From an uncultured Latescibacterota bacterium (lineage in GTDB: Bacteria > Latescibacterota > UBA2968): a stretch of 64,000 nt of DNA. Below, piece after piece: positions 1-64,000 of the stretch. The translations under genes were made by a program, and so were the position numbers. The first letter of the stretch is position 1. Every line of letters begins with the position of its first letter. The stretch covers positions 6,191,107 through 6,255,106 of the forward strand of contig OX638329.1 in NCBI GenBank assembly GCA_951812755.1, written 5' to 3'. The notes beneath the pieces were generated by a model. The model saw nothing but the letters and a program-made list of their open reading frames with translations, did no database searches and had not been told where the DNA came from.

Positions 1-135
1 CGGTTCATTGAGTTTAGCGAATATCTCGAGGCTATCCTGGGCAAACGGGTAGATATCTTGACAGATGCTGGTATTCAAGGGATTCGGATTCCGCATGTTG
101 CTCAGAATATCAAAAAAAGTATCGTGTATGTCTAA
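1..135 (+). CDS. Nucleotidyltransferase-like protein, C-terminal end (partial)
   Basis: The reading frame is open from the first base and ends at TAA, giving 44 residues. The tail runs from FIEFSEYLEAILGKRVDIL through an ILTDAG segment to KKSIVYV. This pattern (LGKKVDLvt...l.....i..eaiyv) is the usual C-terminus of small MNT-type nucleotidyltransferases (MntA antitoxins). The catalytic part lies outside the window, so the assignment rests on the tail only. If right, it would be a toxin-antitoxin component ending 36 bases before the first sulfatase. It could also be the tail of an unrelated protein. Confidence 0.5.
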   Translation, partial: RFIEFSEYLEAILGKRVDILTDAGIQGIRIPHVAQNIKKSIVYV

Positions 136-171
136 TCGGGAGGACTTCCCTTAACCAATGGAGGAATTTTA

Positions 172-1548
172 ATGTCTGATCCACGTCCTAATATTCTATA
201 CATTATGTCTGATGATCACACTGTGAATGCCATTAGTTGTTATAACGGATGGCTGAAAGAGGTGGTGGATACACCGAATATTGACCGCATTGCCAATGAG
301 GGCATGCGGTTTGACAATTGTATTTGCAATAATGCGCTGTGTTCGCCCAGCAGGGCGAGTATTATTACGGGGCAATATAGCCATAAAAATGGGGTGTTGC
401 GGTTGAATCAACCGCTGAGTGACGATCATCCCAATTTTGTGCGGCAGTTGCAGGCTTCTGGATATCAAACGGGTATTGCGGGTAAGTGGCATTTGGGATC
501 TGAGCCGGATGGGTTTGATTATTGGGAGGTGTTGCCGGGGCAGGGTGCTTATTTTGATCCGTCGTTTACGCGCAACGGCGAGCCAACGCAGTACGAGGGG
601 TATGCGACGGATATTATTACGGATTTGTCGCTCAACTGGTTGAAGGCGCGCGATCCGGATAAGCCCTTTTTGATGCTGTGCCATCACAAAGCTCCCCATG
701 GTTTGTGGGAGTACGCACCTCGTCATGCGGATTTGTTCACGGATGGGGATGTGCCCGAGCCGTCGAATTTGTATAAGCCGTTTGACAAAGTGTCCAGTGC
801 GTTGGAGAATCACCACCGCACGATGCTCTCGCAGGCCGAGCGGATGGATGAGGGGGTCCGGGGAAGAGAGTGGCCCACCGGGCGGTTGGATACGACGGGG
901 ATGAGTACGCAGGAGAAGATTCAGGCGGCGTATCAGAAGTATGTGAAGGATTATTTGCGGTGTATTACGGCGATTGATGAGGGTGTGGGGCGGTTGCTGG
1001 ATTATCTGGATGAGGAGGGGTTGACGGAGAATACGATTGTGGTATATACGTCTGATCAGGGTATGTTTTTGGGCGAGCATTCGTATTTTGATAAGCGGTT
1101 GATTTTGGAGGAGTCGCTTCTCATGCCTTATGTGATGCGGTATCCGAAGGTGATTGCACCGGGTTCGGTAAATGAGGATATTGTGGTGAATGTGGATTTT
1201 GGTGCGACGTATCTCGATTTTGCAGGGTTGCAACCCGATGCACAGGTGCAGGGCAGAAGTTTTCGCGCGCTGTGCGAGGGGGACACGCCAGAGGATTGGC
1301 GGCAGTCGGCTTTTTATGCGTATTGGGATGGGCCGACGAAGCACTATGGTGTGCGTACGCAAAATTATACGCTTGCAGTACATCGAACCGGCGAGCGCGA
1401 TTTGTTCGATTTGGAGAAAGACCCCTGGGAGATGACGAGTGTGTACGGCGATCCGGCGTATGCCGATGTGCAGGCAGAAGTGGAAGCAGATCTGGCGCGG
1501 TTGATCGAGGAGATCGATATCAGTGCCGAGGAATTGCCGCAGGAGTGA
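172..1548 (+). CDS. S1-family sulfatase
   Basis: This 458-residue formylglycine-type sulfatase should hydrolyse sulfate esters, probably on a polysaccharide or glycan. The N-terminal metal site is ILYIMSDDH. The activation motif CSPSR lies at residues 57-61, followed by ASIITGQY; Cys57 would be converted to formylglycine. Later landmarks are GKWHLG, the HHKAPHG segment and the YTSDQG...GEH metal site. GGAGGA stands seven bases before the ATG. No clear signal peptide is seen, so it may be cytoplasmic. It heads a + strand run with a cupin, a second sulfatase and a PhyH dioxygenase. The family is certain; the substrate is not. Confidence 0.95.
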   Translation: MSDPRPNILYIMSDDHTVNAISCYNGWLKEVVDTPNIDRIANEGMRFDNCICNNALCSPSRASIITGQYSHKNGVLRLNQPLSDDHPNFVRQLQASGYQTGIAGKWHLGSEPDGFDYWEVLPGQGAYFDPSFTRNGEPTQYEGYATDIITDLSLNWLKARDPDKPFLMLCHHKAPHGLWEYAPRHADLFTDGDVPEPSNLYKPFDKVSSALENHHRTMLSQAERMDEGVRGREWPTGRLDTTGMSTQEKIQAAYQKYVKDYLRCITAIDEGVGRLLDYLDEEGLTENTIVVYTSDQGMFLGEHSYFDKRLILEESLLMPYVMRYPKVIAPGSVNEDIVVNVDFGATYLDFAGLQPDAQVQGRSFRALCEGDTPEDWRQSAFYAYWDGPTKHYGVRTQNYTLAVHRTGERDLFDLEKDPWEMTSVYGDPAYADVQAEVEADLARLIEEIDISAEELPQE

Positions 1549-1579
1549 TGAGAAGTGTGAAGTGTGAGGAGGCGAAAGT

Positions 1580-1612
1580 CGTCATCGCGGCAGGGTTTTA
1601 GCCGCGATCCAG
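1580..1612. repeat. REP-like palindrome (family R1)
   Basis: Imperfect palindrome GTCATCGCGGCA...TAGCCGCGATCCAG with GCGGC/GCCGC arms. It is one of many scattered copies of the same 33-base unit in this window, always between genes. It fills the gap between the sulfatase and the cupin gene. Confidence 0.85.
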
Positions 1613-1633
1613 AGGTTTTGCAAGGAGTGCGCG

Positions 1634-2050
1634 ATGTCAAAGTCCGATGTACTCAGGTTTATCACGCAAGACGATGTGCAAGTGGAGGAATTGCCGTGGG
1701 GTCCGCATGAGTGGATCAGTCGGGAGGGGTTGACCGAGGCGGATCATTTGTTGCTGGTGCGGGTGACGATGCCGCCGGGCAAGGCGCACGCGTTTCATCG
1801 CCATCCGTGTATGGAAGAGATTATTTATGTGGTTGCGGGAACGGCGGAACAGTGGGTGGATAGGGATTCGCAAATTCTGGGTCCGGGTGATGCGGCGCAT
1901 ATTCCGATGGATATGGTACATGGGACGTATAATGCCGGGGATGAGGATCTGGTTTTTCTGGCGATTTTGTCTCCGGCTAAATTCGATGGTACGGTGCTGG
2001 TCGATGTGTCGGGGGATGAACCGTGGGTGAATATGAGATGCGAAATGTGA
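1634..2050 (+). CDS. Cupin-domain protein
   Basis: A 138-residue single-domain cupin. Motif 1 is visible around residues 56-75 as the metal-binding HRHPCMEEI segment followed by IYVVAGTAE. Motif 2 is GPGDAAHIPMDMVHGTYN, giving the fourth ligand His. This places it with small sugar-binding or metal-dependent cupins (isomerase- or dioxygenase-like). Standing between two sulfatases and upstream of a PhyH dioxygenase, it may act on, or sense, the same desulfated sugar or lipid, which is inference. AAGGAG precedes the ATG by about six bases. The true reaction cannot be read from the sequence. Confidence 0.85.
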   Translation: MSKSDVLRFITQDDVQVEELPWGPHEWISREGLTEADHLLLVRVTMPPGKAHAFHRHPCMEEIIYVVAGTAEQWVDRDSQILGPGDAAHIPMDMVHGTYNAGDEDLVFLAILSPAKFDGTVLVDVSGDEPWVNMRCEM

Positions 2051-2056
2051 GAGGGC

Positions 2057-2090
2057 CTCACACAAAGACACAAAGACACAAAGACACAAG
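2057..2090. repeat. CACAAAGA microrepeat
   Basis: Tandem ACAAAGAC units following CTCAC. The same CTCACACAAAGACACAAAG string recurs upstream of the membrane-protein gene near 52.0 kb and, inverted, near 58.1 kb. Confidence 0.8.
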
Positions 2091-2099
2091 AGGTTAGAG

Positions 2100-3554
2100 A
2101 TGCCGAAAACACGTCCGAATATTGTTTATATCCTCGCCGATGATATGGGCTATGGCGATGTGGGATGTTATAATCCGCATTCGAAGATCCCCACGCCGTA
2201 TATGGATCGGTTGGCGCGCGAGGGGATGCGGTTTACGGATGCGCATTCGCCTTCGGCGGTGTGTACGCCCACACGATACGGCATTTTGACCGGGCGTTAT
2301 TGCTGGCGCACCGAATTGAAGAGCCATGTATTGTTCAATTACGAATTGCCATTGATTGAACCTGAGCGGGTCACGGTGGCTTCTTTGTTGAAAAAGTGCG
2401 GATACCACACGGGATGTTTTGGCAAGTGGCATCTGGGTTTGGGTTGGGGTGTGAAGGATGGTGAGGTGTTTGATTTTGATCAGCCCCTGCCCTGGCCGGG
2501 GGGATCACCCGATCCGGTGGAGGAAGATAAGATCGATTTTTCAAAGCCGATTGCAGGTGGACCCGTTGAGCTGGGGTTTGACAGGTTTTACGGGACATCG
2601 GGTTGTTCGACGGCGCAGCCGCCTTATTGTTTTATCGATCAGGATCAGACAGTGGGTATTCCGAGTGTGCAAAAGCCGTTTGAGATGGCGGGTGGTCGGC
2701 GCGGTTTGATGGTTCCGGATTGGGACCACAAGGAAGCGGATCCGGCTTTTACGGAGAAAGCGGTGGCGTATATTGAGGAGCGGGCACAGGATGAAGATAC
2801 GCCCTTTTTTCTCTATCTGGCGGCTTCTGCGCCGCATGAACCGTGTACGGTCGCGTGTGTGCCGGAGTTTTTGCGCGGTGCGAGTGAGGCGGGTCCCCGG
2901 GGGGATATGGTCGCGCTGTTTGACTGGATGGTAGGGCAGGTGATGGATGCGCTGGATCGCTGTGGGTTGGCGGATGATACGCTGGTTATTGTGACGAGTG
3001 ATAATGGTGCTCTGCCCGGTTGTAATGGGCGCACGTATGGTCACAAGTCCTGCGGTGATTGGCGCGGTTTTAAGGGGTTTATCTGGGAGGGGGGACACAG
3101 AGAGCCGTTTATCGCGCGCTGGCCGGGTGTTGTTGCGCCCAATTCGGGTTGCGATGCGCTGGTCGGGTTGCAGGATTTTATGGCGACTGTGGCGGATATT
3201 GTGGGGGAGACACTTCCAGAGGATGCGGGGGAAGATAGTGCGAGTTTTTTGCCCGCGTTGATGGGGGAGAATGAGCCTGTTCGCGATGATTTGATACACC
3301 ATTCCTGCATGGGGGTGTTTTCGATTCGGCGAGGGGATTGGAAGTTGATTGTCGATTGCGATAATTCCGGAGATATGGGGCGCGGTGTGGATGGATGTGT
3401 GGGGACGGAGCCTGTGCCGGGGTCAAGGGGTCAGTTGTATCATATGGGAGATGATCCGTTTGAGTCGTATAATAAGTTTAACCGGGAACCGGGTATTGTG
3501 CGCGAGTTCAGGGAGATGGTCAAGCGGTATATCGCAGATGGAAGGAGCGTGTGA
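2100..3554 (+). CDS. Arylsulfatase-like S1 sulfatase
   Basis: A 484-residue sulfatase. The metal site is VYILADDMGYGDVGCY, the formylglycine motif is CTPTR at residues 55-59 followed by YGILTGRY, and GKWHLGLGW, SAPHEP, TSDNGA and a HKSCGDWRGFKG basic segment follow. That order is typical of the arylsulfatase A/N-acetylgalactosamine-sulfatase branch. No signal peptide is visible. The stop codon overlaps the start of the PhyH gene by one base (TGATG), so the two are translationally coupled and should act on related substrates. The exact sulfate ester is unknown. Confidence 0.95.
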   Translation: MPKTRPNIVYILADDMGYGDVGCYNPHSKIPTPYMDRLAREGMRFTDAHSPSAVCTPTRYGILTGRYCWRTELKSHVLFNYELPLIEPERVTVASLLKKCGYHTGCFGKWHLGLGWGVKDGEVFDFDQPLPWPGGSPDPVEEDKIDFSKPIAGGPVELGFDRFYGTSGCSTAQPPYCFIDQDQTVGIPSVQKPFEMAGGRRGLMVPDWDHKEADPAFTEKAVAYIEERAQDEDTPFFLYLAASAPHEPCTVACVPEFLRGASEAGPRGDMVALFDWMVGQVMDALDRCGLADDTLVIVTSDNGALPGCNGRTYGHKSCGDWRGFKGFIWEGGHREPFIARWPGVVAPNSGCDALVGLQDFMATVADIVGETLPEDAGEDSASFLPALMGENEPVRDDLIHHSCMGVFSIRRGDWKLIVDCDNSGDMGRGVDGCVGTEPVPGSRGQLYHMGDDPFESYNKFNREPGIVREFREMVKRYIADGRSV

Positions 3555-4330
3555 TGGCGTATTTGACGGTTGATGATAAAGAGGTGTTTCGGGAGAAGGG
3601 CTATGTGATCAAACGCGATGCGGTGACGCCCGAACAGATGGAAGCCGCGCGAGATGTGATCTGGGATCATCTGCCTGTGGATCGCAATGATCCTTCTTCG
3701 TGGGTTGGGAAAGAAGGGTCTCAAGGGATGGATGGGCACGCGGCGTTTCACACGTTGGTTTACGATTCGCCTTTGTACGACATGGTTGAAGAGTTGGCTG
3801 GTAAGGGGCGTTTGGCGCCTTTGCATCCACCTGTTACGTCGGCGAATTTGCGGTTTCCTCAGGGTGGCGAATGGGTAGGTCCCAGAGGCAATCACATGGA
3901 TGGTCACGGGCTTGGTAGCGGTGTTGTGAATAATTGGACGGTGGGTATTACGCTGTATCTCAATGATGTGAAGCCCCAGGGCGGCGGTACCTGCGTGTGG
4001 CCGGGGACGCATAAATACATGGCGGATTATTTTAAGACCCATTCGCGGGTGAGTTTGGGTAAGAAGTTTTACGATTTGCCGATTTATGAGGGGGAGCCGC
4101 GTTCGACGAGGCCGCTGGAGATTCTCGATTGGGATGAGGATGATTATGAGGAGATTTCTGGGCCAGCGGGATCCGCGATGATCTGGCATAGTCATTTGGT
4201 TCACAGCGCGAGTATGAATTGTAGCGATGAAATTCGCATGGCGATTATTACGCGTTTTCGGTGGACGAATTGGGATGATCTGAAGTTTGAAGATCCCGAT
4301 GATATGTGGGCGTATTGGGAGGGGATGTGA
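3554..4330 (+). CDS. Phytanoyl-CoA dioxygenase (PhyH) family protein
   Basis: A 258-residue Fe(II)/2-oxoglutarate-dependent dioxygenase. The N-terminus (FREKGYVIKRDAVTPEQM) is typical of the family. The HxD iron motif is NHMDGH, the distal His is in the IWHSHLVHSAS segment, and the downstream Arg for 2-oxoglutarate is in IRMAIITRFRW. The ATG shares its A with the sulfatase stop; a GTG three bases upstream is possible. A hydroxylase coupled to a sulfatase suggests oxidative processing of a sulfated or desulfated small molecule, which is inference. Confidence 0.9.
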   Translation: MAYLTVDDKEVFREKGYVIKRDAVTPEQMEAARDVIWDHLPVDRNDPSSWVGKEGSQGMDGHAAFHTLVYDSPLYDMVEELAGKGRLAPLHPPVTSANLRFPQGGEWVGPRGNHMDGHGLGSGVVNNWTVGITLYLNDVKPQGGGTCVWPGTHKYMADYFKTHSRVSLGKKFYDLPIYEGEPRSTRPLEILDWDEDDYEEISGPAGSAMIWHSHLVHSASMNCSDEIRMAIITRFRWTNWDDLKFEDPDDMWAYWEGM

Positions 4331-4358
4331 GAGGTTAAGAAAAAAGGAGGAGTTTACC

Positions 4359-4682
4359 ATGGCTGAAACGCCCGAAACCTTGGCACGACGTTTAGATCAA
4401 TTGGAAAAAACGGTTGAGGAGACGAGTTGGCAACTTTCCTGGCTTTTTGATGAGTTGTTTCCAGAAGCCCCTAAGAATTTCAAAACAGGTACAGAGGTTA
4501 TGGCCTATTACGGACGCAACAAAAAGCGACATGCAAAAATTTTCCGTGAAATGCGTGAAAAGATGGGAATTTCTGGAAAACCCATTCCTGCCGAGGAACT
4601 TCAAGCGCGCATGGTACGCAACGGAATCCGAGGGGAGGATAACGAGTTTAGTAGCGCAATTATCAAAGAACGCGAGGAATAA
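4359..4682 (+). CDS. Probable antitoxin of a PIN toxin pair
   Basis: A 107-residue charged protein with a helical, coiled-coil-like N-terminus (residues 5-35) and a basic middle (YGRNKKRHAKIFREMREKMG). AAAGGAGG sits eight bases before the ATG, which decides this start over an upstream in-frame ATG inside the PhyH gene. The stop lies two bases before the GTG of a PIN-domain gene, the layout of a VapBC operon. No standard DNA-binding fold (AbrB, RHH, Phd) is recognisable, so the antitoxin role rests on position and size. Confidence 0.6.
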   Translation: MAETPETLARRLDQLEKTVEETSWQLSWLFDELFPEAPKNFKTGTEVMAYYGRNKKRHAKIFREMREKMGISGKPIPAEELQARMVRNGIRGEDNEFSSAIIKEREE

Positions 4683-4684
4683 TA

Positions 4685-5200
4685 GTGCTCCATTTTTACT
4701 TTGATGCCAGCGCACTTGTCAAGCGTTATACCTCAGAGGTCGGTAGCGATAAAGTGAACTTTCTTTTTAATAATGTTCCTTTGAATCGCTTGATGTGCTC
4801 TGTTTTCGGTGCCCTCGAAGTGTTTTGGATCTTTGTGCGTAAGAAGAATGACGGACGAATCACAAACCGCGATTTTTCTCAAGCAGTCATTAATCTCGAT
4901 TATGAGGTAATCGATAGTCAATCGGATTTCAAAACGATTTCAGTGCCGGATTCTCTCATCTGGGCATCGATGAATTTGATCGAAACACACTCGCTCAATA
5001 GTGTTGATGGCGTTGTGTTACGTTCGGTCTTGGAGATTGCAAAACACCTTCGTAATGTAGGAGATGATCTGGTACTGGTTGCCTCTGATCAACGCCTACT
5101 CCGAGCCGCTCGTGTTGAAGAATTGTTGGTTTTTAATCCAGAAATCGACCTTCAACAGGTTTTAGTCGATTGGATTGATACTCCTCAGAAGCTGTTTTAA
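4685..5200 (+). CDS. PIN-domain ribonuclease toxin (VapC-like), C-terminus altered by MITE-A
   Basis: A 171-residue protein starting at GTG. FYFDASALVKRY carries the first PIN Asp. Central acidic positions (ALEVFW, SVDGVVL) and LVLVASDQRLLRAA supply the others, a complete PIN active-site pattern for an RNase toxin. The final codons (AAG CTG TTT TAA) are the terminal inverted repeat of the MITE that starts at 5188, so the original C-terminus has been replaced. Because the core PIN residues lie upstream, activity may survive. It pairs with the small upstream gene. Confidence 0.85.
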   Translation: MLHFYFDASALVKRYTSEVGSDKVNFLFNNVPLNRLMCSVFGALEVFWIFVRKKNDGRITNRDFSQAVINLDYEVIDSQSDFKTISVPDSLIWASMNLIETHSLNSVDGVVLRSVLEIAKHLRNVGDDLVLVASDQRLLRAARVEELLVFNPEIDLQQVLVDWIDTPQKLF

Positions 5201-5371
5201 AATTAATACCTGATGTTACTCATGTCAGGCGTTTTGTCATGCTGAGCGTAGCCGAAGCATCTTTTCCACCTGAGTTGGTAAGAGATTCTTCGACTCCGCT
5301 GCGCTCCGCTCAGAATGACAGGGCAATAGCGCATAGCCAAGAAGGGGCAAAATGAGTTTTAAAACAGTCTC
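5188..5371. mobile_element. MITE-A, copy 1
   Basis: A 184-bp non-coding element. The ends are GAAGCTGTTTTAAAA and, inverted, GAGACTGTTTTAAAA (13 of 15 matching). It is flanked by TCA on both sides, a 3-bp target duplication. The inside contains a palindromic GAGCGGAGCGCAGCGGAG stretch. A second copy in opposite orientation lies at 31369-31587. The TNA duplications and end sequence suit mobilisation by an IS5/IS1031-type transposase, not seen in this window. The following 100 bases to 5478 hold nothing I recognise. Confidence 0.85.
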
Positions 5372-5478
5372 TCAAGAGGTAATTGAAGATGAAGAAGACA
5401 CTTAATTGCGTTGAGATGAGAGTCGTTGTTTAGAAGGGCGATGCTTTCACTAAGTGGTGCCGAATCTTTTTATGTTTT

Positions 5479-5814
5479 ACGTGATGTGTGACTTCAAAAC
5501 CACCACATAGTAATACCGATAAACAGATATAAGAAAGTCAAAACCACTGGATTACTGGCGTTGTGCTTGCGCGTGGCGGCTAACACCCTGCCGCAATGAC
5601 GGCTCTAAAATCCTTGTTTTTCTGACTGCTAACCACTGATTGCTTGTTTTCTTCACCATTATTTTAAAGTCACACATGACGTATAAGAAAGTCAAAACCA
5701 CTGGATTGCGGCTAACACCCTGCCGCAATGACGGCTCTAAAATCCTTGTTTTTCTGACTGCTAACCACTGATTGCTTGTTTTCTTCACCATTATTTTAAA
5801 GTCACACATGACGT
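5479..5814. mobile_element. MITE-B, copy 1 (internally duplicated)
   Basis: A non-coding element with inverted ends ACGTGATGTGTGACTT and ACGTCATGTGTGACTT. Perfect 8-bp direct repeats TATGTTTT flank it at 5471-5478 and 5815-5822. The inner block, including an R1 palindrome, is present twice in tandem; the first block has about 20 extra bases (TACTGGCGTTGTGCTTGCGC). A shorter single-block copy lies near 39.6 kb. The apparent minus-strand reading frame through it only translates the repeat. Confidence 0.88.
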
Positions 5815-5840
5815 TATGTTTTAACTTCTGGAGGCTTATT

Positions 5841-6503
5841 TTGCGTTTGTGTTTTGATCCTGTTATGTGTCCAAAAGCCGTGTTGCCCGCTGCCTTGAAT
5901 ATTGCGAAGGCAGCGGGTTTTGATGCTATGGTGTTGCATTGTGCGTTTACGGCGAGTTCGCCATTTCATCCAGATGCGTCGGTGAGGATGATTCGCGATT
6001 ATTTCGATGATGCGGGTGTGGCGTTGATGGGGCTACATGTGCGCGATGATCCAGGTTCTAATTTGCGGCAGGTTGAGTGGGATATTCATCTGGCGCGTGC
6101 GCTTCGCTTGCGGTGTGCAAGTTTTCTCTGTGGTGCGCGTTCTCGCGAGGCGCGCGAGGCTCTGGTGAACGGTGTGCATGCGTTGCTCGAAACGATTCTC
6201 GATGTGACACTGAATATAGGGAATGGGGTGGATACTTGTTTGGAAAGTGCGGCGGATTTTGACGCTTTGATGCCCGATTTGCCCGAGCGTGCGCATATTT
6301 GGCTGAATGCGATGGATGTTGATAATGCTGTTGGAATTGTAGATAAGTATGTGGCGCGCATGGGGTTGGTGACCGTTGGCGAGGGTGATATGGATGTGGT
6401 CTATGCGCTCAAGGCGAATGGGTATGATGGTCCTGTGGTGCTCAATGCCGCGGGTGATTCTGTGGCGGATCTGCGGGTGAGGGTAGAAGAGGTTTTAACA
6501 TGA
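5841..6503 (+). CDS. Xylose-isomerase-like TIM-barrel protein (sugar isomerase/epimerase)
   Basis: A 220-residue protein of the AP-endonuclease-2/sugar phosphate isomerase fold. It begins MRLCFDPVMCPKAVLP, with an N-terminal strand, then IAKAAGFDAMVLHCAF typical of the first barrel unit. The chosen TTG start lies six bases after GGAGG; in-frame codons farther upstream belong to MITE-B. At 220 residues it is somewhat short for the family (about 260-280). The MITE insertion just upstream probably replaced the native promoter. It leads into two sulfatase-fold genes, so a role in carbohydrate breakdown is likely, but the substrate is unknown. Confidence 0.75.
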   Translation: MRLCFDPVMCPKAVLPAALNIAKAAGFDAMVLHCAFTASSPFHPDASVRMIRDYFDDAGVALMGLHVRDDPGSNLRQVEWDIHLARALRLRCASFLCGARSREAREALVNGVHALLETILDVTLNIGNGVDTCLESAADFDALMPDLPERAHIWLNAMDVDNAVGIVDKYVARMGLVTVGEGDMDVVYALKANGYDGPVVLNAAGDSVADLRVRVEEVLT

Positions 6504-6513
6504 GGAGTTTTTT

Positions 6514-7965
6514 ATGAATGTTATTCTGATTGTGCTGGATACCTGGCGTCGAGATCACGTGGGGTGTTATGATAATTCCCGGATTCACACGCCGAATATA
6601 GATCGTTTTGCCGAGCGGTCAGCGGTTTTTGAGAATGCGTATTTGGCTTCGTATCCCACGCTGCCGTGTCGCCGGGATATTGCGACGGGGCGATACGAGT
6701 TTCCGTGGCGGGGTTGGGGTGGTATAGAACCCGATGATGTGACGCTGGGTGGGACGGTGCATGAGGCGGGTAAGGTGTCCTATTTTTTTACGGATGTGTA
6801 TCATCACTGGACGAGCAATCCGGGCAGTGGGTACTGGCGTCCGTTTTCGGGGTTTGATTTTGTGCGCGGGCAGGAGCGCGACCGGTATGTGACGGATTCG
6901 GATATTGTTTTTGATAATCGGACGCTGGATTATCCGCCGCATAACAGGCCCGAGCAACCGCATTTTCGCAATGCGCAATATATCCGCAAAGAGGAACGCG
7001 ATTGGTTTTCGCCGCAGTTGTTTTCACGGGCGGCGCGGTGGCTTCAGCACAATGCCGATCAGGAGTTTTTTTTGATGATTGATTCTTTTGATCCGCACGA
7101 GCCCTGGGATCCGCCACGCCACTATGTGAAGTTGTACGATGATTCGGATGGCGATGTGATGGAGTATCCGGTCGCGCCGTACGATTGGGTGGATGGCAAT
7201 TTGACGGAGGCGGAGTTGAAGCGGGTGCAGGCGATTTATGCGGGTGAGGTGACGATGGTGGATCGCTGGGTGGGGCATTTTCTCGATCAGGTTGAGAATA
7301 TGGGGTTGATGGATGAGACGATGATTATTCTCGCGTCGGATCACGGGACGCATAATGGCGATCACGGGCGTACGGGAAAGAACTGGGTGCTCTGGAATGA
7401 GATTACGCGGATTCCGATGATTGTGTGGCATCCCGAGTTTGGTCATGGGGCGCGTCCCGTGCAGTTTGTGCAGCCGGTTGATTATTTTCCGACTGTGATA
7501 GAGGCGATGGGGTTACCCGATGGGGTGAATTTGCACGGGCAGAGTTTGATTCCGTTTCTGCGGGATGAAGATGCGCCCGGGCGCGATGCGATTTTGTACG
7601 GTCAGTTTTCGGGGACGTGCAATATTACCGATGGGGAGTATGTGCTGTTACAGGGGGTGGATGAGTCCAATCCGCCGGTGTATGCTTATTCGAGTATTAT
7701 TGCGAATCGGAATCAGTTTGATTGGGGTGCCGATGTGCTTCGGAGCAAGCAGACGCCTGCGCGACATCCCGAGAAGCACAAGACGCGGTTGTACCACATG
7801 CCTTCGGATCCCGATCAGGAGAATGATCTTGCCGATAGTGAACCAGATGCGCTGGCCCGTATGCAGAGTTTGATGGTTGAGAAATTGAGTGCTATTGATG
7901 CGCCGCCAGAGTTGCTGGTGCGATTGGGGCTTAAGAAGGAGGGGCTATGGAACCGAATATTTTGA
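6514..7965 (+). CDS. Sulfatase-fold hydrolase with threonine at the nucleophile position
   Basis: A 483-residue alkaline-phosphatase-superfamily protein. The N-terminus is LIVLDTWRRDHVGCY. At the place of the CxPxR activation motif it reads TLPCR (residues 49-53) before RDIATGRY, so the nucleophile position is Thr49, not Cys. Cys52 is at the Ser/Cys position inside the motif. Other landmarks are DSFDPHEPW and ASDHGTHNGDHG. Thr-nucleophile relatives include TLPSH-type 'sulfatase' proteins and phosphotransferases, so it may be a phosphodiesterase or phosphatase. It starts ten bases after the isomerase stop and overlaps the next sulfatase by 19 bases. Confidence 0.85.
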   Translation: MNVILIVLDTWRRDHVGCYDNSRIHTPNIDRFAERSAVFENAYLASYPTLPCRRDIATGRYEFPWRGWGGIEPDDVTLGGTVHEAGKVSYFFTDVYHHWTSNPGSGYWRPFSGFDFVRGQERDRYVTDSDIVFDNRTLDYPPHNRPEQPHFRNAQYIRKEERDWFSPQLFSRAARWLQHNADQEFFLMIDSFDPHEPWDPPRHYVKLYDDSDGDVMEYPVAPYDWVDGNLTEAELKRVQAIYAGEVTMVDRWVGHFLDQVENMGLMDETMIILASDHGTHNGDHGRTGKNWVLWNEITRIPMIVWHPEFGHGARPVQFVQPVDYFPTVIEAMGLPDGVNLHGQSLIPFLRDEDAPGRDAILYGQFSGTCNITDGEYVLLQGVDESNPPVYAYSSIIANRNQFDWGADVLRSKQTPARHPEKHKTRLYHMPSDPDQENDLADSEPDALARMQSLMVEKLSAIDAPPELLVRLGLKKEGLWNRIF

Positions 7966-9281
7966 TTATGATCGCAGATGATGCGACGTATCTCGATTTG
8001 TCGCTTTACGGTGGGCAGAATGTGGATACGCCGAATATCGACGGTTTGGCGCGGGATGGTCTGGTTTTTAATCGGGCGTATTTGCCAATGGCGATGTGCA
8101 ATCCGTGCCGTACGGCGCTTTATACGGGGTTGTATCCGGCGCGCAATGGGTCGTGCTGGAATCATTCTGCTGCGCGTCCGGGGACGAGGAGTCTTCCGCA
8201 TTTTCTGGGGGATCTGGGGTATCGCGTGGGGCTTTGTGGCAAGAAGCACGTTGGTCCCAATAAGAGTTTTCCATTTGAATATGTGCCGGGTATTGAGGGG
8301 GGGTGTACGCATCCCGATCCCGAGTTTGGCGTTGAGGGTATTCGCGCGTTTGTGGATCAAGATCGGGATGCGCCTTTTTGTCTTGTGACGGGTCTTTTTG
8401 AGCCGCACGCGCCGTGGACGCTGGGCAATCCCGAGCATTTTGATCGGGATGCGTTGAAGTTGCCTCCGTATCTGGCGGATACAGAGGAGACGCGGAGTGA
8501 TTATGCCAAATATTTGGCGGAGATCGAGGTGCTGGATCAGGAGGTGGGTGAGATTCTGGCGGTGCTGGATGAGAGCGGGCAGGCGGATAATACGCTGGTG
8601 ATTTTTACGTCTGAACAGGGGTCGCAGTTTCCCGGGTGCAAGTGGACGAATTGGAATACGGGTGTTCATACGGGTTTTATTGTGCGCTGGCCCGGCGTGG
8701 TGAAGCCGGGATATACCGATGCGGTTATTCAGTATGAAGATGTTGCGCCTACGCTGATTGAGGCTGCGGGGGGTGATTCAGGGGCGATTGATTTTGATGG
8801 GTCGAGTTTTATGTCTGTGCTTTTGGGCGAGGCAGATGTGCATCGGGATTTCGCGTATTTTATGCATAATAATATTCCCGAGGGTCCGCCCTATCCGATC
8901 CGCGCGGTGACGGATGGTACGTATCATTATATCCGCAATTTGACGCTCGAGGCGATCTATATTGAGAAGCATCTGATGGGTCAGTTTCGATGGCACCAGT
9001 ACTGGCCGACGTGGGTTTTTGATACGACGTTTAATGAGCATACGCGGTTTTTGGTGGATCGGTACATGCGCCGCCCCCCCGAGCAGTTGTATCGCATGGA
9101 TGAGGATCCCTGCGAGTTGAATAATCTATCTGATGATCCCGCGCACGCAGAGACGAAGAAACGCCTGTCTGCCGAGCTTGACTGCTGGATGAAACAACAG
9201 GGCGATCCCGGCGCTGAGATCGATACAGAAGACCAATGGCAAGCGGCGAAGCAGGGGAAGCACTTTGAGAGGCAATTGTGA
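7947..9281 (+). CDS. S1-family sulfatase
   Basis: A 444-residue sulfatase with metal site NILIMIADDATYLDLSLYG and activation motif CNPCR (residues 51-55) followed by TALYTGLYP. Cys51 is the expected formylglycine. GLCGKKHVGP replaces the more usual GKWHLG, and FTSEQGSQFPGCKWTNW gives the second metal site. This resembles heparan N-sulfatase/sulfamidase-like members (ADDxxY start, SEQG), but that is tentative. AAGGAGGGG precedes the ATG by four bases, inside the end of the previous gene, indicating coupled translation. Confidence 0.93.
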   Translation: MEPNILIMIADDATYLDLSLYGGQNVDTPNIDGLARDGLVFNRAYLPMAMCNPCRTALYTGLYPARNGSCWNHSAARPGTRSLPHFLGDLGYRVGLCGKKHVGPNKSFPFEYVPGIEGGCTHPDPEFGVEGIRAFVDQDRDAPFCLVTGLFEPHAPWTLGNPEHFDRDALKLPPYLADTEETRSDYAKYLAEIEVLDQEVGEILAVLDESGQADNTLVIFTSEQGSQFPGCKWTNWNTGVHTGFIVRWPGVVKPGYTDAVIQYEDVAPTLIEAAGGDSGAIDFDGSSFMSVLLGEADVHRDFAYFMHNNIPEGPPYPIRAVTDGTYHYIRNLTLEAIYIEKHLMGQFRWHQYWPTWVFDTTFNEHTRFLVDRYMRRPPEQLYRMDEDPCELNNLSDDPAHAETKKRLSAELDCWMKQQGDPGAEIDTEDQWQAAKQGKHFERQL

Positions 9282-9394
9282 GTAGCTGATATTGGTATGC
9301 GAGAATTTGGCACTAATGCTGTATATTATTGGGATGTGGAGGTAGCCGGAGTTTCGCGTTGTCGAAATGCAAGACTTTGGAGAAAGGATTGATC

Positions 9395-10900
9395 ATGAGC
9401 AGTCAGGATTCGCTTTTTGCCGATAGCGGGCTCCCGCCGCAATTGGTCGCTGACTTGCGCCGGTTTAATCCCTGGTGGGAAGGTGACCCCATGCCTCTGC
9501 AACCGCAAACGCGCCGCCATCTGGTCGCGCAGATACGCCGCCGTCTGGATGCAGAGATAGCTCCGATCATCGTGGTGCGAGGCCCGCGCCAGGTAGGAAA
9601 AACAACAGCACAGTTTCAAATTATTGCGGATTTGCTCGACGAAGGCGTGTCCCCCACAAGTATCCTTCGCGTACAGTTTGATGAATTGGCATCGTTGCAA
9701 AGGATAGAGGATCCGATTCTCGCTATTTCCCGCTGGTTTGAACGAAAGATAACAGGGGCGCGTTTCAATGCGTTAGCGCGAGATGGCCAGAAGGCATATC
9801 TCTTTTTTGACGAGATTCAGAATCTGGACGGCTGGCATGCACAACTGAAATCCCTTGTAGATCATGCTTCAGTAAAAGTTGTCGTTACTGGAAGTTCTGC
9901 ACTGAAGATTGAAAGGGGCCGGGATAGTCTGGCAGGACGCATTAACACCATTGAGGCGGGGGTGCTTTCGCTGACCGAAATCGGCGCGTTGCGCGAGTTG
10001 GAAATGCCGAAGCCATTCCTGCAGGATAACGGTCTGCGTTTTCTGATTGACAAGAATTTCTGGCGGGAACTGCGTGTTCATGGTGAGGATAACACGGGAT
10101 TTCGGAATGAGGCGTTTCGGCATTTTTCAGAGCGCGGCGGCTATCCCATCGTTCACAAACAGAAGGATGTCGAATGGGCTGTGCTTGCAGATCAGTTGAA
10201 CGAGACCGTGATTAAGCGCGTGATCCAACACGATCTTCGGGTTGGTGATCGCGGGCGAACGAGAGATCCTCAATTGCTTGAAGAACTTTTTCGCCTGACT
10301 TGTCGCTACGCTGGGCAGGCGCCGACGGTTTCAATGCTTGCGGACGAGGCGCACCTATCGCTTGGCGCAAATATCGGTAGCCAGCGCGTGACGCACTATT
10401 TGAGATTTCTCGGTGATACACTTCTGATTCGATTGATTCCACCGCTTGAAATACGGCTCAAAAGAAAGCGGGGGAGTTCCAAACTTTGTCTGGTTGATCA
10501 CGGCTTGCGAGCCAGTTGGCTTCAAGAGCAGATTCCATTGACGTCGGAAGCCCTGACAGAGCGTCCCGAACTCACCACATTAGCCGGGCATCTTTCGGAG
10601 AGTATTTTCGGCGCAACTGCCTCGACGATTCACGGATTGGACATCGCCCATTTTCCCGAACGGGGAATAGACCGTGAAGTGGATTTTGTTTTGACTGTCG
10701 GTGCTCAACGCGTGCCGGTAGAAATCAAATATCAACGCAGGATAGATCCCTTACGGGATACGCTGGGTATTCGGTCTTTTCTGGAAAAGTCAGTGAACAA
10801 TGCCGCTTTTGGCCTGCTGATCACACAGGACAATGCCGAAGAAGTTGACGATCCCCGAATTGTTAGCATGCCCCTGTCAACCTTCATGCTTCTCAGATGA
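9395..10900 (+). CDS. AAA-family ATPase with DUF4143-type C-terminus
   Basis: A 501-residue P-loop ATPase. Walker A is GPRQVGKT (63-70) and Walker B is YLFFDE (135-140), followed by VVVTGSSALKIERGRDSLAGR (sensor and arginine-containing loop). The C-terminal third (about 280-470) has the DUF4143 pattern, ending EVDFVLTVGAQRVPVEIKYQ, which resembles a nuclease-type E-x-K strand. Such stand-alone ATPases are widespread with unknown function and often travel with mobile DNA. GGAGAAAGG fixes the ATG; an upstream ATG gives an implausible 22-residue extension. Confidence 0.88.
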   Translation: MSSQDSLFADSGLPPQLVADLRRFNPWWEGDPMPLQPQTRRHLVAQIRRRLDAEIAPIIVVRGPRQVGKTTAQFQIIADLLDEGVSPTSILRVQFDELASLQRIEDPILAISRWFERKITGARFNALARDGQKAYLFFDEIQNLDGWHAQLKSLVDHASVKVVVTGSSALKIERGRDSLAGRINTIEAGVLSLTEIGALRELEMPKPFLQDNGLRFLIDKNFWRELRVHGEDNTGFRNEAFRHFSERGGYPIVHKQKDVEWAVLADQLNETVIKRVIQHDLRVGDRGRTRDPQLLEELFRLTCRYAGQAPTVSMLADEAHLSLGANIGSQRVTHYLRFLGDTLLIRLIPPLEIRLKRKRGSSKLCLVDHGLRASWLQEQIPLTSEALTERPELTTLAGHLSESIFGATASTIHGLDIAHFPERGIDREVDFVLTVGAQRVPVEIKYQRRIDPLRDTLGIRSFLEKSVNNAAFGLLITQDNAEEVDDPRIVSMPLSTFMLLR

Positions 10901-10925
10901 TGGGATGTGAAAAAACTGTCTGGAT

Positions 10926-10960
10926 CAGAGCCTGCACTGGAAGGGTTCTATCCAGTGATG
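10926..10960. repeat. R2 hairpin repeat, copy 1
   Basis: CAGAGCCTG followed by CACTGGA...TCCAGTG arms around a nine-base loop. Related copies lie at 12505-12539 and, inverted, at 48371-48405. Confidence 0.75.
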
Positions 10961-11044
10961 GGAGGATGGGCAGGATGGGGATTTGGCGGGATAAGCGCAA
11001 TAAATTGCTTACCCAACCAGAGGCGCTGAAAGGATGCAGAGATT

Positions 11045-11063
11045 CTCTACACACTGTGTAGAG
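11045..11063. promoter_or_regulatory. Perfect 19-bp palindrome
   Basis: CTCTACACACTGTGTAGAG has nine-base arms around one central base, the form of a dimeric repressor operator or a tight hairpin. It is 170 bases upstream of the HEPN gene. No promoter was clearly identified next to it, so the function is open. Confidence 0.4.
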
Positions 11064-11232
11064 AGTTGAGCAGGAGAAATTTCTCTTGGAACAAATGGAT
11101 TAAATCATACTGAAAGAAGCGTTTATATCTCATGAATGAAAATTTCTCAGACAATGACTAATTGATGTCGCCGGTTCTCGATGCAACACAGCGGTAGGTA
11201 TTGGACGCGCTCAAAAAAACCGGAGAGATTAT

Positions 11233-12003
11233 ATGACAAAGTGTAAAAAGGAATGCTTACATCTACGAAAGCGATTACAGGAGGAAAGATATAAAGTCTT
11301 GGAAGACGGAGAAAACTGGCTCACAATAGTGCAAGCAATCGAGGCAGTGGGAAAAGCCATAGTGTTATCCCAAACGAAACCCACAGCATTAGCTAAAAAG
11401 CGTGTAAATGGCTTGGCCGATTTGATAGAGCCGCTTCAAGAGTTCATAAAAAAGCATCACCCAATAGCAAGTCAGGAAGAAGAGGATTTTAAGGATCTCC
11501 TGGAGGAGGTTCGCCAAGTAAGGAACGCCGAGGTACACACAGGAGCGTCAGCACGAGCAGCAGCGAAAATAGCAACCACGGTAGGAATCTATCTGGAGGA
11601 TACTTTGATGGCAGCAAGTGGCGCAGGAAAAAATGTGAAAGCGTATATACAAAGAGAAGTGTTACAAGCCTATACATGGCAAAATCTGGACGAGTGCAGA
11701 CGACAGATATTGATACACTCTTTCTCCTACTTACCCATAAAGGTCAAAAACGAATGGAAAATGTTATCGGACGCGAATTTGGCAGAATACTTGGCAGATC
11801 AAAACGCAAAAGAATTGTGGAAACAGAGGGTAGAATGTGCGATGGAAAAGGGACTGAAAATAGAACCCGCCAAGGAAGTGAAACAAACCGACAGCAAGAA
11901 ATGTGCTCTTGATAAAATGAACGGGAAAGCAGCAATTGTTACCGAAGGAGAAGAGAAGAACAAGGACTTGGTAGGGATCATTACCCCATTCGATTTACTT
12001 TAG
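11233..12003 (+). CDS. HEPN-motif protein with CBS-like C-terminal tail
   Basis: A 256-residue protein rich in Lys and Glu. Residues 90-100 contain VRQVRNAEVHTG: an R-N-x3-H sequence that matches the Rx4-6H active motif of HEPN RNases, set in an all-helical region. The last 25 residues (AAIVTEGEEKNKDLVGIITPFDLL) look like the final strand-helix of a CBS repeat, but a complete CBS pair is absent. The codon use is A-rich compared with the sulfatase genes, suggesting transfer. No standard antitoxin adjoins; the next ORF may be a partner. The function is unproven. Confidence 0.6.
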   Translation: MTKCKKECLHLRKRLQEERYKVLEDGENWLTIVQAIEAVGKAIVLSQTKPTALAKKRVNGLADLIEPLQEFIKKHHPIASQEEEDFKDLLEEVRQVRNAEVHTGASARAAAKIATTVGIYLEDTLMAASGAGKNVKAYIQREVLQAYTWQNLDECRRQILIHSFSYLPIKVKNEWKMLSDANLAEYLADQNAKELWKQRVECAMEKGLKIEPAKEVKQTDSKKCALDKMNGKAAIVTEGEEKNKDLVGIITPFDLL

Positions 12004-12032
12004 CCGCGCCTTGTAGTGAAGATGATAAGGCG

Positions 12033-12401
12033 ATGGGTTTGCGCTCGGTTTTGTCAGCTTGGTATATTTTCGGTTGTAAAGACGTGCGTCACATTTCCTG
12101 GTTTCTGGCTGCAATAAAAGACTCGATAGTTAAAATAACTGCCGATCTTGAGAGGCTCAAAAATAATCCACCAAAACTCACGAAACCCCAGAAACGTACA
12201 GACGAAATATCTCATTGGGAGAAGGAGTTATTCAATGCAAAGGAGGTATATCGCCGTCAAAAAGAAGAAAAGGATCGTATGCGTGCCATAAAAATCCAAA
12301 ACCTCGCCAAGATGCGGGCAGATTTAGCATTGACGAAAGCATCTTACGATAGCATCAATGCGTTGCACACGAAAGCGGTCTTTGAATTGTCAAAAAAATA
12401 A
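12033..12401 (+). CDS. Hypothetical coiled-coil protein
   Basis: A 122-residue reading frame 29 bases after the HEPN gene. Residues 30-118 are strongly helical and charged (VKITADLERLKNN, RRQKEEKDRMRAIK), consistent with a coiled coil. The start lacks a convincing ribosome site. It may be a real partner of the upstream gene or a decayed remnant. I do not recognise the family. Confidence 0.4.
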   Translation: MGLRSVLSAWYIFGCKDVRHISWFLAAIKDSIVKITADLERLKNNPPKLTKPQKRTDEISHWEKELFNAKEVYRRQKEEKDRMRAIKIQNLAKMRADLALTKASYDSINALHTKAVFELSKK

Positions 12402-12809
12402 GGACTGAACGCTATTCGGTCAATAAAAGGCAATGAACTATGAAACGGTGGAGGTACCTCGGTTTTTGGACAACTGAACGGAAAATTGTCTGAATCAGGA
12501 TGGGCAGAGCCTGCACTGGAATGTTTCTATCCAGTGATGGGGGGTTCGCAGGTTTGGCTGGATGAATTGCTTGCCCAACTTGTAGAGGTGCTGAAAGGAT
12601 GAAGAGATTCTCCGCGTCCATCTGCGTTGGGTTGCATGGCGGAAAGGCGTACATATCTTTCACGATACCGTCTGTTCATGAATCAAAATGTACACCTTTG
12701 TAGCCGACACTTGTTCTGCTCCGCATTTATTTTAACAGGTGATCCTTAATATTCAAGTTGTGAACATGGGCGTCATACAGCATATTTCAGGCACAATGAG
12801 GGTGCTTGG
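12402..12809. other. Intergenic stretch with repeat R2
   Basis: No intact gene is visible. It contains an R2 hairpin and sequence related to the region before the HEPN gene. The last 100 bases may be the eroded 5' part of the Rpn-like fragment that follows. Confidence 0.5.
12505..12539. repeat. R2 hairpin repeat, copy 2
   Basis: CAGAGCCTG, then CACTGGA and TCCAGTG arms around a loop, as in the copy at 10926-10960. Confidence 0.75.
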
Positions 12810-13322
12810 GTGTCTGCCAACGCAATTTGTCGCTCAATTTTCTGGATGATGGTATTTTTCTGGCTCAGTATTTGCTTAAGGATGGGTTCTGAGGCGTGGA
12901 TGCGTACGTGTGTTGACAGGGCGACAGACCTGCCGCTGGATGAGTCTGTCAGAGGCGATTTTCTAACTGCTTTGTCTGTATTGGGTGAGTTAGTGCATGA
13001 TCGGAAAATGATTGCTGATCTTATTTCAAAGGAGGGGGTGATGGATCTCATCCGCGAATCATCTTTTGCCCAATACTTGCTTGATCAAGAGATAGAGGAA
13101 AACAAAGAACAGTGGATTAAGCAAGGCATTGAGCAAGGAGAAAGAGAACGCGCTATTGAAGATATCCTCGACGTATTGGCGATTCGATTTGGCCTCTCCG
13201 AGACACATCCCTTATCCGCTCGCATTGCGGCGATTGACGATTTGCAACGTCTCAAGCAGTTGCACCGCTCGGCGATCCAGGTGTCCAATATCGAGGCATT
13301 TCAGGATATGTTAGAGGTGTGA
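12810..13322 (+). pseudogene. C-terminal remnant of an Rpn/PD-(D/E)XK transposase-like protein
   Basis: The convincing part starts near 12900 (residues RATDLPLDESVRGDFLTALSVL) and runs to the stop. It contains the charged linker KQGIEQGERERAIEDILDVLAIRF and a closing helical domain ending IEAFQDMLEV. This is the usual C-terminal half of Rpn-type 'recombination-promoting nuclease' proteins, whose catalytic N-terminal domain is missing here. The first 30 residues of the open frame look non-native. A strong terminator follows about 55 bases later. Confidence 0.6.
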
Positions 13323-13377
13323 CGCGATTGCCCAACCTCAGACAAAAAACGCATCCGCATCTCAGATTTGCACACGA

Positions 13378-13441
13378 AAAAAACCGCTCGCCATAACTTC
13401 AGTGCCTGTGCTGAAGTGCTTTTATTTAGTGAGCGGTTTTT
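13378..13441 (+). terminator. Rho-independent terminator with nested hairpins
   Basis: Outer arms AAAAAACCGCTC and GAGCGGTTTTT enclose an inner ACTTCAG/CTGAAGT hairpin, with a T run at the 3' side. The A run at the 5' side means it could work on both strands. It follows the Rpn-like remnant. Confidence 0.75.
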
Positions 13442-13615
13442 CATGGTGATCAGCTCAGACAGCATCCTTTTGTGATTTTGAACTGGCCTGAGAGGTGGCC
13501 CCGCCTGTGCGGAAAGCCTGCACACAGACAGGCATTTGTACTCCGCTCGTGGTTAATCATTAAGAATATCGATCTTTCCGCAATATGAAACGCCAAATAA
13601 AGGAAGAAGTGTTCA

Positions 13616-14296
13616 ATGGCTGACTTAACTGCTCGCGAAAGCGAAAGACAGCGTGTCCAGAAAGTTGGGCAAGTATATCGCGACAAAGGCTATGATGTGT
13701 TGATCGAACCTCAGGGCGATCAATTACCTGATTTTTTACAGGCATTTCGGCCAGATTTGATTGTACATAAAGGCGATGAACATATTGTGGTCGAAGTAAG
13801 AACGCGTGGGCAGGTTTCTGATTTTCCTCAAGTAAATGAATTGGCAAAAGTTGTCAGAAATGAGGCTGACTGGAAATTTGAGTTGTTTTTATTAGGGCCA
13901 GAAAATTCATTTTTTATGAATGGGGCTTCACCGCTCACAGTTGAAGAAATTCGCTCAAAAAGGAAAGAAGTGGCTTTATTTTTCCAAAATGGACATTTAG
14001 AGGCTGCATTTCTCATGGGGTGGTCTTTGGTGGAGGCGATATTGAGAATTCTGGCGGTGAAAGAGGAAATAGCGGGTAAAACTGCAACACCCGATTATCT
14101 GCTTAAGCAAATGACTTTTGAAGGGATCATTGCACGAGAAACATATCACGATCTCAAACACGCACAAAAAACGCGAGATGCAATTGCTCATGGTTTTAAG
14201 TCGTCGCAACTCACTGTTGAGACGGTGCAGGAATTGATTGATTTGATTGATGGGGAGCTATTACAAGAATTGGATAATGTAGCAGAGGAGTCGTAA
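13616..14296 (+). CDS. Restriction-nuclease-like plus HEPN-like two-domain protein
   Basis: A 226-residue protein. Residues 1-95 have a PD-(D/E)XK-like arrangement: PDFLQAFRPDLIVHKGDEHIVVEVRTR, with Asp and the E-V-R strand, close to the AHJR-like REase group. Residues 120-215 are helical and contain TRDAIAHGF, an R-x4-H HEPN-type motif. The final E-x-K position is occupied by Arg, so catalysis is uncertain. AAGGAAG precedes the ATG. It has its own gap on both sides and no obvious antitoxin. An anti-phage or toxin function is inference. Confidence 0.7.
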   Translation: MADLTARESERQRVQKVGQVYRDKGYDVLIEPQGDQLPDFLQAFRPDLIVHKGDEHIVVEVRTRGQVSDFPQVNELAKVVRNEADWKFELFLLGPENSFFMNGASPLTVEEIRSKRKEVALFFQNGHLEAAFLMGWSLVEAILRILAVKEEIAGKTATPDYLLKQMTFEGIIARETYHDLKHAQKTRDAIAHGFKSSQLTVETVQELIDLIDGELLQELDNVAEES

Positions 14297-14335
14297 CTTA
14301 AGGTCTTTTTTCGGGAACTATCCCGTAAAATGACG

Positions 14336-14351
14336 ATACCATAATTGGTAT
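14336..14351. promoter_or_regulatory. Palindrome upstream of a promoter
   Basis: ATACCATAATTGGTAT has perfect ATACCA/TGGTAT arms. It lies 20 bases before a -35 box and could be an operator for the small gene at 14459. Confidence 0.35.
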
Positions 14352-14371
14352 GAGTTATTAACTTATTGCCG

Positions 14372-14400
14372 TTGACAAACTTATTATGGTAAGTTACATT
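14372..14400 (+). promoter_or_regulatory. Sigma-70-type promoter
   Basis: Consensus TTGACA, a 17-base spacer and TACATT. It would drive the small coiled-coil gene that starts about 59 bases downstream. Confidence 0.55.
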
Positions 14401-14458
14401 ATTGTAAGTGTAATGGGTTAAAGACTTGTATAGGTAGTTGACTCATAAGAGGTATAAA

Positions 14459-14656
14459 ATGAACGGGATTAGAACTGTTACAGATGTAAGATTGGAGCGT
14501 ATAGAAGGTCGTCTTGAGAATATAGAAAACTGCCTTGTTACTCTGGTGAGGGATCAGTCCACTTTAGTACATTCACAGGACGAAACAAATAAGTTACTAC
14601 GTGAGTTAGTAAAAGGTCAAAAAGAAACGAACACTTTATTGCGCCACATCGCATAG
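14459..14656 (+). CDS. Small coiled-coil protein
   Basis: 65 residues with heptad-like spacing throughout (VRLERIEGRLENIENCLVTLV...LLRELVKGQ...LLRHIA). AGAGGT sits seven bases before this ATG, and a consensus promoter lies upstream; an upstream in-frame ATG is less well placed. It resembles short coiled-coil proteins found in phage and mobile DNA. The function is unknown. Confidence 0.5.
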   Translation: MNGIRTVTDVRLERIEGRLENIENCLVTLVRDQSTLVHSQDETNKLLRELVKGQKETNTLLRHIA

Positions 14657-14665
14657 TCTATAACA

Positions 14666-14770
14666 TCAGAAGCGTTTGAAGCGCGATTTAACGCCAAATA
14701 ACCACACAAACAACGCGACCGCGACGATGCGTCGCACGGATCGAGTCTTGATAAACTTGCTAAGGTACAT
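14666..14770 (-). CDS. 34-residue basic membrane peptide (type I toxin-like)
   Basis: Read on the minus strand this is ATG to TGA, 35 codons. The peptide starts MYLSKFIKTRSVRR, has a hydrophobic helix IVAVALFVWLFGV, and ends with KSRFKRF: one membrane segment between two basic ends. AGGAGG is placed five bases before the ATG, a near-ideal site, the main reason for calling a gene this short. It converges on the coiled-coil gene, and a 13-bp perfect hairpin lies about 70 bases upstream of its start. The shape matches type I toxins or small membrane effectors; no antisense RNA was identified. Confidence 0.5.
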   Translation of the reverse strand: MYLSKFIKTRSVRRIVAVALFVWLFGVKSRFKRF

Positions 14771-14839
14771 TGCTACCTCCTGTGGTTTGAGTGACCGCAG
14801 ATAAATACTCCTAACGGTTGGAGAGTTTATTGGGACTCA

Positions 14840-14871
14840 TGTGGGGGTGATGGTAGGACATCACCCCCACA
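14840..14871. repeat. Strong 13-bp hairpin
   Basis: TGTGGGGGTGATG and CATCACCCCCACA arms around a six-base loop. There is no T run, so a terminator is unlikely. It stands between the small peptide gene and the next small + strand gene and might be a structured leader or a short repeat. Confidence 0.55.
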
Positions 14872-14986
14872 ATATATAGAGGTTCGGAGTTTCAATCAAC
14901 GGACAGATTGGCAGGATGGAGTGGGCATGTCAAATTTTCGAAAAGCCTGCCATTTTGTCACGTACACCATAAAAAGGGGGTTGAAG

Positions 14987-15148
14987 ATGTCTAAGACCAT
15001 GATGGAAGAACAGTTGATACCGCGCATTGATGACACTCCGGAGAATGTAGCAAAGGCGTTGATGAATCCATCTAATAATAGTGTAATAACTTCTAAACGC
15101 TCAGTAAAGACCAAAAGGCGCAAAAAATCGAAACGAGTGCGTAAATAA
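14987..15148 (+). CDS. Hypothetical small basic protein
   Basis: 53 residues. The first half is acidic (MEEQLIPRIDDTPENVAKALM) and the last 15 are almost all Lys and Arg (KTKRRKKSKRVRK). GGGGG stands seven bases before the ATG. This start is preferred over an ATG 66 bases upstream. No family is recognised; the basic tail suggests nucleic acid binding. It ends 94 bases before the IS1595 transposase. Confidence 0.4.
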   Translation: MSKTMMEEQLIPRIDDTPENVAKALMNPSNNSVITSKRSVKTKRRKKSKRVRK

Positions 15149-15242
15149 ATCCGATTTTTGTGGCCGACTTCAGACTTTCTACATATACTTATATCAAGTA
15201 CATAAGCGCATCATTTAAACATTTAACGCTTGAGGTAAGTAT

Positions 15243-16163
15243 ATGCCACAGAATAGTTTATCACTCATCGAACTACTCAATAAGTTTCCGGATGATGCCA
15301 CAGCGGAGCAATGGTTTGTTGAGACTCGTTGGCCTGATGGGATAGAGTGCCCCCATTGTGAGTATGACGATATTCAGCTTAACAGTTCGCATAAGACTCA
15401 ACCGTATAGATGTAGGGCTTGTCAACGTCATTTCTCTGTTCGCGTTGGGACGGTTCTACAAGGTAGCCGTATAGGTTACCAGAAGTGGGCTATTGCTATC
15501 TATTTACTCACATCATCGCCTAAAGGTATATCAAGCATACAACTCGGCAAGGATTTGGGAATTCCACAAAAGACGGCTTGGTATCTTGCTCATCGTATTA
15601 GGGAAGGTTGGAAAGGGTCACAAGACTTATACGATGGACCTGTTGAAGTAGATGAAACCTATATTGGCGGGAAAGAGCATAATAAACATGCTAAGAAGAA
15701 GTTGAAGATAGGACCTGGAACCGCTGGAAAGATACCAGTTGTAGGTGCGAGAGATAGGGACACCGGAAAAGTTTCTATGAGGGTTGTAGAGGAAGTGGAT
15801 AAAACGACCCTTCACAACTTTATCAGGATAAGAGTTCGTAACGGCTCGAAGGTATATACTGACGGTAGCGATGTCTATAATGATCTAAACTTTGTAGAGC
15901 ATGGAAAGGTTATTCACTCTCGCGGACAATATGTTGATGGTGATATTACCACGAATAGTATTGAGTCGGTTTGGGCTATCGTTAAAAGAAGTTACAAGGG
16001 CATCTATCACTATATGAGCCGGAAGCACCTTCAAAGGTATATGGCAGAGTTTCAGGGCAGGCACAACAACAAACAGGCTGGAGCCATTGAACGGATGACC
16101 AGCCTGTTTAGAGGAATGATAGGTAGAAGATTGAAGTTTGAGGAGCTTACTAAAGACGGTTAA
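15243..16163 (+). CDS. IS1595-family (ISXO2-like) transposase
   Basis: 306 residues. An N-terminal zinc ribbon (CPHC...CRAC, residues 36-60) precedes a DDE-type domain: VEVDETYIGG gives the first Asp, VYTDGSDVY the second and NSIESVWAIVKRSYKG the acidic end, followed by the conserved YHYMSRKHLQRY. That is a full-length, apparently intact transposase. I could not define terminal inverted repeats or target duplications with confidence, so the element limits are unknown. Small genes downstream could be passengers. Confidence 0.9.
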   Translation: MPQNSLSLIELLNKFPDDATAEQWFVETRWPDGIECPHCEYDDIQLNSSHKTQPYRCRACQRHFSVRVGTVLQGSRIGYQKWAIAIYLLTSSPKGISSIQLGKDLGIPQKTAWYLAHRIREGWKGSQDLYDGPVEVDETYIGGKEHNKHAKKKLKIGPGTAGKIPVVGARDRDTGKVSMRVVEEVDKTTLHNFIRIRVRNGSKVYTDGSDVYNDLNFVEHGKVIHSRGQYVDGDITTNSIESVWAIVKRSYKGIYHYMSRKHLQRYMAEFQGRHNNKQAGAIERMTSLFRGMIGRRLKFEELTKDG

Positions 16164-16181
16164 GAAATAATCAATTTGAGG

Positions 16182-16227
16182 TTGACAAAAATAATCAGAT
16201 TTGATATGTTGTGAAAGTTTACAACAT
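16182..16227 (+). promoter_or_regulatory. Promoter with overlapping operator
   Basis: TTGACA, a 17-base spacer and TATGTT. The -10 box is the left arm of an ATGTTGT/ACAACAT inverted repeat with an eight-base centre, so a dimeric repressor could block the promoter. It precedes the 78-residue acidic gene. Confidence 0.5.
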
Positions 16228-16254
16228 CAAATAACTATCTTTAAGGAAAAGGTT

Positions 16255-16491
16255 ATGGATAAAGATCAAGAAAGGACAGAGAAGCCTCAAGATACACAGA
16301 GGAATGAACCTGATACACAGAGGAATGAACCTGATATAATTTCACACTCAGACCCAAGAGAGATTCAAAGACGAGACTTAGAGATTCAGGAAAGAATGAA
16401 TGTGGAAGGTCCTCCTATTGAGCCTCCAAGTCGAGGAGATTCAGACCAAGGCGGAAAGGACGGTAGTAGCGAAGGAGAATCTAAAGACTAA
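16255..16491 (+). CDS. Hypothetical small disordered acidic protein
   Basis: 78 residues, nearly all hydrophilic. The heptad DTQRNEP occurs twice in tandem from an exact 21-bp DNA duplication. AAGGAAAAGG precedes the ATG. No family is recognised. Its stop lies beside the stop of the convergent membrane-protein gene. The promoter and operator just upstream suggest it is really expressed, possibly as a regulator of the island. Confidence 0.45.
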   Translation: MDKDQERTEKPQDTQRNEPDTQRNEPDIISHSDPREIQRRDLEIQERMNVEGPPIEPPSRGDSDQGGKDGSSEGESKD

Positions 16492-16492
16492 C

Positions 16493-17023
16493 CTAATTTT
16501 GGTACTGAATCTTCATTACTTCATTAGTATCTTTGTTTGCCTGTTTGTTAAGTTCTTCATCTTTCATTATACCAAAAAAACCGGCGATGCCAGTAGCATC
16601 GTCTTGTTCACCAGATAATGAGTCAAGTCTTTCTAATATCTCTTTATCGCCTACAAGTTCGTTTTCGATTTCTAACCATAACATTTTATATTTATACCTA
16701 ATAAGAGAACAACGAGTATATACCGCATGTAACATCATAGCTTTTCTTGAGCTATCTACCGCAAAACCTCCTACGGTAAGTACAGATGTTCCGAGAAGTA
16801 CAATTAGTTGAGATGAGTTAGTCCCTAGAGGAAAAGGTATTACATTTGAGAACGCACTAACGATAGCAATGATTGCCCCGATTAACGTTGCAATCACCAT
16901 CGACCAACTATACCGTTTATAGTATTTCGTTGAGAGTTGTTCAAAGTATCTCGTTTTTCTTTCGGCGGTATGAAAACCATAATACCCTTCATTGAATACA
17001 GTTTTACTGATTCCATTTTCCAT
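16493..17023 (-). CDS. Two-helix membrane protein, SLATT-like
   Basis: 176 residues. A cytoplasmic N-terminus rich in Tyr, Arg and Lys (ERKTRYFEQLSTKYYKRYSW) leads into two transmembrane helices (about 42-62 and 73-92). A long helical cytoplasmic tail follows (MLHAVYTRCSLIRYKYKMLWLEIENEL). This architecture matches SLATT/DUF4231-type membrane effectors found in nucleotide-signalling defence systems. No nucleotide cyclase is adjacent, so the assignment is by architecture only. Confidence 0.55.
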   Translation of the reverse strand: MENGISKTVFNEGYYGFHTAERKTRYFEQLSTKYYKRYSWSMVIATLIGAIIAIVSAFSNVIPFPLGTNSSQLIVLLGTSVLTVGGFAVDSSRKAMMLHAVYTRCSLIRYKYKMLWLEIENELVGDKEILERLDSLSGEQDDATGIAGFFGIMKDEELNKQANKDTNEVMKIQYQN

Positions 17024-17141
17024 GACTTGTCCTCTATATAATGATTGTAATTATAGAGCCTATTACCTAAATATACGATTGCACGTAAGAGTGTCAATTA
17101 GAATTTTTTAGCCAGAAAAACATTATCTAAAGGAGTTTACA

Positions 17142-17354
17142 ATGTTTTACAAGTGGATGGGAGCAGGGATTTTAGACAGTAGCCACGGACCAGGAGAACC
17201 GACGAGAGAGTCATATCGAAAGGGTCACGCTCTTAATGATGAATTGATAGACAATGGAGAGGTATTACCGAATAAATACGATATAGTTAAAATTCTAAAG
17301 GCTCATGAATTAGAGATCAAGAGGTTAAGACAGACTCTTAAACGCTTGGTGTGA
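17142..17354 (+). CDS. Hypothetical small protein, C-terminus cut by IS
   Basis: 70 residues starting after AAAGGAG. The middle is a plain charged segment; the end KAHELEIKRLRQTL is helical. The last codons (LKRLV and stop) lie within the 19-bp terminal repeat of the IS982-like element, so the natural C-terminus has been lost or replaced. No family is recognised. Confidence 0.45.
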   Translation: MFYKWMGAGILDSSHGPGEPTRESYRKGHALNDELIDNGEVLPNKYDIVKILKAHELEIKRLRQTLKRLV

Positions 17355-18407
17355 GATATAAGGGTTTACCAATCCAGCAAATCAGCAAAAGCCAATCGAG
17401 GTCGTCCCAACTTCACATTAAGCCAAATACAGAAGTTGTGTAGGGCAATTTTAGCCGCCAACCGCGCTTGCAATCCTGTCAGGTGGTGGGGTCGCTCACG
17501 AGAGAGGCGAAAGGTATTGTGCAACTTGTCATAGACGGTTTCTATAATCTGACGGATGCTGGCTAACCATCTCCTCATCGCCTTAGGCCAGGGGGTTTTG
17601 CTGTTTCTTCGAGGTGACGTAATGACCTGTGCGCCATAGTCTTCAGTCCAGTGCTGCTGGCACTTTTTGCCTGCAAAGCCTTTGTCTGCCACGTAGGGAC
17701 AAAGTGCAGGCTGTCCCACACTTTGCAAGTCAGGGTGCGGTGTGTGTCTCAATGCGAAGAAGGTCTCTGCCAAAGGCCGGTCTTGCACATTAGCAGGGGC
17801 AAAGCCAAAGCCTGTGATGATCCCTGAAGGATTGATACAACAAAGCAGACGCATCCCTTCATACCAGCCGATCCGATTGCTCCAGCCAATCTCGGAAAGA
17901 CCCGGTAGCCAGCCATTGCCGCGCCGCTTGGCGTCTCGGGTCACCACCCCAGAGCTATCGATGATTTCATAATGCGCGGTGCGAGCTTGCAGAAGTTCTA
18001 CAAAATAAAGCGAAAAGGCTGTGATGTCCTCCCTGTAACGGCGGGTGAGGCGATTCAACTGACTGCGATGGGGTAAACTTGGAAACGCAGGACGCAGATG
18101 CCTTTGTGCAAAACGATAAAAGCCTCTCTCACTTTCAAATCGGGTCCACTGTCCAAATACGGCTAAGGTTATGACTTCACTACGACTTAAGGATGCATTA
18201 GGCCCCGGCCGGATGTCGGGGGGTAAATTGGCCTTGCAAAAATCATCGGCCAATACGTATAATACGGTGACAAAGGTGTCTGTGTCGATCATCTCTTGCT
18301 CCTTTCTTTCTGCCTGGTTAGAATAGGAACGCATGATAATCACGGACACCTTTTTCTTCAAGACCTTCTCAACTCAACATATTTTTAACTCACACCAAGC
18401 GTTTAAG
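17337..18407. mobile_element. IS982-like insertion sequence
   Basis: A 1.07-kb element bounded by perfect inverted repeats CTTAAACGCTTGGTGTGAG at 17337-17355 and 18389-18407. It encodes one minus-strand transposase. No target duplication is obvious. The size and repeat length suit IS982. Both ends touch coding sequence: a small gene on the left, a dockerin-like fragment to the right. Confidence 0.8.
17366..18292 (-). CDS. DDE transposase (IS982-like)
   Basis: 308 residues from an ATG that follows AAAGGAG by eight bases; the frame continues upstream without a better start. The N-terminus has LYVLADDFCKANLPP and the region SLSRSEVITLAVFGQW typical of IS982-type transposases. HYEIIDSSGVVTRDAKRR gives the first catalytic Asp, YVADKGFAGKKC the second, and RQIIETVYDKLHNTFRL the acidic end. 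It looks intact and fills its element almost completely. Confidence 0.85.
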   Translation of the reverse strand: MIDTDTFVTVLYVLADDFCKANLPPDIRPGPNASLSRSEVITLAVFGQWTRFESERGFYRFAQRHLRPAFPSLPHRSQLNRLTRRYREDITAFSLYFVELLQARTAHYEIIDSSGVVTRDAKRRGNGWLPGLSEIGWSNRIGWYEGMRLLCCINPSGIITGFGFAPANVQDRPLAETFFALRHTPHPDLQSVGQPALCPYVADKGFAGKKCQQHWTEDYGAQVITSPRRNSKTPWPKAMRRWLASIRQIIETVYDKLHNTFRLSRERPHHLTGLQARLAAKIALHNFCIWLNVKLGRPRLAFADLLDW

Positions 18408-18426
18408 GATAAGTAGGATAGTTTTA

Positions 18427-19017
18427 TCAGTTTATAGGCTTCCCGAAGTTTTGAGCGAAGATTATGAAGTCGGGCATACTCACAACGCCATCTAAATTAA
18501 GGTCACCTTGTTGTAAGTGATTTACCTTTCTATTTAGAACGTTCACGCTATCAGTAAGAATCTTAATCCCATCTGCTACTTCACGTTCTCCATAACGTGA
18601 GGCATAACCTCCGGCAAGAAAACTAATTGTCGCCTCCCACTTCATTGTAGGTATTATATCATTTTTATACCAAACATCTAATACAGGGGTGAATATAATT
18701 TTTTCATACTTGAAGTCTTTAATAACCTGAAAAGAATATAGCCCCACCATAGCATAACCACCTGGAAACGGTAATGCGCCTCCATATACATTTCCTCCGA
18801 TCTCCCCGATACCAAATTTCATTCCCAACACAAAACTTTGCTTTACGTTGATAGTATCAATCTTCTGAATGAAACGAAACTTCTGACCTGTCTTTGATAC
18901 AAATTCTTTCCCATCCTGCCCATCATAGAATACGAACTGCTCTCCAGTTTTAAGCCTTGCTCCTGTTCCGCTAAACCTTAGATAGTCTCCGATTCTAAAT
19001 AGTCCGGTCAAGTCCAA
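18427..19017 (-). pseudogene. Fragment of a secreted protein with dockerin-like end
   Basis: About 196 residues with no native start: the frame runs back into the IS256 end, so the N-terminus has been removed. The body is beta-rich (FRFIQKIDTINVKQSFVLGMKF). The C-terminus GDLNLDGVVSMPDFIIFAQNFG is a single dockerin/EF-hand-type calcium repeat, common at the end of secreted proteins. The stop is 20 bases from the IS982-like element, so it is hemmed in by insertions on both sides. Confidence 0.55.
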
Positions 19018-19611
19018 AAAGTTCTGTAAAAAGGTAGCTCCGTGATATAGGGGTCAGCGATTTTATTTCAAATACCTCATGTCCAAATAGCGTCTGCCCG
19101 TGATCCACTCTTCAGACCACTCCATACACAACGCGCCGATGAGACGTTCACAAGCCTCTTGATTGGGGAAGATCTGGACCACATCAGCCCGTCTTTTGAT
19201 CTCACGGTTGAGTCTCTCCAAAAGATTGGTCGTACGGATGCGTCTGCGGTGCTTTTTGGGAAAGTGGAAGCAGGCCAGACAATGGATGATATCCTGGTCG
19301 ATTTTGTCCATGACATTGGGCAGTATCTCTTCATAGGTGTCCATCATATCAGATAGACGATGTTGTGCGGTGCTGTGATCAGGCGCATTGAAAACATCTT
19401 TGAGTGCCTCGGCGACCTCGCGTTGGTACTTGGGCGGTGTAATGCCTTTGATATTTCTGTGAAAGTGGGTTTGACAATGCTGCCAAGAGGCTCCCTGAAA
19501 GTGTCGTTTGATGGCGTTTTGTAAGCCTTCGTGGTGGTCAGAGATGACGAGATCACTGGACTTGACCCGTTTTGGTGGGTACCTTATGAGTAGTAAGAAA
19601 GGAGACCGACT

Positions 19612-19926
19612 ATGCCACCAACCCGTCCCCCTTATCCATCCGAGTTGAAACGTCAAATCGTCGAGCTTGTGCGCGCTGGTCGCAGTCCTGCTGAACTGGC
19701 CAGAGAGTTTGAGCCAACCGCTCAGACGATCCAAAACTGGGTACGCCAGGCTGATCGAGATGAGGGACTTCGAGCAGACGGCCTTAAGAGCGATGAGCGA
19801 GAAGAGTTGCGTCGTCTTCGACGCGAGAACAAGCAGTTGCGCATTGAGCGCGAGATATTGTCAAAAGCAGCGGCCTGGTTCGCAGCGGAGACCGACGCGA
19901 ACCCAAGAAAATCTTCGCGTTCGTGA
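19612..19926 (+). CDS. IS3 transposase OrfA
   Basis: 104 residues. A helix-turn-helix of the Tnp_1 type fills the first 50 residues (YPSELKRQIVELVRAGRSPAEL), followed by a leucine-zipper-like stretch (ELRRLRRENKQLRIEREILSKAAAWF). AAAGGAG precedes the ATG. The 3' end overlaps orfB by four bases (GTGA). OrfA binds the inverted repeats and can fuse to OrfB by a frameshift; no classical A6G slippery run is obvious. Confidence 0.92.
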   Translation: MPPTRPPYPSELKRQIVELVRAGRSPAELAREFEPTAQTIQNWVRQADRDEGLRADGLKSDEREELRRLRRENKQLRIEREILSKAAAWFAAETDANPRKSSRS

Positions 19927-20771
19927 AAGCGCACCAGGCACTTTGGCCAATCGCCACGCAATGCCGAACGCTGGGTGTTTCCCTCAGCGGGTATTATGCC
20001 TGGCGAGCACGTCCACCGTCCAAACGCGCAAAGGTTGATGAACAGTTGAAGGAACATATCAAAACCTTTCACACCCGGTCAGATAGCACTTATGGTGCCC
20101 CTCGCATCTGGAAAGACCTGATGGATGTGGGCGTTCAAGTAAGTAAGAAGCGCGTGGCACGTCTGATGCGTGAGATGGGCATTTATGGCGTTTCTCGCCG
20201 AAAGAGCACGCAAACGACTGTTAAGGCGCAAAAGGATAGAAAGGCTCCTGATCTGGTAAAGCGCGACTTCACGGTTGCAACCATCAATAAACTCTGGGTG
20301 GCTGATATCACCTACGTACCTACCTGGTCTGGCTTCTTGTATCTATCTGTTGTCTTGGATGCCTTCTCCCGCCGCGTCGTGGGCTGGGCAATGGCGACAC
20401 ACTTGCAAAGTGAATTGGTCTTGTCAGCTTTAAATATGGCCCTTTACCAGCGCCGTCCACAAGACGTGATCCATCACTCTGACCAGGGGGCGCAATATAC
20501 CTCGATAGCATTTGGAAAGCGTTGTCGTGAAGCTGGCGTACGTCCCTCTATGGGGGCTGCTGGTGACTGTTATGACAACGCAATGTGCGAGAGCTTCTTC
20601 GCTACCCTTGAGTGTGAACTGATCAATCGCCGATCCTTCCGTACGCATAAGGAAGCACGGCTGGCTATCTTCTCCTATGTTGAAGGATGGTATAATCCGC
20701 ATCGCAGGCATTCTTCCATCGCCTACCAGGCGCCGATGGCTTATGAAAAACTGCATCAATCACAGGCTTGA
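19923..20771 (+). CDS. IS3 transposase OrfB
   Basis: 282 residues starting at GTG in the overlap, with an rve integrase core. HTH_21-like residues 40-100 contain TYGAPRIWKDL. WVADITYVP gives the first catalytic Asp, HHSDQGAQYTS the second and DNAMCESFFATLECEL the Glu, followed by YNPHRRHSSI. All three acidic residues are present, so the enzyme looks active. It lies antisense to the IS256 transposase it interrupts. Confidence 0.93.
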   Translation: MKAHQALWPIATQCRTLGVSLSGYYAWRARPPSKRAKVDEQLKEHIKTFHTRSDSTYGAPRIWKDLMDVGVQVSKKRVARLMREMGIYGVSRRKSTQTTVKAQKDRKAPDLVKRDFTVATINKLWVADITYVPTWSGFLYLSVVLDAFSRRVVGWAMATHLQSELVLSALNMALYQRRPQDVIHHSDQGAQYTSIAFGKRCREAGVRPSMGAAGDCYDNAMCESFFATLECELINRRSFRTHKEARLAIFSYVEGWYNPHRRHSSIAYQAPMAYEKLHQSQA

Positions 20772-21574
20772 TACACAAGCCCTAATCTCTCCACCGAAGC
20801 GGGGTAACTCCACACCACCCTTTAACCCACGCTTTTTAAGGTCTTTAAATAAAGAGGCATACGTGGCTTCTGTCTCAGTGTGCGCCACGTCAAGGGATAG
20901 AATGTCTCGATGTCCACTCTCTGCGATCCCAGAAACGATTAAGACGCCCTCAGATGCGACCTGACCCCTGGATCGGATGTGGAGATAGGTCGCATCAATG
21001 ATCAGATAAGGGTAGGCCTGTTCAAGGGGTCGCTCGCGCCAGGCTTTAATATCTGCATCAAGGTCTTGACATAGATCAGATATGTGAGACTTTGAAAAGC
21101 TGGTACCACATAGCTGTTCTGTGATTTTCGTGACTTTGCGTGTGGAAACCCCTTGCAAATACGCCTCTTGAAGCGCAAGAATCAGGGCTTTTTCACTGCG
21201 TTGAAAGCGTGAGAATAACTCACTGCAAAATCGCCCTTCCCGATCCTGGGGTACACTCAGTTCAATACGGCCTACGCGCGTCTTGAGTATCCGGGGTTTA
21301 TATCCGTTACGGTAGCCCCTACGGTCGCCTGTTCTTTGATAGGGCTCTGCTTGTAAAAACGACGTGATCTCGGCTTCCATAAACTGCTGAAGGAAGCGTG
21401 TCACGGCCTGATTGAGAAAATCAGGGTCATTCAAAAGTGCAAATTGCTCTGGCGCGGTAATTTTTATATCTTTGGGGTAAGTCATCGTAGCCTCCAAGTT
21501 AGGGTTTATACTACTTGTCACCCCTATTTTAAGATTTTTCTCGGAGCTACGGTGACTTTTTACATTTTACAGAA

Positions 21575-22024
21575 ATATAAGGACGCTATCGTCCGTCTCG
21601 CATCGGATATTCTTATGGCATCTCAACTTTGAAGGCCATTGTAGGGTGTACTACCACAAAAACGATTTGCGCTGTGCCAGCCCCTCGGCGATTGAGAGCG
21701 GCATTTTTTGCTTACTTTTTTTTGCTGCTGAAAAAAAGTAAGTCGCCGAAGGCAGAACAAAGATAAAAAGGGTAGAATTATCACCAACACTTTCGACAGG
21801 CAACACAAATCTTCTTAAAGTTACGTACTGGATTACTGGCGTTGTGTGCTTGCGCTTGGCGGTCAAAACCACGCCGCAATGACGATTATAACCCAATAAG
21901 AGTCTTTCAATAATGGATAACTTGCACCAAAGGTCATATTATAAATATACGCTGAAAAATTACAGTTTGTACAATATTGTTCTCACAACCTTACTTTATC
22001 CTTTTTCATTCAGGAGAGATAGCA
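21575..22024. other. Intergenic region with hairpin and MITE-B fragment
   Basis: No gene is seen. CTTACTTTTTTT and AAAAAAAGTAAG around 21711-21743, inside outer TCGGCGA/TCGCCGA arms, form a stable hairpin. At about 21826-21882 the segment TGGATTACTGGCGTTGTG through GCCGCAATGACG repeats the inner part of MITE-B. The 130 bases before the sulfatase are AT-rich and probably hold its promoter. Confidence 0.55.
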
Positions 22025-23413
22025 ATGTCGCGTCAACCAAATATAGTAGTTATTATTACGGACCAACAGCGCACGGATACAATGGCGTGTTATGGCAATG
22101 GGTGGATTCAGTCGCCGCATCACGACGCGCTGGCCGAGCGCAGTTTTGTTTTTGAGAATGCTTATGTGACACAGGCGGTTTGTACGCCGGCGCGGGGGTC
22201 GCTGATTACCGGGCTTTATCCGCATTCGCATGGGTGTGTGGTCAATGGGATCCCGCTGAGGGAGGAGGCGTTGTCCATCGCGGAGATGATGCCCGATACG
22301 TACCGCAAGGGGTATGTGGGCAAGTGGCATTTGGGAGATGATGGCAACTGTCAGCACGGTTTTGATGAGTGGTGCAGTATTGCGGATGGGTGTGGGTACC
22401 ACCAGTGGTTGTTGGATCAGGGCTTTGCGCCGGATGTGCCCAACAGGTTTACGCCCCAACAACGCGCAGAGATGCCAGCATCCGCGCAGATTGGGGCTTA
22501 TGTGGGCGCGGAGTCCGAGCGGTTTATTCGAGAGAATACAGGCGGTCCATGGCTGCTCGTTGCCAGTACGTTTGAGCCGCATCCGCCTTATCGGGGACCT
22601 TATGACGGGTTGTACGATCCCGAGGAGATCCCGGTGGGACCGACGTTTTTGAAGCACCCAGGGGGGCATTCGCTGTTTAACCGCGTGCGTTCAGATTTTT
22701 ATCGCAATACCACGGATGCGCGGGTTGTGGCAGAAGATATGACACGAGATGAGAACTGGCGGAAGTTGCGGGCGCAGTATTTGGGCAATGTGAAAATTGT
22801 GGATGACGCCATTGGTCAGATGGTGCATGCGCTGGATGAGACGGGTCAGATGGAGAATACGATTTTTGTGTTTACGAGTGATCACGGCGAGATGGCGGGC
22901 GATCATCGCATGTGGGAAAAGCGGGCGTTTTACGAAGAGTCGGCGCGGGTTCCATTTTTGATGCATGTGCCGTGGTTGAATACGGAGCAGACGCGGGTGG
23001 ATGGGGTGTTTGGTCACGCGGATTTGATCCCGACGCTTTTGGATCTGGCAGAGCTGCCGATTCCAGACCAGTGCCAGGGTGAGAGTGTGGCGGGTGCTTT
23101 GATGGGTGAACGCGATTTGAGGGCGCACATGGCGTTTATGGAATGGAATGGGATTGGCGACCGCAATTTGGGAAATCCCGATATCAATTTGGTGGCGACG
23201 CTGCCGTGGCGTTGTGTTGTGACGGGTGACCGGTGGAAGTTGAATTTGTGTGCGGGAGATCAGTGCGAGTTGTTCGATTTGAATACTGATCCTTTTGAAG
23301 AGAATAATTTGTTCGATGTGCCCGAGCATCAGGATCGCATTCGCAGTATGGCGGCGGCGATTCGCTTGTGGCAGCACGAGACGGGTGATACCGCACCTTT
23401 GCCGAGTATTTGA
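22025..23413 (+). CDS. S1-family sulfatase
   Basis: A 462-residue formylglycine sulfatase with metal site VVIITDQQRTDTMACYG, activation motif CTPARGSLITGLYP with Cys53, GKWHLGDDG, STFEPHPPY and FTSDHGEMAGDHRMWEKRAFYEES. The DQQR start and DHRMWEK segment are typical of the choline-sulfatase/iduronate-2-sulfatase side of the family, but the substrate is not determined. AGGAGAGATAGC precedes this ATG; in-frame codons upstream are rejected. Twelve bases separate it from the isomerase gene, forming an operon. Confidence 0.94.
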   Translation: MSRQPNIVVIITDQQRTDTMACYGNGWIQSPHHDALAERSFVFENAYVTQAVCTPARGSLITGLYPHSHGCVVNGIPLREEALSIAEMMPDTYRKGYVGKWHLGDDGNCQHGFDEWCSIADGCGYHQWLLDQGFAPDVPNRFTPQQRAEMPASAQIGAYVGAESERFIRENTGGPWLLVASTFEPHPPYRGPYDGLYDPEEIPVGPTFLKHPGGHSLFNRVRSDFYRNTTDARVVAEDMTRDENWRKLRAQYLGNVKIVDDAIGQMVHALDETGQMENTIFVFTSDHGEMAGDHRMWEKRAFYEESARVPFLMHVPWLNTEQTRVDGVFGHADLIPTLLDLAELPIPDQCQGESVAGALMGERDLRAHMAFMEWNGIGDRNLGNPDINLVATLPWRCVVTGDRWKLNLCAGDQCELFDLNTDPFEENNLFDVPEHQDRIRSMAAAIRLWQHETGDTAPLPSI

Positions 23414-23424
23414 GGAGAATAAAA

Positions 23425-24252
23425 ATGGGTTTTTCGTATTGTTTGAATACCAGCACGATTCGCAACGAGGGTGTTTCTGTGGTCGATGCCATCGATATTG
23501 CGGCGGATGCGGGTTATGATGGGATAGAGCCGTGGGTGGCAGAAATTGATGAGTGGGTTGCGGGGGGTGGGTCGCTGTCTGATATACGCGATAAGGCAGC
23601 GGATAGGGGGATTCAGATTGTCAATTTGATCGCGTTTTTTGAGTGGTCAGTGCCAGAGAATGAGGAGCGGGCAAAAGGACTTGAAGAGGCGGTTCGCTGT
23701 TTTGATATGGCCGATGCGCTCAATTGTACGTATGTCGCGGCTCCGCCTTTTGGGATTCGAGATCGGGATGTGGATTTGTTTTCTGTGGCGCGTCGCTATG
23801 GTGAGTTGATGGATGAGGTTGCCGGATTTCGGGCGAAGCCCCTGCTGGAGTTTTGGGGTATTGCACAGACCCTGGGTACGCTGGGCGAGGCTTTGCTGGT
23901 GGCGGCTGAATGCGGGCGTCCCGATACGGTGCTGCTGGCGGATGTGTATCATATGTACAAGGGTAGTGGACATTTTCACGGGCTGGAACATCTGGGTCCG
24001 GGCAAGTTGGGGTTGGTGCATGTGAATGATTATCCGGCTTCGCCTGGTCGGGATACCATAACAGATGCGGATCGGGTTTATCCAGGGGATGGATTGGCGC
24101 CCTGGGCAGAGATTGTGGCGGGGTTTGAAAATGTGGGATATGAGGGTATGTTGTCTCTGGAGTTGTTTAATCCGAGCTATTGGGAAAAGGGTTCTGTTGT
24201 GGTGGCACAAGAGGGTTTGGCAAAGCTCAGGGCGTGTGTGGAATATAAATAG
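23425..24252 (+). CDS. Sugar phosphate isomerase/epimerase-like TIM barrel
   Basis: 275 residues. The N-terminus MGFSYCLNTSTIR and AIDIAADAGYDGIEPW are the opening strand and helix of the AP_endonuc_2 barrel. Metal-site segments PLLEFWGIAQTLG, TVLLADVYHMYKG, LGLVHVNDYPA and GMLSLELFNPSYW supply the Glu, Asp, His and Glu ligands. TGAGGAGAATAAAA gives the ribosome site and overlaps the sulfatase stop. It probably isomerises or epimerises the sugar released by the sulfatase, as inference. Confidence 0.9.
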   Translation: MGFSYCLNTSTIRNEGVSVVDAIDIAADAGYDGIEPWVAEIDEWVAGGGSLSDIRDKAADRGIQIVNLIAFFEWSVPENEERAKGLEEAVRCFDMADALNCTYVAAPPFGIRDRDVDLFSVARRYGELMDEVAGFRAKPLLEFWGIAQTLGTLGEALLVAAECGRPDTVLLADVYHMYKGSGHFHGLEHLGPGKLGLVHVNDYPASPGRDTITDADRVYPGDGLAPWAEIVAGFENVGYEGMLSLELFNPSYWEKGSVVVAQEGLAKLRACVEYK

Positions 24253-24357
24253 CAGAAACCCATTTGACAGGTCAAGCGTCCAAAAAGTGCTTGACGTAAA
24301 GTGTTTTGCCTATTTCATTTTGTAAAAGTTGAGTTCATTAAAATAACAATTTATGAT

Positions 24358-25134
24358 ATGGCCTTTCCTGAATCTGACAGAATAATATTCGCAAACAACC
24401 CTTTGCAGAAGGTTATTTGCCAGTTGCAATTTCCTGAAATTTTGAAAATTGCAAGCGAACTGCCATCTAATTTTCAAGATCGGATAAGGTCGCAGTACCC
24501 CTATTATGGGGAAGAGAAAGTACAGATTCCAGAGGGGATCTCCAGAATAGTTGAGCAACTTTCGAATATAGGTTCTCTTAAAACTCCCGAAGGACCAAAT
24601 CATAAGTTTGCATCTGAAAATAAAAAAAAATATGTCAATCTGACGCAGGGCTTTATTGCTCTCACGGACAATGGCTACAAGAGTTGGGAAAGTTTCAGTG
24701 AGGAAATGAATTTGGTTGCTAAAGCATTAGACGAAGAGTATAAACCCAATTTTTACACCAGGATCGGACTCAGGTACATTGATATAATTGAGCGAGAGAA
24801 AATCGGTTTAGGTGGTATAGAGTGGTCAGAATTATTGAATCCGGCTCTTATTGGGTTGCTTGGCGACACGACCCTTCAGACAGCACCGGCCCGTATCATT
24901 TCCGAGGCAGAATTCGATATTCGTATCGAAGGACTGTCGAAGGTCAGGCTTCGACATGGTTTGATTTATAAAAATCATCAAGAGCAATACTTGATAGATA
25001 CAGATTGTTATACTGAAGAAAGGAGTGAGTTTGATGCAATCCCTTCAATTCTTAAGTCCTTTAATCGCACAGCGGGGGACCTCTTCCGATGGACTCTCAC
25101 CCCTAAGCTCAGAGATGCCCTTGGACCAGAGTGA
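24358..25134 (+). CDS. TIGR04255-like protein, first gene of an unknown three-gene operon
   Basis: 258 residues. It resembles the sporadically distributed TIGR04255 family: an early NPLQKVICQLQFP segment, a central FIALTDNGYKSWESF motif and a YTRIGLRYIDIIERE segment. The second half is beta-rich (EAEFDIRIEGLSKVRLRHGLIYK). The family has no assigned biochemistry. An upstream in-frame ATG adds 19 residues without a ribosome site. Codon use is more AT-rich than the flanking catabolic genes, indicating acquisition. The last 100 bases overlap the next gene in another frame. Confidence 0.65.
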   Translation: MAFPESDRIIFANNPLQKVICQLQFPEILKIASELPSNFQDRIRSQYPYYGEEKVQIPEGISRIVEQLSNIGSLKTPEGPNHKFASENKKKYVNLTQGFIALTDNGYKSWESFSEEMNLVAKALDEEYKPNFYTRIGLRYIDIIEREKIGLGGIEWSELLNPALIGLLGDTTLQTAPARIISEAEFDIRIEGLSKVRLRHGLIYKNHQEQYLIDTDCYTEERSEFDAIPSILKSFNRTAGDLFRWTLTPKLRDALGPE

Positions 25135-25450
25135 AAGACAAAATGTAAAGGGATATTGGAAATTGATTGGTACTGTGGGAGATTTGGAGCAAGAGATTAG
25201 TTTTTACAATGAACAAGAGGGTGAGAGAAATGAAGTAATCCAGAGATTCTTTTGTCATTTTTTCATATCGGGTTTGCCATCACATGCCTTAGAAGAGGCT
25301 TTGGAAACATTGGCGGATATACTTCAATTTCATTTACAACCACCACCGCCAGCCCGGTTCCAGTTGAAGAGCCAAGAGCAAGAGACGCAACCTAAAATAG
25401 CCAAAGTCGGGAAAACAGTTCCTCGACCAGCATTGATTCTTGACGGTTGA
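25034..25450 (+). CDS. Unknown protein, second gene of the three-gene operon
   Basis: 138 residues. GAAAGGAG is nine bases before the ATG and lies inside the TIGR04255-like gene, so the 100-base overlap looks real. The middle is helical (HALEEALETLADILQFH); the C-terminus is proline-rich and ends KTVPRPALILDG. No family is recognised. The deep overlap implies tight co-expression with the upstream protein, and nine bases separate it from the third gene. Confidence 0.6.
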   Translation: MQSLQFLSPLIAQRGTSSDGLSPLSSEMPLDQSERQNVKGYWKLIGTVGDLEQEISFYNEQEGERNEVIQRFFCHFFISGLPSHALEEALETLADILQFHLQPPPPARFQLKSQEQETQPKIAKVGKTVPRPALILDG

Positions 25451-25459
25451 GGACGTGAC

Positions 25460-26023
25460 GTGTCGTTTGAATATGAACCCTCCCCCGAAGATGGAGCCTT
25501 GATTCAGGGTGAGATATTGCATGGTGTACATGAATTTGTGGCAGATGTACCTGCGCAAGCCCTGTCACAGGATTTGGAAATAACATTTAATCCTATCGAA
25601 CATAACTTGGTAATGGTGATGAACCCGGCTTGTGATTTAGAGTGGGATTATGTATCGCGATTTACTGGCTCCCCAAAGCCACAAAATGAGCTTGCGCAGA
25701 TTTTTTTTTGTGACGTTTATGAGGAAGAAAATATTCGGCAGCGAAGTCAGCTCAATTCGAGTTTGTTTAGAAATGTGAGGAATAACCAAAACGAAAGGTA
25801 TCACCATCTTCCAGAAGCGTCGATTGTAAATAGTGATCAAGTCCGACCTCTACCTGATTTGTATATGGATTTCAAAAATGTCTTTGGTATTGCAACTTTA
25901 AATATTTATCGTGCAATTGAAGAGGGCGGTATAGATAGGATCGCAGTTGTACCACCAGTCTATGTTCAGTATCTGATGCAAAGGTTTTACAATTTTAGGG
26001 GTCGGATTGGTTTACCGGATTAA
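25460..26023 (+). CDS. Unknown protein, third gene of the three-gene operon
   Basis: 187 residues starting at GTG after GAGGACGTGAC. Notable segments are HNLVMVMNPACDLEWDY, IFFCDVYEEENIRQRS, RYHHLPEA and YVQYLMQRFYNFRGRIGLPD. The His, Cys and acidic content might bind a metal, but I see no established motif. The gene ends just before a perfect terminator, closing the operon. The function is unknown; with its partners it is a candidate defence or stress module. Confidence 0.6.
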   Translation: MSFEYEPSPEDGALIQGEILHGVHEFVADVPAQALSQDLEITFNPIEHNLVMVMNPACDLEWDYVSRFTGSPKPQNELAQIFFCDVYEEENIRQRSQLNSSLFRNVRNNQNERYHHLPEASIVNSDQVRPLPDLYMDFKNVFGIATLNIYRAIEEGGIDRIAVVPPVYVQYLMQRFYNFRGRIGLPD

Positions 26024-26040
26024 CCCATTTTTTGATTTGC

Positions 26041-26079
26041 AAAAGCTCCAACAAGATGAACTGCTTGTTGGAGCTTTTT
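26041..26079 (+). terminator. Rho-independent terminator
   Basis: Perfect 14-base arms AAAAGCTCCAACAA and TTGTTGGAGCTTTT around a ten-base loop, ending in T5. It separates the three-gene operon from the MFS transporter gene. Confidence 0.92.
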
Positions 26080-26117
26080 AACTATATGTTCAGTGCCCAT
26101 TCTCACAGAGTAGAAAA

Positions 26118-27392
26118 TTGATTTTAAAAAATAATTTTAACAATGCGCTGCCTGCGCGCGTGCCGTTTTATTACGGCTGGATAGTTCTGATTTTTGCGGT
26201 GGCTGCGATGGTGGCGACGCTGCCGGGCAGAAGTGTTGGTATTGGGTTGATTACGGAGCCTTTGATCGCGGATCTGGGTATTTCCCGGCTCGATTTTGCC
26301 GAGAAGAATTTCTGGGCGACGATTTTTGGGGCGTTGTTCAATTTGATCTGTGGTGTAAGTATTGATCGGTTTGGGGTGCGCGCTGTTGTGACGGCGGTGC
26401 TATTTGTTCTGGGCGCGGTGGTTTTGGGTTTTAGCCAGGTGGCAAGTGGTGGTATTGTTTTTATTTTTTTGTTAATTTTGATGCGGGGTGTAGGGCAAAG
26501 CGCGTTGTCTGTGGTTAGTTTGACGATGGTAGGCAAGTGGTTTGTGCGGCGGTTGAGTGTTGCGATGGGTATTTTTGCCGTGCTTATGAGTCTGGGCTTT
26601 GTGGTCGCTATTGTTGTTGCTGGCGATGTTGTGCTCAATCAGGGTTGGCGGGTTATGTGGTCGGGGCTGGGGTGGATTCTGATGGTTTTGGCAGGTTTGT
26701 GCATGTTATTTGTTCGCCGAGATCCGGAGGCGGTTGGGCTGGATACCGAGGTTGTGAAAGGTGATGAGGCACAGGAGCCAGTGATTGGGTTTACGCTTGT
26801 GCAGGCATTGATGACACCGGCTTTTTATGTGTTTGCTATTGGCAGTGCGCTCTACAATCTGGTTATTGCGGGTGTGATGCTGTTCAATCAGTCTATATTG
26901 GGCGAGTTGGGGTTTGATGAGACTGTGTTTCAATACGCGATGGCGGTGTTTATGGGGACGGGTTTGTTGGGGAATTTTACAGCGGGGTGGGCAGCGCGCC
27001 GATGGTCTTTGGGCAGGCTGATGACGGTTGCGATGCTGGCGGTTGGTCTTTATTTGCTTTTGTTTCCGCAACTTAAGACGCCAGGGCAAGCACTGACACA
27101 TGCGGGGTTGCTCGGTTTTTCCGGGGGTGTGGTTTCGGTGATTTTTTTTACGGCATGGGCAGATATTTTTGGCCGTCTTCATTTGGGCAAAATTCAGGGT
27201 GCGGCGCAGGTGTTTGCGGTTTTGGCTTCTGCCACGGGACCGTGGTTTATTGAATCTGTTTTTAGCTCTGCGGGGACTTATGCGCCGGCGTTTTACGCGC
27301 TGGCACCAGCGGTGTTGATAGTTGCCGTTTTTGCCTATTTTGTGTATATCCCCAGGCCAGAAGATGCGCTGGTATTAGAGGAGTGTGTATGA
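26118..27392 (+). CDS. MFS transporter
   Basis: About 424 residues and twelve transmembrane helices, beginning PFYYGWIVLIFAVAAMVATLPG. Features typical of the superfamily include a charged loop after helix 2 (SIDRFGVRAV) and a central cytoplasmic loop (FVRRDPEAVGLDTEVVKGDEA). The start is uncertain: TTG is taken here, with a GTG 42 bases later as an alternative. The stop overlaps the ATG of the PL8 lyase (ATGA), so it most likely imports the unsaturated oligosaccharides or sugars released by that lyase. The substrate is inferred from context only. Confidence 0.88.
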   Translation: MILKNNFNNALPARVPFYYGWIVLIFAVAAMVATLPGRSVGIGLITEPLIADLGISRLDFAEKNFWATIFGALFNLICGVSIDRFGVRAVVTAVLFVLGAVVLGFSQVASGGIVFIFLLILMRGVGQSALSVVSLTMVGKWFVRRLSVAMGIFAVLMSLGFVVAIVVAGDVVLNQGWRVMWSGLGWILMVLAGLCMLFVRRDPEAVGLDTEVVKGDEAQEPVIGFTLVQALMTPAFYVFAIGSALYNLVIAGVMLFNQSILGELGFDETVFQYAMAVFMGTGLLGNFTAGWAARRWSLGRLMTVAMLAVGLYLLLFPQLKTPGQALTHAGLLGFSGGVVSVIFFTAWADIFGRLHLGKIQGAAQVFAVLASATGPWFIESVFSSAGTYAPAFYALAPAVLIVAVFAYFVYIPRPEDALVLEECV

Positions 27393-30300
27393 AGTGGATC
27401 GTTATTTTTGCAGTTAGCATGGCAAGTGCGGCGATGGCGCAGGATATGCCCTGGCGCTATGATTTTGAGGATGGGGCCGAGACCTATCAGGCAGATGCGG
27501 GTAGCGAGGTTTCGCTTTCGACGAGGCGTTATAAGGCGGGGCAGCAATCTCTCAAATGGACCTGGCAGAATAATGGACGGCTTGTGTTTATAGACCCGGC
27601 GCCGGGACGCAATAAGGGATTGACAGGATTTCGGGCGTGGGTGTATAACGAGGAGGCTCTCGATGAGGTGCTGACATTTCGGTTTGGCACGGAATCTGAA
27701 TTGGGAGCAAATAATCCGCGTTACCAGTTTGAGTTTGGCTTGAATTTTACGGGCTGGCGAGCGATGTGGATCCATTTGCGGGATGATGCGAGGAACAGGT
27801 CTTATGAGGGGGCGCGAAATGGGCGTGTGACGGCGTTTGAGATCCGTGCGTCGAATAGCGGGACTGTTTATCTGGATCTGGTGGAGTTAGTGGAGAGAAT
27901 GCATCCCAGGCGATCTCCAGATGCACAGGTTCCCTTTGTCAATGCGAATAGAGCAGATAGGAGCCGCGAATATCGGTGGAGTCAAAACAGGTTGCCGGGT
28001 CCACTTCCTTCGCAGATTACCGATGATGAGAGACAGGCTTTTGAGACGATTGCCCGGCGGTATGAGGCGTGGGTTCTGGGCGATGGGGTGAAGGATGATC
28101 AGCGGGAGCCTGTGAGGATTCGGCTTAAGGAGCTTGAAGATTATATAAGGCGCGGGTATCGCAGTCTGGCGGATTACGAGATTCGGAGGGAGGATGACCG
28201 CATTTTGGGGAAGCCCCTGTTTGCCGAGTTGTCGCCTTATGAACCCCTTTTTCAGAGTGTTTTTCAGGGGGTTTTGTTGCGTCTGGCACTGGATTATCGG
28301 TTGAATGGCAATGAGGAGGTGCTTGATCGGGTGATAGATGTCTTTGATTATTTGCACGATCAGGGATGGGCTGACGGCAGTGGTGTTGGCGCGATGCATC
28401 ACGAGTTTTTGCGGGTTGCTGGCTATGCACATGCGGTGTATTTGATGCGGGACGTTTTGGGCGATACGGAGCGGCTGGATCGGGAATTGGCGACGCTGAA
28501 ATGGTTCAGTATGTTTGGCGAGTTGTATGAGGATCCCCAGGTGCCGGGCGCGAATGCGGATTTTTTGCGTTCGGTGGCGATGTATCGCTTGTTGTGTATT
28601 TTGATGATGGAGGATACGCCCGAGAAAGTGGCGAATATGCATTGCTATGTGGCATGGCTGAATAATGCGCTATCTATTGCGCCGGGGTGGTTGGATACGA
28701 TTAAGCCGGATTTTGTGGGTTTTCACCATCGGGGTATTTACGCGAGTGGGTATGCGCCAAATGCTTTTCATGTGGCTTCTGTGCTGGTGTATTTGTTGCA
28801 CGATACGCCTTTTGCGGTTGCGGATGATAAGCGCGATAATTTAAAGCAGGCGCTGTTGACGTCCAGGATTATGGCGAATACGTATGATATTTCAATGGCT
28901 GTTAATGGTCGTTTTCCGCGGAATACTGCGGTGGCTACCAAATTGTTGCCAGCGTATATGTATGTGGCTTTGAGTTATGCTCCGGTGGATTCAGAATTAT
29001 CGGGCGCGTTTATGCAGCTTTGGAAACCGAATTCGCAGTTGCTGATAGAAGATTTGTTTGAGCGGGTATCGGTGCGGCTGATGTATTTGCATACGCCGGG
29101 TGCGATGCAGATGATGGCGGATTTTGCGAGTGCGGGTTACGCGTCCGCCGCTCCGCCGTCTGGGCATTGGACGCTGCCTTATGGCGCGTTATCTATTCAT
29201 CGGCGTGGGGAGTGGATGGTGAGTATGAAGGGGTGGAGCAAATACGTGTGGGATTACGAGTCGTCGGGGAGGAATAATCCGCTCGGTCGTTATTTGAGCT
29301 ATGGGACGATGCTGATTTATGCGAGTGGCGATCCTGTTGGTCGGGAAGCGAGTGGGATTGTTCGAGATGGGTGGGATTGGAGCATGTGGCCCGGTACGAC
29401 GGCGATTCGCCTGAGTCATGAGCAGCTCAAACACGAGGGGCGCGATCGCAATTTTTCGGATGAGACTTTTGTGGGTGGGGTGAATCTGAAAGGGCAAAAT
29501 GGCGTGTTTGCGCTGAAGTTGCACGATACGAGATTCAATACGAGTTTTCGAGCGGTTAAGACAGTGTTCTGTTTTGACGATTTACTCGTTTGTCTGGGGG
29601 CGGGTATTGAGAATGATGATGGTGGGCATGCGACGGTGACGCCGCTGTTTCAGGCGGCTATCTCTGAGGATCGTTCTACGGGGGTGAATGGGGAGCGCGT
29701 GCGTGCGATTCCTTATGCGTTTGCGGGGACAAAGGGGCAGAGGGCATGGGTGATGGATTCGTTGGGGAATGGGTATGTGGTTCCAGATGGGGGCGATTTG
29801 CGGGTGCAGCGCGAGGAGCAAGTTTCTAAAAATTATGGCAGGGATAGTGGTGGTACAGGGACTTTTGAACTGGCGTATCTGGATCACGGGAGCGCGCCTC
29901 AAGGTGCATCCTATCACTATGCAGTGCTGGTTCAGAGGTCGCCTGATAGGGTAAGCGCGTTTGCCAATGCACCGGAATACGATGTGTGGCAGCGAGATGG
30001 TCAGGCACATATTGTGCATCATCGGGAGATGAAGGCGACGGGTTACGCGCTGTTCGATGCGGATGCAAGGCCAGTGGATGGACCTGTTGTGTCTGTGTCT
30101 TTGCCGAGTTTGGTGATGGTCCGGGAAGTGGAGGATGGGTTATTGGTTTCGGTGGCTGATCCGGATTTTGGGTGGCGTTGGGAGATCCAGACGCCGCATC
30201 GGCAAGATGGCTCGTTGGTTGTCAATCAGCCGAGTATGCCCCGGAAGGTAGAAGTGACAGTGCGGGGAACATGGCGTTTGGATGGCATGTATGATCTGGC

Positions 30301-30409
30301 GGATGCAGAGGGCCAGTCGGATCAGACGGTTGTGGCGTTTATGTGTCAGGACGGCAAGAGCGTGGAGGTGAAGTTGGTGAGGGCGGATAGGCGTTTGAAG
30401 AAAAATTAA
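27389..30409 (+). CDS. Secreted PL8-family polysaccharide lyase (chondroitin ABC lyase-like)
   Basis: 1006 residues with a clear signal peptide (MKWIVIFAVSMASAAMAQD). The order is an N-terminal jelly-roll carbohydrate domain (about 20-175), an alpha/alpha toroid (about 190-560) and beta-sandwich domains to the end. Active-site landmarks of chondroitin ABC lyases are present: GFHHRGIYASGY (His446/447, Tyr451/455), the NGRFPR Arg near 508 and VWDYESSGRNNPLGRY with the Glu near 623. It should cleave uronic-acid-containing, possibly sulfated polysaccharides by beta-elimination outside the cytoplasm. Sulfatases and isomerases nearby fit a glycosaminoglycan-like substrate. Confidence 0.85.
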   Translation: MKWIVIFAVSMASAAMAQDMPWRYDFEDGAETYQADAGSEVSLSTRRYKAGQQSLKWTWQNNGRLVFIDPAPGRNKGLTGFRAWVYNEEALDEVLTFRFGTESELGANNPRYQFEFGLNFTGWRAMWIHLRDDARNRSYEGARNGRVTAFEIRASNSGTVYLDLVELVERMHPRRSPDAQVPFVNANRADRSREYRWSQNRLPGPLPSQITDDERQAFETIARRYEAWVLGDGVKDDQREPVRIRLKELEDYIRRGYRSLADYEIRREDDRILGKPLFAELSPYEPLFQSVFQGVLLRLALDYRLNGNEEVLDRVIDVFDYLHDQGWADGSGVGAMHHEFLRVAGYAHAVYLMRDVLGDTERLDRELATLKWFSMFGELYEDPQVPGANADFLRSVAMYRLLCILMMEDTPEKVANMHCYVAWLNNALSIAPGWLDTIKPDFVGFHHRGIYASGYAPNAFHVASVLVYLLHDTPFAVADDKRDNLKQALLTSRIMANTYDISMAVNGRFPRNTAVATKLLPAYMYVALSYAPVDSELSGAFMQLWKPNSQLLIEDLFERVSVRLMYLHTPGAMQMMADFASAGYASAAPPSGHWTLPYGALSIHRRGEWMVSMKGWSKYVWDYESSGRNNPLGRYLSYGTMLIYASGDPVGREASGIVRDGWDWSMWPGTTAIRLSHEQLKHEGRDRNFSDETFVGGVNLKGQNGVFALKLHDTRFNTSFRAVKTVFCFDDLLVCLGAGIENDDGGHATVTPLFQAAISEDRSTGVNGERVRAIPYAFAGTKGQRAWVMDSLGNGYVVPDGGDLRVQREEQVSKNYGRDSGGTGTFELAYLDHGSAPQGASYHYAVLVQRSPDRVSAFANAPEYDVWQRDGQAHIVHHREMKATGYALFDADARPVDGPVVSVSLPSLVMVREVEDGLLVSVADPDFGWRWEIQTPHRQDGSLVVNQPSMPRKVEVTVRGTWRLDGMYDLADAEGQSDQTVVAFMCQDGKSVEVKLVRADRRLKKN

Positions 30410-30498
30410 CGGCAAGGCTCTTGACTCAAATGGGGATATGGGATAAATTGAGCCATTGGTGATAACGAGTTTTTTGATTTTTATTTTTGGAGGACTGG

Positions 30499-31110
30499 AT
30501 GATTTGTGAGGACGATATGATCCTCGAAGATGAGGAAAAAGAGGAAGACGGCGCATCGAGAAACGGTATTTTGAACAAGGGATTGATAGATGCGCGTACG
30601 ATTTTGATTTCCGATCCCGTGGATCACAAATTGACGGCTAAGGTTACGGCTCAGTTGCTGTTTTTGGATCATCAAGATTCGGAAAAACCGATTAAAATTT
30701 TTATTAATTCGCCCGGTGGCAGTGTGTACGATGGGTTTGCGATTTACGATATGATTCGGTTTATCCGTCCCAGAGTTAAGATGATCAGCGCGGGCTTGTC
30801 GGCGAGTGCGGCTACGGTGATTATGCTGGCGGCAGATAAGGAAGATCGACTGGCTCTGCCCAATTCGCGCATTATGATTCATCAGCCTTCGATGCGATTT
30901 CAAGGGGTGGCGGAAGATGTGCGGCGCACGGCTGAGGAAGTTGTGAAAATTAAGAAGAAGATTAACGAGATGTATGCCGATGAGACCGGTCAGCCACTTG
31001 AAAAGGTGGTGGAAGATACGGATCGAGATTATTGGATGAGTCCCGATGAGGCGGTGGAATACGGGTTGATCAGCCGGGTTGTGAATGGGTTTGATGAGAT
31101 AGATGAGTGA
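30499..31110 (+). CDS. clpP: ClpP-family serine protease
   Basis: 203 residues. INSPGGSVYDGFAIYDMIRFI is the hallmark segment, GLSASAATVIMLAA holds the catalytic Ser, LPNSRIMIHQPS the His, and EDTDRDYWMSPDEA the Asp. The N-terminus is an acidic leader (EDDMILEDEEKEED) unlike typical propeptides, and the QAASMG context around Ser is LSASAAT, so it is a divergent paralogue rather than clearly the main ClpP. GGAGG precedes the ATG. No clpX is adjacent. It would form the proteolytic chamber with a AAA unfoldase. Confidence 0.88.
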   Translation: MICEDDMILEDEEKEEDGASRNGILNKGLIDARTILISDPVDHKLTAKVTAQLLFLDHQDSEKPIKIFINSPGGSVYDGFAIYDMIRFIRPRVKMISAGLSASAATVIMLAADKEDRLALPNSRIMIHQPSMRFQGVAEDVRRTAEEVVKIKKKINEMYADETGQPLEKVVEDTDRDYWMSPDEAVEYGLISRVVNGFDEIDE

Positions 31111-31130
31111 AGTATGAAGTGAGAAGGGTG

Positions 31131-31175
31131 ATCCGCAGAAAAAAACGTGAATAATTTGAGCGTTTTTCGCAGATG
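31131..31175. repeat. R3 hairpin repeat, copy 1
   Basis: A 45-base unit with ATCCGCAGAAAAAAACG on one side and CGTTTTTCGCA on the other, able to form a stem. A near-identical copy directly follows the CCA-adding enzyme gene at 51161. Confidence 0.75.
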
Positions 31176-31261
31176 GCGCAGATGAACACAGATACAAAAA
31201 GAGAGAAGTTGTTGAGCCACCACGTAGGGGGGGAATCCTTTTCCAAATCCTTCAGCAAAGC

Positions 31262-31294
31262 CGTCATCGCGGCATGGTTTTAGCCGCGATCCAG
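31262..31294. repeat. R1 REP-like palindrome
   Basis: CGTCATCGCGGCATGG...TAGCCGCGATCCAG, same unit as at 1580-1612. Confidence 0.85.
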
Positions 31295-31332
31295 AAGGTT
31301 TATGTCGTTGTCGTATCAATCTATGTTTTCTG

Positions 31333-31366
31333 AAAAGTCTCCTGAGCAAGGAGGCTTTTCTTTTTT
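31333..31366 (+). terminator. Rho-independent terminator
   Basis: AAAAGTCTCC and GGAGGCTTTT arms with a seven-base loop, then C and T6. It probably ends the clpP transcript and sits directly against MITE-A copy 2. Confidence 0.75.
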
Positions 31367-31368
31367 AA

Positions 31369-31587
31369 GAAGCTGTTTTAAAACTCATTTTGCCCCTTCT
31401 CAGCGATGCGCTATTGCCCTGTCATTCTGAGCGGAGCGCAGCGGAGTCGAAGGAGCGGGGTACAACTGGCCGCCTCTCAGGCCAGTTCATCTCTTACCAA
31501 CTCAGGTGGAAAAGATGCTTCGGCTACGCTCAGCATGACAAAACGCCTGACATGCGTAACATCAGGTATTAATTTTAAAACAGTCTC
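31369..31587. mobile_element. MITE-A, copy 2
   Basis: A 219-bp inverted relative of the copy at 5188. The ends are GAAGCTGTTTTAAAA and, inverted, GAGACTGTTTTAAAA, with TAA on both flanks as a 3-bp duplication. About 35 extra bases (a GGCCGCCTCTCAGGCC palindrome region) distinguish it. That inner piece, CTGAGAGGYGGCC, also occurs alone near 13487 and 51312. Confidence 0.85.
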
Positions 31588-31601
31588 TAAGAAATTGAAG
31601 A

Positions 31602-34508
31602 ATGAATACACTTAAAAACAAAAGCATTACCCCACATTGGATGATGCGTCTTTTGGGCGCGAGGAAGGCAACGATTTTAATTTCATCTGATGGGCTGATT
31701 TTGGAGAGGGCCGGGGGTGAACGCTTTGCCTTATGTACTGAAAACTTGACGCGAGAAGATGTATTATATCGCGGGAGGCTGTTTTTTGAGCTGGTGTTGC
31801 CGACGGATCGCGGAGAGCAGCGGCTGAAGGGGTTGCGCAAAGCAGAGGTGGATGGGTTTTTCGGCTGGTTAGAGGATTATTGGTATTGGCTGGAGGAGTC
31901 TCAAAAGTTCGCGTCAGAGGTGCAGCGGTGTGCCGAGGAGATTAATAGATTGCTGGATGCGGGTTATCTGCGCAATTCCCGTTGGGTGAAGATAAAAACG
32001 ATGGCGCGGGAAATGCTCGATCAATTTCGCAAGGTGCCAGTGGTGGGCTATCTGGATCGCGACCGCCATGCTGATTTTACTCTGGTGCAGCAGGTGGCAC
32101 ACTGGGGCGATCAACAGGTAGAAGATTTTCGCGCGCAATATGTGAATCGCCTCAAAGAACAGTTTTCAACTTATTTTGATCAGGTGGAGCGCAATCCGCT
32201 GAGCGAGAGCCAGCGCGATGCGTGTGTGATAGATGAAGATAATAATCTGGTGCTGGCCGGTGCGGGTACTGGCAAGACGAGTGTGATGGTGGGGCGCGCG
32301 GGTTTTTTAGTTAAGAGCGGGCAGGCTCGGCCCGATGAGATTCTCATGCTGGCTTTTGCGAATAAGGCGGCACGAGAAATGCAGGAGCGACTAAATGAGC
32401 GCGTGGAGGAAAAAGGTGTTGTTGCGAGTACATTTCACAAGCTGGGCAAGGATATTATTGCTTCGGTCGAAAAGGCGCAGCCTTCAATTTCTCCTCTGGC
32501 AACAGATGGCGCGTTGCTGGAAAAGTATGTGGATCAGTGGTTTGAGGCGTTGCTTGAGGTCTCGACCTATAAACAATGGGTTCTGGATTATCTGAGTTAT
32601 TACAGATATCAAGAGGTCAATTCTTTTGATTTTAAAACCCAGGGCGAGTACTTTGAATATATTTCTGCAAATGAGATTCGCACGCTGCAGGGGGAGGTGG
32701 TAAAGGGTCTGGGTGAGTTGTGGATCGCCAATCATCTGTTTATGCTGGGTGTGGCGTATAAATACGAGGCCGATTATGAGCATAAGACGAGCGGACCGGA
32801 TTATCGGCAATACCAACCCGATTTTTATCTTTTGGATTACGGTATTTATCTGGAGCACTGGGGTATAGACCGCGATGGCAATACGGCGCCTTTTGTCCCC
32901 CGTGCGAAATATCACAGAGAGATGGCATGGAAGCGCGGAGTTCATGAGAAGTACGAGACGCGCTTGATCGAGACCTTTCACTACGAATATACCGAAGGTC
33001 GCTTGCTGACGGGTTTACAGGAAAAATTAACAGAGGCTGGGGTGCAATTTAATCCGCGTTCGCCTGAGGACATGCTGGATACGCTGAGGGAATTTGGTGC
33101 GATTCGCGATTTGACACCGTTGCTCGCGGATTTGTTGAGGCGGTTTAAGAGCAATTTGCCCCGGCCGGATCAACCGTGGGAGGAGATTGTCCAGGGTGGT
33201 CATCTGAGTTCGGTTCAGCAGCAGGCTTTGAAAATTGTGGTGCCGATTTATGAGAAATACGATGCGTTTTTGGAAGAAAATAAACACATTGATTTTGACG
33301 ATATGATTGGCAAAGCAATCGCGTATGTGCAAAGTGGTCGCTTTGTTTCGCCCTGGCGATATATTCTGGTGGATGAGTTTCAGGATATTTCCGAGCCGCG
33401 TGCGCGGTTGGTCAGGGCACTGAGAGAATCTGTTGATGCGTGTTCTCTGTTTTGCGTGGGGGACGATTGGCAGTCGATTTATCGCTTTACGGGTAGTGAT
33501 ATTCGGTTTACTACGGATTTTGAGGCGAGATTTGGGGCTACTAAAATTACGATTCTGGATAAAACTTTTCGGTTTAATAATAGTATTTGCGATGTTGCCT
33601 CCCGGTTTGTGATTGAGAATCCGGCGCAGGTTAAGAAGGCCTTGACCACGCACGCGATGGTAAATCATCCCGCGGTTTCTTTGTTGCGCGAGAAGAAACG
33701 TCGCGGTTCAGAGGCGGATTTTGATGAGCGGCTGGATAGCGTGCTGGCGCATGTCGCCGCGCAGGCAAAAGAAAAGAGTTCGGTTTATTTATTGAGCAGG
33801 TTTCGTTTTAACTTGCCCAATGGCACGCAGATGATGATGTTGAGGAAGCGGTTTCCCACTTTGTCTATTGCGTGCAATACGGTTCACGGCGCGAAGGGTT
33901 TGGAGGCGGATTATGTGGTGGTGTTGGGGCTTGAACGCGGTCAGTACGGTTTTCCTTCGCAGAAGACTTCTCATTCTTTGCTGGAAGCGTTATTGCCCGC
34001 GTTAGATCCTTTTCTATATTCGGAGGAGCGCCGTTTGTTTTATGTCGCGCTGACCCGCGCCAAACAGCGCGTGTATTTGATTGGGGATATGACGAATGCT
34101 TCTGAGTTTTTGGTCGAGTTGTTGAAAAATAAATATCCGTTGGCGCTGGACGATTTTGAGACCAGTTTGGAACAAGCGTCTTTTGAGCGCATTCGCTGTG
34201 TGAAGTGCAAGACGGGTACGCTTGTTGCCGTGCAGGGAAAGTCGTTTTACGGTTGTAGCAATTATCCATTGTGCAATCATACTGAGAGCGGATGTCAAGC
34301 GTGTGGCAATCCGATGCAGCGCGTTGGCCGCTTCAAATTATGTCTGGATCCCGACTGTGAATCGTGGATGCCCATTTGCCCAAAATGTGGCGCGGATATG
34401 GTTCAGCGCAAGGGGCGCTATGGCGCATTCTGGGGGTGCAGGAATTTTCGCGGGGATGATGATATTTCTTGCCGGCATACGGAGAATAATATTTCTTTTT
34501 CTTCGTGA
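31602..34508 (+). CDS. UvrD/HelD-type SF1 DNA helicase with C4 zinc fingers
   Basis: 968 residues. The Walker A is LAGAGTGKT (about 219-226), the DEAD-box-like motif VDEFQD near 590, GDDWQSIYRFTGSD near 625, and VHGAKGLEADYVVV and YVALTRAKQRVYLIG near the end of the motor. Between motifs Ia and II is an insertion with YRQYQPDFYLLDYGIYLEHWGI (about 400-420), which looks like a PD-(D/E)XK nuclease core. The C-terminus has topoisomerase-type zinc ribbons (CVKCKTG...CSNYPLC, CQACGNP, CPKCGADM). The set matches DNA helicase IV-like repair enzymes. The first 200 residues are helical. Confidence 0.88.
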   Translation: MNTLKNKSITPHWMMRLLGARKATILISSDGLILERAGGERFALCTENLTREDVLYRGRLFFELVLPTDRGEQRLKGLRKAEVDGFFGWLEDYWYWLEESQKFASEVQRCAEEINRLLDAGYLRNSRWVKIKTMAREMLDQFRKVPVVGYLDRDRHADFTLVQQVAHWGDQQVEDFRAQYVNRLKEQFSTYFDQVERNPLSESQRDACVIDEDNNLVLAGAGTGKTSVMVGRAGFLVKSGQARPDEILMLAFANKAAREMQERLNERVEEKGVVASTFHKLGKDIIASVEKAQPSISPLATDGALLEKYVDQWFEALLEVSTYKQWVLDYLSYYRYQEVNSFDFKTQGEYFEYISANEIRTLQGEVVKGLGELWIANHLFMLGVAYKYEADYEHKTSGPDYRQYQPDFYLLDYGIYLEHWGIDRDGNTAPFVPRAKYHREMAWKRGVHEKYETRLIETFHYEYTEGRLLTGLQEKLTEAGVQFNPRSPEDMLDTLREFGAIRDLTPLLADLLRRFKSNLPRPDQPWEEIVQGGHLSSVQQQALKIVVPIYEKYDAFLEENKHIDFDDMIGKAIAYVQSGRFVSPWRYILVDEFQDISEPRARLVRALRESVDACSLFCVGDDWQSIYRFTGSDIRFTTDFEARFGATKITILDKTFRFNNSICDVASRFVIENPAQVKKALTTHAMVNHPAVSLLREKKRRGSEADFDERLDSVLAHVAAQAKEKSSVYLLSRFRFNLPNGTQMMMLRKRFPTLSIACNTVHGAKGLEADYVVVLGLERGQYGFPSQKTSHSLLEALLPALDPFLYSEERRLFYVALTRAKQRVYLIGDMTNASEFLVELLKNKYPLALDDFETSLEQASFERIRCVKCKTGTLVAVQGKSFYGCSNYPLCNHTESGCQACGNPMQRVGRFKLCLDPDCESWMPICPKCGADMVQRKGRYGAFWGCRNFRGDDDISCRHTENNISFSS

Positions 34509-34522
34509 AAGGAGAGGGCGCG

Positions 34523-35293
34523 ATGGTTTTGCCCAGTATGCGATTGGATGATAAGGTGGTGCTGGTGACGGGTGCGGGTTCGGGCATTGGGCGGGCGATT
34601 GCACTATCTGTGGCTGAGGTGGGTGCCGATGTGGCGGTGTGTGAGGTGCCGCAGAAGATCGGTATGTTGGATGAGGTGTGCGAGGCGATTGAAGATTTGG
34701 AGCAACGGGCATTGCCGTTGGGATTGCAATTGCCGGGTCAGGAGAGTATTGATGCGGCGGTGAGCCGGGTAGTCGATACTTATGGCCGGGTTGATATTCT
34801 GGTGAATAATGCGGGTGTGAATATTCCCAGGGACGCGCTCGAGGTGACAGAGGCGGATTGGGATAGGGTGTTGGATGTGAATTTGAAGGGGTTGTTTTTT
34901 ATGTCGCAGCGCGTGGCGCGGTCGATGATTGAGACGGGTGGTGGCAAAATTGTCAATATTGCGTCGCAAAATGGGGTGGTGGGTTATTACAAACGCGCGG
35001 CTTATTGTTCGAGTAAGGCCGGTGTGGTGAATCTTACGCGGGTGTTGGCTGTGGAGTGGGCACCCTATCAGATTACGGTGAATGCCGTGGGGCCGACGTT
35101 TATTTTGACGCCTTTGACACAATCGACGTTTGACAATGAGGCGTTGCGCGAGGATTTGCTTTCTCGCATTCCTCTGGGGCGCATAGGACAGCCCGAAGAT
35201 GTGGTGGGGGCTGTGGTATTTTTGGCCAGTCCGGCTGCGGATCTTATTACGGGACATACGCTGCTGGTGGATGGCGGCTGGACAGCACTTTGA
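34523..35293 (+). CDS. Short-chain dehydrogenase/reductase (SDR)
   Basis: 256 residues. Cofactor motif VTGAGSGIGRAIA, NNAG (LVNNAGVNIP), IVNIASQNG with the catalytic Ser, and the YCSSK active-site YxxxK are all present, followed by the WAPYQITVNAVGPTFI segment. It is a classical NAD(P)(H)-dependent SDR acting on a hydroxyl or keto group of an unknown substrate. GGAGAGG supports this ATG. It ends before hairpin repeats and a CoA-transferase pair, possibly in the same pathway. Confidence 0.92.
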   Translation: MVLPSMRLDDKVVLVTGAGSGIGRAIALSVAEVGADVAVCEVPQKIGMLDEVCEAIEDLEQRALPLGLQLPGQESIDAAVSRVVDTYGRVDILVNNAGVNIPRDALEVTEADWDRVLDVNLKGLFFMSQRVARSMIETGGGKIVNIASQNGVVGYYKRAAYCSSKAGVVNLTRVLAVEWAPYQITVNAVGPTFILTPLTQSTFDNEALREDLLSRIPLGRIGQPEDVVGAVVFLASPAADLITGHTLLVDGGWTAL

Positions 35294-35318
35294 AGTGAGA
35301 AGTGTGAAGTATGAAACG

Positions 35319-35391
35319 GTAGGGGCGAAAAAATTTTCGCCCGTTGTTGGGATCCGCAGATGTGTAGGGGCGAGGCATGCCTCGCCCGTCA
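35319..35391. repeat. Two GTAGGGGCGA hairpins (family R4)
   Basis: The first is GGGCGAAAA/TTTTCGCCC, the second GGGCGAGGCA/TGCCTCGCCC. Both begin GTAGGGGCGA and lie between the SDR and CoA-transferase genes. Similar hairpins occur at 55455-55550, and a GTAGGGACAGG variant at 61414. Confidence 0.75.
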
Positions 35392-35419
35392 TTGCTGTGA
35401 AGTGTGATGGCAAATTACT

Positions 35420-36412
35420 ATGACGAGTTCTAAAAATACAGGTCGCGGGCCGCTGTTTACAGATCCCGATCCAGATGTTGCACGGGCGTTTTTTCGAGAG
35501 AAGAAGGGCGCGTTGACAGATAAGCTGATGTCTGTGTCTGATGCTGTTGCCCGGTTTGTGCATGACGGCGATTATTTGGCTTCTGGTGGGTTTGGTGGGA
35601 ACAGGATTGCGACGGCGCTTTTGCACGAGGTTGTGCGGCAGGAGCGAACAAATCTGGGGTTTGCCGGGCATACGACGACGCACGATTTTCAGATTTTGGC
35701 GGCGGGTACGCGCACGGGGAAGCAGATTTTTTCACGGTTGGATGCGGCATATATTTTGGGGTTGGAAGCGCGCGGGTTGTCGGCGCAGGCGCGGCGGTTG
35801 ATGGAGAGCGGAGAGGTTGAGGTGTGTGAGTGGACAAATTACGCGCTGGCATGTCGGTTTCGGGCCGCGGCGACGGGTGTGCCTTTTGTGCCTGTTCGCA
35901 GTATGCTGGGGACCGATACGTTTAGAGAGAGTGCGGCTAAGGAGATCGAATGTCCTTTTACGGGCAAGTCGCTGACGGTTGTGCCGGCTCTGTATCCCGA
36001 TGTGGCGCTTATACATGTGCACGAAAGCGATTTGTTCGGCAATTGTCGCATTCGGGGTATTACGGTGGCTGATTGGGATTTGGCGCGTGCATCCAAACAT
36101 GTGATTGTGAGTGCCGAGCGCATTGTGAGTACAGATGAGATTCGCAGCGATCCAAATGCGACTGCGATTCCGGCTTTTTGTGTTGATGCGGTGTGCCATG
36201 TGCCTTATGGATCGTATCCCGGCAATATGGCTGGGGAGTATTTTTCAGATGAGGTGCATCTCAAAGCGTGGTTGGACGCAGAGCGAGATGTGGAGGTATA
36301 TCGCGTGTTTCTGGATAAATATTTGTATGGTGTCGATTGTTTTGAGAGTTATCTGGAGATTTGCGGTGGCGAAGAGCGGCTGGCGGAGTTGCGGCGGTTG
36401 GAGAATAACTGA
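35420..36412 (+). CDS. CoA-transferase alpha subunit
   Basis: 330 residues of the GctA/IpdA type. The N-terminus DKLMSVSDAVARFVHDGDYLASGGFGGNRIATALLHEVVRQ and the ALIHVHESDLFGNCRIRGI segment are typical of subunit A of class I CoA transferases or the related IpdAB hydrolases. A beta subunit follows 11 bases later. The complex should move CoA between carboxylic acids or open a ring-derived CoA ester; which one is not decidable here. The coupling and spacing indicate one operon. Confidence 0.85.
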   Translation: MTSSKNTGRGPLFTDPDPDVARAFFREKKGALTDKLMSVSDAVARFVHDGDYLASGGFGGNRIATALLHEVVRQERTNLGFAGHTTTHDFQILAAGTRTGKQIFSRLDAAYILGLEARGLSAQARRLMESGEVEVCEWTNYALACRFRAAATGVPFVPVRSMLGTDTFRESAAKEIECPFTGKSLTVVPALYPDVALIHVHESDLFGNCRIRGITVADWDLARASKHVIVSAERIVSTDEIRSDPNATAIPAFCVDAVCHVPYGSYPGNMAGEYFSDEVHLKAWLDAERDVEVYRVFLDKYLYGVDCFESYLEICGGEERLAELRRLENN

Positions 36413-36423
36413 AGGTGGATGCT

Positions 36424-37185
36424 ATGTACAATGCAATGGAACTGATGATTTGTGTGGCGTCCCGGTTGTTGGAGGATGGGGCGACCGTTGGGGTGGGTAC
36501 AGGGGCACCGTGTGCTGCGGCGATGCTGGCGCAAAAGACGCATGCGCCGGGGCTTTTGGTGGCTTTTGAGGCGGGTGGATTGGCGCCAATGTTGCCCGCG
36601 ATGCCTATTTCTGTGGGGGATTCGCGCACGACACATCGGGCGCTTATGGCGACGAGTATGTGCGATATTATGGAATCGTGCCAGCGGGGTGTGATGGATT
36701 ACGCGTTTTTGGGTGGTGCTCAGATCGATGCGTATGGGAATTTAAATTCTACGGTTATTGGCGATTACAAAAAACCGCGCGTGCGTTTTCCGGGTAGCGG
36801 GGGAGCCAATGATTTTGCGAGTTTTTGCTGGCGCACGCTGGTTATTACACAGCACGATCGCCGCCGTTTTGTGGAAGAGGTAGATTTTTTGACGACGCCC
36901 GGTTTTCTGACCGGGCCGGGGGCGCGCGAGGCTGCGGGGTTGCCCATAGGTGGGGGACCTTATCGCGTGATTACGGATCTGGGTGTGATGAGTTTTAATG
37001 AGCATACCTGTCGCATGCAGGTCGAGAGTTTGCATCCCGGCGTGACGTTTGATGAGGTGCAGAGAAATACCGGGTTTGAATTGGGGCAGGTGGCTGATGT
37101 CGAAGAGACTGTGCCGCCCTCAGAAGAGGAGTTGCACATTTTGCGCGATGAGGTCGATCCCGATGGGTTGATTATTGGAAGATGA
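36424..37185 (+). CDS. CoA-transferase beta subunit
   Basis: 253 residues of the GctB/IpdB type. GATVGVGTGAPCAAAMLA is the N-terminal loop and LLVAFEAGGLAP holds the Glu at the place of the catalytic residue of class I CoA transferases. LGGAQIDAYGNLNSTVIGDYKKPRVRFPGSGGANDFAS is the conserved subunit signature. A GTG nine bases upstream is an alternative start. Together with the alpha subunit it forms a complete heteromer. The nearby SDR suggests a carboxylic-acid degradation step. Confidence 0.87.
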   Translation: MYNAMELMICVASRLLEDGATVGVGTGAPCAAAMLAQKTHAPGLLVAFEAGGLAPMLPAMPISVGDSRTTHRALMATSMCDIMESCQRGVMDYAFLGGAQIDAYGNLNSTVIGDYKKPRVRFPGSGGANDFASFCWRTLVITQHDRRRFVEEVDFLTTPGFLTGPGAREAAGLPIGGGPYRVITDLGVMSFNEHTCRMQVESLHPGVTFDEVQRNTGFELGQVADVEETVPPSEEELHILRDEVDPDGLIIGR

Positions 37186-37200
37186 TGACATCGACAAAGC

Positions 37201-37233
37201 CGTCATCGCGGCATGCTTTAAGCCGCGATCCAG
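37201..37233. repeat. R1 REP-like palindrome
   Basis: CGTCATCGCGGCATG...AAGCCGCGATCCAG between the CoA-transferase operon and the convergent GH95 gene. Confidence 0.85.
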
Positions 37234-37251
37234 TGAGCTTGAATAATTGGG

Positions 37252-39534
37252 CTATGCCCCGAGCGCGATATGGTAGCTTTTTCCTTTTTCGGTTTGAAAC
37301 GCAATTTCCCCCCGGCTTTCTGCGATGACCGTCCGGTCGTCATTGACTGCGCGCATAGATCCCTTGTATCGCATGCGGATGGGATTGCCCAATAGGGATG
37401 TTATGTGCGCGGATTTTTTCCCGTTTTTCCACTGTAAATCTACGATAAATCCACCCCTTGCCCGCAGTCCTTCTGCGTTGCCTTCTGTCCAGGCGTCTGG
37501 CAGTGCGGGGAATAGTTCAATAGCATTGTGATGGCTTTGCAATACCATTTCCACAATGCCTGCAGCTCCACCCATGTTGCCGTCCATCTGAAATGGGGGA
37601 TGGTTGTCGAACAGGTTGGGCAGTGTCGAGCGTATGAGCAGTTGCCGCACATCTTCCCAGGCGCGGTCCGCATCTTTCAGGCGCGCCCACACGTTGATGA
37701 GCCATGCCCTGCTCCAGCCCGTGTGTCCGCCGCCATGCGCGAGGCGGTGTTCAATGCTTTTGCGCGTGGCAGATAGAAAGTCGGGCTGATCGACGAGTTG
37801 GAAACCGGGATACACGCCGTAGATGTGTGAAATATGCCGGTGTCCCGGATCTGGCTCTTCAAATTCTTCTGTCCATTCCATCAGGCGTCCATCAGTACCG
37901 ATTTGCGGTTCCGCAAGACGGGATAATGCGCTTTTTATGTCGTCGATAATGGGGTCGTCGAGAGATAGGATCTCGGCGCAACGCAGACAATTTGTGAATG
38001 TTTCCCAGATGATCTGCTGGTCCATGCTCGGTCCCATGACGAGGTTGCATACGTCCTGCGTGTCCGGTGCGAGGAAGCGGTTCTCCGGTGAAGAGGAGGG
38101 ACCGGATACGAGTTTGCCGGTTTTTGGATCTTCTGTCAACCAGTCGAGGAAGAACAGGGCGGCATCCCGCACAACCGGCCAGGCCTGGTCTCGCAGGAAT
38201 GTTTCTGATCCGTTGAAATCCCAATGTTCCATAAAGTGCCTGCTGTTCCATCCACAACCCATCGGCCACATTCCGTGTTGTACTCTTCCCACTGGATCGG
38301 TGAATCGCCACGCATCTGTTGTGTGATGCCCCACGGTTCCGCGACAGCCATAGACTTCTGTTGCTGTTTGACGTGCTGTTTTGCGCAGGGCGTTTGAAAA
38401 CTCCAAATACGGTTCATGGCATTCGGGCAAGCCGACGAGTTCACAGAGCCAGTAGATCATCTGGATATTGATGTTGATGTGGTAGTCGCTGTTCCAGGGG
38501 GCTTCGTATTCCTGGTTCCAGATGCCCTGTAGATTGGCGCATAAACTGCCCGGGCGCGAGCAACAGATTGTGAGGTACCGTCCAAAATTAAAGTAGAGTG
38601 CGACAAGCGCGGGGTCCGATGTGTGTTCGAATTCCGCGAGGCGGCGGTCTGTGGGGATGTGGTCATTTTTGTCTTCTCCGAGGGAGAAGGTGCATCGGTT
38701 AAAGTATGTGCTGTGATCCCGAACGTGTTCGCGCTTCACGCGGGGATATGGACGCGCAGTATCGATTGTGGATATTACAGAGGCTTTCAGGTCGTGTGTC
38801 AGGGGCGTGTAGGGGTCGTCAAAGTTGTAGTCGGTGTCGGCGCAGACGACGATTGTGACTGCGTCTGCATTTTCGACTGTGAGGGCGTCGTGGGCACACT
38901 GGACGCGCCCGTTTTCGGCAATTGCCTTGATGCCTGCAGAAAATTTTACGCCGGGATGGGTTTCTCCGTGTCCCGCGCGGCCGGTTATGAGTAGTGTGTT
39001 TTCAGATATACCCGACCACTGTGCGTTCTCTTCCCGATGAAAAGATATCCGACACGATATCGCGCCTGCTTTGTCCGATGCGATGCGACAGATTATTGCC
39101 CGGTCGATTGCGGTGGCAAATACTTCTCGATGATATGCGACGCCATTTGCGACCCATCGCGTTGTGGCGATTGCAGCGTTTAGTGAGAGTTCGCGGCGGT
39201 AATCGGTGTATTGTTCGACGCCATTTTGCTCGATGAGCAAGTCGCCCAATGTCTGATAGCTGCGCGGTACAATGCGTTCTCCCATGACGCCTTCTTGCAT
39301 GAGGTCCTGCGCTTCGGTGTATTGGCCTTCAAAGAGCAGTTGACGCGCGCGTGCGACGACCTGTTGCGCGCCCGGTGGTGATTTGGGTACGGGAGGTCCC
39401 GCCCAGATCGAGTCTTCGTTCATCTGTATGCGTTCGTTACTCACCCCACCAAATACCATGGCGCCGAGTTTTCCACCCCCCACGGGTAAGGCGTGATTCC
39501 AATCTTCCGCTGGTTCGTCATACCAGAGTTTCAT
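37252..39534 (-). CDS. Glycoside hydrolase family 95 (alpha-L-fucosidase/galactosidase-type)
   Basis: 760 residues. The start [44 protein letters not shown] is the hallmark of GH95. The (alpha/alpha)6 toroid contains [17 protein letters not shown] (the Asn pair) and [21 protein letters not shown]-terminal beta domain ([17 protein letters not shown]) closes it. No signal peptide is visible, so it may act on imported oligosaccharides. GGAGGAAT precedes the start. GH95 enzymes invert alpha-1,2-L-fucosidic or L-galactosidic bonds; the exact sugar here is unknown. Confidence 0.92.
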
Positions 39535-39597
39535 TATATTCCTCCGTTGTTTATCTCCTTGTTGTTACAAAATCGCCACAATGAATATAATATATAC

Positions 39598-39777
39598 ATC
39601 ATGTGTGACTTTAGAATAATGGTCAAGAAAACAATCAATCCGTGGTCAGCAGTCAGCGAAACAAGGATTTTAGAGCCGTCATTGCGGCAAGGTGTTAGCC
39701 GCAATCCAGTGGTTTTGACTTTCTTATATCTGTTTATCGGTATTACTATGTGGCGGTTTTGAAGTCACACATCACGT
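39598..39777. mobile_element. MITE-B, copy 2
   Basis: A 180-bp single-block relative of the element at 5479, in the opposite orientation. It runs from ATCATGTGTGACTTT to GAAGTCACACATCACGT. AATATATAC stands on both sides, at 39589-39597 and 39778-39786. An R1 palindrome lies inside (39677-39709). It sits between the divergently oriented GH95 and abiEi genes; a further 100 AT-rich bases reach abiEi. Confidence 0.85.
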
Positions 39778-39883
39778 AATATATACATTATAGTTGAAAA
39801 ACTGCGAGAATTTGGCTATTATATATCATGAGGACAAAAATTCACATAAAATGCGATTTTTTGCAGTTTAACTATACCATTTC

Positions 39884-40690
39884 ATGAACTTAGAGACCAC
39901 CATACCTGAGGGACGCCGCAGGTTGTCTGCCGTTATTCGGGCAGCAGGCGATATTATTCATATCGCCGATGCTGAACATGCACTTTGCGTTAGCCGTTCT
40001 GATGCAGCCAAGCTACTCTCCCGTTGGAGGGGACAGGGCTGGCTGCGGCGTGTCGGTCCGGGCGCGTACGCACCTGTTGGTCTTGATTCCCTTACCAGCG
40101 AACTGGTTCTTGACGATCCCTGGGTGCTGGTGCCTGCGCTTTTTAAGCCGGCCTATATCGGTGGCCGGACTGCCGCCGAACACTGGGATTTGACGGAGCA
40201 GATATTCCGCGATATTGTTGTGATGACAGCGCGGGCTGTGCGTGCGAAAAGCCAGCAACGCCATGGCGCACACTTCACCCTGAAGCATGTTCGGCAGGGT
40301 ATGATCTTCGGCACGAGGACTGTCTGGCGCGGAAGAAGCCAGATTTCCGTATCGGATGTTCACCGCACTATCATTGACATGCTCGACGATCCGGACCTTG
40401 GAGCAGGCATCCAGCATGTTGCCGATTGTCTTGCAGTCTATTTCGAGCGCAAGGATAGGGATGATGATAAGCTGATTGCCTATGCAGACCGGGTCGGTAA
40501 CGGTGCCGTGTTCAAGCGCCTGGGCTTTCTGGCAGAACGCGGACCCGACACTGCTACCCTCGTTGAGGCGTGCCGTGCGCGTTTGACCCAGGGTAACGCC
40601 AAACTTGATCCGAGGCTTTCATGCCGTCGCCTCATATCCCGATGGCGCCTCCTTGTGCCTGAAAGCTGGGCGAAGGTGGCGTCCGCATGA
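39884..40690 (+). CDS. abiEi: AbiEi-type antitoxin, orphaned
   Basis: 268 residues. An N-terminal winged-helix (SRSDAAKLLSRWRGQGWLRRVGPGAYAPVGLD) leads into the AbiEi antitoxin core (KPAYIGGRTAAEHWDLTEQIF...VSDVHRTIIDMLDDPDLGAGIQH). Such proteins repress their own promoter and neutralise the nucleotidyltransferase toxin AbiEii, normally encoded immediately downstream with an ATGA overlap. Here that overlap exists, but the downstream frame stops after four codons, so the toxin gene is missing. The gene itself looks full length. Confidence 0.88.
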   Translation: MNLETTIPEGRRRLSAVIRAAGDIIHIADAEHALCVSRSDAAKLLSRWRGQGWLRRVGPGAYAPVGLDSLTSELVLDDPWVLVPALFKPAYIGGRTAAEHWDLTEQIFRDIVVMTARAVRAKSQQRHGAHFTLKHVRQGMIFGTRTVWRGRSQISVSDVHRTIIDMLDDPDLGAGIQHVADCLAVYFERKDRDDDKLIAYADRVGNGAVFKRLGFLAERGPDTATLVEACRARLTQGNAKLDPRLSCRRLISRWRLLVPESWAKVASA

Positions 40691-40704
40691 TTGACCGAGT
40701 TTAA
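40687..40704 (+). pseudogene. Remnant of abiEii (start only)
   Basis: ATG overlaps the abiEi stop (ATGA) and reads M-I-D-R-V-stop. AbiEii toxins commonly begin MIDR followed by a long conserved protein, so this is the surviving 5' tip of a deleted toxin gene. A chance match of four residues cannot be excluded, but the ATGA coupling is the classical one. Confidence 0.6.
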
Positions 40705-40723
40705 AAAACAAAAAGGATAGATT

Positions 40724-41398
40724 ATGCAGGAAAAGCTATTAAATCGTTTAGAGCAGGTGGAAAACTTAGGTAGAGCAACTCTTGCGACGCAAAGCAGTAA
40801 TGGATTTGGAGGAAGGTATGTTGATTCAGGAAAAGCTAATGGCTTTAAGGCAGCCTCACTGTCTTTTATTGAAAAAGTCTATGGGAAAGATCATTCTTAC
40901 TATGAGACTTTTAATAACTTTGTTAGTGGCTATTATCCTTCAGACATAGAGTCTGGTCTTGAGATACTAAGTTCAATTAGGCAAGAAATTCAAGGCGACT
41001 GGTTGTTTACTGTCAAAGGTTTGGTTACCGCGGAACTATTCGCAGACTTTTTAGAAATGGCTGATCATTTATTACAGCAGGGATATAAAGATCCTGCTGC
41101 TGTAATCATTGGAAGTGTTTTAGAAGAGCATTTGCGTCAACTTTGCAATGCAAACTCAATATCTATTGAGATTGAGAATAATCAGGGTATTCTAATCCCC
41201 AAAAAAGCAGATCGACTTAATTCAGATTTGGCAAAAGAAAATGTTTATTCTAAATTAGACCAGAAAGCCGCAACCATGTGGTTAGACTTGCGTAACAAAG
41301 CAGCGCATGGCAAATACGACGAATATACATCTGAGCAAGTTACTAATATGTATTCTGGGATAACGGAGTTCATGGCAAGAATGAGTATCAGTGTGTAG
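40724..41398 (+). CDS. HEPN-like protein
   Basis: 224 residues, mostly helical. The C-terminal domain (about 120-224) contains DPAAVIIGSVLEEHLRQLC and, 70 residues later, WLDLRNKAAHGKYDEYTSEQV; RNKAAH is an R-x4-H HEPN motif. The N-terminal 110 residues match nothing I know. AAAAGGATAGATT precedes the ATG. Many such DUF4145-like HEPN proteins sit in defence islands as sensors or RNases. It stands where the abiEii toxin would have been. Confidence 0.65.
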   Translation: MQEKLLNRLEQVENLGRATLATQSSNGFGGRYVDSGKANGFKAASLSFIEKVYGKDHSYYETFNNFVSGYYPSDIESGLEILSSIRQEIQGDWLFTVKGLVTAELFADFLEMADHLLQQGYKDPAAVIIGSVLEEHLRQLCNANSISIEIENNQGILIPKKADRLNSDLAKENVYSKLDQKAATMWLDLRNKAAHGKYDEYTSEQVTNMYSGITEFMARMSISV

Positions 41399-41446
41399 GC
41401 TTTTAAAAAACTGGTCAGTTGAAAAATGAGATTATAGGAGGAAACA

Positions 41447-41698
41447 ATGCAAACATGGAGTGTTACTGAATTTAAGGCTCAGGCACTGGGAATTTTGGAA
41501 CAGGTTGTTCAAACAGGCGAACCTGTGATCGTGACAAAACGAGGAAAGGCTATTGTGAAGTTGATACCATTACCCTATGGGGCAGATGTTCCAGAAGGTG
41601 CTACGGTTCAAGAGCCTGGCAAGTTGAAAGGAACAGTAATTGAGGAGGTTGATATTGTTTCCCCCTTGGGAGCGGATATCTGGGATGCTGCACGATGA
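41447..41698 (+). CDS. Phd/YefM-type antitoxin
   Basis: 83 residues. The N-terminus WSVTEFKAQALGILEQVVQTGEPVIVTKRGKAIVKLIPL is the standard Phd/YefM DNA-binding fold. The C-terminal tail should wrap the toxin. GGAGGAAAC precedes the ATG. The stop overlaps the toxin ATG (ATGA). It would repress the operon with its partner VapC. Confidence 0.92.
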   Translation: MQTWSVTEFKAQALGILEQVVQTGEPVIVTKRGKAIVKLIPLPYGADVPEGATVQEPGKLKGTVIEEVDIVSPLGADIWDAAR

Positions 41699-42093
41699 TA
41701 TATTTAATGGATACCCATGTATGGGTCTGGTGGCATACGGCACCAGAGAAACTATCATCCAAAGTTCGCGATACGATCATTAATTTGGACGCAACTGATC
41801 AGCTCTTAATGTCTGTAATTTCAGTGTGGGAAGTTGCAAAATTGGTCGAGAAAAACAGACTCAGATTGGGTATAGAGATTGATCAATGGGTTGCACAGGC
41901 GTTGACTATGTCACATTTTCAATTGCTTCCTCTGTCTCCTGAAATAGCTATCGAGAGTACACGGCTTCCACAGCCTTTTCATCAAGATCCATCAGATCAA
42001 ATGATTGTCGCATCAGCACGCTTGTTTGATGCGACTGTTTTAACTGTGGATCAACTGATTTTAAGTTATCCCCATGTACGTGCGTTATGGTAA
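41695..42093 (+). CDS. PIN-domain toxin (VapC)
   Basis: 132 residues. YLMDTHVWVWW carries the first Asp, SVISVWEVAKLVEK the Glu, DPSDQMIVASARLFDATVLTVDQ the remaining Asp residues. This is the complete VapC active site for RNA cleavage. The final codons (VRALW) lie in a 53-bp repeat that is duplicated at 43961, marking a rearrangement boundary. Full length, so probably functional with the upstream antitoxin. Confidence 0.92.
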   Translation: MIYLMDTHVWVWWHTAPEKLSSKVRDTIINLDATDQLLMSVISVWEVAKLVEKNRLRLGIEIDQWVAQALTMSHFQLLPLSPEIAIESTRLPQPFHQDPSDQMIVASARLFDATVLTVDQLILSYPHVRALW

Positions 42094-42129
42094 ATTGACA
42101 GACCTGTAAACGTTGAGTATCGGCACCTG
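42077..42129. repeat. 53-bp direct repeat, copy 1 (vapC/larC junction)
   Basis: It contains the last codons of vapC and, inverted, an eroded copy of the larC 3' end (reads QVPILNVY on the minus strand). 48 of 53 bases match the copy at 43961-44013. The following 80 bases to the DUF433 gene show nothing else. Confidence 0.88.
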
Positions 42130-42208
42130 CGAAGCCGGTTGCAGGACCGCTGACTGCGCCTGTTGGGGTTGAATAGTATTTTTAGAAGCAAATTGGAATC
42201 TAAGCGAT

Positions 42209-42448
42209 ATGGAAAATAGAAATTATAGAGGCAGGATTTCGGTTAATCCCCAAATTCATTTTGGTAAGCCTTGTGTTGCAGGAACGCGGATGCCCGTGGT
42301 TGATGTTCTCGAGTTGGTGCGTGAGGGAATCTCGTTTAAGATGATTCTCTCTGATTATTTTCCAGACCTTCAAGAAGATGATATTCGCGCTTGCATCCAT
42401 TATGCGATTGATGTGGTGAAGGTCGAAGATATTCATATTTCAGAGTGA
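42209..42448 (+). CDS. DUF433-family antitoxin-like protein
   Basis: 79 residues with the DUF433 pattern: ISVNPQIHFGKPCVAGTRMPVVDVLELVREGIS...DYFPDLQEDDIRACIHYA. It is a winged-helix-like antitoxin usually paired with a DUF5615 PIN-like toxin. No such toxin follows here; the next gene is a zinc-ribbon membrane protein. It may be an orphan or a regulator. Confidence 0.85.
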   Translation: MENRNYRGRISVNPQIHFGKPCVAGTRMPVVDVLELVREGISFKMILSDYFPDLQEDDIRACIHYAIDVVKVEDIHISE

Positions 42449-42463
42449 AGTTATAGAATAACA

Positions 42464-43054
42464 ATGGAACTATTATTGTCTTTTATTTTTCTGCTGATTA
42501 TTGTGGTGGGGCCCATCTATCTGATCTTCTATATTCGCCAGAAAAATCGACGGTGCCGATACTGTTTGGTTGGGACAAAGAAGGTGCAGGGTCTGCCAGA
42601 ACAGGAGGAGCTTAATCGCCTCATAGAAAATGAAGAGATGCCGGGGACATCAGCCCATTATGAGTTGTGTCCAAAGTGCAAAAGGCTATATGATTGGAGA
42701 TGGTTTGACGATGAACGCGTACACAGGCGGGACGGAGATATGCACGATAGACAGTGCGTTTGTGGGGTTGATTTGAAACCCCTGTGGGGTATAAAACCGG
42801 AGATTTCTAAAGAGGCATTGCGTGCGATTCCCCTGGAAACGCTCAATGCATTATATGAAAAATATGGAAAATCGAGGTTGATCGAGAAACTCTACGATCC
42901 GCTTGATGATGACAATATTCTTTTTTTGTGTTCACAATGCAGGCGAATTTATATGTGGCAGGTTATAGATGGCTATCAAGTGCTACAGTGCATTTCACAG
43001 AATCATTCAAAATACGATCCAGATCCGTTTGTGAATCGCTACAGTAAAATTTAG
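42464..43054 (+). CDS. Membrane-anchored zinc-ribbon protein
   Basis: 196 residues. A single N-terminal transmembrane helix (LLLSFIFLLIIVVGPIYLIFYI) is followed by four Cys-pair motifs: CRYC (about 32-35), CPKC (about 69-72), CVC (about 98-100) and CSQC (about 145-148), likely two zinc sites. A helical linker (KEALRAIPLETLNALYEKYGK) lies between. I do not recognise the family. It sits within the duplicated TA cassette, 15 bases after the DUF433 gene. Confidence 0.55.
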   Translation: MELLLSFIFLLIIVVGPIYLIFYIRQKNRRCRYCLVGTKKVQGLPEQEELNRLIENEEMPGTSAHYELCPKCKRLYDWRWFDDERVHRRDGDMHDRQCVCGVDLKPLWGIKPEISKEALRAIPLETLNALYEKYGKSRLIEKLYDPLDDDNILFLCSQCRRIYMWQVIDGYQVLQCISQNHSKYDPDPFVNRYSKI

Positions 43055-43086
43055 CGGAGGCCCAGGGACAAAAAAGGAGACATGCT

Positions 43087-43362
43087 ATGGCCGAAACAAA
43101 AAAGAATCCAATCTGGCAAGATCGCATCGTCACTGACCCGTTGATTCTGGCCGGAAAACCAACAATAAAAGGCACTCGGATTTCAGTGGAACTGATCATG
43201 GAATTGCTGGACGGAGGGCGCAGCGAAGCCGATATCATTCGCAGATATTCGCATATTACATTGAAAGATATCCAGGCCTGTCGGGAGTATGCCGCCACTG
43301 GTGCAAAGCTGTCCAATGTAACCTGGGAGGATATTGACGCGATTATGGATGGCAAACGATAG
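43087..43362 (+). CDS. DUF433-family antitoxin
   Basis: 91 residues: DRIVTDPLILAGKPTIKGTRISVELIMELLDGGRSEADIIRRYSHITLKDIQACREYA is a clear DUF433. AAAAAGGAGACATGCT supplies the ribosome site. The stop abuts the ATG of the DUF5615-type gene, the normal antitoxin-toxin order of this family. Confidence 0.9.
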   Translation: MAETKKNPIWQDRIVTDPLILAGKPTIKGTRISVELIMELLDGGRSEADIIRRYSHITLKDIQACREYAATGAKLSNVTWEDIDAIMDGKR

Positions 43363-43581
43363 ATGAGAATACTGGCTGATGAAAACATACTGGATCAGGT
43401 TGTCATCCAGCTACGTGCTGCAGGCCATGATGTGCGATGGGCGATGGAAACTGACCGGGGTGAAGCAGACCCCAACCTGCTGGAATTGGCAACGCGGGAA
43501 AGACGTGCGCTGATAACTTACGATAAGGACTTTGGAGACCTTGTGCATCGTGACGGTATGTCCGCGCCTCACGGCACCTAA
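43363..43581 (+). CDS. DUF5615 PIN-like toxin, truncated
   Basis: 72 residues. MRILADENI, DVRWAMETDRGEADPNLLELATRERRALITYDKDFGDLV covers the N-terminal two thirds of a DUF5615/Mut7-C-like PIN domain, including the DEN and YDKDFGDL acidic motifs. Family members usually have about 110 residues; here a stop occurs after SAPHGT and the final strands are lost. The ATG of a nucleotidyltransferase fragment begins five bases later. Probably inactive. Confidence 0.75.
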   Translation: MRILADENILDQVVIQLRAAGHDVRWAMETDRGEADPNLLELATRERRALITYDKDFGDLVHRDGMSAPHGT

Positions 43582-43586
43582 AAAAG

Positions 43587-43896
43587 ATGTTGCCGGAGTT
43601 TGAAGCATTGCCTGGTGTCGTAGGCTTAACTTTGAATGGTGGTCTTTCACGGGGTTATGCAGATCATCTCTCAGAGATCGATATAACTATCTATTTGACT
43701 TCAGAAGCCTTCAAGGACTGGCAATCGAATAAGCCTCCGATCGCTGTCGGAATTACCAGATTGGCGGGGCAACTCTATGATATCAAGTATGTAGATTTTG
43801 CTGCTGATAGCGCGCGATTGGGATGAGACTGAGTTGTGGGATGTATTGTATGCGGAGATTCTGTTGGCTGTGAAAGAGTATCTTCTGGAGGGGTAG
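43587..43896 (+). pseudogene. Broken nucleotidyltransferase
   Basis: The first frame encodes VVGLTLNGGLSRGYADHLSEIDITIYL, the GGxSRG...D-x-D core of a Pol-beta-type nucleotidyltransferase, and stops after FAADSARLG. The continuation is readable in another frame (ARDWDETELWDVLYAEILLA...EYLLEG, stop at 43896). That is one frameshift near 43810 plus probable internal deletion, because whole proteins of this type are much longer. It abuts the truncated toxin gene. Confidence 0.75.
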
Positions 43897-43901
43897 TACG
43901 A

Positions 43902-43928
43902 GGAAGGGGAGAGTATATCTCCCCTTCC
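43902..43928. repeat. 11-bp stem hairpin between convergent genes
   Basis: GGAAGGGGAGA and TCTCCCCTTCC arms with a five-base loop, followed by GC-rich GGGGAGAGGCGGGGGAGGGG. It may stop transcription between the pseudogene and larC, or be a short mobile repeat. There is no T run. Confidence 0.6.
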
Positions 43929-43960
43929 CTGTACGGGGAGAGGCGGGGGAGGGGTAGCTA

Positions 43961-44013
43961 TACGTGCGTTATGATAAATTGACAGCTTTGTAAACGTCGA
44001 GTATCGGCACCTG
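43961..44013. repeat. 53-bp direct repeat, copy 2
   Basis: It holds the true larC 3' end and, on the + strand, a vapC-like tail (ATACGTGCGTTATGA). It matches 42077-42129 at 48 of 53 positions and is in the same orientation, framing about 1.83 kb of toxin-antitoxin DNA. Confidence 0.88.
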
Positions 44014-45120
44014 TTTTTCGCGTGCAATGCGGGCGCAGTCGTCGTATTCGGGAGTGATGCGCTGTTTGCCGCCAATGTCGGCGATTTTGACGCGGATGGG
44101 TCCATACGGGGTTTGGACGGTGTCTGTGCGGCGTTCGAGGATGTGGCGCTGAACGGGCAGGCGGCGAATGCCGAGGGTAGTGGTTTCTGAAAAGATGAGT
44201 TCGGTGAGTTCGGTTTCTTTGTTGGGGTCGGTCAGGACAGTGAGTTGAATGCCTGGGCGGCCTTTTTTCATGATGACGGGGGTGAGGAAGGCGTCGCGAG
44301 CACCGGCTTCGAGCAAGCGATCGATGAGATAGCCGTAAATTTCAGGGGTCATGTCGTCGATATTTGTTTCCAGAAGAACGGGGAAATCGGTCTGGGGATC
44401 TGCGACGAGTTCGCCGATTTCAACGCGGAGGAGATTGGGTACCTGTTCGACATCGCGCGTGCCCGCGCCATAACCCGTGCTTTCTGTGCGAAGTTGAATT
44501 GTTTCTCCAATATTAGAGGCGAGTGCCGTGAGGAGGGCTGCGCCGGTGGGGGTGACGAGTTCATACGGGATATCTGTGCGTTCGGATGGAAAGCCTTTTG
44601 TCATTTCTACGACTGCGGGAACCGGGACGGGCATTGCCCCGTGTGCGCCCCGCGTGTGACCCGAGCCAAATCGGAATTTGGAGGCGTAGATCGTTTCGAT
44701 TTCGAGAAGTTCGAGGCCGACGATAGCACCGACGACATCGACGATGGCATCTACTGCGCCCACTTCGTGGAAGTGTACCGCTTCAATGGTGGTGCCGTGG
44801 ATTTTTGCTTCGGCTTCGGCGAGTTTTTGAAAGACGCGCGCGGCTTTTTCTTTTGCAGAGGCCGATATTGTGCTGCTGTTGATGATTTTAAGTACGTCTT
44901 TCAGGTGCCGGTGGACGTGGCCTTCCCGAGCGTTGACATCTATTTTTGTGCCGGCAATGCCGTGTTTTTCCACGCGACGCTGAGAGAGGGTGAATTCGCG
45001 CACACTGAGTTTGTCGAGTTCGGATTTCAGGGCGGCAAAAGACAGGCCCGCATCGACGAGCGCGCCGAGGGTCATGTCGCCGCTGATGCCGGCAAAGCAG
45101 TCGAAATAGGCGATTTTCAT
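43969..45120 (-). CDS. larC: Nickel pincer cofactor biosynthesis protein LarC
   Basis: 383 residues: MKIAYFDCFAGISGDMTLGALVDAGL is the family signature. HFHEVGAVDAIVDVVGA, GGAHG-like RGAHGAMPVPVPAV, ELVTPTGAALLTAL and VLLETNIDDMTPEIYGYL are all in order. LarC inserts nickel into the pincer cofactor of lactate racemase and related enzymes using CTP. Here it is one continuous gene, not split by a programmed frameshift as in some lactobacilli. larB, larE and larA are not in the window. Confidence 0.95.
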   Translation of the reverse strand: MKIAYFDCFAGISGDMTLGALVDAGLSFAALKSELDKLSVREFTLSQRRVEKHGIAGTKIDVNAREGHVHRHLKDVLKIINSSTISASAKEKAARVFQKLAEAEAKIHGTTIEAVHFHEVGAVDAIVDVVGAIVGLELLEIETIYASKFRFGSGHTRGAHGAMPVPVPAVVEMTKGFPSERTDIPYELVTPTGAALLTALASNIGETIQLRTESTGYGAGTRDVEQVPNLLRVEIGELVADPQTDFPVLLETNIDDMTPEIYGYLIDRLLEAGARDAFLTPVIMKKGRPGIQLTVLTDPNKETELTELIFSETTTLGIRRLPVQRHILERRTDTVQTPYGPIRVKIADIGGKQRITPEYDDCARIAREKQVPILDVYKAVNLS

Positions 45121-45196
45121 GAGATAACTCGAAAAAAAAGACCGTGAATAATCACGGTTATAGTATTTGCTTATCCGGGGAGGCGAGAAGAGTGTC

Positions 45197-45523
45197 TAGT
45201 GCATCGTGGCGTAAGTCTTGCGACATATAGAAGTGAACATCAAAACCTTCTGGATTGCGGCTTAAACCATGCCGCAATGACAACCGCAAGTAAGATTGAT
45301 ATGGGTAGTGCATCGTGGCGTAAGTCATGCCCCATATAGACATGAACAGCAAAACCTTCTGGATTGCGGCTAAAACCATGCCGCAATGACAATCGCAAGT
45401 AAGATTGATATGGGTAGTGCATCGTGGCGTAAGTCTTGCGACATATAGAAGTGAACATCAAAACCTTCTGGATTGCGGCTTAAACCATGCCGCAATGACA
45501 ACCGCAAGTAAAATTGATATGAC
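45197..45523. repeat. Three tandem 109-bp units
   Basis: Units start at 45197, 45306 and 45415 with TAGTGCATCGTGGCGTAAGTC. Each contains an R1 palindrome (TGGATTGCGGCTTAAACC...GCCGCAATGACA). Units 1 and 3 are almost identical and unit 2 differs at about ten positions. The spacing and unit size exclude CRISPR. Remaining bases to 45575 show only TTTTGCCG repeats. Confidence 0.93.
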
Positions 45524-45575
45524 CAGTTTCTTTTGCCGAGATGCAGTAGTCTCTTTTGCCGCGATGAACTAGTAT

Positions 45576-46955
45576 TTACTCTGCTACCCCTATCGGTACT
45601 GCAGTCGTGACAATCGAACCGTTTTTGCGATCTAAAAGCGCGAAGTACTGGTCGCGCTGCTGGCGAAAATCCGCCATGTATTTTTCGGGGATGGGTTGAC
45701 CCGCGGGGCGATTGATTTTTCGCGTTGGGTTGATCAGTTTGTAGTTGCCATTTACTGTGGCGTAAAAGTTGAAGTGCAAGTGTGGGCCTGTGGAGCGTCC
45801 GGTTGAACCCACATAACCGATGGTTTGTTTTTGGTTGACGCGCTGTCCTTTTTTCAAGCCCCGCGCAAATCCCCTCAGATGACCATAGCCGGTTTTATAA
45901 CCATTGCTGTGTTCGATTTCGACATAGTTGCCAAGCGGGCCTTTGTGTCCGACAAAAGCGACCTTGCCATTGGCAATAGCCCAGACCTTTGTGCCGTAGG
46001 GTGCGGCGTAATCCACGCCGTGATGGCGCGTGTATTTTTTCAGGATGGGATGAAATCTACGGCTGGTAAATGGGGAACTGATGCGGGTAAAGTTCAGGGG
46101 TTTGCGTAAGAAAAGTGCCTGGAGTGAGCGGCCTTTGGAATCGTAATAATTTCTTTTGCCTTCGGGATCGACGTAGAGAAATGCTTGAAAAGATTCTTTG
46201 TCGCCTTTGTATTGGGCTGTGAGAATATCGCCATAACGGGCAAAGGCACCGGATTTGCCGTATAGTTTTTCAACGACAAAAGTAAATTGGTCGCCTGTTC
46301 TGCAGTCGTTGTAAAAGTCGATATAATATTCAAATACGTATTCGAGTTTGTCACACAGAAGAGACGGGCTTTCACCGGTTTCACGAAGCGCGCTCCAGAT
46401 GTTATCTTTTATGCGGCCAGATACGATAATGGCCTCTCGCTTCAATGACAGGTTTTCTTGCCTGGCTTTGAGTTGGCCCTTTATGCGTTCAACAATAAAT
46501 TGCGTTTCGTGGTCACCCTGTCTGGTGTATTTCAGGTGCTGTATGGTAGAGCGGCTGTCGAGCGCCAGTTCATAGCGGTCCCCACGCCGAACAATATTGG
46601 GATTGAATGACGCGCGTTTAATATCTCTGTGCAGCACATCGATGAGCGCGAGAACATCAGGGCGCGAGATATTTTCGCTCATGAGGGCTTCGGTGAGATT
46701 TTCTTTATTGGCGATATAGCCCACAATTCTGGTGGATTTGGATTCTGGAGGAGGGGTAAGAGGCAGGATGAGATCTGCTTCAACGGAAACGGGTTCTGCG
46801 GCGCTTTCTTCAGTCATTTTGACGATGGGCTCATCTTTTGCCGGTTCTTTGCCAAGGCCAAAGAGCATACTGACGGATATCAGTAAGCAGAAGAAGACCC
46901 ATCGTTTGTGTGGCTTGGGGGATTTTGGCTGACCTTTATAAGCGCGAACTGGCAT
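45576..46955 (-). CDS. M23-family metallopeptidase (MepM-like)
   Basis: 459 residues from this ATG; a TTG 57 bases upstream is possible. The N-terminus is a short basic stretch, then a membrane anchor (RWVFFCLLISVSMLFGLG). An OapA/LysM-like middle region (about 130-270) precedes the peptidase domain: RFHPILKKYTRHHGVDYAAPYGT holds the His and Asp zinc ligands, and GPHLHFNF the HxH. Such enzymes cut peptidoglycan cross-links during cell growth. It is alone, followed by the tandem repeat. Confidence 0.92.
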   Translation of the reverse strand: MPVRAYKGQPKSPKPHKRWVFFCLLISVSMLFGLGKEPAKDEPIVKMTEESAAEPVSVEADLILPLTPPPESKSTRIVGYIANKENLTEALMSENISRPDVLALIDVLHRDIKRASFNPNIVRRGDRYELALDSRSTIQHLKYTRQGDHETQFIVERIKGQLKARQENLSLKREAIIVSGRIKDNIWSALRETGESPSLLCDKLEYVFEYYIDFYNDCRTGDQFTFVVEKLYGKSGAFARYGDILTAQYKGDKESFQAFLYVDPEGKRNYYDSKGRSLQALFLRKPLNFTRISSPFTSRRFHPILKKYTRHHGVDYAAPYGTKVWAIANGKVAFVGHKGPLGNYVEIEHSNGYKTGYGHLRGFARGLKKGQRVNQKQTIGYVGSTGRSTGPHLHFNFYATVNGNYKLINPTRKINRPAGQPIPEKYMADFRQQRDQYFALLDRKNGSIVTTAVPIGVAE

Positions 46956-47163
46956 GTGGGGAGGGACCCTCGTGAACTTTGATGTGTTGCTGACTGAATG
47001 TGCGCCAAACAATAAACCATCTCGCTATTTACGTCAAGCGCATTATATGGGGGGTGTGAAATTACTTCTGCTATATGTTGTAATATATGCGCTGTGACCT
47101 TGACGTGATGTGCATAGCTGGGTAAATTGAAGGGGGAAGGGTGAAGTGGGAAAGGATAGCAAC

Positions 47164-47196
47164 CGTCATCGCGGCATGATGTTGAGCCGCGATCCA
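47164..47196. repeat. R1 REP-like palindrome
   Basis: CGTCATCGCGGCATG...GAGCCGCGATCCAG, 37 bases before rlmN. The rest of the 220-base gap between the divergent peptidase and rlmN genes must contain both promoters, but none is clear. Confidence 0.85.
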
Positions 47197-47232
47197 GAAA
47201 GTTTTTAGCTGACTGCTAATTCAGGTTATACA

Positions 47233-48288
47233 ATGAATGCTGAGAAAATTGAACTCAAAGGTTTGTTTCCCGAAGAATTGGCGCAGCATGTGTCCGATAT
47301 GGGTCTGGAGCGGTACAGAACCCGGCAGTTGATTGACTGGCTTTACAACAAGGGCGTCACGGACTTTGAGTCGATGACGAATTTGTCCAAAACCGTGCGG
47401 GCGCGGTTCGATGAGCAATTTGCGCTTTTGAGATTAAATTGCGTTGGTGAAATGAGGTCTTCGTCAACAGATACGGTCAAGTTCTTGTTTGAGTTGCCCG
47501 ATAAACGGCTTATCGAAAGTGTGTTGATGTGGGATGGCAAGCGCCGCACGCTGTGTGTGTCGTCGCAGGTGGGGTGTCCGCTCGATTGTCAGTTTTGTGC
47601 GACTGCGCGCATGGGGTTGATTCGCAATTTGACGGCAGCAGAGATTGTTGAGCAGGTGTTGTATGCACAGCGGTTTTTGCGCGCGAAGGGCGATGAGTTG
47701 ACGCATGTGGTGATGATGGGTATGGGGGAACCCCTGCTGAATTTCGATCAAGTGATTCGGGCTATTCGATTGATCAATCTGGATTATGGGGCGGCTGTGG
47801 GCATACGTCGCATTACGTTGTCAACAGTTGGTCATGTGCCGGGTATTGCAAAACTGGCGCGAGAAAAACTCAAAATTGGATTGGCAGTGTCGCTCAATGC
47901 GACGACCGATGAACAGCGGTCAGAGATTATGCCCATCAATCGCAAGTGGCCTATTGAAGAACTCCTTTGTGCAGTGCGAGCCTATTACGATCAGGTCAAG
48001 CGATGGGTGACATTTGAATACGTGTTGTTGCACGGGTTTAATGATACAGCCGAAGATGCACACAGGTTGATTGCTCTCTTGCGCGATATTCCATGTAAAA
48101 TTAATGTGATTCCCTGGAATCCCATTGACGATGCGCGCTATGAACGCCCCCCTCAGAAAGCAATTGATCGGTTTGTCGATATTTTGTCTCAGGCAAAATT
48201 GACGGCGACTGTTCGCTATAGCAAGGGAGATGATATTGCGGCTGGATGTGGACAGTTGTATTGGGAGATGGAGAGGGGTGTGAAGTAG
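47233..48288 (+). CDS. rlmN: 23S rRNA (adenine-2503-C2)-methyltransferase RlmN
   Basis: 351 residues. The radical-SAM cluster motif is CPLDCQFC (Cys115, Cys119, Cys122), preceded by TLCVSSQVG. MMGMGEPLLNFD and ITLSTVGHVPGI are typical, and the resolving Cys is in DIAAGCGQLYWE near the end. The enzyme methylates A2503 of 23S rRNA and A37 of some tRNAs. The length is normal. The gene appears to stand alone between repeats. Confidence 0.96.
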   Translation: MNAEKIELKGLFPEELAQHVSDMGLERYRTRQLIDWLYNKGVTDFESMTNLSKTVRARFDEQFALLRLNCVGEMRSSSTDTVKFLFELPDKRLIESVLMWDGKRRTLCVSSQVGCPLDCQFCATARMGLIRNLTAAEIVEQVLYAQRFLRAKGDELTHVVMMGMGEPLLNFDQVIRAIRLINLDYGAAVGIRRITLSTVGHVPGIAKLAREKLKIGLAVSLNATTDEQRSEIMPINRKWPIEELLCAVRAYYDQVKRWVTFEYVLLHGFNDTAEDAHRLIALLRDIPCKINVIPWNPIDDARYERPPQKAIDRFVDILSQAKLTATVRYSKGDDIAAGCGQLYWEMERGVK

Positions 48289-48317
48289 GTAGGGGACGGT
48301 CCCTGTGCCGTCCCGTG

Positions 48318-48350
48318 CGTCATCGCGGCAGGGTGTTAGCCGCGATCCAG
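48318..48350. repeat. R1 REP-like palindrome
   Basis: CGTCATCGCGGCAGGG...TAGCCGCGATCCAG, directly after a GGGACGG/CCGTCCC hairpin (about 48294-48315) downstream of rlmN. Confidence 0.85.
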
Positions 48351-48370
48351 AAGATTTTGCCTTTGATTTT

Positions 48371-48405
48371 CATCACTGGATAGAATCATTCCAGTGCAGG
48401 CTCTG
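48371..48405. repeat. R2 hairpin repeat, inverted copy 3
   Basis: CATCACTGGA...TCCAGTGCAGGCTCTG, the reverse complement of the copies around the HEPN gene near 11-12.5 kb. It shows that R2 is a genome-wide family, not an island-specific one. Confidence 0.75.
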
Positions 48406-48522
48406 AAAATCCTGATTTCTGCCTTTTTACTCTTGAAATATTTCCATATCTGTACTATGATAAGCATGACCACGAAGCTATTTATTTTATCTCCTCCGTT
48501 TGATTGATTGGAGACGTTTTTT

Positions 48523-49812
48523 ATGGAACAATTTGTTATAGAAGGCGGGCATGCGTTATCTGGAACTGTTTTTCCTGCTGGGAATAAGAATGCGGCCCAA
48601 CCTCTTTTGGCGGCTACTTTGTTGACAGACGAACCTGTGGTGCTCAAAAATGTGCCCGATATTGGCGATATTGCCGTTATTGTCGAAATTTTGCGCGACC
48701 TGGGGGCAGAGGTTCGCTACTCGGGTGATCACGAGTTGACGATTTGTACACGGGGTGTCCGCAAATCTGTGTTGCGGGCGGATTTGTGCCGAAAAGTGCG
48801 CGGCAGTTTTATGTTTGCCGGTCCGTTGTTGGGGCGTTTTGGGCAGGCGACGATTCCGCGACCTGGAGGCGACCGCATTGGTCGGCGGCGGGTCGATACA
48901 CACTTGATTGCGCTCGAAGAACTCGGCGTGCGGATCCATACCAATCACATTTACGATTTTAAGGCACCCAGAGGGCTTGTGGGGGCGGACATTTTTTTGG
49001 ACGAGCGCAGTGTGACCGGCACTGAAAATGCCGTGATGGCAGCGGTTCTTGCGCGGGGTACGACGATTTTGAGCAATGTGGCTTCAGAGCCTCATGTGCA
49101 GGAATTGTGTTTGATGCTGAACAGGATGGGTGCCCAAATTTCGGGTATTGGGACCAATGAACTGGTTATTGAAGGCGTGTCAAATCTCAGTGGAACAACG
49201 CATACAATTGGTCCAGATTATATGGAGGTCGGCAGTTTTATTGGGTTGGCCGGGGCGACCAATAGCGAGATTCGCATTGTCAATGGTGCGCCCAAAAATA
49301 TGCGCAAGAGTTTGATGGTGTTTCGGCGATTGGGGCTGGACGTCGAGGTCGATGGACAGGATATTGTGGTGCCGCCTTTTCAAAAGCTGGAGATTATGCC
49401 GGATGTGGGCGATGCGATTCCGCGCATTGACAATGATCCGTGGCCGGGTTTTCCACCCGATTTGATGAGTATTGCGATTGTGTTGGCGACGCAGGCACGG
49501 GGTACGGTGCTGTTTTTTGAAAAGATGTTTGAGCAGCGCATGTACTGGTTGGACCGTCTCATCGATATGGGCGCAAAAATCGTTATTTGTGACCCGCATC
49601 GCGCGGTGGTGGTGGGGCCGTCAAAACTTTATGGCGAGCATTTGTCGAGTCCAGATATCCGGGCGGGTATGGCGCTGATTATTGCGGCTTTGTGTGCCGA
49701 GGGGCAAAGTGTGATTAGAAATATCGAACAGATTGATCGCGGATACGAACAAATTGATACGCGCTTGCGCAGTTTGGGCGCGCATATTCAGCGGGTGACG
49801 GTGGAAGAGTGA
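48523..49812 (+). CDS. murA: UDP-N-acetylglucosamine 1-carboxyvinyltransferase (MurA), Asp-type
   Basis: 429 residues. The N-terminus [27 protein letters not shown] contains the KN substrate motif, and [29 protein letters not shown] covers the active-site loop. Asp117 occupies the position of E. coli Cys115 (usually GGCxIGxRPVD). Natural Cys-to-Asp MurAs, as in mycobacteria and chlamydiae, are insensitive to fosfomycin. It catalyses the first committed step of peptidoglycan synthesis. GGAG before this ATG decides the start over a GTG five codons upstream. Confidence 0.95.
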
Positions 49813-49835
49813 CGATAGGTAAGAGGTGATTTGAT

Positions 49836-51161
49836 GTGACGAATAACCAGGATGCACGCACGGGCGCATTGGAAATTGTGCGTCGTTTGCAGGCGCGGGG
49901 TTTTCGCGCTTTGTGGGCCGGTGGATGCGTGCGCGACATGTTGATGGGGCAGGTGCCCCGCGATTACGATATTGCCACAAATGCCGATCTCCAACAGGTG
50001 ATCGGCATTTTTCCGCATGCACAGGTGGTTGGGGCGCATTTTGGGGTGGTGATTGTGCGGTTGGGCGATTATACTTATGAAGTGGCGCGTTTTCGCCGCG
50101 ATCTGGCGTATTCCGATGGTCGGCATCCCGATGGTGTGGTGTTTGTGGATGAAGAAGAGGACGCGAAGAGGCGCGATTTTACCATTAATGGGATGTTTTA
50201 CGATCCGGTGGCCGATGCCGTGTTCGATTATGTGGGGGGACAGGCTGATCTCCAGAGAAAGGTGATCCGCACGATTGGCGATCCGCATGCTCGATTCAGT
50301 GAAGATCGATTGCGTATGTTGCGCGCGATTCGCTTTGCGTGTCGGTATCACTGGCCCATTGAGGAGAAGACGCGAGAGGTCATTGGAACACTGAGCGCGA
50401 GTATTGCGTTCATAAGTCTTGAGCGCGTTCGCGATGAATTTGTCAAAATTTTGACCGAGGGGTGCGCGCCTTTGGGAGTGCGCTGGCTGATTGATCTGGG
50501 GTTGATGGCGGTTTTTATGCCCGAAGTCGTTGCAATGGATGGTGTGCCCCAACCGCCTCAATTTCATCCCGAAGGCGATGTGTTGACCCATACACTGATT
50601 ATGTTGGGTTTGATGCGCAATCCCTCTGTAGAATTGGCGATGGGCGTTTTGTTGCACGATGTGGGCAAACCCCCTACCTATCAGGTTCGGGATCGGATTC
50701 GGTTTCACAACCACACAAAAGTTGGACGCGAGATGGCCGAGGAGATTTGCAGAAGGTTGCGGTTCTCGTCGGAACAGACAAAGCATATTGCGGCATTGGT
50801 GGCAGATCACCACAAATTTGTGCATGTGCAGGAGATGCGCCCGAGCAGGTTGAAGCGGTTTTTGCGTACAGATCGGTTTGAAGATCACCTGGCATTGCAT
50901 CGGATCGATTGTTTGTCGAGCCACGGCGAGTTGGACAATTATGCGTTTTGTAAGACTGCGCTCGAGACGCTGGAACCAGAACAAATCAGACCTGTTCCGC
51001 TGATTAATGGACGCGATTTGATTGCGATGGGGAAAAATCCCGGTCCCGCGTTTAAGCAGGTGTTGCGGGCTGTTGAAGATGCCCAGTTAGAAGGGCGTGT
51101 GACGCAACGCGAGGAGGCGTTGAAATTGGCGGCGCAGGTGTTTGAACGAATAGACGAATAA
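49836..51161 (+). CDS. cca: CCA tRNA nucleotidyltransferase (PolyA polymerase/HD type)
   Basis: 441 residues starting at GTG after AGAGGTGATTT. LWAGGCVRDMLMGQVPRDYDIATNA contains the class II GG...R-D-x-D catalytic core. RRDFTINGMFYDP and DPHARFSEDRLRMLRAIRFACRY are the neck and RNA-binding signatures. A C-terminal HD domain (LHDVGKP...HHKFVHV) is also present, as in enzymes that repair damaged tRNA ends. It is separated from murA by 23 bases, so they may be cotranscribed. Confidence 0.93.
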   Translation: MTNNQDARTGALEIVRRLQARGFRALWAGGCVRDMLMGQVPRDYDIATNADLQQVIGIFPHAQVVGAHFGVVIVRLGDYTYEVARFRRDLAYSDGRHPDGVVFVDEEEDAKRRDFTINGMFYDPVADAVFDYVGGQADLQRKVIRTIGDPHARFSEDRLRMLRAIRFACRYHWPIEEKTREVIGTLSASIAFISLERVRDEFVKILTEGCAPLGVRWLIDLGLMAVFMPEVVAMDGVPQPPQFHPEGDVLTHTLIMLGLMRNPSVELAMGVLLHDVGKPPTYQVRDRIRFHNHTKVGREMAEEICRRLRFSSEQTKHIAALVADHHKFVHVQEMRPSRLKRFLRTDRFEDHLALHRIDCLSSHGELDNYAFCKTALETLEPEQIRPVPLINGRDLIAMGKNPGPAFKQVLRAVEDAQLEGRVTQREEALKLAAQVFERIDE

Positions 51162-51230
51162 TCCGCAGAAAAAAACGCGAGTAATTTGAGCGTTTTTCGC
51201 AAATGAATAGACGAATAGACGAATAGACGA
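51161..51230. repeat. R3 hairpin repeat, copy 2, plus GAATAGAC octamer run
   Basis: It starts at the last base of the cca stop codon with ATCCGCAGAAAAAAACG and ends CGTTTTTCGCAAATG. GAATAGAC then repeats three times plus part. One further GAATAGAC is the last sense codons of cca, suggesting slippage spread. The remaining bases to 51455 hold only a CTGAGAGGCGGCC piece. Confidence 0.75.
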
Positions 51231-51455
51231 ATGGCAATACACACTGATACTGACTTACATCATGTCAGCACATGCTTTGGGAGGATGGGTGGGATTCGTA
51301 GATGAACTGACCTGAGAGGCGGCCAGTCATGCTCGATTTACTCGCCTTCATACACCGTCCCGCAGTTCATCCTGCAACTGTTTGCCCGTTGAGATGTCTA
51401 AGAGATGATATTTGAGATGTTTTAATCACTGCTGTTTTTTTCAGGAGGTAGGAGA

Positions 51456-52022
51456 ATGAATAAACGATTGTTTGCAGGTCTGATATTGATGGCTATGGGG
51501 TGGACACCTGCCTGGGCGACAACTGTGAAGACGTTTGTCTTTGAAGATATGTGCGAAACCGCGCAGACTATTGTATATGTCAAATGTCTCACGCGCGAAA
51601 ATGCAGTTTTTGCCGATCGAGAGGGTATTTTTACACAAACGCGGTTTAGAGTCATGGAGGTGGTCAAAGGGCAGGCTGATTCAGAAATGGTGCTGACTTT
51701 GCCCGGTGGTGAATGGGAAGAGCAGCGCATGCATGTGCCGGGTATGCCGCAGTTTGTGGCGGGGCAAGAGACCGTGCTGTTTCTTTCAAAGCGCGACAAT
51801 TTTGGATCTCCATGGCCGATGGGATTGGGACAGGGATGTTATGCCGTAAAGGTGGGCGAAGGTGGAAATCGCCAGGTCATGCTCAGGCATGTGCCCCTGC
51901 CTCCGGGTGTGCGCAACAAACCCGCGCAAGCGCGAACATCGCACATGGAATTGGGCGATTTTTTGACTGCGGTTCGAGAGGTGCTCAATTTGAACCAGCG
52001 GGAAGAACCATCTGAACAGTGA
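51456..52022 (+). CDS. Hypothetical secreted protein
   Basis: 188 residues with a clear signal peptide (MNKRLFAGLILMAMGWTPAWAT). The mature part is beta-rich: TIVYVKCLTRENAVF, TQTRFRVMEVVKGQADSEMVLTLPGGEWEEQ and QETVLFLSKRD resemble small periplasmic proteins with a 'V-x-G..v-x-g' pattern, but I do not recognise a named family. A C-terminal helix (LGDFLTAVREVLNL) follows. CAGGAGGTAGGAGA is a strong ribosome site. Confidence 0.7.
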   Translation: MNKRLFAGLILMAMGWTPAWATTVKTFVFEDMCETAQTIVYVKCLTRENAVFADREGIFTQTRFRVMEVVKGQADSEMVLTLPGGEWEEQRMHVPGMPQFVAGQETVLFLSKRDNFGSPWPMGLGQGCYAVKVGEGGNRQVMLRHVPLPPGVRNKPAQARTSHMELGDFLTAVREVLNLNQREEPSEQ

Positions 52023-52035
52023 AATGTTAGAAGTT

Positions 52036-52062
52036 CTCACACAAAGACACAAAGGCACAAAG
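52036..52062. repeat. CACAAAGA microrepeat
   Basis: CTCACACAAAGACACAAAGG, same string as at 2057; an inverted copy is at 58130-58152. Confidence 0.75.
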
Positions 52063-52182
52063 ATATAGGAAGTAGGAGGGAAATCCTTTTCCCGGCCTGA
52101 GAAGTGAGGACACCCGTCATTATTGGATGGTGGAAGGGCGGGCTGAAAGCTGACCGCTGATGGCTAACAAGGGTTATTTTCT

Positions 52183-53271
52183 ATGAATCTGCATTTCGAT
52201 ATTCGAGATATTTTTCGCTGTGTGCGATTGGGTTGGTCTGGGAAAAAAATTTGGGTTGGTCTGTTGGGGTTGTTCGCGGCCTGGGCGGGTTATTCGGTTT
52301 TGTTGCTTATTGCACATATCCGCGCGGGCAGTGGGAGCTTGTGGCAGCGCTATGGGTTATTCCCCGGCGCAACGCTCGGTGAATTTGATCTGTTTGGCAC
52401 GGGGTTGCACATCTTGGGTATGGTGTTTGCCCTTGCGGTGGTGTTTGTAACGACCAGTATGATGTGCAAGATCACTTTTCAGCAACTGCGGGGCGATGAA
52501 TTTTATTCGGTTGGCGATGCCTACCGATTTGCGCGCGCGCGCTGGATAGCTGTGCTGTTTGGCCCCGTTGCGGTGTTTGCTCTGTTTGCCCTTTTTGTGG
52601 TTGCCGGCATTGCCATAGGGTGGGTTGCCGGCTGGATCCCTTCGGTGGGAGAGATCGTTTTCGCGCTGTGTTTTATTCCGATCTTTTTTGCGGCATTGTT
52701 GGCTGTGTTTATCGGTCTGGTATTTGTTGTTGCTGTGATTATGTCGCCAGCTATTGTGGGTACTGAGGGGTATGATATTTTAGATGTTGTGATACAGTCG
52801 TTTTCACTGACGTGGTCACAGCCTTGGCGATTGGTTTTGTACGCGGTGTGGATGATTTTTGCGGTGTGGGTTGGTTTGATGGTGATGGGCGCTTTGACCA
52901 TGGCTGCGATTGGTCTGATTGCCATGGCGTGCGGTTTGTTTATGGATGTTAAACTGGCCAATCTTTTTGATAGGGCATCGCACTATCTCTTGTTTGTGCC
53001 GGAGAAATGGGATGATTTGTTTGCGAGTTTGCCCGCTCCGGGGACACCGTTGGGAGCCGAGGTCTGGGGTGGTGGTATCCTCGGCGTGATGCTCATTGTG
53101 ATTACGGGTATTGTGGTTGCGTATGTCCAGGCGACTTATGCGTCGGGACTGAGTTTGATGTATGTGGTTTTAAGACATCGCAAGGATGATGAAAATTTGC
53201 TTGCTCGGGATGATGATCTCGAGGTTGTGAGCGAGGAGGCCGACGATAACACGGATTCCGAAACGGCATAG
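52183..53271 (+). CDS. Polytopic membrane protein, unknown
   Basis: 362 residues with about six transmembrane segments (near 22-45, 70-92, 118-150, 158-190, 215-250, 290-318). The loops carry few charges; the C-terminus is an acidic cytoplasmic tail (RDDDLEVVSEEADDNTD). The segment DVVIQSFSLTWSQPWRLVLYAVWM is reminiscent of membrane proteins of the 'glycerophosphoryl diester/DUF' type but no firm match is claimed. It ends 19 bases before the BpsA-like gene and could belong to the same operon. Confidence 0.65.
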   Translation: MNLHFDIRDIFRCVRLGWSGKKIWVGLLGLFAAWAGYSVLLLIAHIRAGSGSLWQRYGLFPGATLGEFDLFGTGLHILGMVFALAVVFVTTSMMCKITFQQLRGDEFYSVGDAYRFARARWIAVLFGPVAVFALFALFVVAGIAIGWVAGWIPSVGEIVFALCFIPIFFAALLAVFIGLVFVVAVIMSPAIVGTEGYDILDVVIQSFSLTWSQPWRLVLYAVWMIFAVWVGLMVMGALTMAAIGLIAMACGLFMDVKLANLFDRASHYLLFVPEKWDDLFASLPAPGTPLGAEVWGGGILGVMLIVITGIVVAYVQATYASGLSLMYVVLRHRKDDENLLARDDDLEVVSEEADDNTDSETA

Positions 53272-53290
53272 GTCCAATTTTTCCGCCGAC

Positions 53291-54283
53291 TTGCTGCACG
53301 AGGTGGCAACCCAGGCGCGGCTGGCCGAAGGTGCCGAGGGCGTGCGTCGCATTCTGCGAACGGTTTTTATGGCTGAGCAGATTCCCATTCGCAATGTCGC
53401 CCAGGAGGTGGGCTTGCCCGTTCCCGTGGTTGCCGCTGTGCGGGGCGAATTGGAAAAAAGAGGTATTTTGACGCGAAAAGGTGGGGTCTCGCTCACGGGT
53501 AAGGGCCTGAGTGTTGTGCAATCTGAGTTGGGGCTTTCGTGCCGCAAACGCTTTGCGCGTCCGGGCGTACCTCCCATACCTGTGGTTTTGAAAGGTATTT
53601 GCAATTGTCTTGCAGATATTGCCGAGAGGCGGCCAAAGGTCGATGTCAGACTGGATCAATCCCATGCAACGCCCGAGACCGTTTTAAGGCGCGCCGTGTA
53701 TTTGTACGAACACGATGCACTCGAAGGGCGAAATCTGCTCGTTCTGGGGGACGACGATCTGACGTCGGTGGCAGTGGGCTTGCTGGCACAACATCTGGAG
53801 ATTGTTCTCGGGCAGGTGGTGGTGCTGGAATGCGATGGGCGGCTCGTTGATTTTTTAAGTGTGGTCAGTGAACGCCAAGGATTTCCTATCACTGTGATCG
53901 CACGCGATTTGCGCGAAGATATTCCGGCTGACCTGTGCGGGCAAATGGATGTTTTTTTTACCGATCCGCCCTACACGTTGCCCGGTTTGTCGTTATTTGT
54001 TTCGCGGGGAGCTTCTGCGCTGGTGCCCGAGGTGGGCAAGCAGGGATTTGTCAGTTTTGGCCGCCGTTCACCGGACGAGACAGCGCGGGCGATTGGCTCA
54101 TTGATCGAGATGGGCTTTGCGCCTGTGGAAATCATACCAGATTTTAATAAGTATGTCGGTGCCCAGGTATTGGGTGGGGTCAGTCAGATGATGCGTCTTG
54201 TTTCTACGGGGAAGCCACAGCCTCTTGTGACTGGCAAATATCACGGGGCACTGTACACGGCTGAATGCAAAAGGCGGCGATAA
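53291..54283 (+). CDS. Branched-chain polyamine synthase-like protein (BpsA/DUF43)
   Basis: 330 residues starting at TTG. The N-terminus is a winged helix (IRNVAQEVGLPVPVVAAVRGELEKRGILTRKGG). The C-terminal Rossmann methyltransferase-like domain has NLLVLGDDDLTSVAVGLL and FFTDPPYTLPGLSLFVSRG, the GDDD and DPPY motifs of N4-bis(aminopropyl)spermidine synthase. Those enzymes add aminopropyl groups from decarboxylated SAM to make branched polyamines, best known from thermophiles. A DNA- or RNA-methylase function is a weaker alternative. The next gene starts one base after its stop. Confidence 0.75.
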   Translation: MLHEVATQARLAEGAEGVRRILRTVFMAEQIPIRNVAQEVGLPVPVVAAVRGELEKRGILTRKGGVSLTGKGLSVVQSELGLSCRKRFARPGVPPIPVVLKGICNCLADIAERRPKVDVRLDQSHATPETVLRRAVYLYEHDALEGRNLLVLGDDDLTSVAVGLLAQHLEIVLGQVVVLECDGRLVDFLSVVSERQGFPITVIARDLREDIPADLCGQMDVFFTDPPYTLPGLSLFVSRGASALVPEVGKQGFVSFGRRSPDETARAIGSLIEMGFAPVEIIPDFNKYVGAQVLGGVSQMMRLVSTGKPQPLVTGKYHGALYTAECKRRR

Positions 54284-54284
54284 G

Positions 54285-55157
54285 GTGATCGGGCATCCTG
54301 TTGATCCCACACACGGCGAGTATTTGCGCGATGTGTTTTTGCGAGCAAACAAACGGGCCTGGTGTTATTTTCCGCCCTTTCTCTGTGCCTTTAGTCTCGC
54401 GCCCAATCGGATTGTGTGTGTCGATGAAATTGCGGGGAGTACGTGTCTGTTTGTACGGCGTCCAGAAGGTGTCGATTTGCTGCTGCCACCCGTTCCATGT
54501 GATGCTGATACGCTGAAGAGGGTTATCGATAAACTCACATCTCATCGCCGTCTGCCGAGAATTTTGTGGTTAGATGCCTGTGATGCCAAATATGTAGATA
54601 CCGAGCAGTTTGTATTGCGCGATAAAGACGCGGAATACGTTTACGACCCGGCGCAAATTGCTTCGGCCAGAGGACGGCGTTTTAGAGATGTGCGCAAGCG
54701 CGTGCGGCGGTTTGAAGGTGCCCACGAGTTCCATTTTCGCGTTTTGACAGCGTGGGATGTGCCGGATTGTTTCGCGTTGTTGAAGTATTGGCGTCGGCGC
54801 CAGGGGCGTCGGCATCCCTTTTTGTTGGACTGGGGATATACGCGAGCCGCGCTCGATCAGTTTCATTTTTGGTCAGAAGATGTGTTGTGGGGGTGGTGCG
54901 TAGAGGTGGCGGGGCGGATTGAGGCTTTTGCTCTGGCAGGAGATATGCAGCCCAATTTGGCGCATTTTTTTGTTGCGAAGACCAATCCCGATTTGCCCGA
55001 TTTATCGTATTTTTTGCGGTGGCGGGTTTATGGCGAGCTATCGGCTTACCGCCGCGTGAATGACGCTGGGGATTTGGGATTATCGGGTTTGCGTCAGTTC
55101 AAACAGAAATTTCGACCTGTAGATCAGTGGCGGGTTTTTTCGGCAGAACCCCTGTGA
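54285..55157 (+). CDS. DUF2156/GNAT-like acyltransferase
   Basis: 290 residues starting at GTG. The second half has RFRDVRKRVRRFEGAHEFHFRVLT, VPDCFALLKYWRR and RIEAFALAGDMQPNLAHFFVAKTNPDLPDLSYFLRWRVYGEL...VNDAGDLGLSGLRQFKQKFRPVDQW. This is the pattern of LPG-synthase-C/DUF2156 proteins with the GNAT fold, which move acyl or aminoacyl groups. Tight coupling to the BpsA-like gene suggests that polyamine and acyl-group chemistry meet, for example on a lipid or envelope component; this is inference. Confidence 0.75.
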   Translation: MIGHPVDPTHGEYLRDVFLRANKRAWCYFPPFLCAFSLAPNRIVCVDEIAGSTCLFVRRPEGVDLLLPPVPCDADTLKRVIDKLTSHRRLPRILWLDACDAKYVDTEQFVLRDKDAEYVYDPAQIASARGRRFRDVRKRVRRFEGAHEFHFRVLTAWDVPDCFALLKYWRRRQGRRHPFLLDWGYTRAALDQFHFWSEDVLWGWCVEVAGRIEAFALAGDMQPNLAHFFVAKTNPDLPDLSYFLRWRVYGELSAYRRVNDAGDLGLSGLRQFKQKFRPVDQWRVFSAEPL

Positions 55158-55165
55158 GGCATATT

Positions 55166-55453
55166 ATGAACAGGTTGCTAATCGTTGTCATTATGAGTCT
55201 ATGGATTTGTGGATGCGAGACCACATCGCCCTCTTCTTATATTTATTACGAGGTGGTGCATTCCCCAGAGCAAATTGCGGTGGGAGATTCTCTGTTGATA
55301 GAGACCAGAGAAGGCACGACATTTCAGGGGATTTTGTTGCGGATAAATAAAGAAGAGATTGTGGTGACCACAGAGACGCAGGGCAAGGTCCGCGTGCTTT
55401 GGCGCGAGGTTTCCAGGGTGAAGCGCGTTGTAAAAGCGAATGCGGAGGAATGA
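55166..55453 (+). CDS. Small putative lipoprotein
   Basis: 95 residues. The signal sequence MNRLLIVVIMSLWICGCE ends in an ICGC lipobox-like site, then a short serine-rich linker. A compact beta barrel follows (GDSLLIETREGTTFQGILLRINKEEIVVTTETQGKVRVLWREVSRVKRV), which looks like an SH3/Sm-type fold. It starts nine bases after the acyltransferase stop, so it is part of the same operon. The upstream in-frame extension overlaps that gene and is rejected. Confidence 0.65.
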   Translation: MNRLLIVVIMSLWICGCETTSPSSYIYYEVVHSPEQIAVGDSLLIETREGTTFQGILLRINKEEIVVTTETQGKVRVLWREVSRVKRVVKANAEE

Positions 55454-55454
55454 A

Positions 55455-55550
55455 GGTAGGGGCGAAAAATCTTTCGCCCTGTGGTCGCCCGTTGGTAGGG
55501 GCGAAAAATATGTGGTCGCCCGTTGGTAGGGGCGAAAAATCTTTCGCCCC
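55455..55550 (+). terminator. Three GTAGGGGCGAAAAAT hairpins (family R4), last one terminator-like
   Basis: Three units starting GGTAGGGGCGAAAAA. The first and third carry GGGGCGAAA or GGGCGAAA paired with TTTCGCCC(C). The third is followed by ATTTTTT, so it can end the + strand transcript. It stands against the convergent PhyH gene. Confidence 0.65.
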
Positions 55551-55555
55551 ATTTT

Positions 55556-56353
55556 TTATGCAATCAGACGATCCACTTCATTGGGCCAGGTGTTGGCAAC
55601 GCAAAGGCCGTATTCTTTTTCCCCACCTGTGGCAAGGGGACCTGTGAGGTGGGTATAGCGTCGGGTCGCTTTGACATTTTTGGGAATATAGTCGGTGTTC
55701 AAAAAGTGCAGAGCAAGGCCCGCGCGTTCTCTATTTGTGGTATTTGCAAGTGTGCGATGTGCAATGCCAAAGTTGAAGAAGACCGCACCCCCGGCTGGCA
55801 ATTCAATGGGGATGGCTCTTTCTTCGGGTACTGTGCAGTGGATGTGATGGTCGCTGTTGGGGTCCCGACCATGGTCGTAGATTTCGCGGTGGCTACCGGG
55901 TACGATGTGCAGGGTGCCGTTGGCGATGTTGGCGTCGTGAAGGGCAACCCACATGCCAATGCCTTTGGCGGGATCGCTGATTTTGAAATACGCGTTGTCC
56001 TGGTGCCAGTCCGTGCCAATGCCCTGTTTGCCGGGTTTGAGAAAGATCTGGTCGAGGTAGAAGACAAAGGGCGAGCCGATGAGTTGCGCGACCAGTGCGA
56101 GGACTTTGGGGTGAAAGTGCAGGGCGCGGTAAAAGGTGCTTTTGGGCGTGATGGGACAAATTTGCAGGTTGATTTGCGTTTGTGAATGGGTTTGCCCATC
56201 CCCGTCGGTGGCGACATTGCGAAGGAGACCGTCGTGTTTGAAGCGGTCGAGTTCAGCGCGCATGGCGCGTATTTCCCGGCGGGTGAACAGGTCGGGGACA
56301 ATGGCGTAACCCGAGGTGTGGAAGAGGTCGATTTGTTTTTGTGTTAGAGACAT
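55556..56353 (-). CDS. Phytanoyl-CoA dioxygenase (PhyH) family protein
   Basis: 265 residues. The N-terminus TQKQIDLFHTSGYAIVPDLFTRREIRAM is typical. The iron site is GTDWHQDNAYF (HxD) with the distal His in NFGIAHRTLANTTNRERAGL, whose Arg would bind 2-oxoglutarate. LHIVPGSHREIYDHG is the family's substrate loop. AGGAGAAAAA precedes the ATG. It is apparently monocistronic and is not closely similar to the PhyH protein near 3.6 kb. The substrate is unknown. Confidence 0.92.
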   Translation of the reverse strand: MSLTQKQIDLFHTSGYAIVPDLFTRREIRAMRAELDRFKHDGLLRNVATDGDGQTHSQTQINLQICPITPKSTFYRALHFHPKVLALVAQLIGSPFVFYLDQIFLKPGKQGIGTDWHQDNAYFKISDPAKGIGMWVALHDANIANGTLHIVPGSHREIYDHGRDPNSDHHIHCTVPEERAIPIELPAGGAVFFNFGIAHRTLANTTNRERAGLALHFLNTDYIPKNVKATRRYTHLTGPLATGGEKEYGLCVANTWPNEVDRLIA

Positions 56354-56369
56354 TTTTTCTCCTGATATT

Positions 56370-56726
56370 CTATAGAAAGACCTTATAGCTTATATTGAGT
56401 GCTTTTCCGAGTTTTTTGGCTGTCTCCTTTCCAATAGGCCGTTTGCCATTTTCCATTTCTGAAATATGTCGTTGCGGAATGCCCGTCAACCTGGACAATT
56501 CCCGCTGTGTCAATCCTTCCTTTCCCCTTGCACCCGATAGAGAAACGCCGGGCAACTGCTCGTCGGTATAAGGAAAATAGTCGCGCCATGGAACTGCATC
56601 AGATATATCTACAAAGCCCATGGACCCGAGTGTTTTGACGGCTTGCTTGCGCTTTTTTTTGGGACCGAGAAAACGCAGTTCGATGGTCTCTGTTTCAGTA
56701 CGGTGCTTTTTCATGAGTGCCTGCAT
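56370..56726 (-). CDS. XRE-family antitoxin (HigA-like)
   Basis: 118 residues. The C-terminal helix-turn-helix is GLTQRELSRLTGIPQRHISEMENGKRPIGKETAKKLGKAL. The N-terminal 60 residues are basic and contain VPWRDYFPYTDEQLPG. It overlaps the upstream toxin gene by 32 bases; AGAGGTG stands before this ATG inside the toxin gene. Toxin-first order is the HigBA arrangement, in which the antitoxin also represses the operon. Confidence 0.88.
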   Translation of the reverse strand: MQALMKKHRTETETIELRFLGPKKKRKQAVKTLGSMGFVDISDAVPWRDYFPYTDEQLPGVSLSGARGKEGLTQRELSRLTGIPQRHISEMENGKRPIGKETAKKLGKALNISYKVFL

Positions 56727-56973
56727 AAGTCACCTCTACCAATTTGATGTTTTTGTCTTTCACTTCCCAAACGGAAACATAGGTCGGTCTTCCCTTTTTG
56801 ATATGACAATGGTGCCGATTTTTTCCAAGGGAGCTGTAATTTGGCCAGTTTCCTCGGACTGGACCTGCTACTTCAATCTCTCTGATTAGAGCAAGAAGGT
56901 TCTTTTTTACCTGTTGGGGCAAACGTCCGATTTGCTTTTGAGCCTTTTTGGCTATTGTTACGGTCCAGTCCAT
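56695..56973 (-). CDS. RelE/HigB-type toxin
   Basis: 92 residues: MDWTVTIAKKAQKQIGRLPQQVKKNLLALIREIEVAGPVRGNW, then HHCHIKKGRPTYVSVWEVKDKNIKLVEVTYAGTHEKAPY. The helix pair followed by a four-strand sheet is the RelE/ParE fold, which cuts ribosome-bound mRNA. The Arg/Lys-rich strand and C-terminal Tyr are present. First gene of the pair with the XRE antitoxin. Confidence 0.87.
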   Translation of the reverse strand: MDWTVTIAKKAQKQIGRLPQQVKKNLLALIREIEVAGPVRGNWPNYSSLGKNRHHCHIKKGRPTYVSVWEVKDKNIKLVEVTYAGTHEKAPY

Positions 56974-57049
56974 TTCTGAATATACTAAATAATAGTATCA
57001 AGTCAAGGGAAGTTGAGGACGGGGCATGCAGACGCTTTCTTAATTTTTT

Positions 57050-58078
57050 TTAAGCAGGTTCGATGTGGTGTTCGCCGAATGTGAGTTCGCCCGCGAAGTG
57101 ACAGCTTGCCCGATGCCCCGGTTCGATTTCTATGAGCCGGGGTTCTTCTGTTTTGCATTTGTCCTGTGCGTAAGGGCAGCGCACGTGAAATTTGCATCCG
57201 GGTGGGGCGTCGGCGGGGTCTGGGACATCGCCTTCGATGGGGATGCGCTCGCGCTGATCGTCGGGGTCGGCGATGGGTACGGCAGATAGGAGGGCGGCGG
57301 TGTAGGGGTGAAGGGGATTCTGATAGAGTCGCTCGGATGTGGTGATTTCGATGATTTGGCCGAGATACATTACCGCAACGCGATCGGAAATGTGTTCGAC
57401 GACGCTGAGGTCGTGGGCGATGAATAAGTAGGTGAGATCGAATGTTTCCTGGAGGTCTTCGAGGAGGTTGATGACCTGCGCCTGTACGGATACATCGAGG
57501 GCGGAGACGGGTTCGTCGGCAATGACGAGTTTGGGGTTGAGCGCGAGGGCGCGGGCAATGCCGATGCGCTGGCGTTGTCCCCCTGAAAAGGCATGGGGAT
57601 ATCGCCGCAGGTGATCGGGACGCAAGCCCACGCGGATGAGCAGTTGCTCGACGCGGTTTTCGAGTTCAGACCCCGATGCGGTCCGGTTGATGATAAGGGG
57701 TTCGGCTACGATGTCGAAGACAGTCATGCGCGGGTTGAGCGAGGAGAAGGGATCCTGGAATATGTATTGCAGTTCTCGCCGCAGGTGGCGCATGTGTTCT
57801 TTGCCCAGGCTGCGCAGGTCCAGTTGCTGGCCGTTGTGGTGGAAGATGATCTCGCCGTCGGTGGGTTCTATCAGGCGAATGATCGACCGCCCTGTTGTGG
57901 TCTTACCGCAGCCCGATTCGCCGACCAGGCCGAGGGTTTCGCCCCGGTGCAGGGTGAGGTCCAGGCCATCCACGGCTTTGACATAACCGACGACTTTTCG
58001 CCATAAGCCTTTTTTTATGGGAAAGTGGGTTTTGAGTCCGGTAACTTCGAGAAGAGGCTGATTGTTTTTCTCTGGCAT
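57050..58078 (-). CDS. Oligopeptide/dipeptide ABC importer ATPase (OppF/DppF-like)
   Basis: 342 residues. Walker [10 protein letters not shown], signature [14 protein letters not shown], Walker [13 protein letters not shown] and the H-loop [11 protein letters not shown] are present, and the C-terminal oligo_HPY domain contains [14 protein letters not shown], a Cys cluster usual in this family. The open frame extends upstream but the first plausible start is MPEKNNQ. It is the last gene of a five-gene minus-strand operon and drives import together with the OppD-like ATPase. Confidence 0.95.
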
Positions 58079-58167
58079 GATGACTTGTCCAAAAAATAAG
58101 TGCAAAGTGAGACGCGAGAGATTTCTTTTCTGTCTTTGTGTCTTTGTGTGAGAATCATCCAGCAGCT

Positions 58168-59148
58168 TTATCTCTCCAGCCAGCAACTGACACGATGACC
58201 CGATTCGATTTCGAGGAGTTGAGGCTCTTCGCGGCACTTATCCATTACATGCGGGCACCGCGGGGCAAAGGCGCAGCCCTGTGGAATTTCAAAAGGATCG
58301 GGGATTGTGCCTTCGATGGGTACCAGACGGCGTTTTTGACCCACTTGTGGGATGGAGTTCAGCAGGCCCCTGGTATAGGGATGGCGCGGATTTTTGAAGA
58401 CGGTGCGCGTGTCGGAATATTCGACGATTTTGCCCAGGTACATCACCGCGACATAATCGGCCATGCTGGCGACGACGCCGAGGTCGTGGGTGATGAGCAT
58501 GATCGCCATGCCGATGTCGGATTGGAGATCGCGCATCAGATCCAGGATTTGGGCCTGTACTGTGACATCGAGGGCTGTCGTAGGTTCGTCGGCGATAAGC
58601 AAGCTGGGATTGCACGAGAGAGCCATTGCGATCATGGCGCGCTGTCGCATGCCGCCTGAGAGCTCATGGGGATACGCATCGACCTGGCGGTCGGGACGGG
58701 GCAGGCGCACTTTGTTGAGGGCATCGATGGCGCGTTCGCGGGCTTCTTTTTTGTCTGTATTCTGATGCAGCCTGATCGCCTCGGCAATTTGATTGCCTAT
58801 GGTGTGTACAGGACTGAGAGAGGTCATAGGCTCCTGAAAAATCATGGCGATGTCATTCCCGCGAATATCGCGCATCTGCGCGCCTTTGGGGTTGAGTTGT
58901 GTCAGGTCAATGGGATCGCTTTCGGGATCTTTGTGAAAGAGGATCTGCCCGTGTTCGATTTTGCCCGGGGGACTCGGGATGAGGCGCATGGTTGAAAAGG
59001 CGGTGATGCTTTTCCCACAGCCCGATTCGCCGACCACGCCGAGTGTTTTTTGCGGCGCTATGGATAGGGATACGCCATCGACCGCGCGCACGACGCCATC
59101 GTCGGTGTAGAAATAGGTTTTGAGGTCGCGGATGTCTAAGAGTGGCAT
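58168..59148 (-). CDS. Oligopeptide/dipeptide ABC importer ATPase (OppD/DppD-like)
   Basis: 326 residues. Walker [11 protein letters not shown]-loop [16 protein letters not shown], signature [14 protein letters not shown], Walker [13 protein letters not shown] and the C-terminal [14 protein letters not shown] are complete. [10 protein letters not shown] is the true start. An inverted CACAAAGA microrepeat separates it from the OppF-like gene. Confidence 0.95.
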
Positions 59149-59205
59149 AGGAAGTGTGAAGTGTGAAGTGTGAAGTGTGAAATGATAGTTCTCATTAATA
59201 AAGCT

Positions 59206-59237
59206 GTCATTGCGGCATGGTTTTAGCCGCAATCCAG
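59206..59237. repeat. R1 REP-like palindrome inside the opp operon
   Basis: GTCATTGCGGCATGG...TAGCCGCAATCCAG between the permease and ATPase genes, next to a GAAGTGTGAAGTGTGAA run. In the transcript it could stabilise or separate segments. Confidence 0.8.
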
Positions 59238-59266
59238 TGGGTGGTGTTGGGTGAACTTCTTACCTC

Positions 59267-60409
59267 TTACCTGCTCGAATACGGGTCGGCTGCATCGCGC
59301 AGGCCATCGCCGAGGAAATTGAAGGCGAGGACGGCGATGATGATGCAGACACCCGGCATGAGGAGCCAGGGATAGAGACTGAGCGAGTGAATATTCATGG
59401 CGTCGGATAAGAGCAATCCCCAGGATGTCATGGGGGGTTTAATGCCCAGGCCGAGAAAACTCAATGTGCTTTCGCCAAGGATAAATCCGGGGATAGCGAG
59501 GGTTGCAATGACGATGATGTGGCTGAACATGGACGGGAGCAGGTGTCGAAAGATGATGCGATGATCTTTGGCGCCAGCCACGCGAGCGGCCAGTACAAAG
59601 TCGGCTTCGCGGATGGACAGGGTTTTGCCGCGTATTTCACGGGCAAGTCCGCCCCATCCCACGAGCGCGAGTACGGTGACAATGCCCATAAAGACCAGGT
59701 GCGAAGGCCATTCGGGGGGCAATATTGCGCTGAGGGCCATGAGAATGGGGATGGATGGAAACGCAAAGATGAGTTCGATGATGCGCTGGATGATATTGTC
59801 GGTATTGCCACCGTAATAGCCAGAGATCACACCGAGTGTAGAGCCGAGGGTGAGGCTGATGAATACGGCGAGCAGGCCAATGGTGAGAGAGATGCGGCCT
59901 CCTGCGATGATGCGAGAGAGCATGTCGCGCCCAAAACGGTCGGTGCCGAGGAGGAACATCGGATTGTCTTTGCCGGTGCCAAACAGGTGGATGTCGGTGG
60001 TAAAGAGGCCGTAGAATGTGTATTCGTCACCTCGCACAAAGGGGTACACGGGATAGCGCACAGAGGCGTCTTCGGTATAATTTTTGATGCCGGTTTGCAG
60101 GTCAAAAGATTTTTTGATGCCATAGACAAAGGGCCAGTGGATGCCGTCTTGAGAGAAGATGTGGATGCGCTGGGCGGGCAGGTGTACATAGTTGTAATAG
60201 CGATGCGCCGGGTCGTGTGGAGCCAAAAATTCACCCAGAAAGACGCAGATGTAGAGAAAGATGACCACACATCCACCGATGACACCGGCGCGGTGTTTTT
60301 TGAAACGCCGCCAGATGAGCTGGCGCTGTGAATAGGTGGCGGTGGTTGTCTTTTCACCAACGAGGGTTTCCACGCGCTCGTCGGGAGGTGTTGCGACGAC
60401 ACTACTCAT
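59267..60409 (-). CDS. ABC importer permease (OppC/DppC-like)
   Basis: 380 residues. An N-terminal helix (RAGVIGGCVVIFLYICVFLGEFLAPHDP) is followed by a long periplasmic insertion (HIFSQDGIHWPFVYGIKKSF... to GRDMLSRIIAGGR) and the five-helix core with the EAA loop (REIRGKTLSIREADFVLAARVAGAKDHRIIFRHLLPS). The insertion makes it longer than E. coli DppC (300), like YejE/AppC-type permeases. It overlaps the OppB-like gene by eight bases. Confidence 0.93.
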   Translation of the reverse strand: MSSVVATPPDERVETLVGEKTTTATYSQRQLIWRRFKKHRAGVIGGCVVIFLYICVFLGEFLAPHDPAHRYYNYVHLPAQRIHIFSQDGIHWPFVYGIKKSFDLQTGIKNYTEDASVRYPVYPFVRGDEYTFYGLFTTDIHLFGTGKDNPMFLLGTDRFGRDMLSRIIAGGRISLTIGLLAVFISLTLGSTLGVISGYYGGNTDNIIQRIIELIFAFPSIPILMALSAILPPEWPSHLVFMGIVTVLALVGWGGLAREIRGKTLSIREADFVLAARVAGAKDHRIIFRHLLPSMFSHIIVIATLAIPGFILGESTLSFLGLGIKPPMTSWGLLLSDAMNIHSLSLYPWLLMPGVCIIIAVLAFNFLGDGLRDAADPYSSR

Positions 60410-61400
60410 AGCGAATCCTCGGGTCGAGCCATGCCAGAAGAATATCGGCTAATAAGTTGCCCATGAGCAAGAAGGTGGCGGACAGGAGCAGGAATGCACC
60501 TGCCAGATACATATCTTGAGATGTGAGTGCGGTAAGAAAAATGGGGCCGGCGGTTGGCAGGCCGAGTACGATACCGGTGACAACGGCGCCAGAGAGCAGG
60601 CTGGGCAGTTCGAGGCCCAGGCGGCTGACGAGGGGGTTGATGGCGATGCGCACGCCGTATTTGACGATGACTTTGCCTTCTTTGAGGCCCTTGGCGCGCC
60701 CGGTTTGAATGTGCTGTTGGCCGAGTATGTCGAGCAAATTGCCGCGCATAATGCGGATGATGCCCGCTGTGCTGCCCGTGCCGATGACGATGATGGGTAC
60801 CCAGATATGTTTGAGGAGATCGACAAATTTTGCCCACGACCAGGCAGCGCCGATATATTCGGGAGAGAGAAGGCCCCCTACGGATTCGGCCTCGAAGACG
60901 GCGACCTGAATGAACATAATGACCAGGGCCAGCAAAAAGTTCGGCGTGGCCAGGCCGATGAATCCGAGAAAGGTAAAGCCGTAATCGCCTATTGAATACT
61001 GTCGGGTCGCAGAGTAGATGCCAATGGGGATGGCGATGATCCAGGTGAAGATCAACGTGGAGAGCGTGAGGGTCAGCGTGAGTCCCAGGCGTTCGCCCAG
61101 GAGTTCCATCACGTCCATTTCGTAGGTGAAGGATTGCCCGAAGTCGCCTTTGCTGACGATTTTCCAGATCCAGTGGATGTATTGCACATAGATCGGGTCG
61201 TTGAGACCATAGCGTTCGCGCAGGGTTTCTATTTGCGCCATCGCGCTTTCGGAACCGAGTTCGCCCTGTTCGGCCAGTTCCGCGAGGCGAGAGGTGAGCA
61301 TATCGCCCGGCGGCGCTTGAATGACCACAAAGCTGACCATTGATATCAGGATCAGCGTGGGGATCATGTGCAATAAACGGCGGATGATGTAGTTGGTCAT
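60402..61400 (-). CDS. ABC importer permease (OppB/DppB-like)
   Basis: 332 residues: MTNYIIRRLLHMIPTLILISMVSFVVIQAPPGD is the family N-terminus; the EAA loop is MRGNLLDILGQQHIQTGRAKGLKEGKVIVKYGVR. The ATG chosen fits the family length; the frame extends another 58 codons through a hairpin repeat and part of the preceding gene region, which is rejected. It partners the OppC-like permease. Confidence 0.94.
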   Translation of the reverse strand: MTNYIIRRLLHMIPTLILISMVSFVVIQAPPGDMLTSRLAELAEQGELGSESAMAQIETLRERYGLNDPIYVQYIHWIWKIVSKGDFGQSFTYEMDVMELLGERLGLTLTLTLSTLIFTWIIAIPIGIYSATRQYSIGDYGFTFLGFIGLATPNFLLALVIMFIQVAVFEAESVGGLLSPEYIGAAWSWAKFVDLLKHIWVPIIVIGTGSTAGIIRIMRGNLLDILGQQHIQTGRAKGLKEGKVIVKYGVRIAINPLVSRLGLELPSLLSGAVVTGIVLGLPTAGPIFLTALTSQDMYLAGAFLLLSATFLLMGNLLADILLAWLDPRIRYE

Positions 61401-61413
61401 GATGTAGTCGGCG

Positions 61414-61440
61414 TAGGGACAGGTTTCAAACCTGTCCCTA
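61414..61440 (-). repeat. 27-bp palindrome containing the stop codon of the binding-protein gene
   Basis: TAGGGACAGGTTT and AAACCTGTCCCTA arms around one base. The minus-strand stop TAG of the binding-protein gene is its first codon. A hairpin between binding protein and permease genes often holds mRNA ends so that the binding protein is made in excess; that role is inferred. Confidence 0.85.
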
Positions 61441-63345
61441 TTGTTTGATAAATATCTGTTCGTGAAACACGGGGCGACCCCAACCGCGATGTACGTCGGC
61501 GGCACTGCCCTGAAAAGGGACATTGCCCAGTCGCGTGCTGGCTCCCCAGATGGAATAGGCAGAGCCGACCACAATAACGGGTACGTTGTCGGTGTGGAGG
61601 TCGCGCACGTTTGTCATGTGTTCATGTACGGCTATGGGATCTACGGTTGTCAATACTTTTTTGATGCGCATTGTGGCTTCGTGCAACCACGCGGGACCTT
61701 CTTTGGAGGCGTTGCGGTGCCAGAAGGGAACGGTAGGTGCCATAATTGCCCAGTCATTGAGACGGCCCAGGGGATCCGCGGGGCCTTCGAGGCCCCAGTG
61801 GTGAATGTCAAATTCGCCGTTGAGGCGGCGGGGCCATACAATGTCGCGCAGGGAAATGTTCAGGTTGGCTTTGATGCCAATGCTGCGCCAGTGTTCGGAG
61901 ACGAGTTCGGAAACATCGACGCCAACGCCGGGGACGACGTCGATGTTGAGTTCAAAGCGCGAGCCGTCTTTGAGTTCGCGCCAACCATCGCCGTCTGTGT
62001 CGCGGTATCCGGCTTTGTCGAGGAGGTCGCGGGATTTGTCGGGGTCGAATTTGGCGTATTTGCGATAGGCGGCTTCTGAGTAGTGCGGGTTAGAGGGCGC
62101 GAAGGAGTAGCCCGCGGGGTCGAGGAGGCCGTGATAGACGATCTGGTTGATTTCTTCGCGGTTGATCGCATAAGACAGGGCTATGCGCACGTCGCGGTTG
62201 CGAAAGGCTTCTCGCAGGGCGGGTTTTGGGGTGTCCCAGTTGAGGTAATAGGCGGGACCGCGGTCTGGACCGGTGATCCGCAATTTGAATTTGCCCTTTT
62301 TTTCTTCGGTGCGCAGGGTGGGGAACATGTTGATGCGCGAGTAGCGCCCAAACAGGTCGAGTTCGCCGTTGACAAATTTGAGGAGGATAACCTGGGGGTC
62401 CTGGATAACGGTAAATTCGATGCGGTCCGCATAAGGCAGTTGATTGCCGGCTGTGTCGATTTTCCAATAATAGGGATTGCGCGCATAGACGATGCGTTGA
62501 CCGCGGATCCATTCGACGGGGACCCAGGCGGATAGGCGCGGCATGCCGGGTTTCATGATGACCATGGCATTGGTCGCTTGTTCTCGAAATTCTTCGTAAG
62601 TCGCTTCGGGGTTGTAGCGGGGGTGTAAGTGTGACAAATGGTGTTTGGGCTGTGCGATGACGTCTAAACACAGGGCATGTAATACGCGGCCGAGTGGTTT
62701 GGACGATGAGACTTCGAGGGTGTGGTCGTCGATTTTTTTCAGGTCGATGGGTTTGCCATCAACTACCCACACAGAGGGGGGCACGGGCTGGTTGTGGGGG
62801 CGGGCATTGTCGTCAAAGGTCATGTCGTAGTACCAGAACAATATGTCGTCAACTGTAAATGGTACGCCGTCTGACCATTTGATGCCTTTGCGGATTTTAA
62901 AAATTGCAGTTCGGCCTTCGTCGTGAAATTCAAAACTCTCGGCGAGGTTGTGTACGATGCTGTCGGGCAAGGGACGCGAAAATCCCATGAGGTTTTCGCT
63001 CAGTGTTTTGTTGGTGCCTGCTGTTTGGATGATGTCGCCGGTGAGCGCGCGCCGCAAGACGCCACCGTATTGTCCGATGGTGTCCATGGGGACGACGATG
63101 AGTGGATTTTCGGGCAGGCGTTCAGATACGGGGGGGAGTTCCCCTTTTTTGACTTTTTCAGCGAGGATGGGGGCTTCCCCAAAGGTGCGGCTGATCAGGA
63201 TTTCCGGGTCGATTTGTACGGGTGCGCGCGTTTTGTGAATCGCTGCGTTGGATTGCGCGGCTTCACCTGTTTTAGCAAGATGCCCTGGGTCGGGTGCGAG
63301 ACAACCACAGAAGAGTAAGGGGATGAGAAAATAGGTTCGTTTCAT
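61438..63345 (-). CDS. ABC importer solute-binding lipoprotein (SBP_bac_5)
   Basis: 635 residues. The signal peptide MKRTYFLIPLLFCGC ends in an FCGC lipobox, so the protein is lipid-anchored. LIVVPMDTIGQYGGVLRRALTG is an early strand region of cluster C binding proteins, FKIRKGIKWSDGVPFTVDDILFWYYDM and LSYAINREEINQIVYHGLLDPA are their signatures. It is somewhat longer than DppA (about 535). It heads the five-gene operon. The ligand may be a peptide or an oligosaccharide; both are known in this family. Confidence 0.94.
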   Translation of the reverse strand: MKRTYFLIPLLFCGCLAPDPGHLAKTGEAAQSNAAIHKTRAPVQIDPEILISRTFGEAPILAEKVKKGELPPVSERLPENPLIVVPMDTIGQYGGVLRRALTGDIIQTAGTNKTLSENLMGFSRPLPDSIVHNLAESFEFHDEGRTAIFKIRKGIKWSDGVPFTVDDILFWYYDMTFDDNARPHNQPVPPSVWVVDGKPIDLKKIDDHTLEVSSSKPLGRVLHALCLDVIAQPKHHLSHLHPRYNPEATYEEFREQATNAMVIMKPGMPRLSAWVPVEWIRGQRIVYARNPYYWKIDTAGNQLPYADRIEFTVIQDPQVILLKFVNGELDLFGRYSRINMFPTLRTEEKKGKFKLRITGPDRGPAYYLNWDTPKPALREAFRNRDVRIALSYAINREEINQIVYHGLLDPAGYSFAPSNPHYSEAAYRKYAKFDPDKSRDLLDKAGYRDTDGDGWRELKDGSRFELNIDVVPGVGVDVSELVSEHWRSIGIKANLNISLRDIVWPRRLNGEFDIHHWGLEGPADPLGRLNDWAIMAPTVPFWHRNASKEGPAWLHEATMRIKKVLTTVDPIAVHEHMTNVRDLHTDNVPVIVVGSAYSIWGASTRLGNVPFQGSAADVHRGWGRPVFHEQIFIKQ

Positions 63346-63575
63346 AGGGGTTTTAACTTAAACAAACTGTTTCGTTCATGCGAGTATTTTCTTTGAAGCT
63401 GTTTTAAAAATTCCGGTGAGTTGCGCGTGATGGCTACTGCGTCCGATGCGCGATATTTTGTACCATAATCAGAGGTGTTGTTGCGTGTGCTGGAGATGCG
63501 GATTAAGAGTTGAAGTTATTCTATGACCAGCAGGCTATTATGAGTAATTTTTTTCACAAACGATTGATTTTTCTA

Positions 63576-63603
63576 TTGCAAACGATTAAGATTTTATTAT
63601 AAT
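63576..63603 (+). promoter_or_regulatory. Sigma-70-type promoter with tandem CAAACGATT sites
   Basis: TTGCAA, a 16-base spacer and a perfect TATAAT. CAAACGATT occurs twice, near 63557 and 63579, about two helical turns apart, the second one over the -35 box. This is the usual layout for a repressor or activator site. It points at the secreted protein gene 218 bases downstream. Confidence 0.6.
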
Positions 63604-63701
63604 GTTGTCGCGCTCAATAAACGCAGGCATGTATTGTGCCTGCGAGAACGGCAGAAGGCCGTACAGGTTTGATAGCCCCTGGCCTTCTGCCGCAACAACA
63701 T
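63602..63701. repeat. 100-bp three-stem inverted-repeat structure
   Basis: Outer ATGTTGT/ACAACAT arms enclose two hairpins: CGCAGGCA/TGCCTGCG and CGGCAGAAGGCC/GGCCTTCTGCCG. The outer left arm overlaps the -10 box, so the whole may be a short mobile repeat rather than an RNA leader. I found no second copy in the window. Confidence 0.55.
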
Positions 63702-63820
63702 AGAGTAGAGAAATGGTCCAGCAAACCATAACCCACTCTGTTTTGCAATGTACAGTTCCACATCTGTAAAGTCAAATTGCATTTCCGCCTTTGATGAGCT
63801 GTCAGCGCTGGAGATGATTC

Positions 63821-64000
63821 ATGTATAACGCCTATTCCCATCGCACCATCTACGGACTATTGATGGTATTCATCTTCCTCCTCAGTTCGGGAGCCTTCGC
63901 GCAACAAACCGTTTGTGACCGCACGACCCAGGTTCGGGATGCGATTGTGGCCGCGGTGTCAGGTGTCACTCAATGCGGCAATGTGACCGCGGAGCATCTA
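63821..64000 (+). CDS. Secreted protein, N-terminal part (leucine-rich-repeat-type leader)
   Basis: 60 codons to the window edge. A signal peptide (IYGLLMVFIFLLSSGAFAQ) is followed by TVCDRTTQVRDAIVAAVSGVTQCGNVTAEHL. This 'CDRTxQVRDAIVAAVxGV...C..VTA.HL' leader commonly precedes leucine-rich repeats in large bacterial surface proteins. GGAG precedes the ATG by about eight bases. The repeats themselves lie beyond the window. Confidence 0.75.
   Translation, partial: MYNAYSHRTIYGLLMVFIFLLSSGAFAQQTVCDRTTQVRDAIVAAVSGVTQCGNVTAEHL

Follow-up and report, generated by a model that had tools for sequence, protein, structure and literature searches.

A three-gene cassette with a TIGR04255 protein in a Latescibacterota genome, a possible tripartite toxin-antitoxin-like module

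What might a compact cassette of three AT-richer genes do within a catabolic operon, with no defence island around it? The question is raised by a locus in the window, a stretch of 64,000 nucleotides from the 6.53-Mb, single-contig genome of an uncultured Latescibacterota bacterium (GCA_951812755.1, contig OX638329.1, positions 6,191,107 to 6,255,106), for which an initial annotation, made from the letters alone, had suggested a self-contained operon that might serve in defence. Its description of the layout was confirmed (Table 1), including the overlap of about 100 bases between genes 1 and 2 and the nine-base gap between genes 2 and 3; the GC content of the cassette is about 38-44%, compared with 51-57% in the genes on either side. 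The terminator that it had called near-perfect has a stem that is perfect throughout and a fold of -22.2 kcal/mol (z = -4.85; 0/200 shuffles as good), and this stem is retained with few changes in the two congeneric copies, L001 and L002. A perfect AAGGAG (25020-25025) lies 8 nt upstream of the preferred ATG of gene 2, and both are kept in the same two copies (three genomes in all). A promoter scan gave results at chance level.

Table 1. Features of the cassette and its insertion site (positions of the window)
Feature	Coordinates	Strand	Description
gene 1	24358..25134	+	ATG start; 258-aa member of the TIGR04255 family; candidate for the shared third component
gene 2	25034..25450	+	ATG start preferred; 138 aa (141 aa with GTG 25025); proposed antitoxin
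gene 1/gene 2 overlap	25034..25134	+	101 bases, different frames (110 with GTG 25025)
gene 3	25460..26023	+	GTG start; 187 aa; proposed toxin, MazF-like fold
intrinsic terminator	26041..26078	+	15-bp perfect stem, 8-nt loop, T-run
inserted segment with cassette	24245..26117	+	~1.87 kb; sugar-isomerase-like gene on one side, MFS transporter gene on the other

Comparison of 11 congeneric genomes supported the view of the cassette as a self-contained and sporadic unit. Three of them carry it (G000, which is the host of the window, G005 and G008), and seven contain a precise empty site in which the flanking genes adjoin and the isomerase stop TGA overlaps the MFS start ATG as ATGA; it is exactly at this 4-base stop/start overlap that the additional segment of the three carriers sits. 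The junction in G009 also reads as empty, with the isomerase match lost at the contig end. Between G000 and G008 the cassette has diverged about as much as its flanks, which indicates that it is old in the genus, and its absence elsewhere in the genus would reflect either loss by recombination with the empty allele or movement between lineages together with the flanks. Such a distribution, along with the mechanical and permissive nature of the ORF search, might be expected of an AT-rich insertion that is merely incidental and has little function, whose likeness in layout to other loci would partly be an artefact of ORF calling. We regard this explanation as very improbable and largely refuted, since all three genes have stayed under purifying selection across a nucleotide divergence of 9-19% and homologous gene 2/gene 3 pairs recur, with their order unchanged, in other lineages. 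Among the three genomes compared, dN/dS was approximately 0.13-0.19 for gene 1, 0.12-0.18 for gene 3 and 0.31-0.34 for gene 2 (overlap excluded), the fastest of the three genes. Thus, purifying selection, the precise empty site and a layout that recurs in unrelated lineages indicate that the cassette is more than a product of chance. The genome of G008 additionally contains, besides its intact cassette, a 37-aa remnant that matches the C-terminus of gene 3 (L098:8318-8428) and looks like a decayed second copy.

Gene 1, for which a resemblance to TIGR04255 had been noticed, proved by its profile score to be a clear member of this family, matching the NCBIfam model over residues 11-256 of 258 with 153.1 bits (E 1e-44) against a curated cut-off of 30 bits for the whole-protein HMM score. 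It gave zero Pfam matches and no PADLOC match, the model name (sporadTIGR04255 in NCBIfam) gives no function, and no paper containing 'TIGR04255' was found in the open-access literature. The AlphaFold (AF2) model of gene 1 (pLDDT 81) has no close PDB relative and no SecB-like or other chaperone match among the Foldseek matches listed. In our reading its architecture is a beta-saddle in tandem or a helix-grip, and it weakly resembles the TBP, guanidino-kinase and PYR/PR-10 folds. Conserved polar residues are few in TIGR04255 and form no obvious active site, and a binding protein therefore fits better than an enzyme.

The statement that genes 2 and 3 were unrecognisable stood as far as described families are concerned: neither had a significant match in Pfam, NCBIfam, PADLOC or PHROG, and in PADLOC neither was matched up to E 1. 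It did not stand for gene 3 in a wider sense, as this gene belongs to a family that is widespread but undescribed, and for which a MazF-like (SH3-like barrel) fold is predicted. A GDI...VVxTQ...CP pattern in the protein had pointed to such a barrel ahead of the structure search, and in the search itself (AF2 model, pLDDT 88, pTM 0.83) the first two Foldseek matches in the PDB were MazF interferases (prob 0.98, E 0.012, and prob 0.85, E 0.14; TM 0.35/0.51 versus MazF). The initial annotation had asked whether a structure would reveal a housekeeping protein; the modelled gene 3 matches no housekeeping fold, and MazF comes first. In sequence, gene 3 has no Pfam PemK match (PF02452), and hhalign against local PemK proteins gave a probability of only 10%, which is above that of the PIN and HEPN controls and weakly favours PemK. 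The RP motif (R26-P27) that is invariant in the local PemK alignment A12 has no conserved equivalent in the gene 3 family, which is instead characterized by the pattern QGDIL - (Q/P)xCDL - YHxL - DF(K/R) - RIGLP and by the invariant residues Q16, C58, D59, L60 and R182. Because the E value of 0.012 is weak, the profile probability is 10% and the conserved residues differ, our claim extends to the fold and stops short of the activity. In a gammaproteobacterium, a fusion protein (L003:5311-6414) consists of a response-regulator receiver domain followed by a gene-3-like domain; the surrounding cluster contains Type I methylase/specificity genes, Dcm and a MORC-like ATPase.

To place the cassette in a broader context, we read the DNA around TIGR04255 genes in 386 sampled genomes, together with plasmid and viral relatives; the genomes were drawn from all ranks of kinship, their quality is uneven and some of the loci are mutually related. 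TIGR04255 is sporadic (51/386 genomes) and is mostly the first of three tightly spaced co-directional genes, typically followed by a gene of approximately 60-300 aa and then by the third gene; neighbouring genes overlap or lie a few bases apart. As ORF calling was permissive, the three-gene counts are based on homologous families and not on ORFs alone. The co-occurrence for which the initial annotation had proposed a search was found, with the three genes together in other genomes; L033, from an unrelated lineage, carries all three genes of the window's set. An overlap of about 100 bases between genes 1 and 2 is also seen in L038, L051 and L111, whose TIGR04255 proteins resemble that of the window, suggesting that this overlap is a trait of one branch. 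L111 has TIGR04255 with gene 2 only, and on a human gut contig (L057:3974-4789) a TIGR04255 gene apparently occurs without a gene 2/gene 3 pair. On a Rhizobium conjugative plasmid (L051:5192-10174), multiubiquitin, ThiF and DUF6527 genes lie directly upstream of a TIGR04255 cassette, neither of whose two partner genes was assigned to a family.

What stands behind TIGR04255 differs from locus to locus, and it does so in a patterned manner. When 63 third genes were clustered, 10 families seen at least twice covered 56 of them. The gene 3 family of the window is the largest (24/63, window included), although five of its members (L099, L104, L108, L109 and L116) were found via gene 3 itself and hence provide no independent evidence for the link to TIGR04255. 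Other third genes include seven HEPN homologues (PDB HEPN match at 5e-8), six PIN proteins matched by Pfam, and DUF7689 and PDC-M32B-like families. Among the second genes, some are annotated as antitoxins (Xre-like HTH, SocA_Panacea), some are PDC-M32A-like, and HTH domains occur at many loci. Second-gene families track third-gene families (HEPN, 7/7; one PIN group, 3/3; HTH with the long xTCDI type), and this co-segregation implies matched pairs. PIN genes account for approximately 10% of the genes at the third position behind TIGR04255 versus a background of approximately 0.26% of all genes in those genomes (509 PIN genes in ~194 Mb, one gene per kb assumed), an excess of about 40-fold (binomial 6e-6 for 5/48, two positions allowed). 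In both G220 and G257, no PIN gene other than that behind TIGR04255 was detected. A natural swap is seen between L066 and L033, where the TIGR04255 proteins are 63% identical and the gene 2 N-termini are alike (z 6.1) while the third genes are unrelated (z -1.4). The window and L038 present a swap of the same kind, but their gene 2 N-termini overlap gene 1 and inherit its conservation. Neither the HEAT-like gene pairs nor several of the singletons can be recognised as TA pairs. HicBA at L080/L082 and PemK at L070 were seen by eye, were unconfirmed by Pfam and were left out of the counts.

Given these observations, we lean towards reading the cassette as a toxin-antitoxin-like module of three parts, with gene 3 as toxin, gene 2 as antitoxin and TIGR04255 as a shared stabiliser or sensor. 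Gene 3 would be a toxin of MazF-like fold that probably acts on RNA, and gene 2, which occupies the antitoxin position, would be its fast-evolving antitoxin. TIGR04255, a non-enzymatic binding protein shared among modules and encoded first in the operon, would keep the antitoxin folded or stable, probably by holding its N-terminal part. When, for instance, a phage protein titrates or changes TIGR04255, the antitoxin would fail and the toxin would stop growth. The analysis establishes the structure and conservation of the genes, the recurrence of the layout, the exchange of matched gene 2/gene 3 pairs behind TIGR04255 and the fold predicted for gene 3; toxicity, neutralisation, the binding and stabilisation of gene 2, sensing and the phage trigger are all steps that we infer. 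Gene 2 N-termini resemble each other where the TIGR04255 proteins do. A hydrophobic segment rich in small residues is present near the gene 2 N-terminus at eight loci (L100, L102, L105, L052, L055, L058, L099 and L104); a common chaperone-addiction segment across the gene 2 set lacked statistical support, with no significant enrichment versus gene 3 (p = 0.11). A C-terminal tail motif of gene 2 for this toxin type was suggestive in L033, L034, L041 and the window, and was not general.

The proposed role of TIGR04255 is modelled on the toxin-antitoxin-chaperone (TAC) systems, in which antitoxins belonging to several families, namely HigBA, HicAB and MqsRA, depend for their stability on SecB-like proteins (PMC5105189); in CmdTAC, a phage defence system, a phage capsid protein outcompetes the SecB-like chaperone (PMC11618068). 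One constant protein with several TA families is a hallmark of TAC, and it is on this ground that TIGR04255 is proposed in a SecB-like role: like Mtb-TAC and CmdTAC, the cassette has three co-directional genes, and one constant partner is combined with PIN, HEPN, MazF-like, Xre-HTH, Panacea, DUF7689 and other families. However, neither the sequence nor the fold of TIGR04255 shows a detectable likeness to SecB, the protein comprises about 250 aa and is encoded first, and no C-terminal chaperone-addiction motif is demonstrated in gene 2. Homology to SecB was tested and found unsupported by Pfam or Foldseek, with SecB absent among the 50 PDB matches listed for the gene 1 model; thus, we do not class the cassette as a member of TAC, although it would be TAC-like in its working. 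With MazEF/PemIK the cassette shares the predicted fold of gene 3 and, at the antitoxin position upstream of it, a small gene that evolves fast; it differs in the lack of a Pfam PemK match, in having a conserved C-D-L and a C-terminal R instead, and in its third gene.

Another arrangement, in which genes 2 and 3 form a two-component TA system and TIGR04255 acts as a regulator or second antitoxin by direct binding to nucleic acid or to the toxin, appears rather unlikely. The TBP saddle is among the weak Foldseek matches of TIGR04255 in both libraries, albeit with TM-scores of at most ~0.3 (query-normalised), and tripartite TA systems that include a regulator have been described (cited in PMC8832971, a Panacea survey that allowed for third genes, termed accessory, and names no TIGR family). 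The HTH domains already present in many second genes would make a second DNA binder unnecessary, and the retention of TIGR04255 while the toxin family changes completely argues against direct binding to the toxin.

Several relatives of the cassette lie close to defence genes. In G046, TIGR04255, gene 2 and gene 3 (L097:13516-15276) form part of a BREX type 3-like operon, which runs BrxF-like, BrxC-like, PglXI, the three genes, PglZ, BrxA-like, where the BrxF-like and BrxC-like genes were named from size, order and sequence. The cassette here takes the position at which, we assume, the BrxHII helicase would be expected. The main text of a BREX survey (PMC12839542) does not mention MazF. Other relatives are near Type I restriction genes, multi-ubiquitin/ThiF genes or prophage lysis genes, and large neighbours matching PADLOC defence families, a descriptive list without a matched control, include PglX/PglZ, DrmMI, Type I/III and IIG restriction, and HEC/PDC candidates. 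At several other TIGR04255 loci, genes 2 and 3 match PADLOC PDC-M32A/B, and the HEPN type weakly matches PDC-M05B, whereas neither TIGR04255 nor genes 2 and 3 of the window match these candidates. These relatives in BREX or near restriction systems and the PADLOC candidates give indirect support to a defence role. On the whole, such a role is plausible; we go no further, as the cassette of the window itself sits in a catabolic operon.

These contexts bear on another explanation, a non-TA anti-phage system with TIGR04255 as sensor, gene 2 as adaptor and gene 3 as an effector that stays silent until activation and would lack toxicity when alone. The relative within the BREX type 3-like operon, the matches to PDC-M32A/B, the receiver-domain fusion beside Type I restriction-modification, Dcm and MORC-like ATPase genes, and the relatives on prophages adjoining lysis genes would all be in line with it. 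We nevertheless consider it improbable, given that the partners include classical components of TA systems (PIN, HEPN, Xre and Panacea) and that the window's own setting is catabolic.

The toxin-antitoxin-like reading also draws support from loci found independently of gene 1. Scans of viral contigs with TIGR04255 found no relative; when gene 3 alone was the query, viral contigs yielded 11 loci, in 10 of which gene 3 is third in a three-gene unit. In four of these the first gene is TIGR04255, in five it encodes a DUF6941-like protein, and in all nine a small gene comes second; in one, gene 3 follows a different protein of 231 aa, and the eleventh locus is degraded. In Firmicutes-type prophages (L100:4048-5606, L102, L103, L105 and L106), DUF6941, a small gene and a member of the window's gene 3 family follow one another, and several of these units adjoin lysis genes; the DUF6941 assignment was confirmed by Pfam in L100 only and made by similarity in the other four. 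These units share with the window the gene 3 family and the three-gene layout, and differ in that DUF6941 (about 140 aa) takes the place of TIGR04255 as first gene. We read DUF6941 as an alternative first gene of the same module. No paper containing 'DUF6941' was found in the open-access literature, and tblastn with one query found no gene 3 on plasmids.

Tentatively, we put forward the possibility that TIGR04255 represents a second, SecB-independent class of TA third components, acting as infection sensor and antitoxin chaperone for several families of unrelated toxins across bacteria, with DUF6941 as an alternative for the same MazF-like family. The new element here is the association of TIGR04255 with exchangeable TA-like pairs. 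If the proposal is correct, a family present in about one-eighth of the sampled genomes, its function so far unassigned, would be a common control element of many TA-like modules, and the toxin-antitoxin-chaperone idea would reach beyond SecB. It would also add a large undescribed family of MazF-like toxins, offer a general route by which phage infection releases toxins, and supply a rule for finding toxin pairs, namely to inspect the gene pair that follows TIGR04255 (or DUF6941). Elsewhere in the window, a PIN-domain gene at 41701-42054 (G000:C1:6232807-6233160) possibly belongs to another toxin-antitoxin pair.
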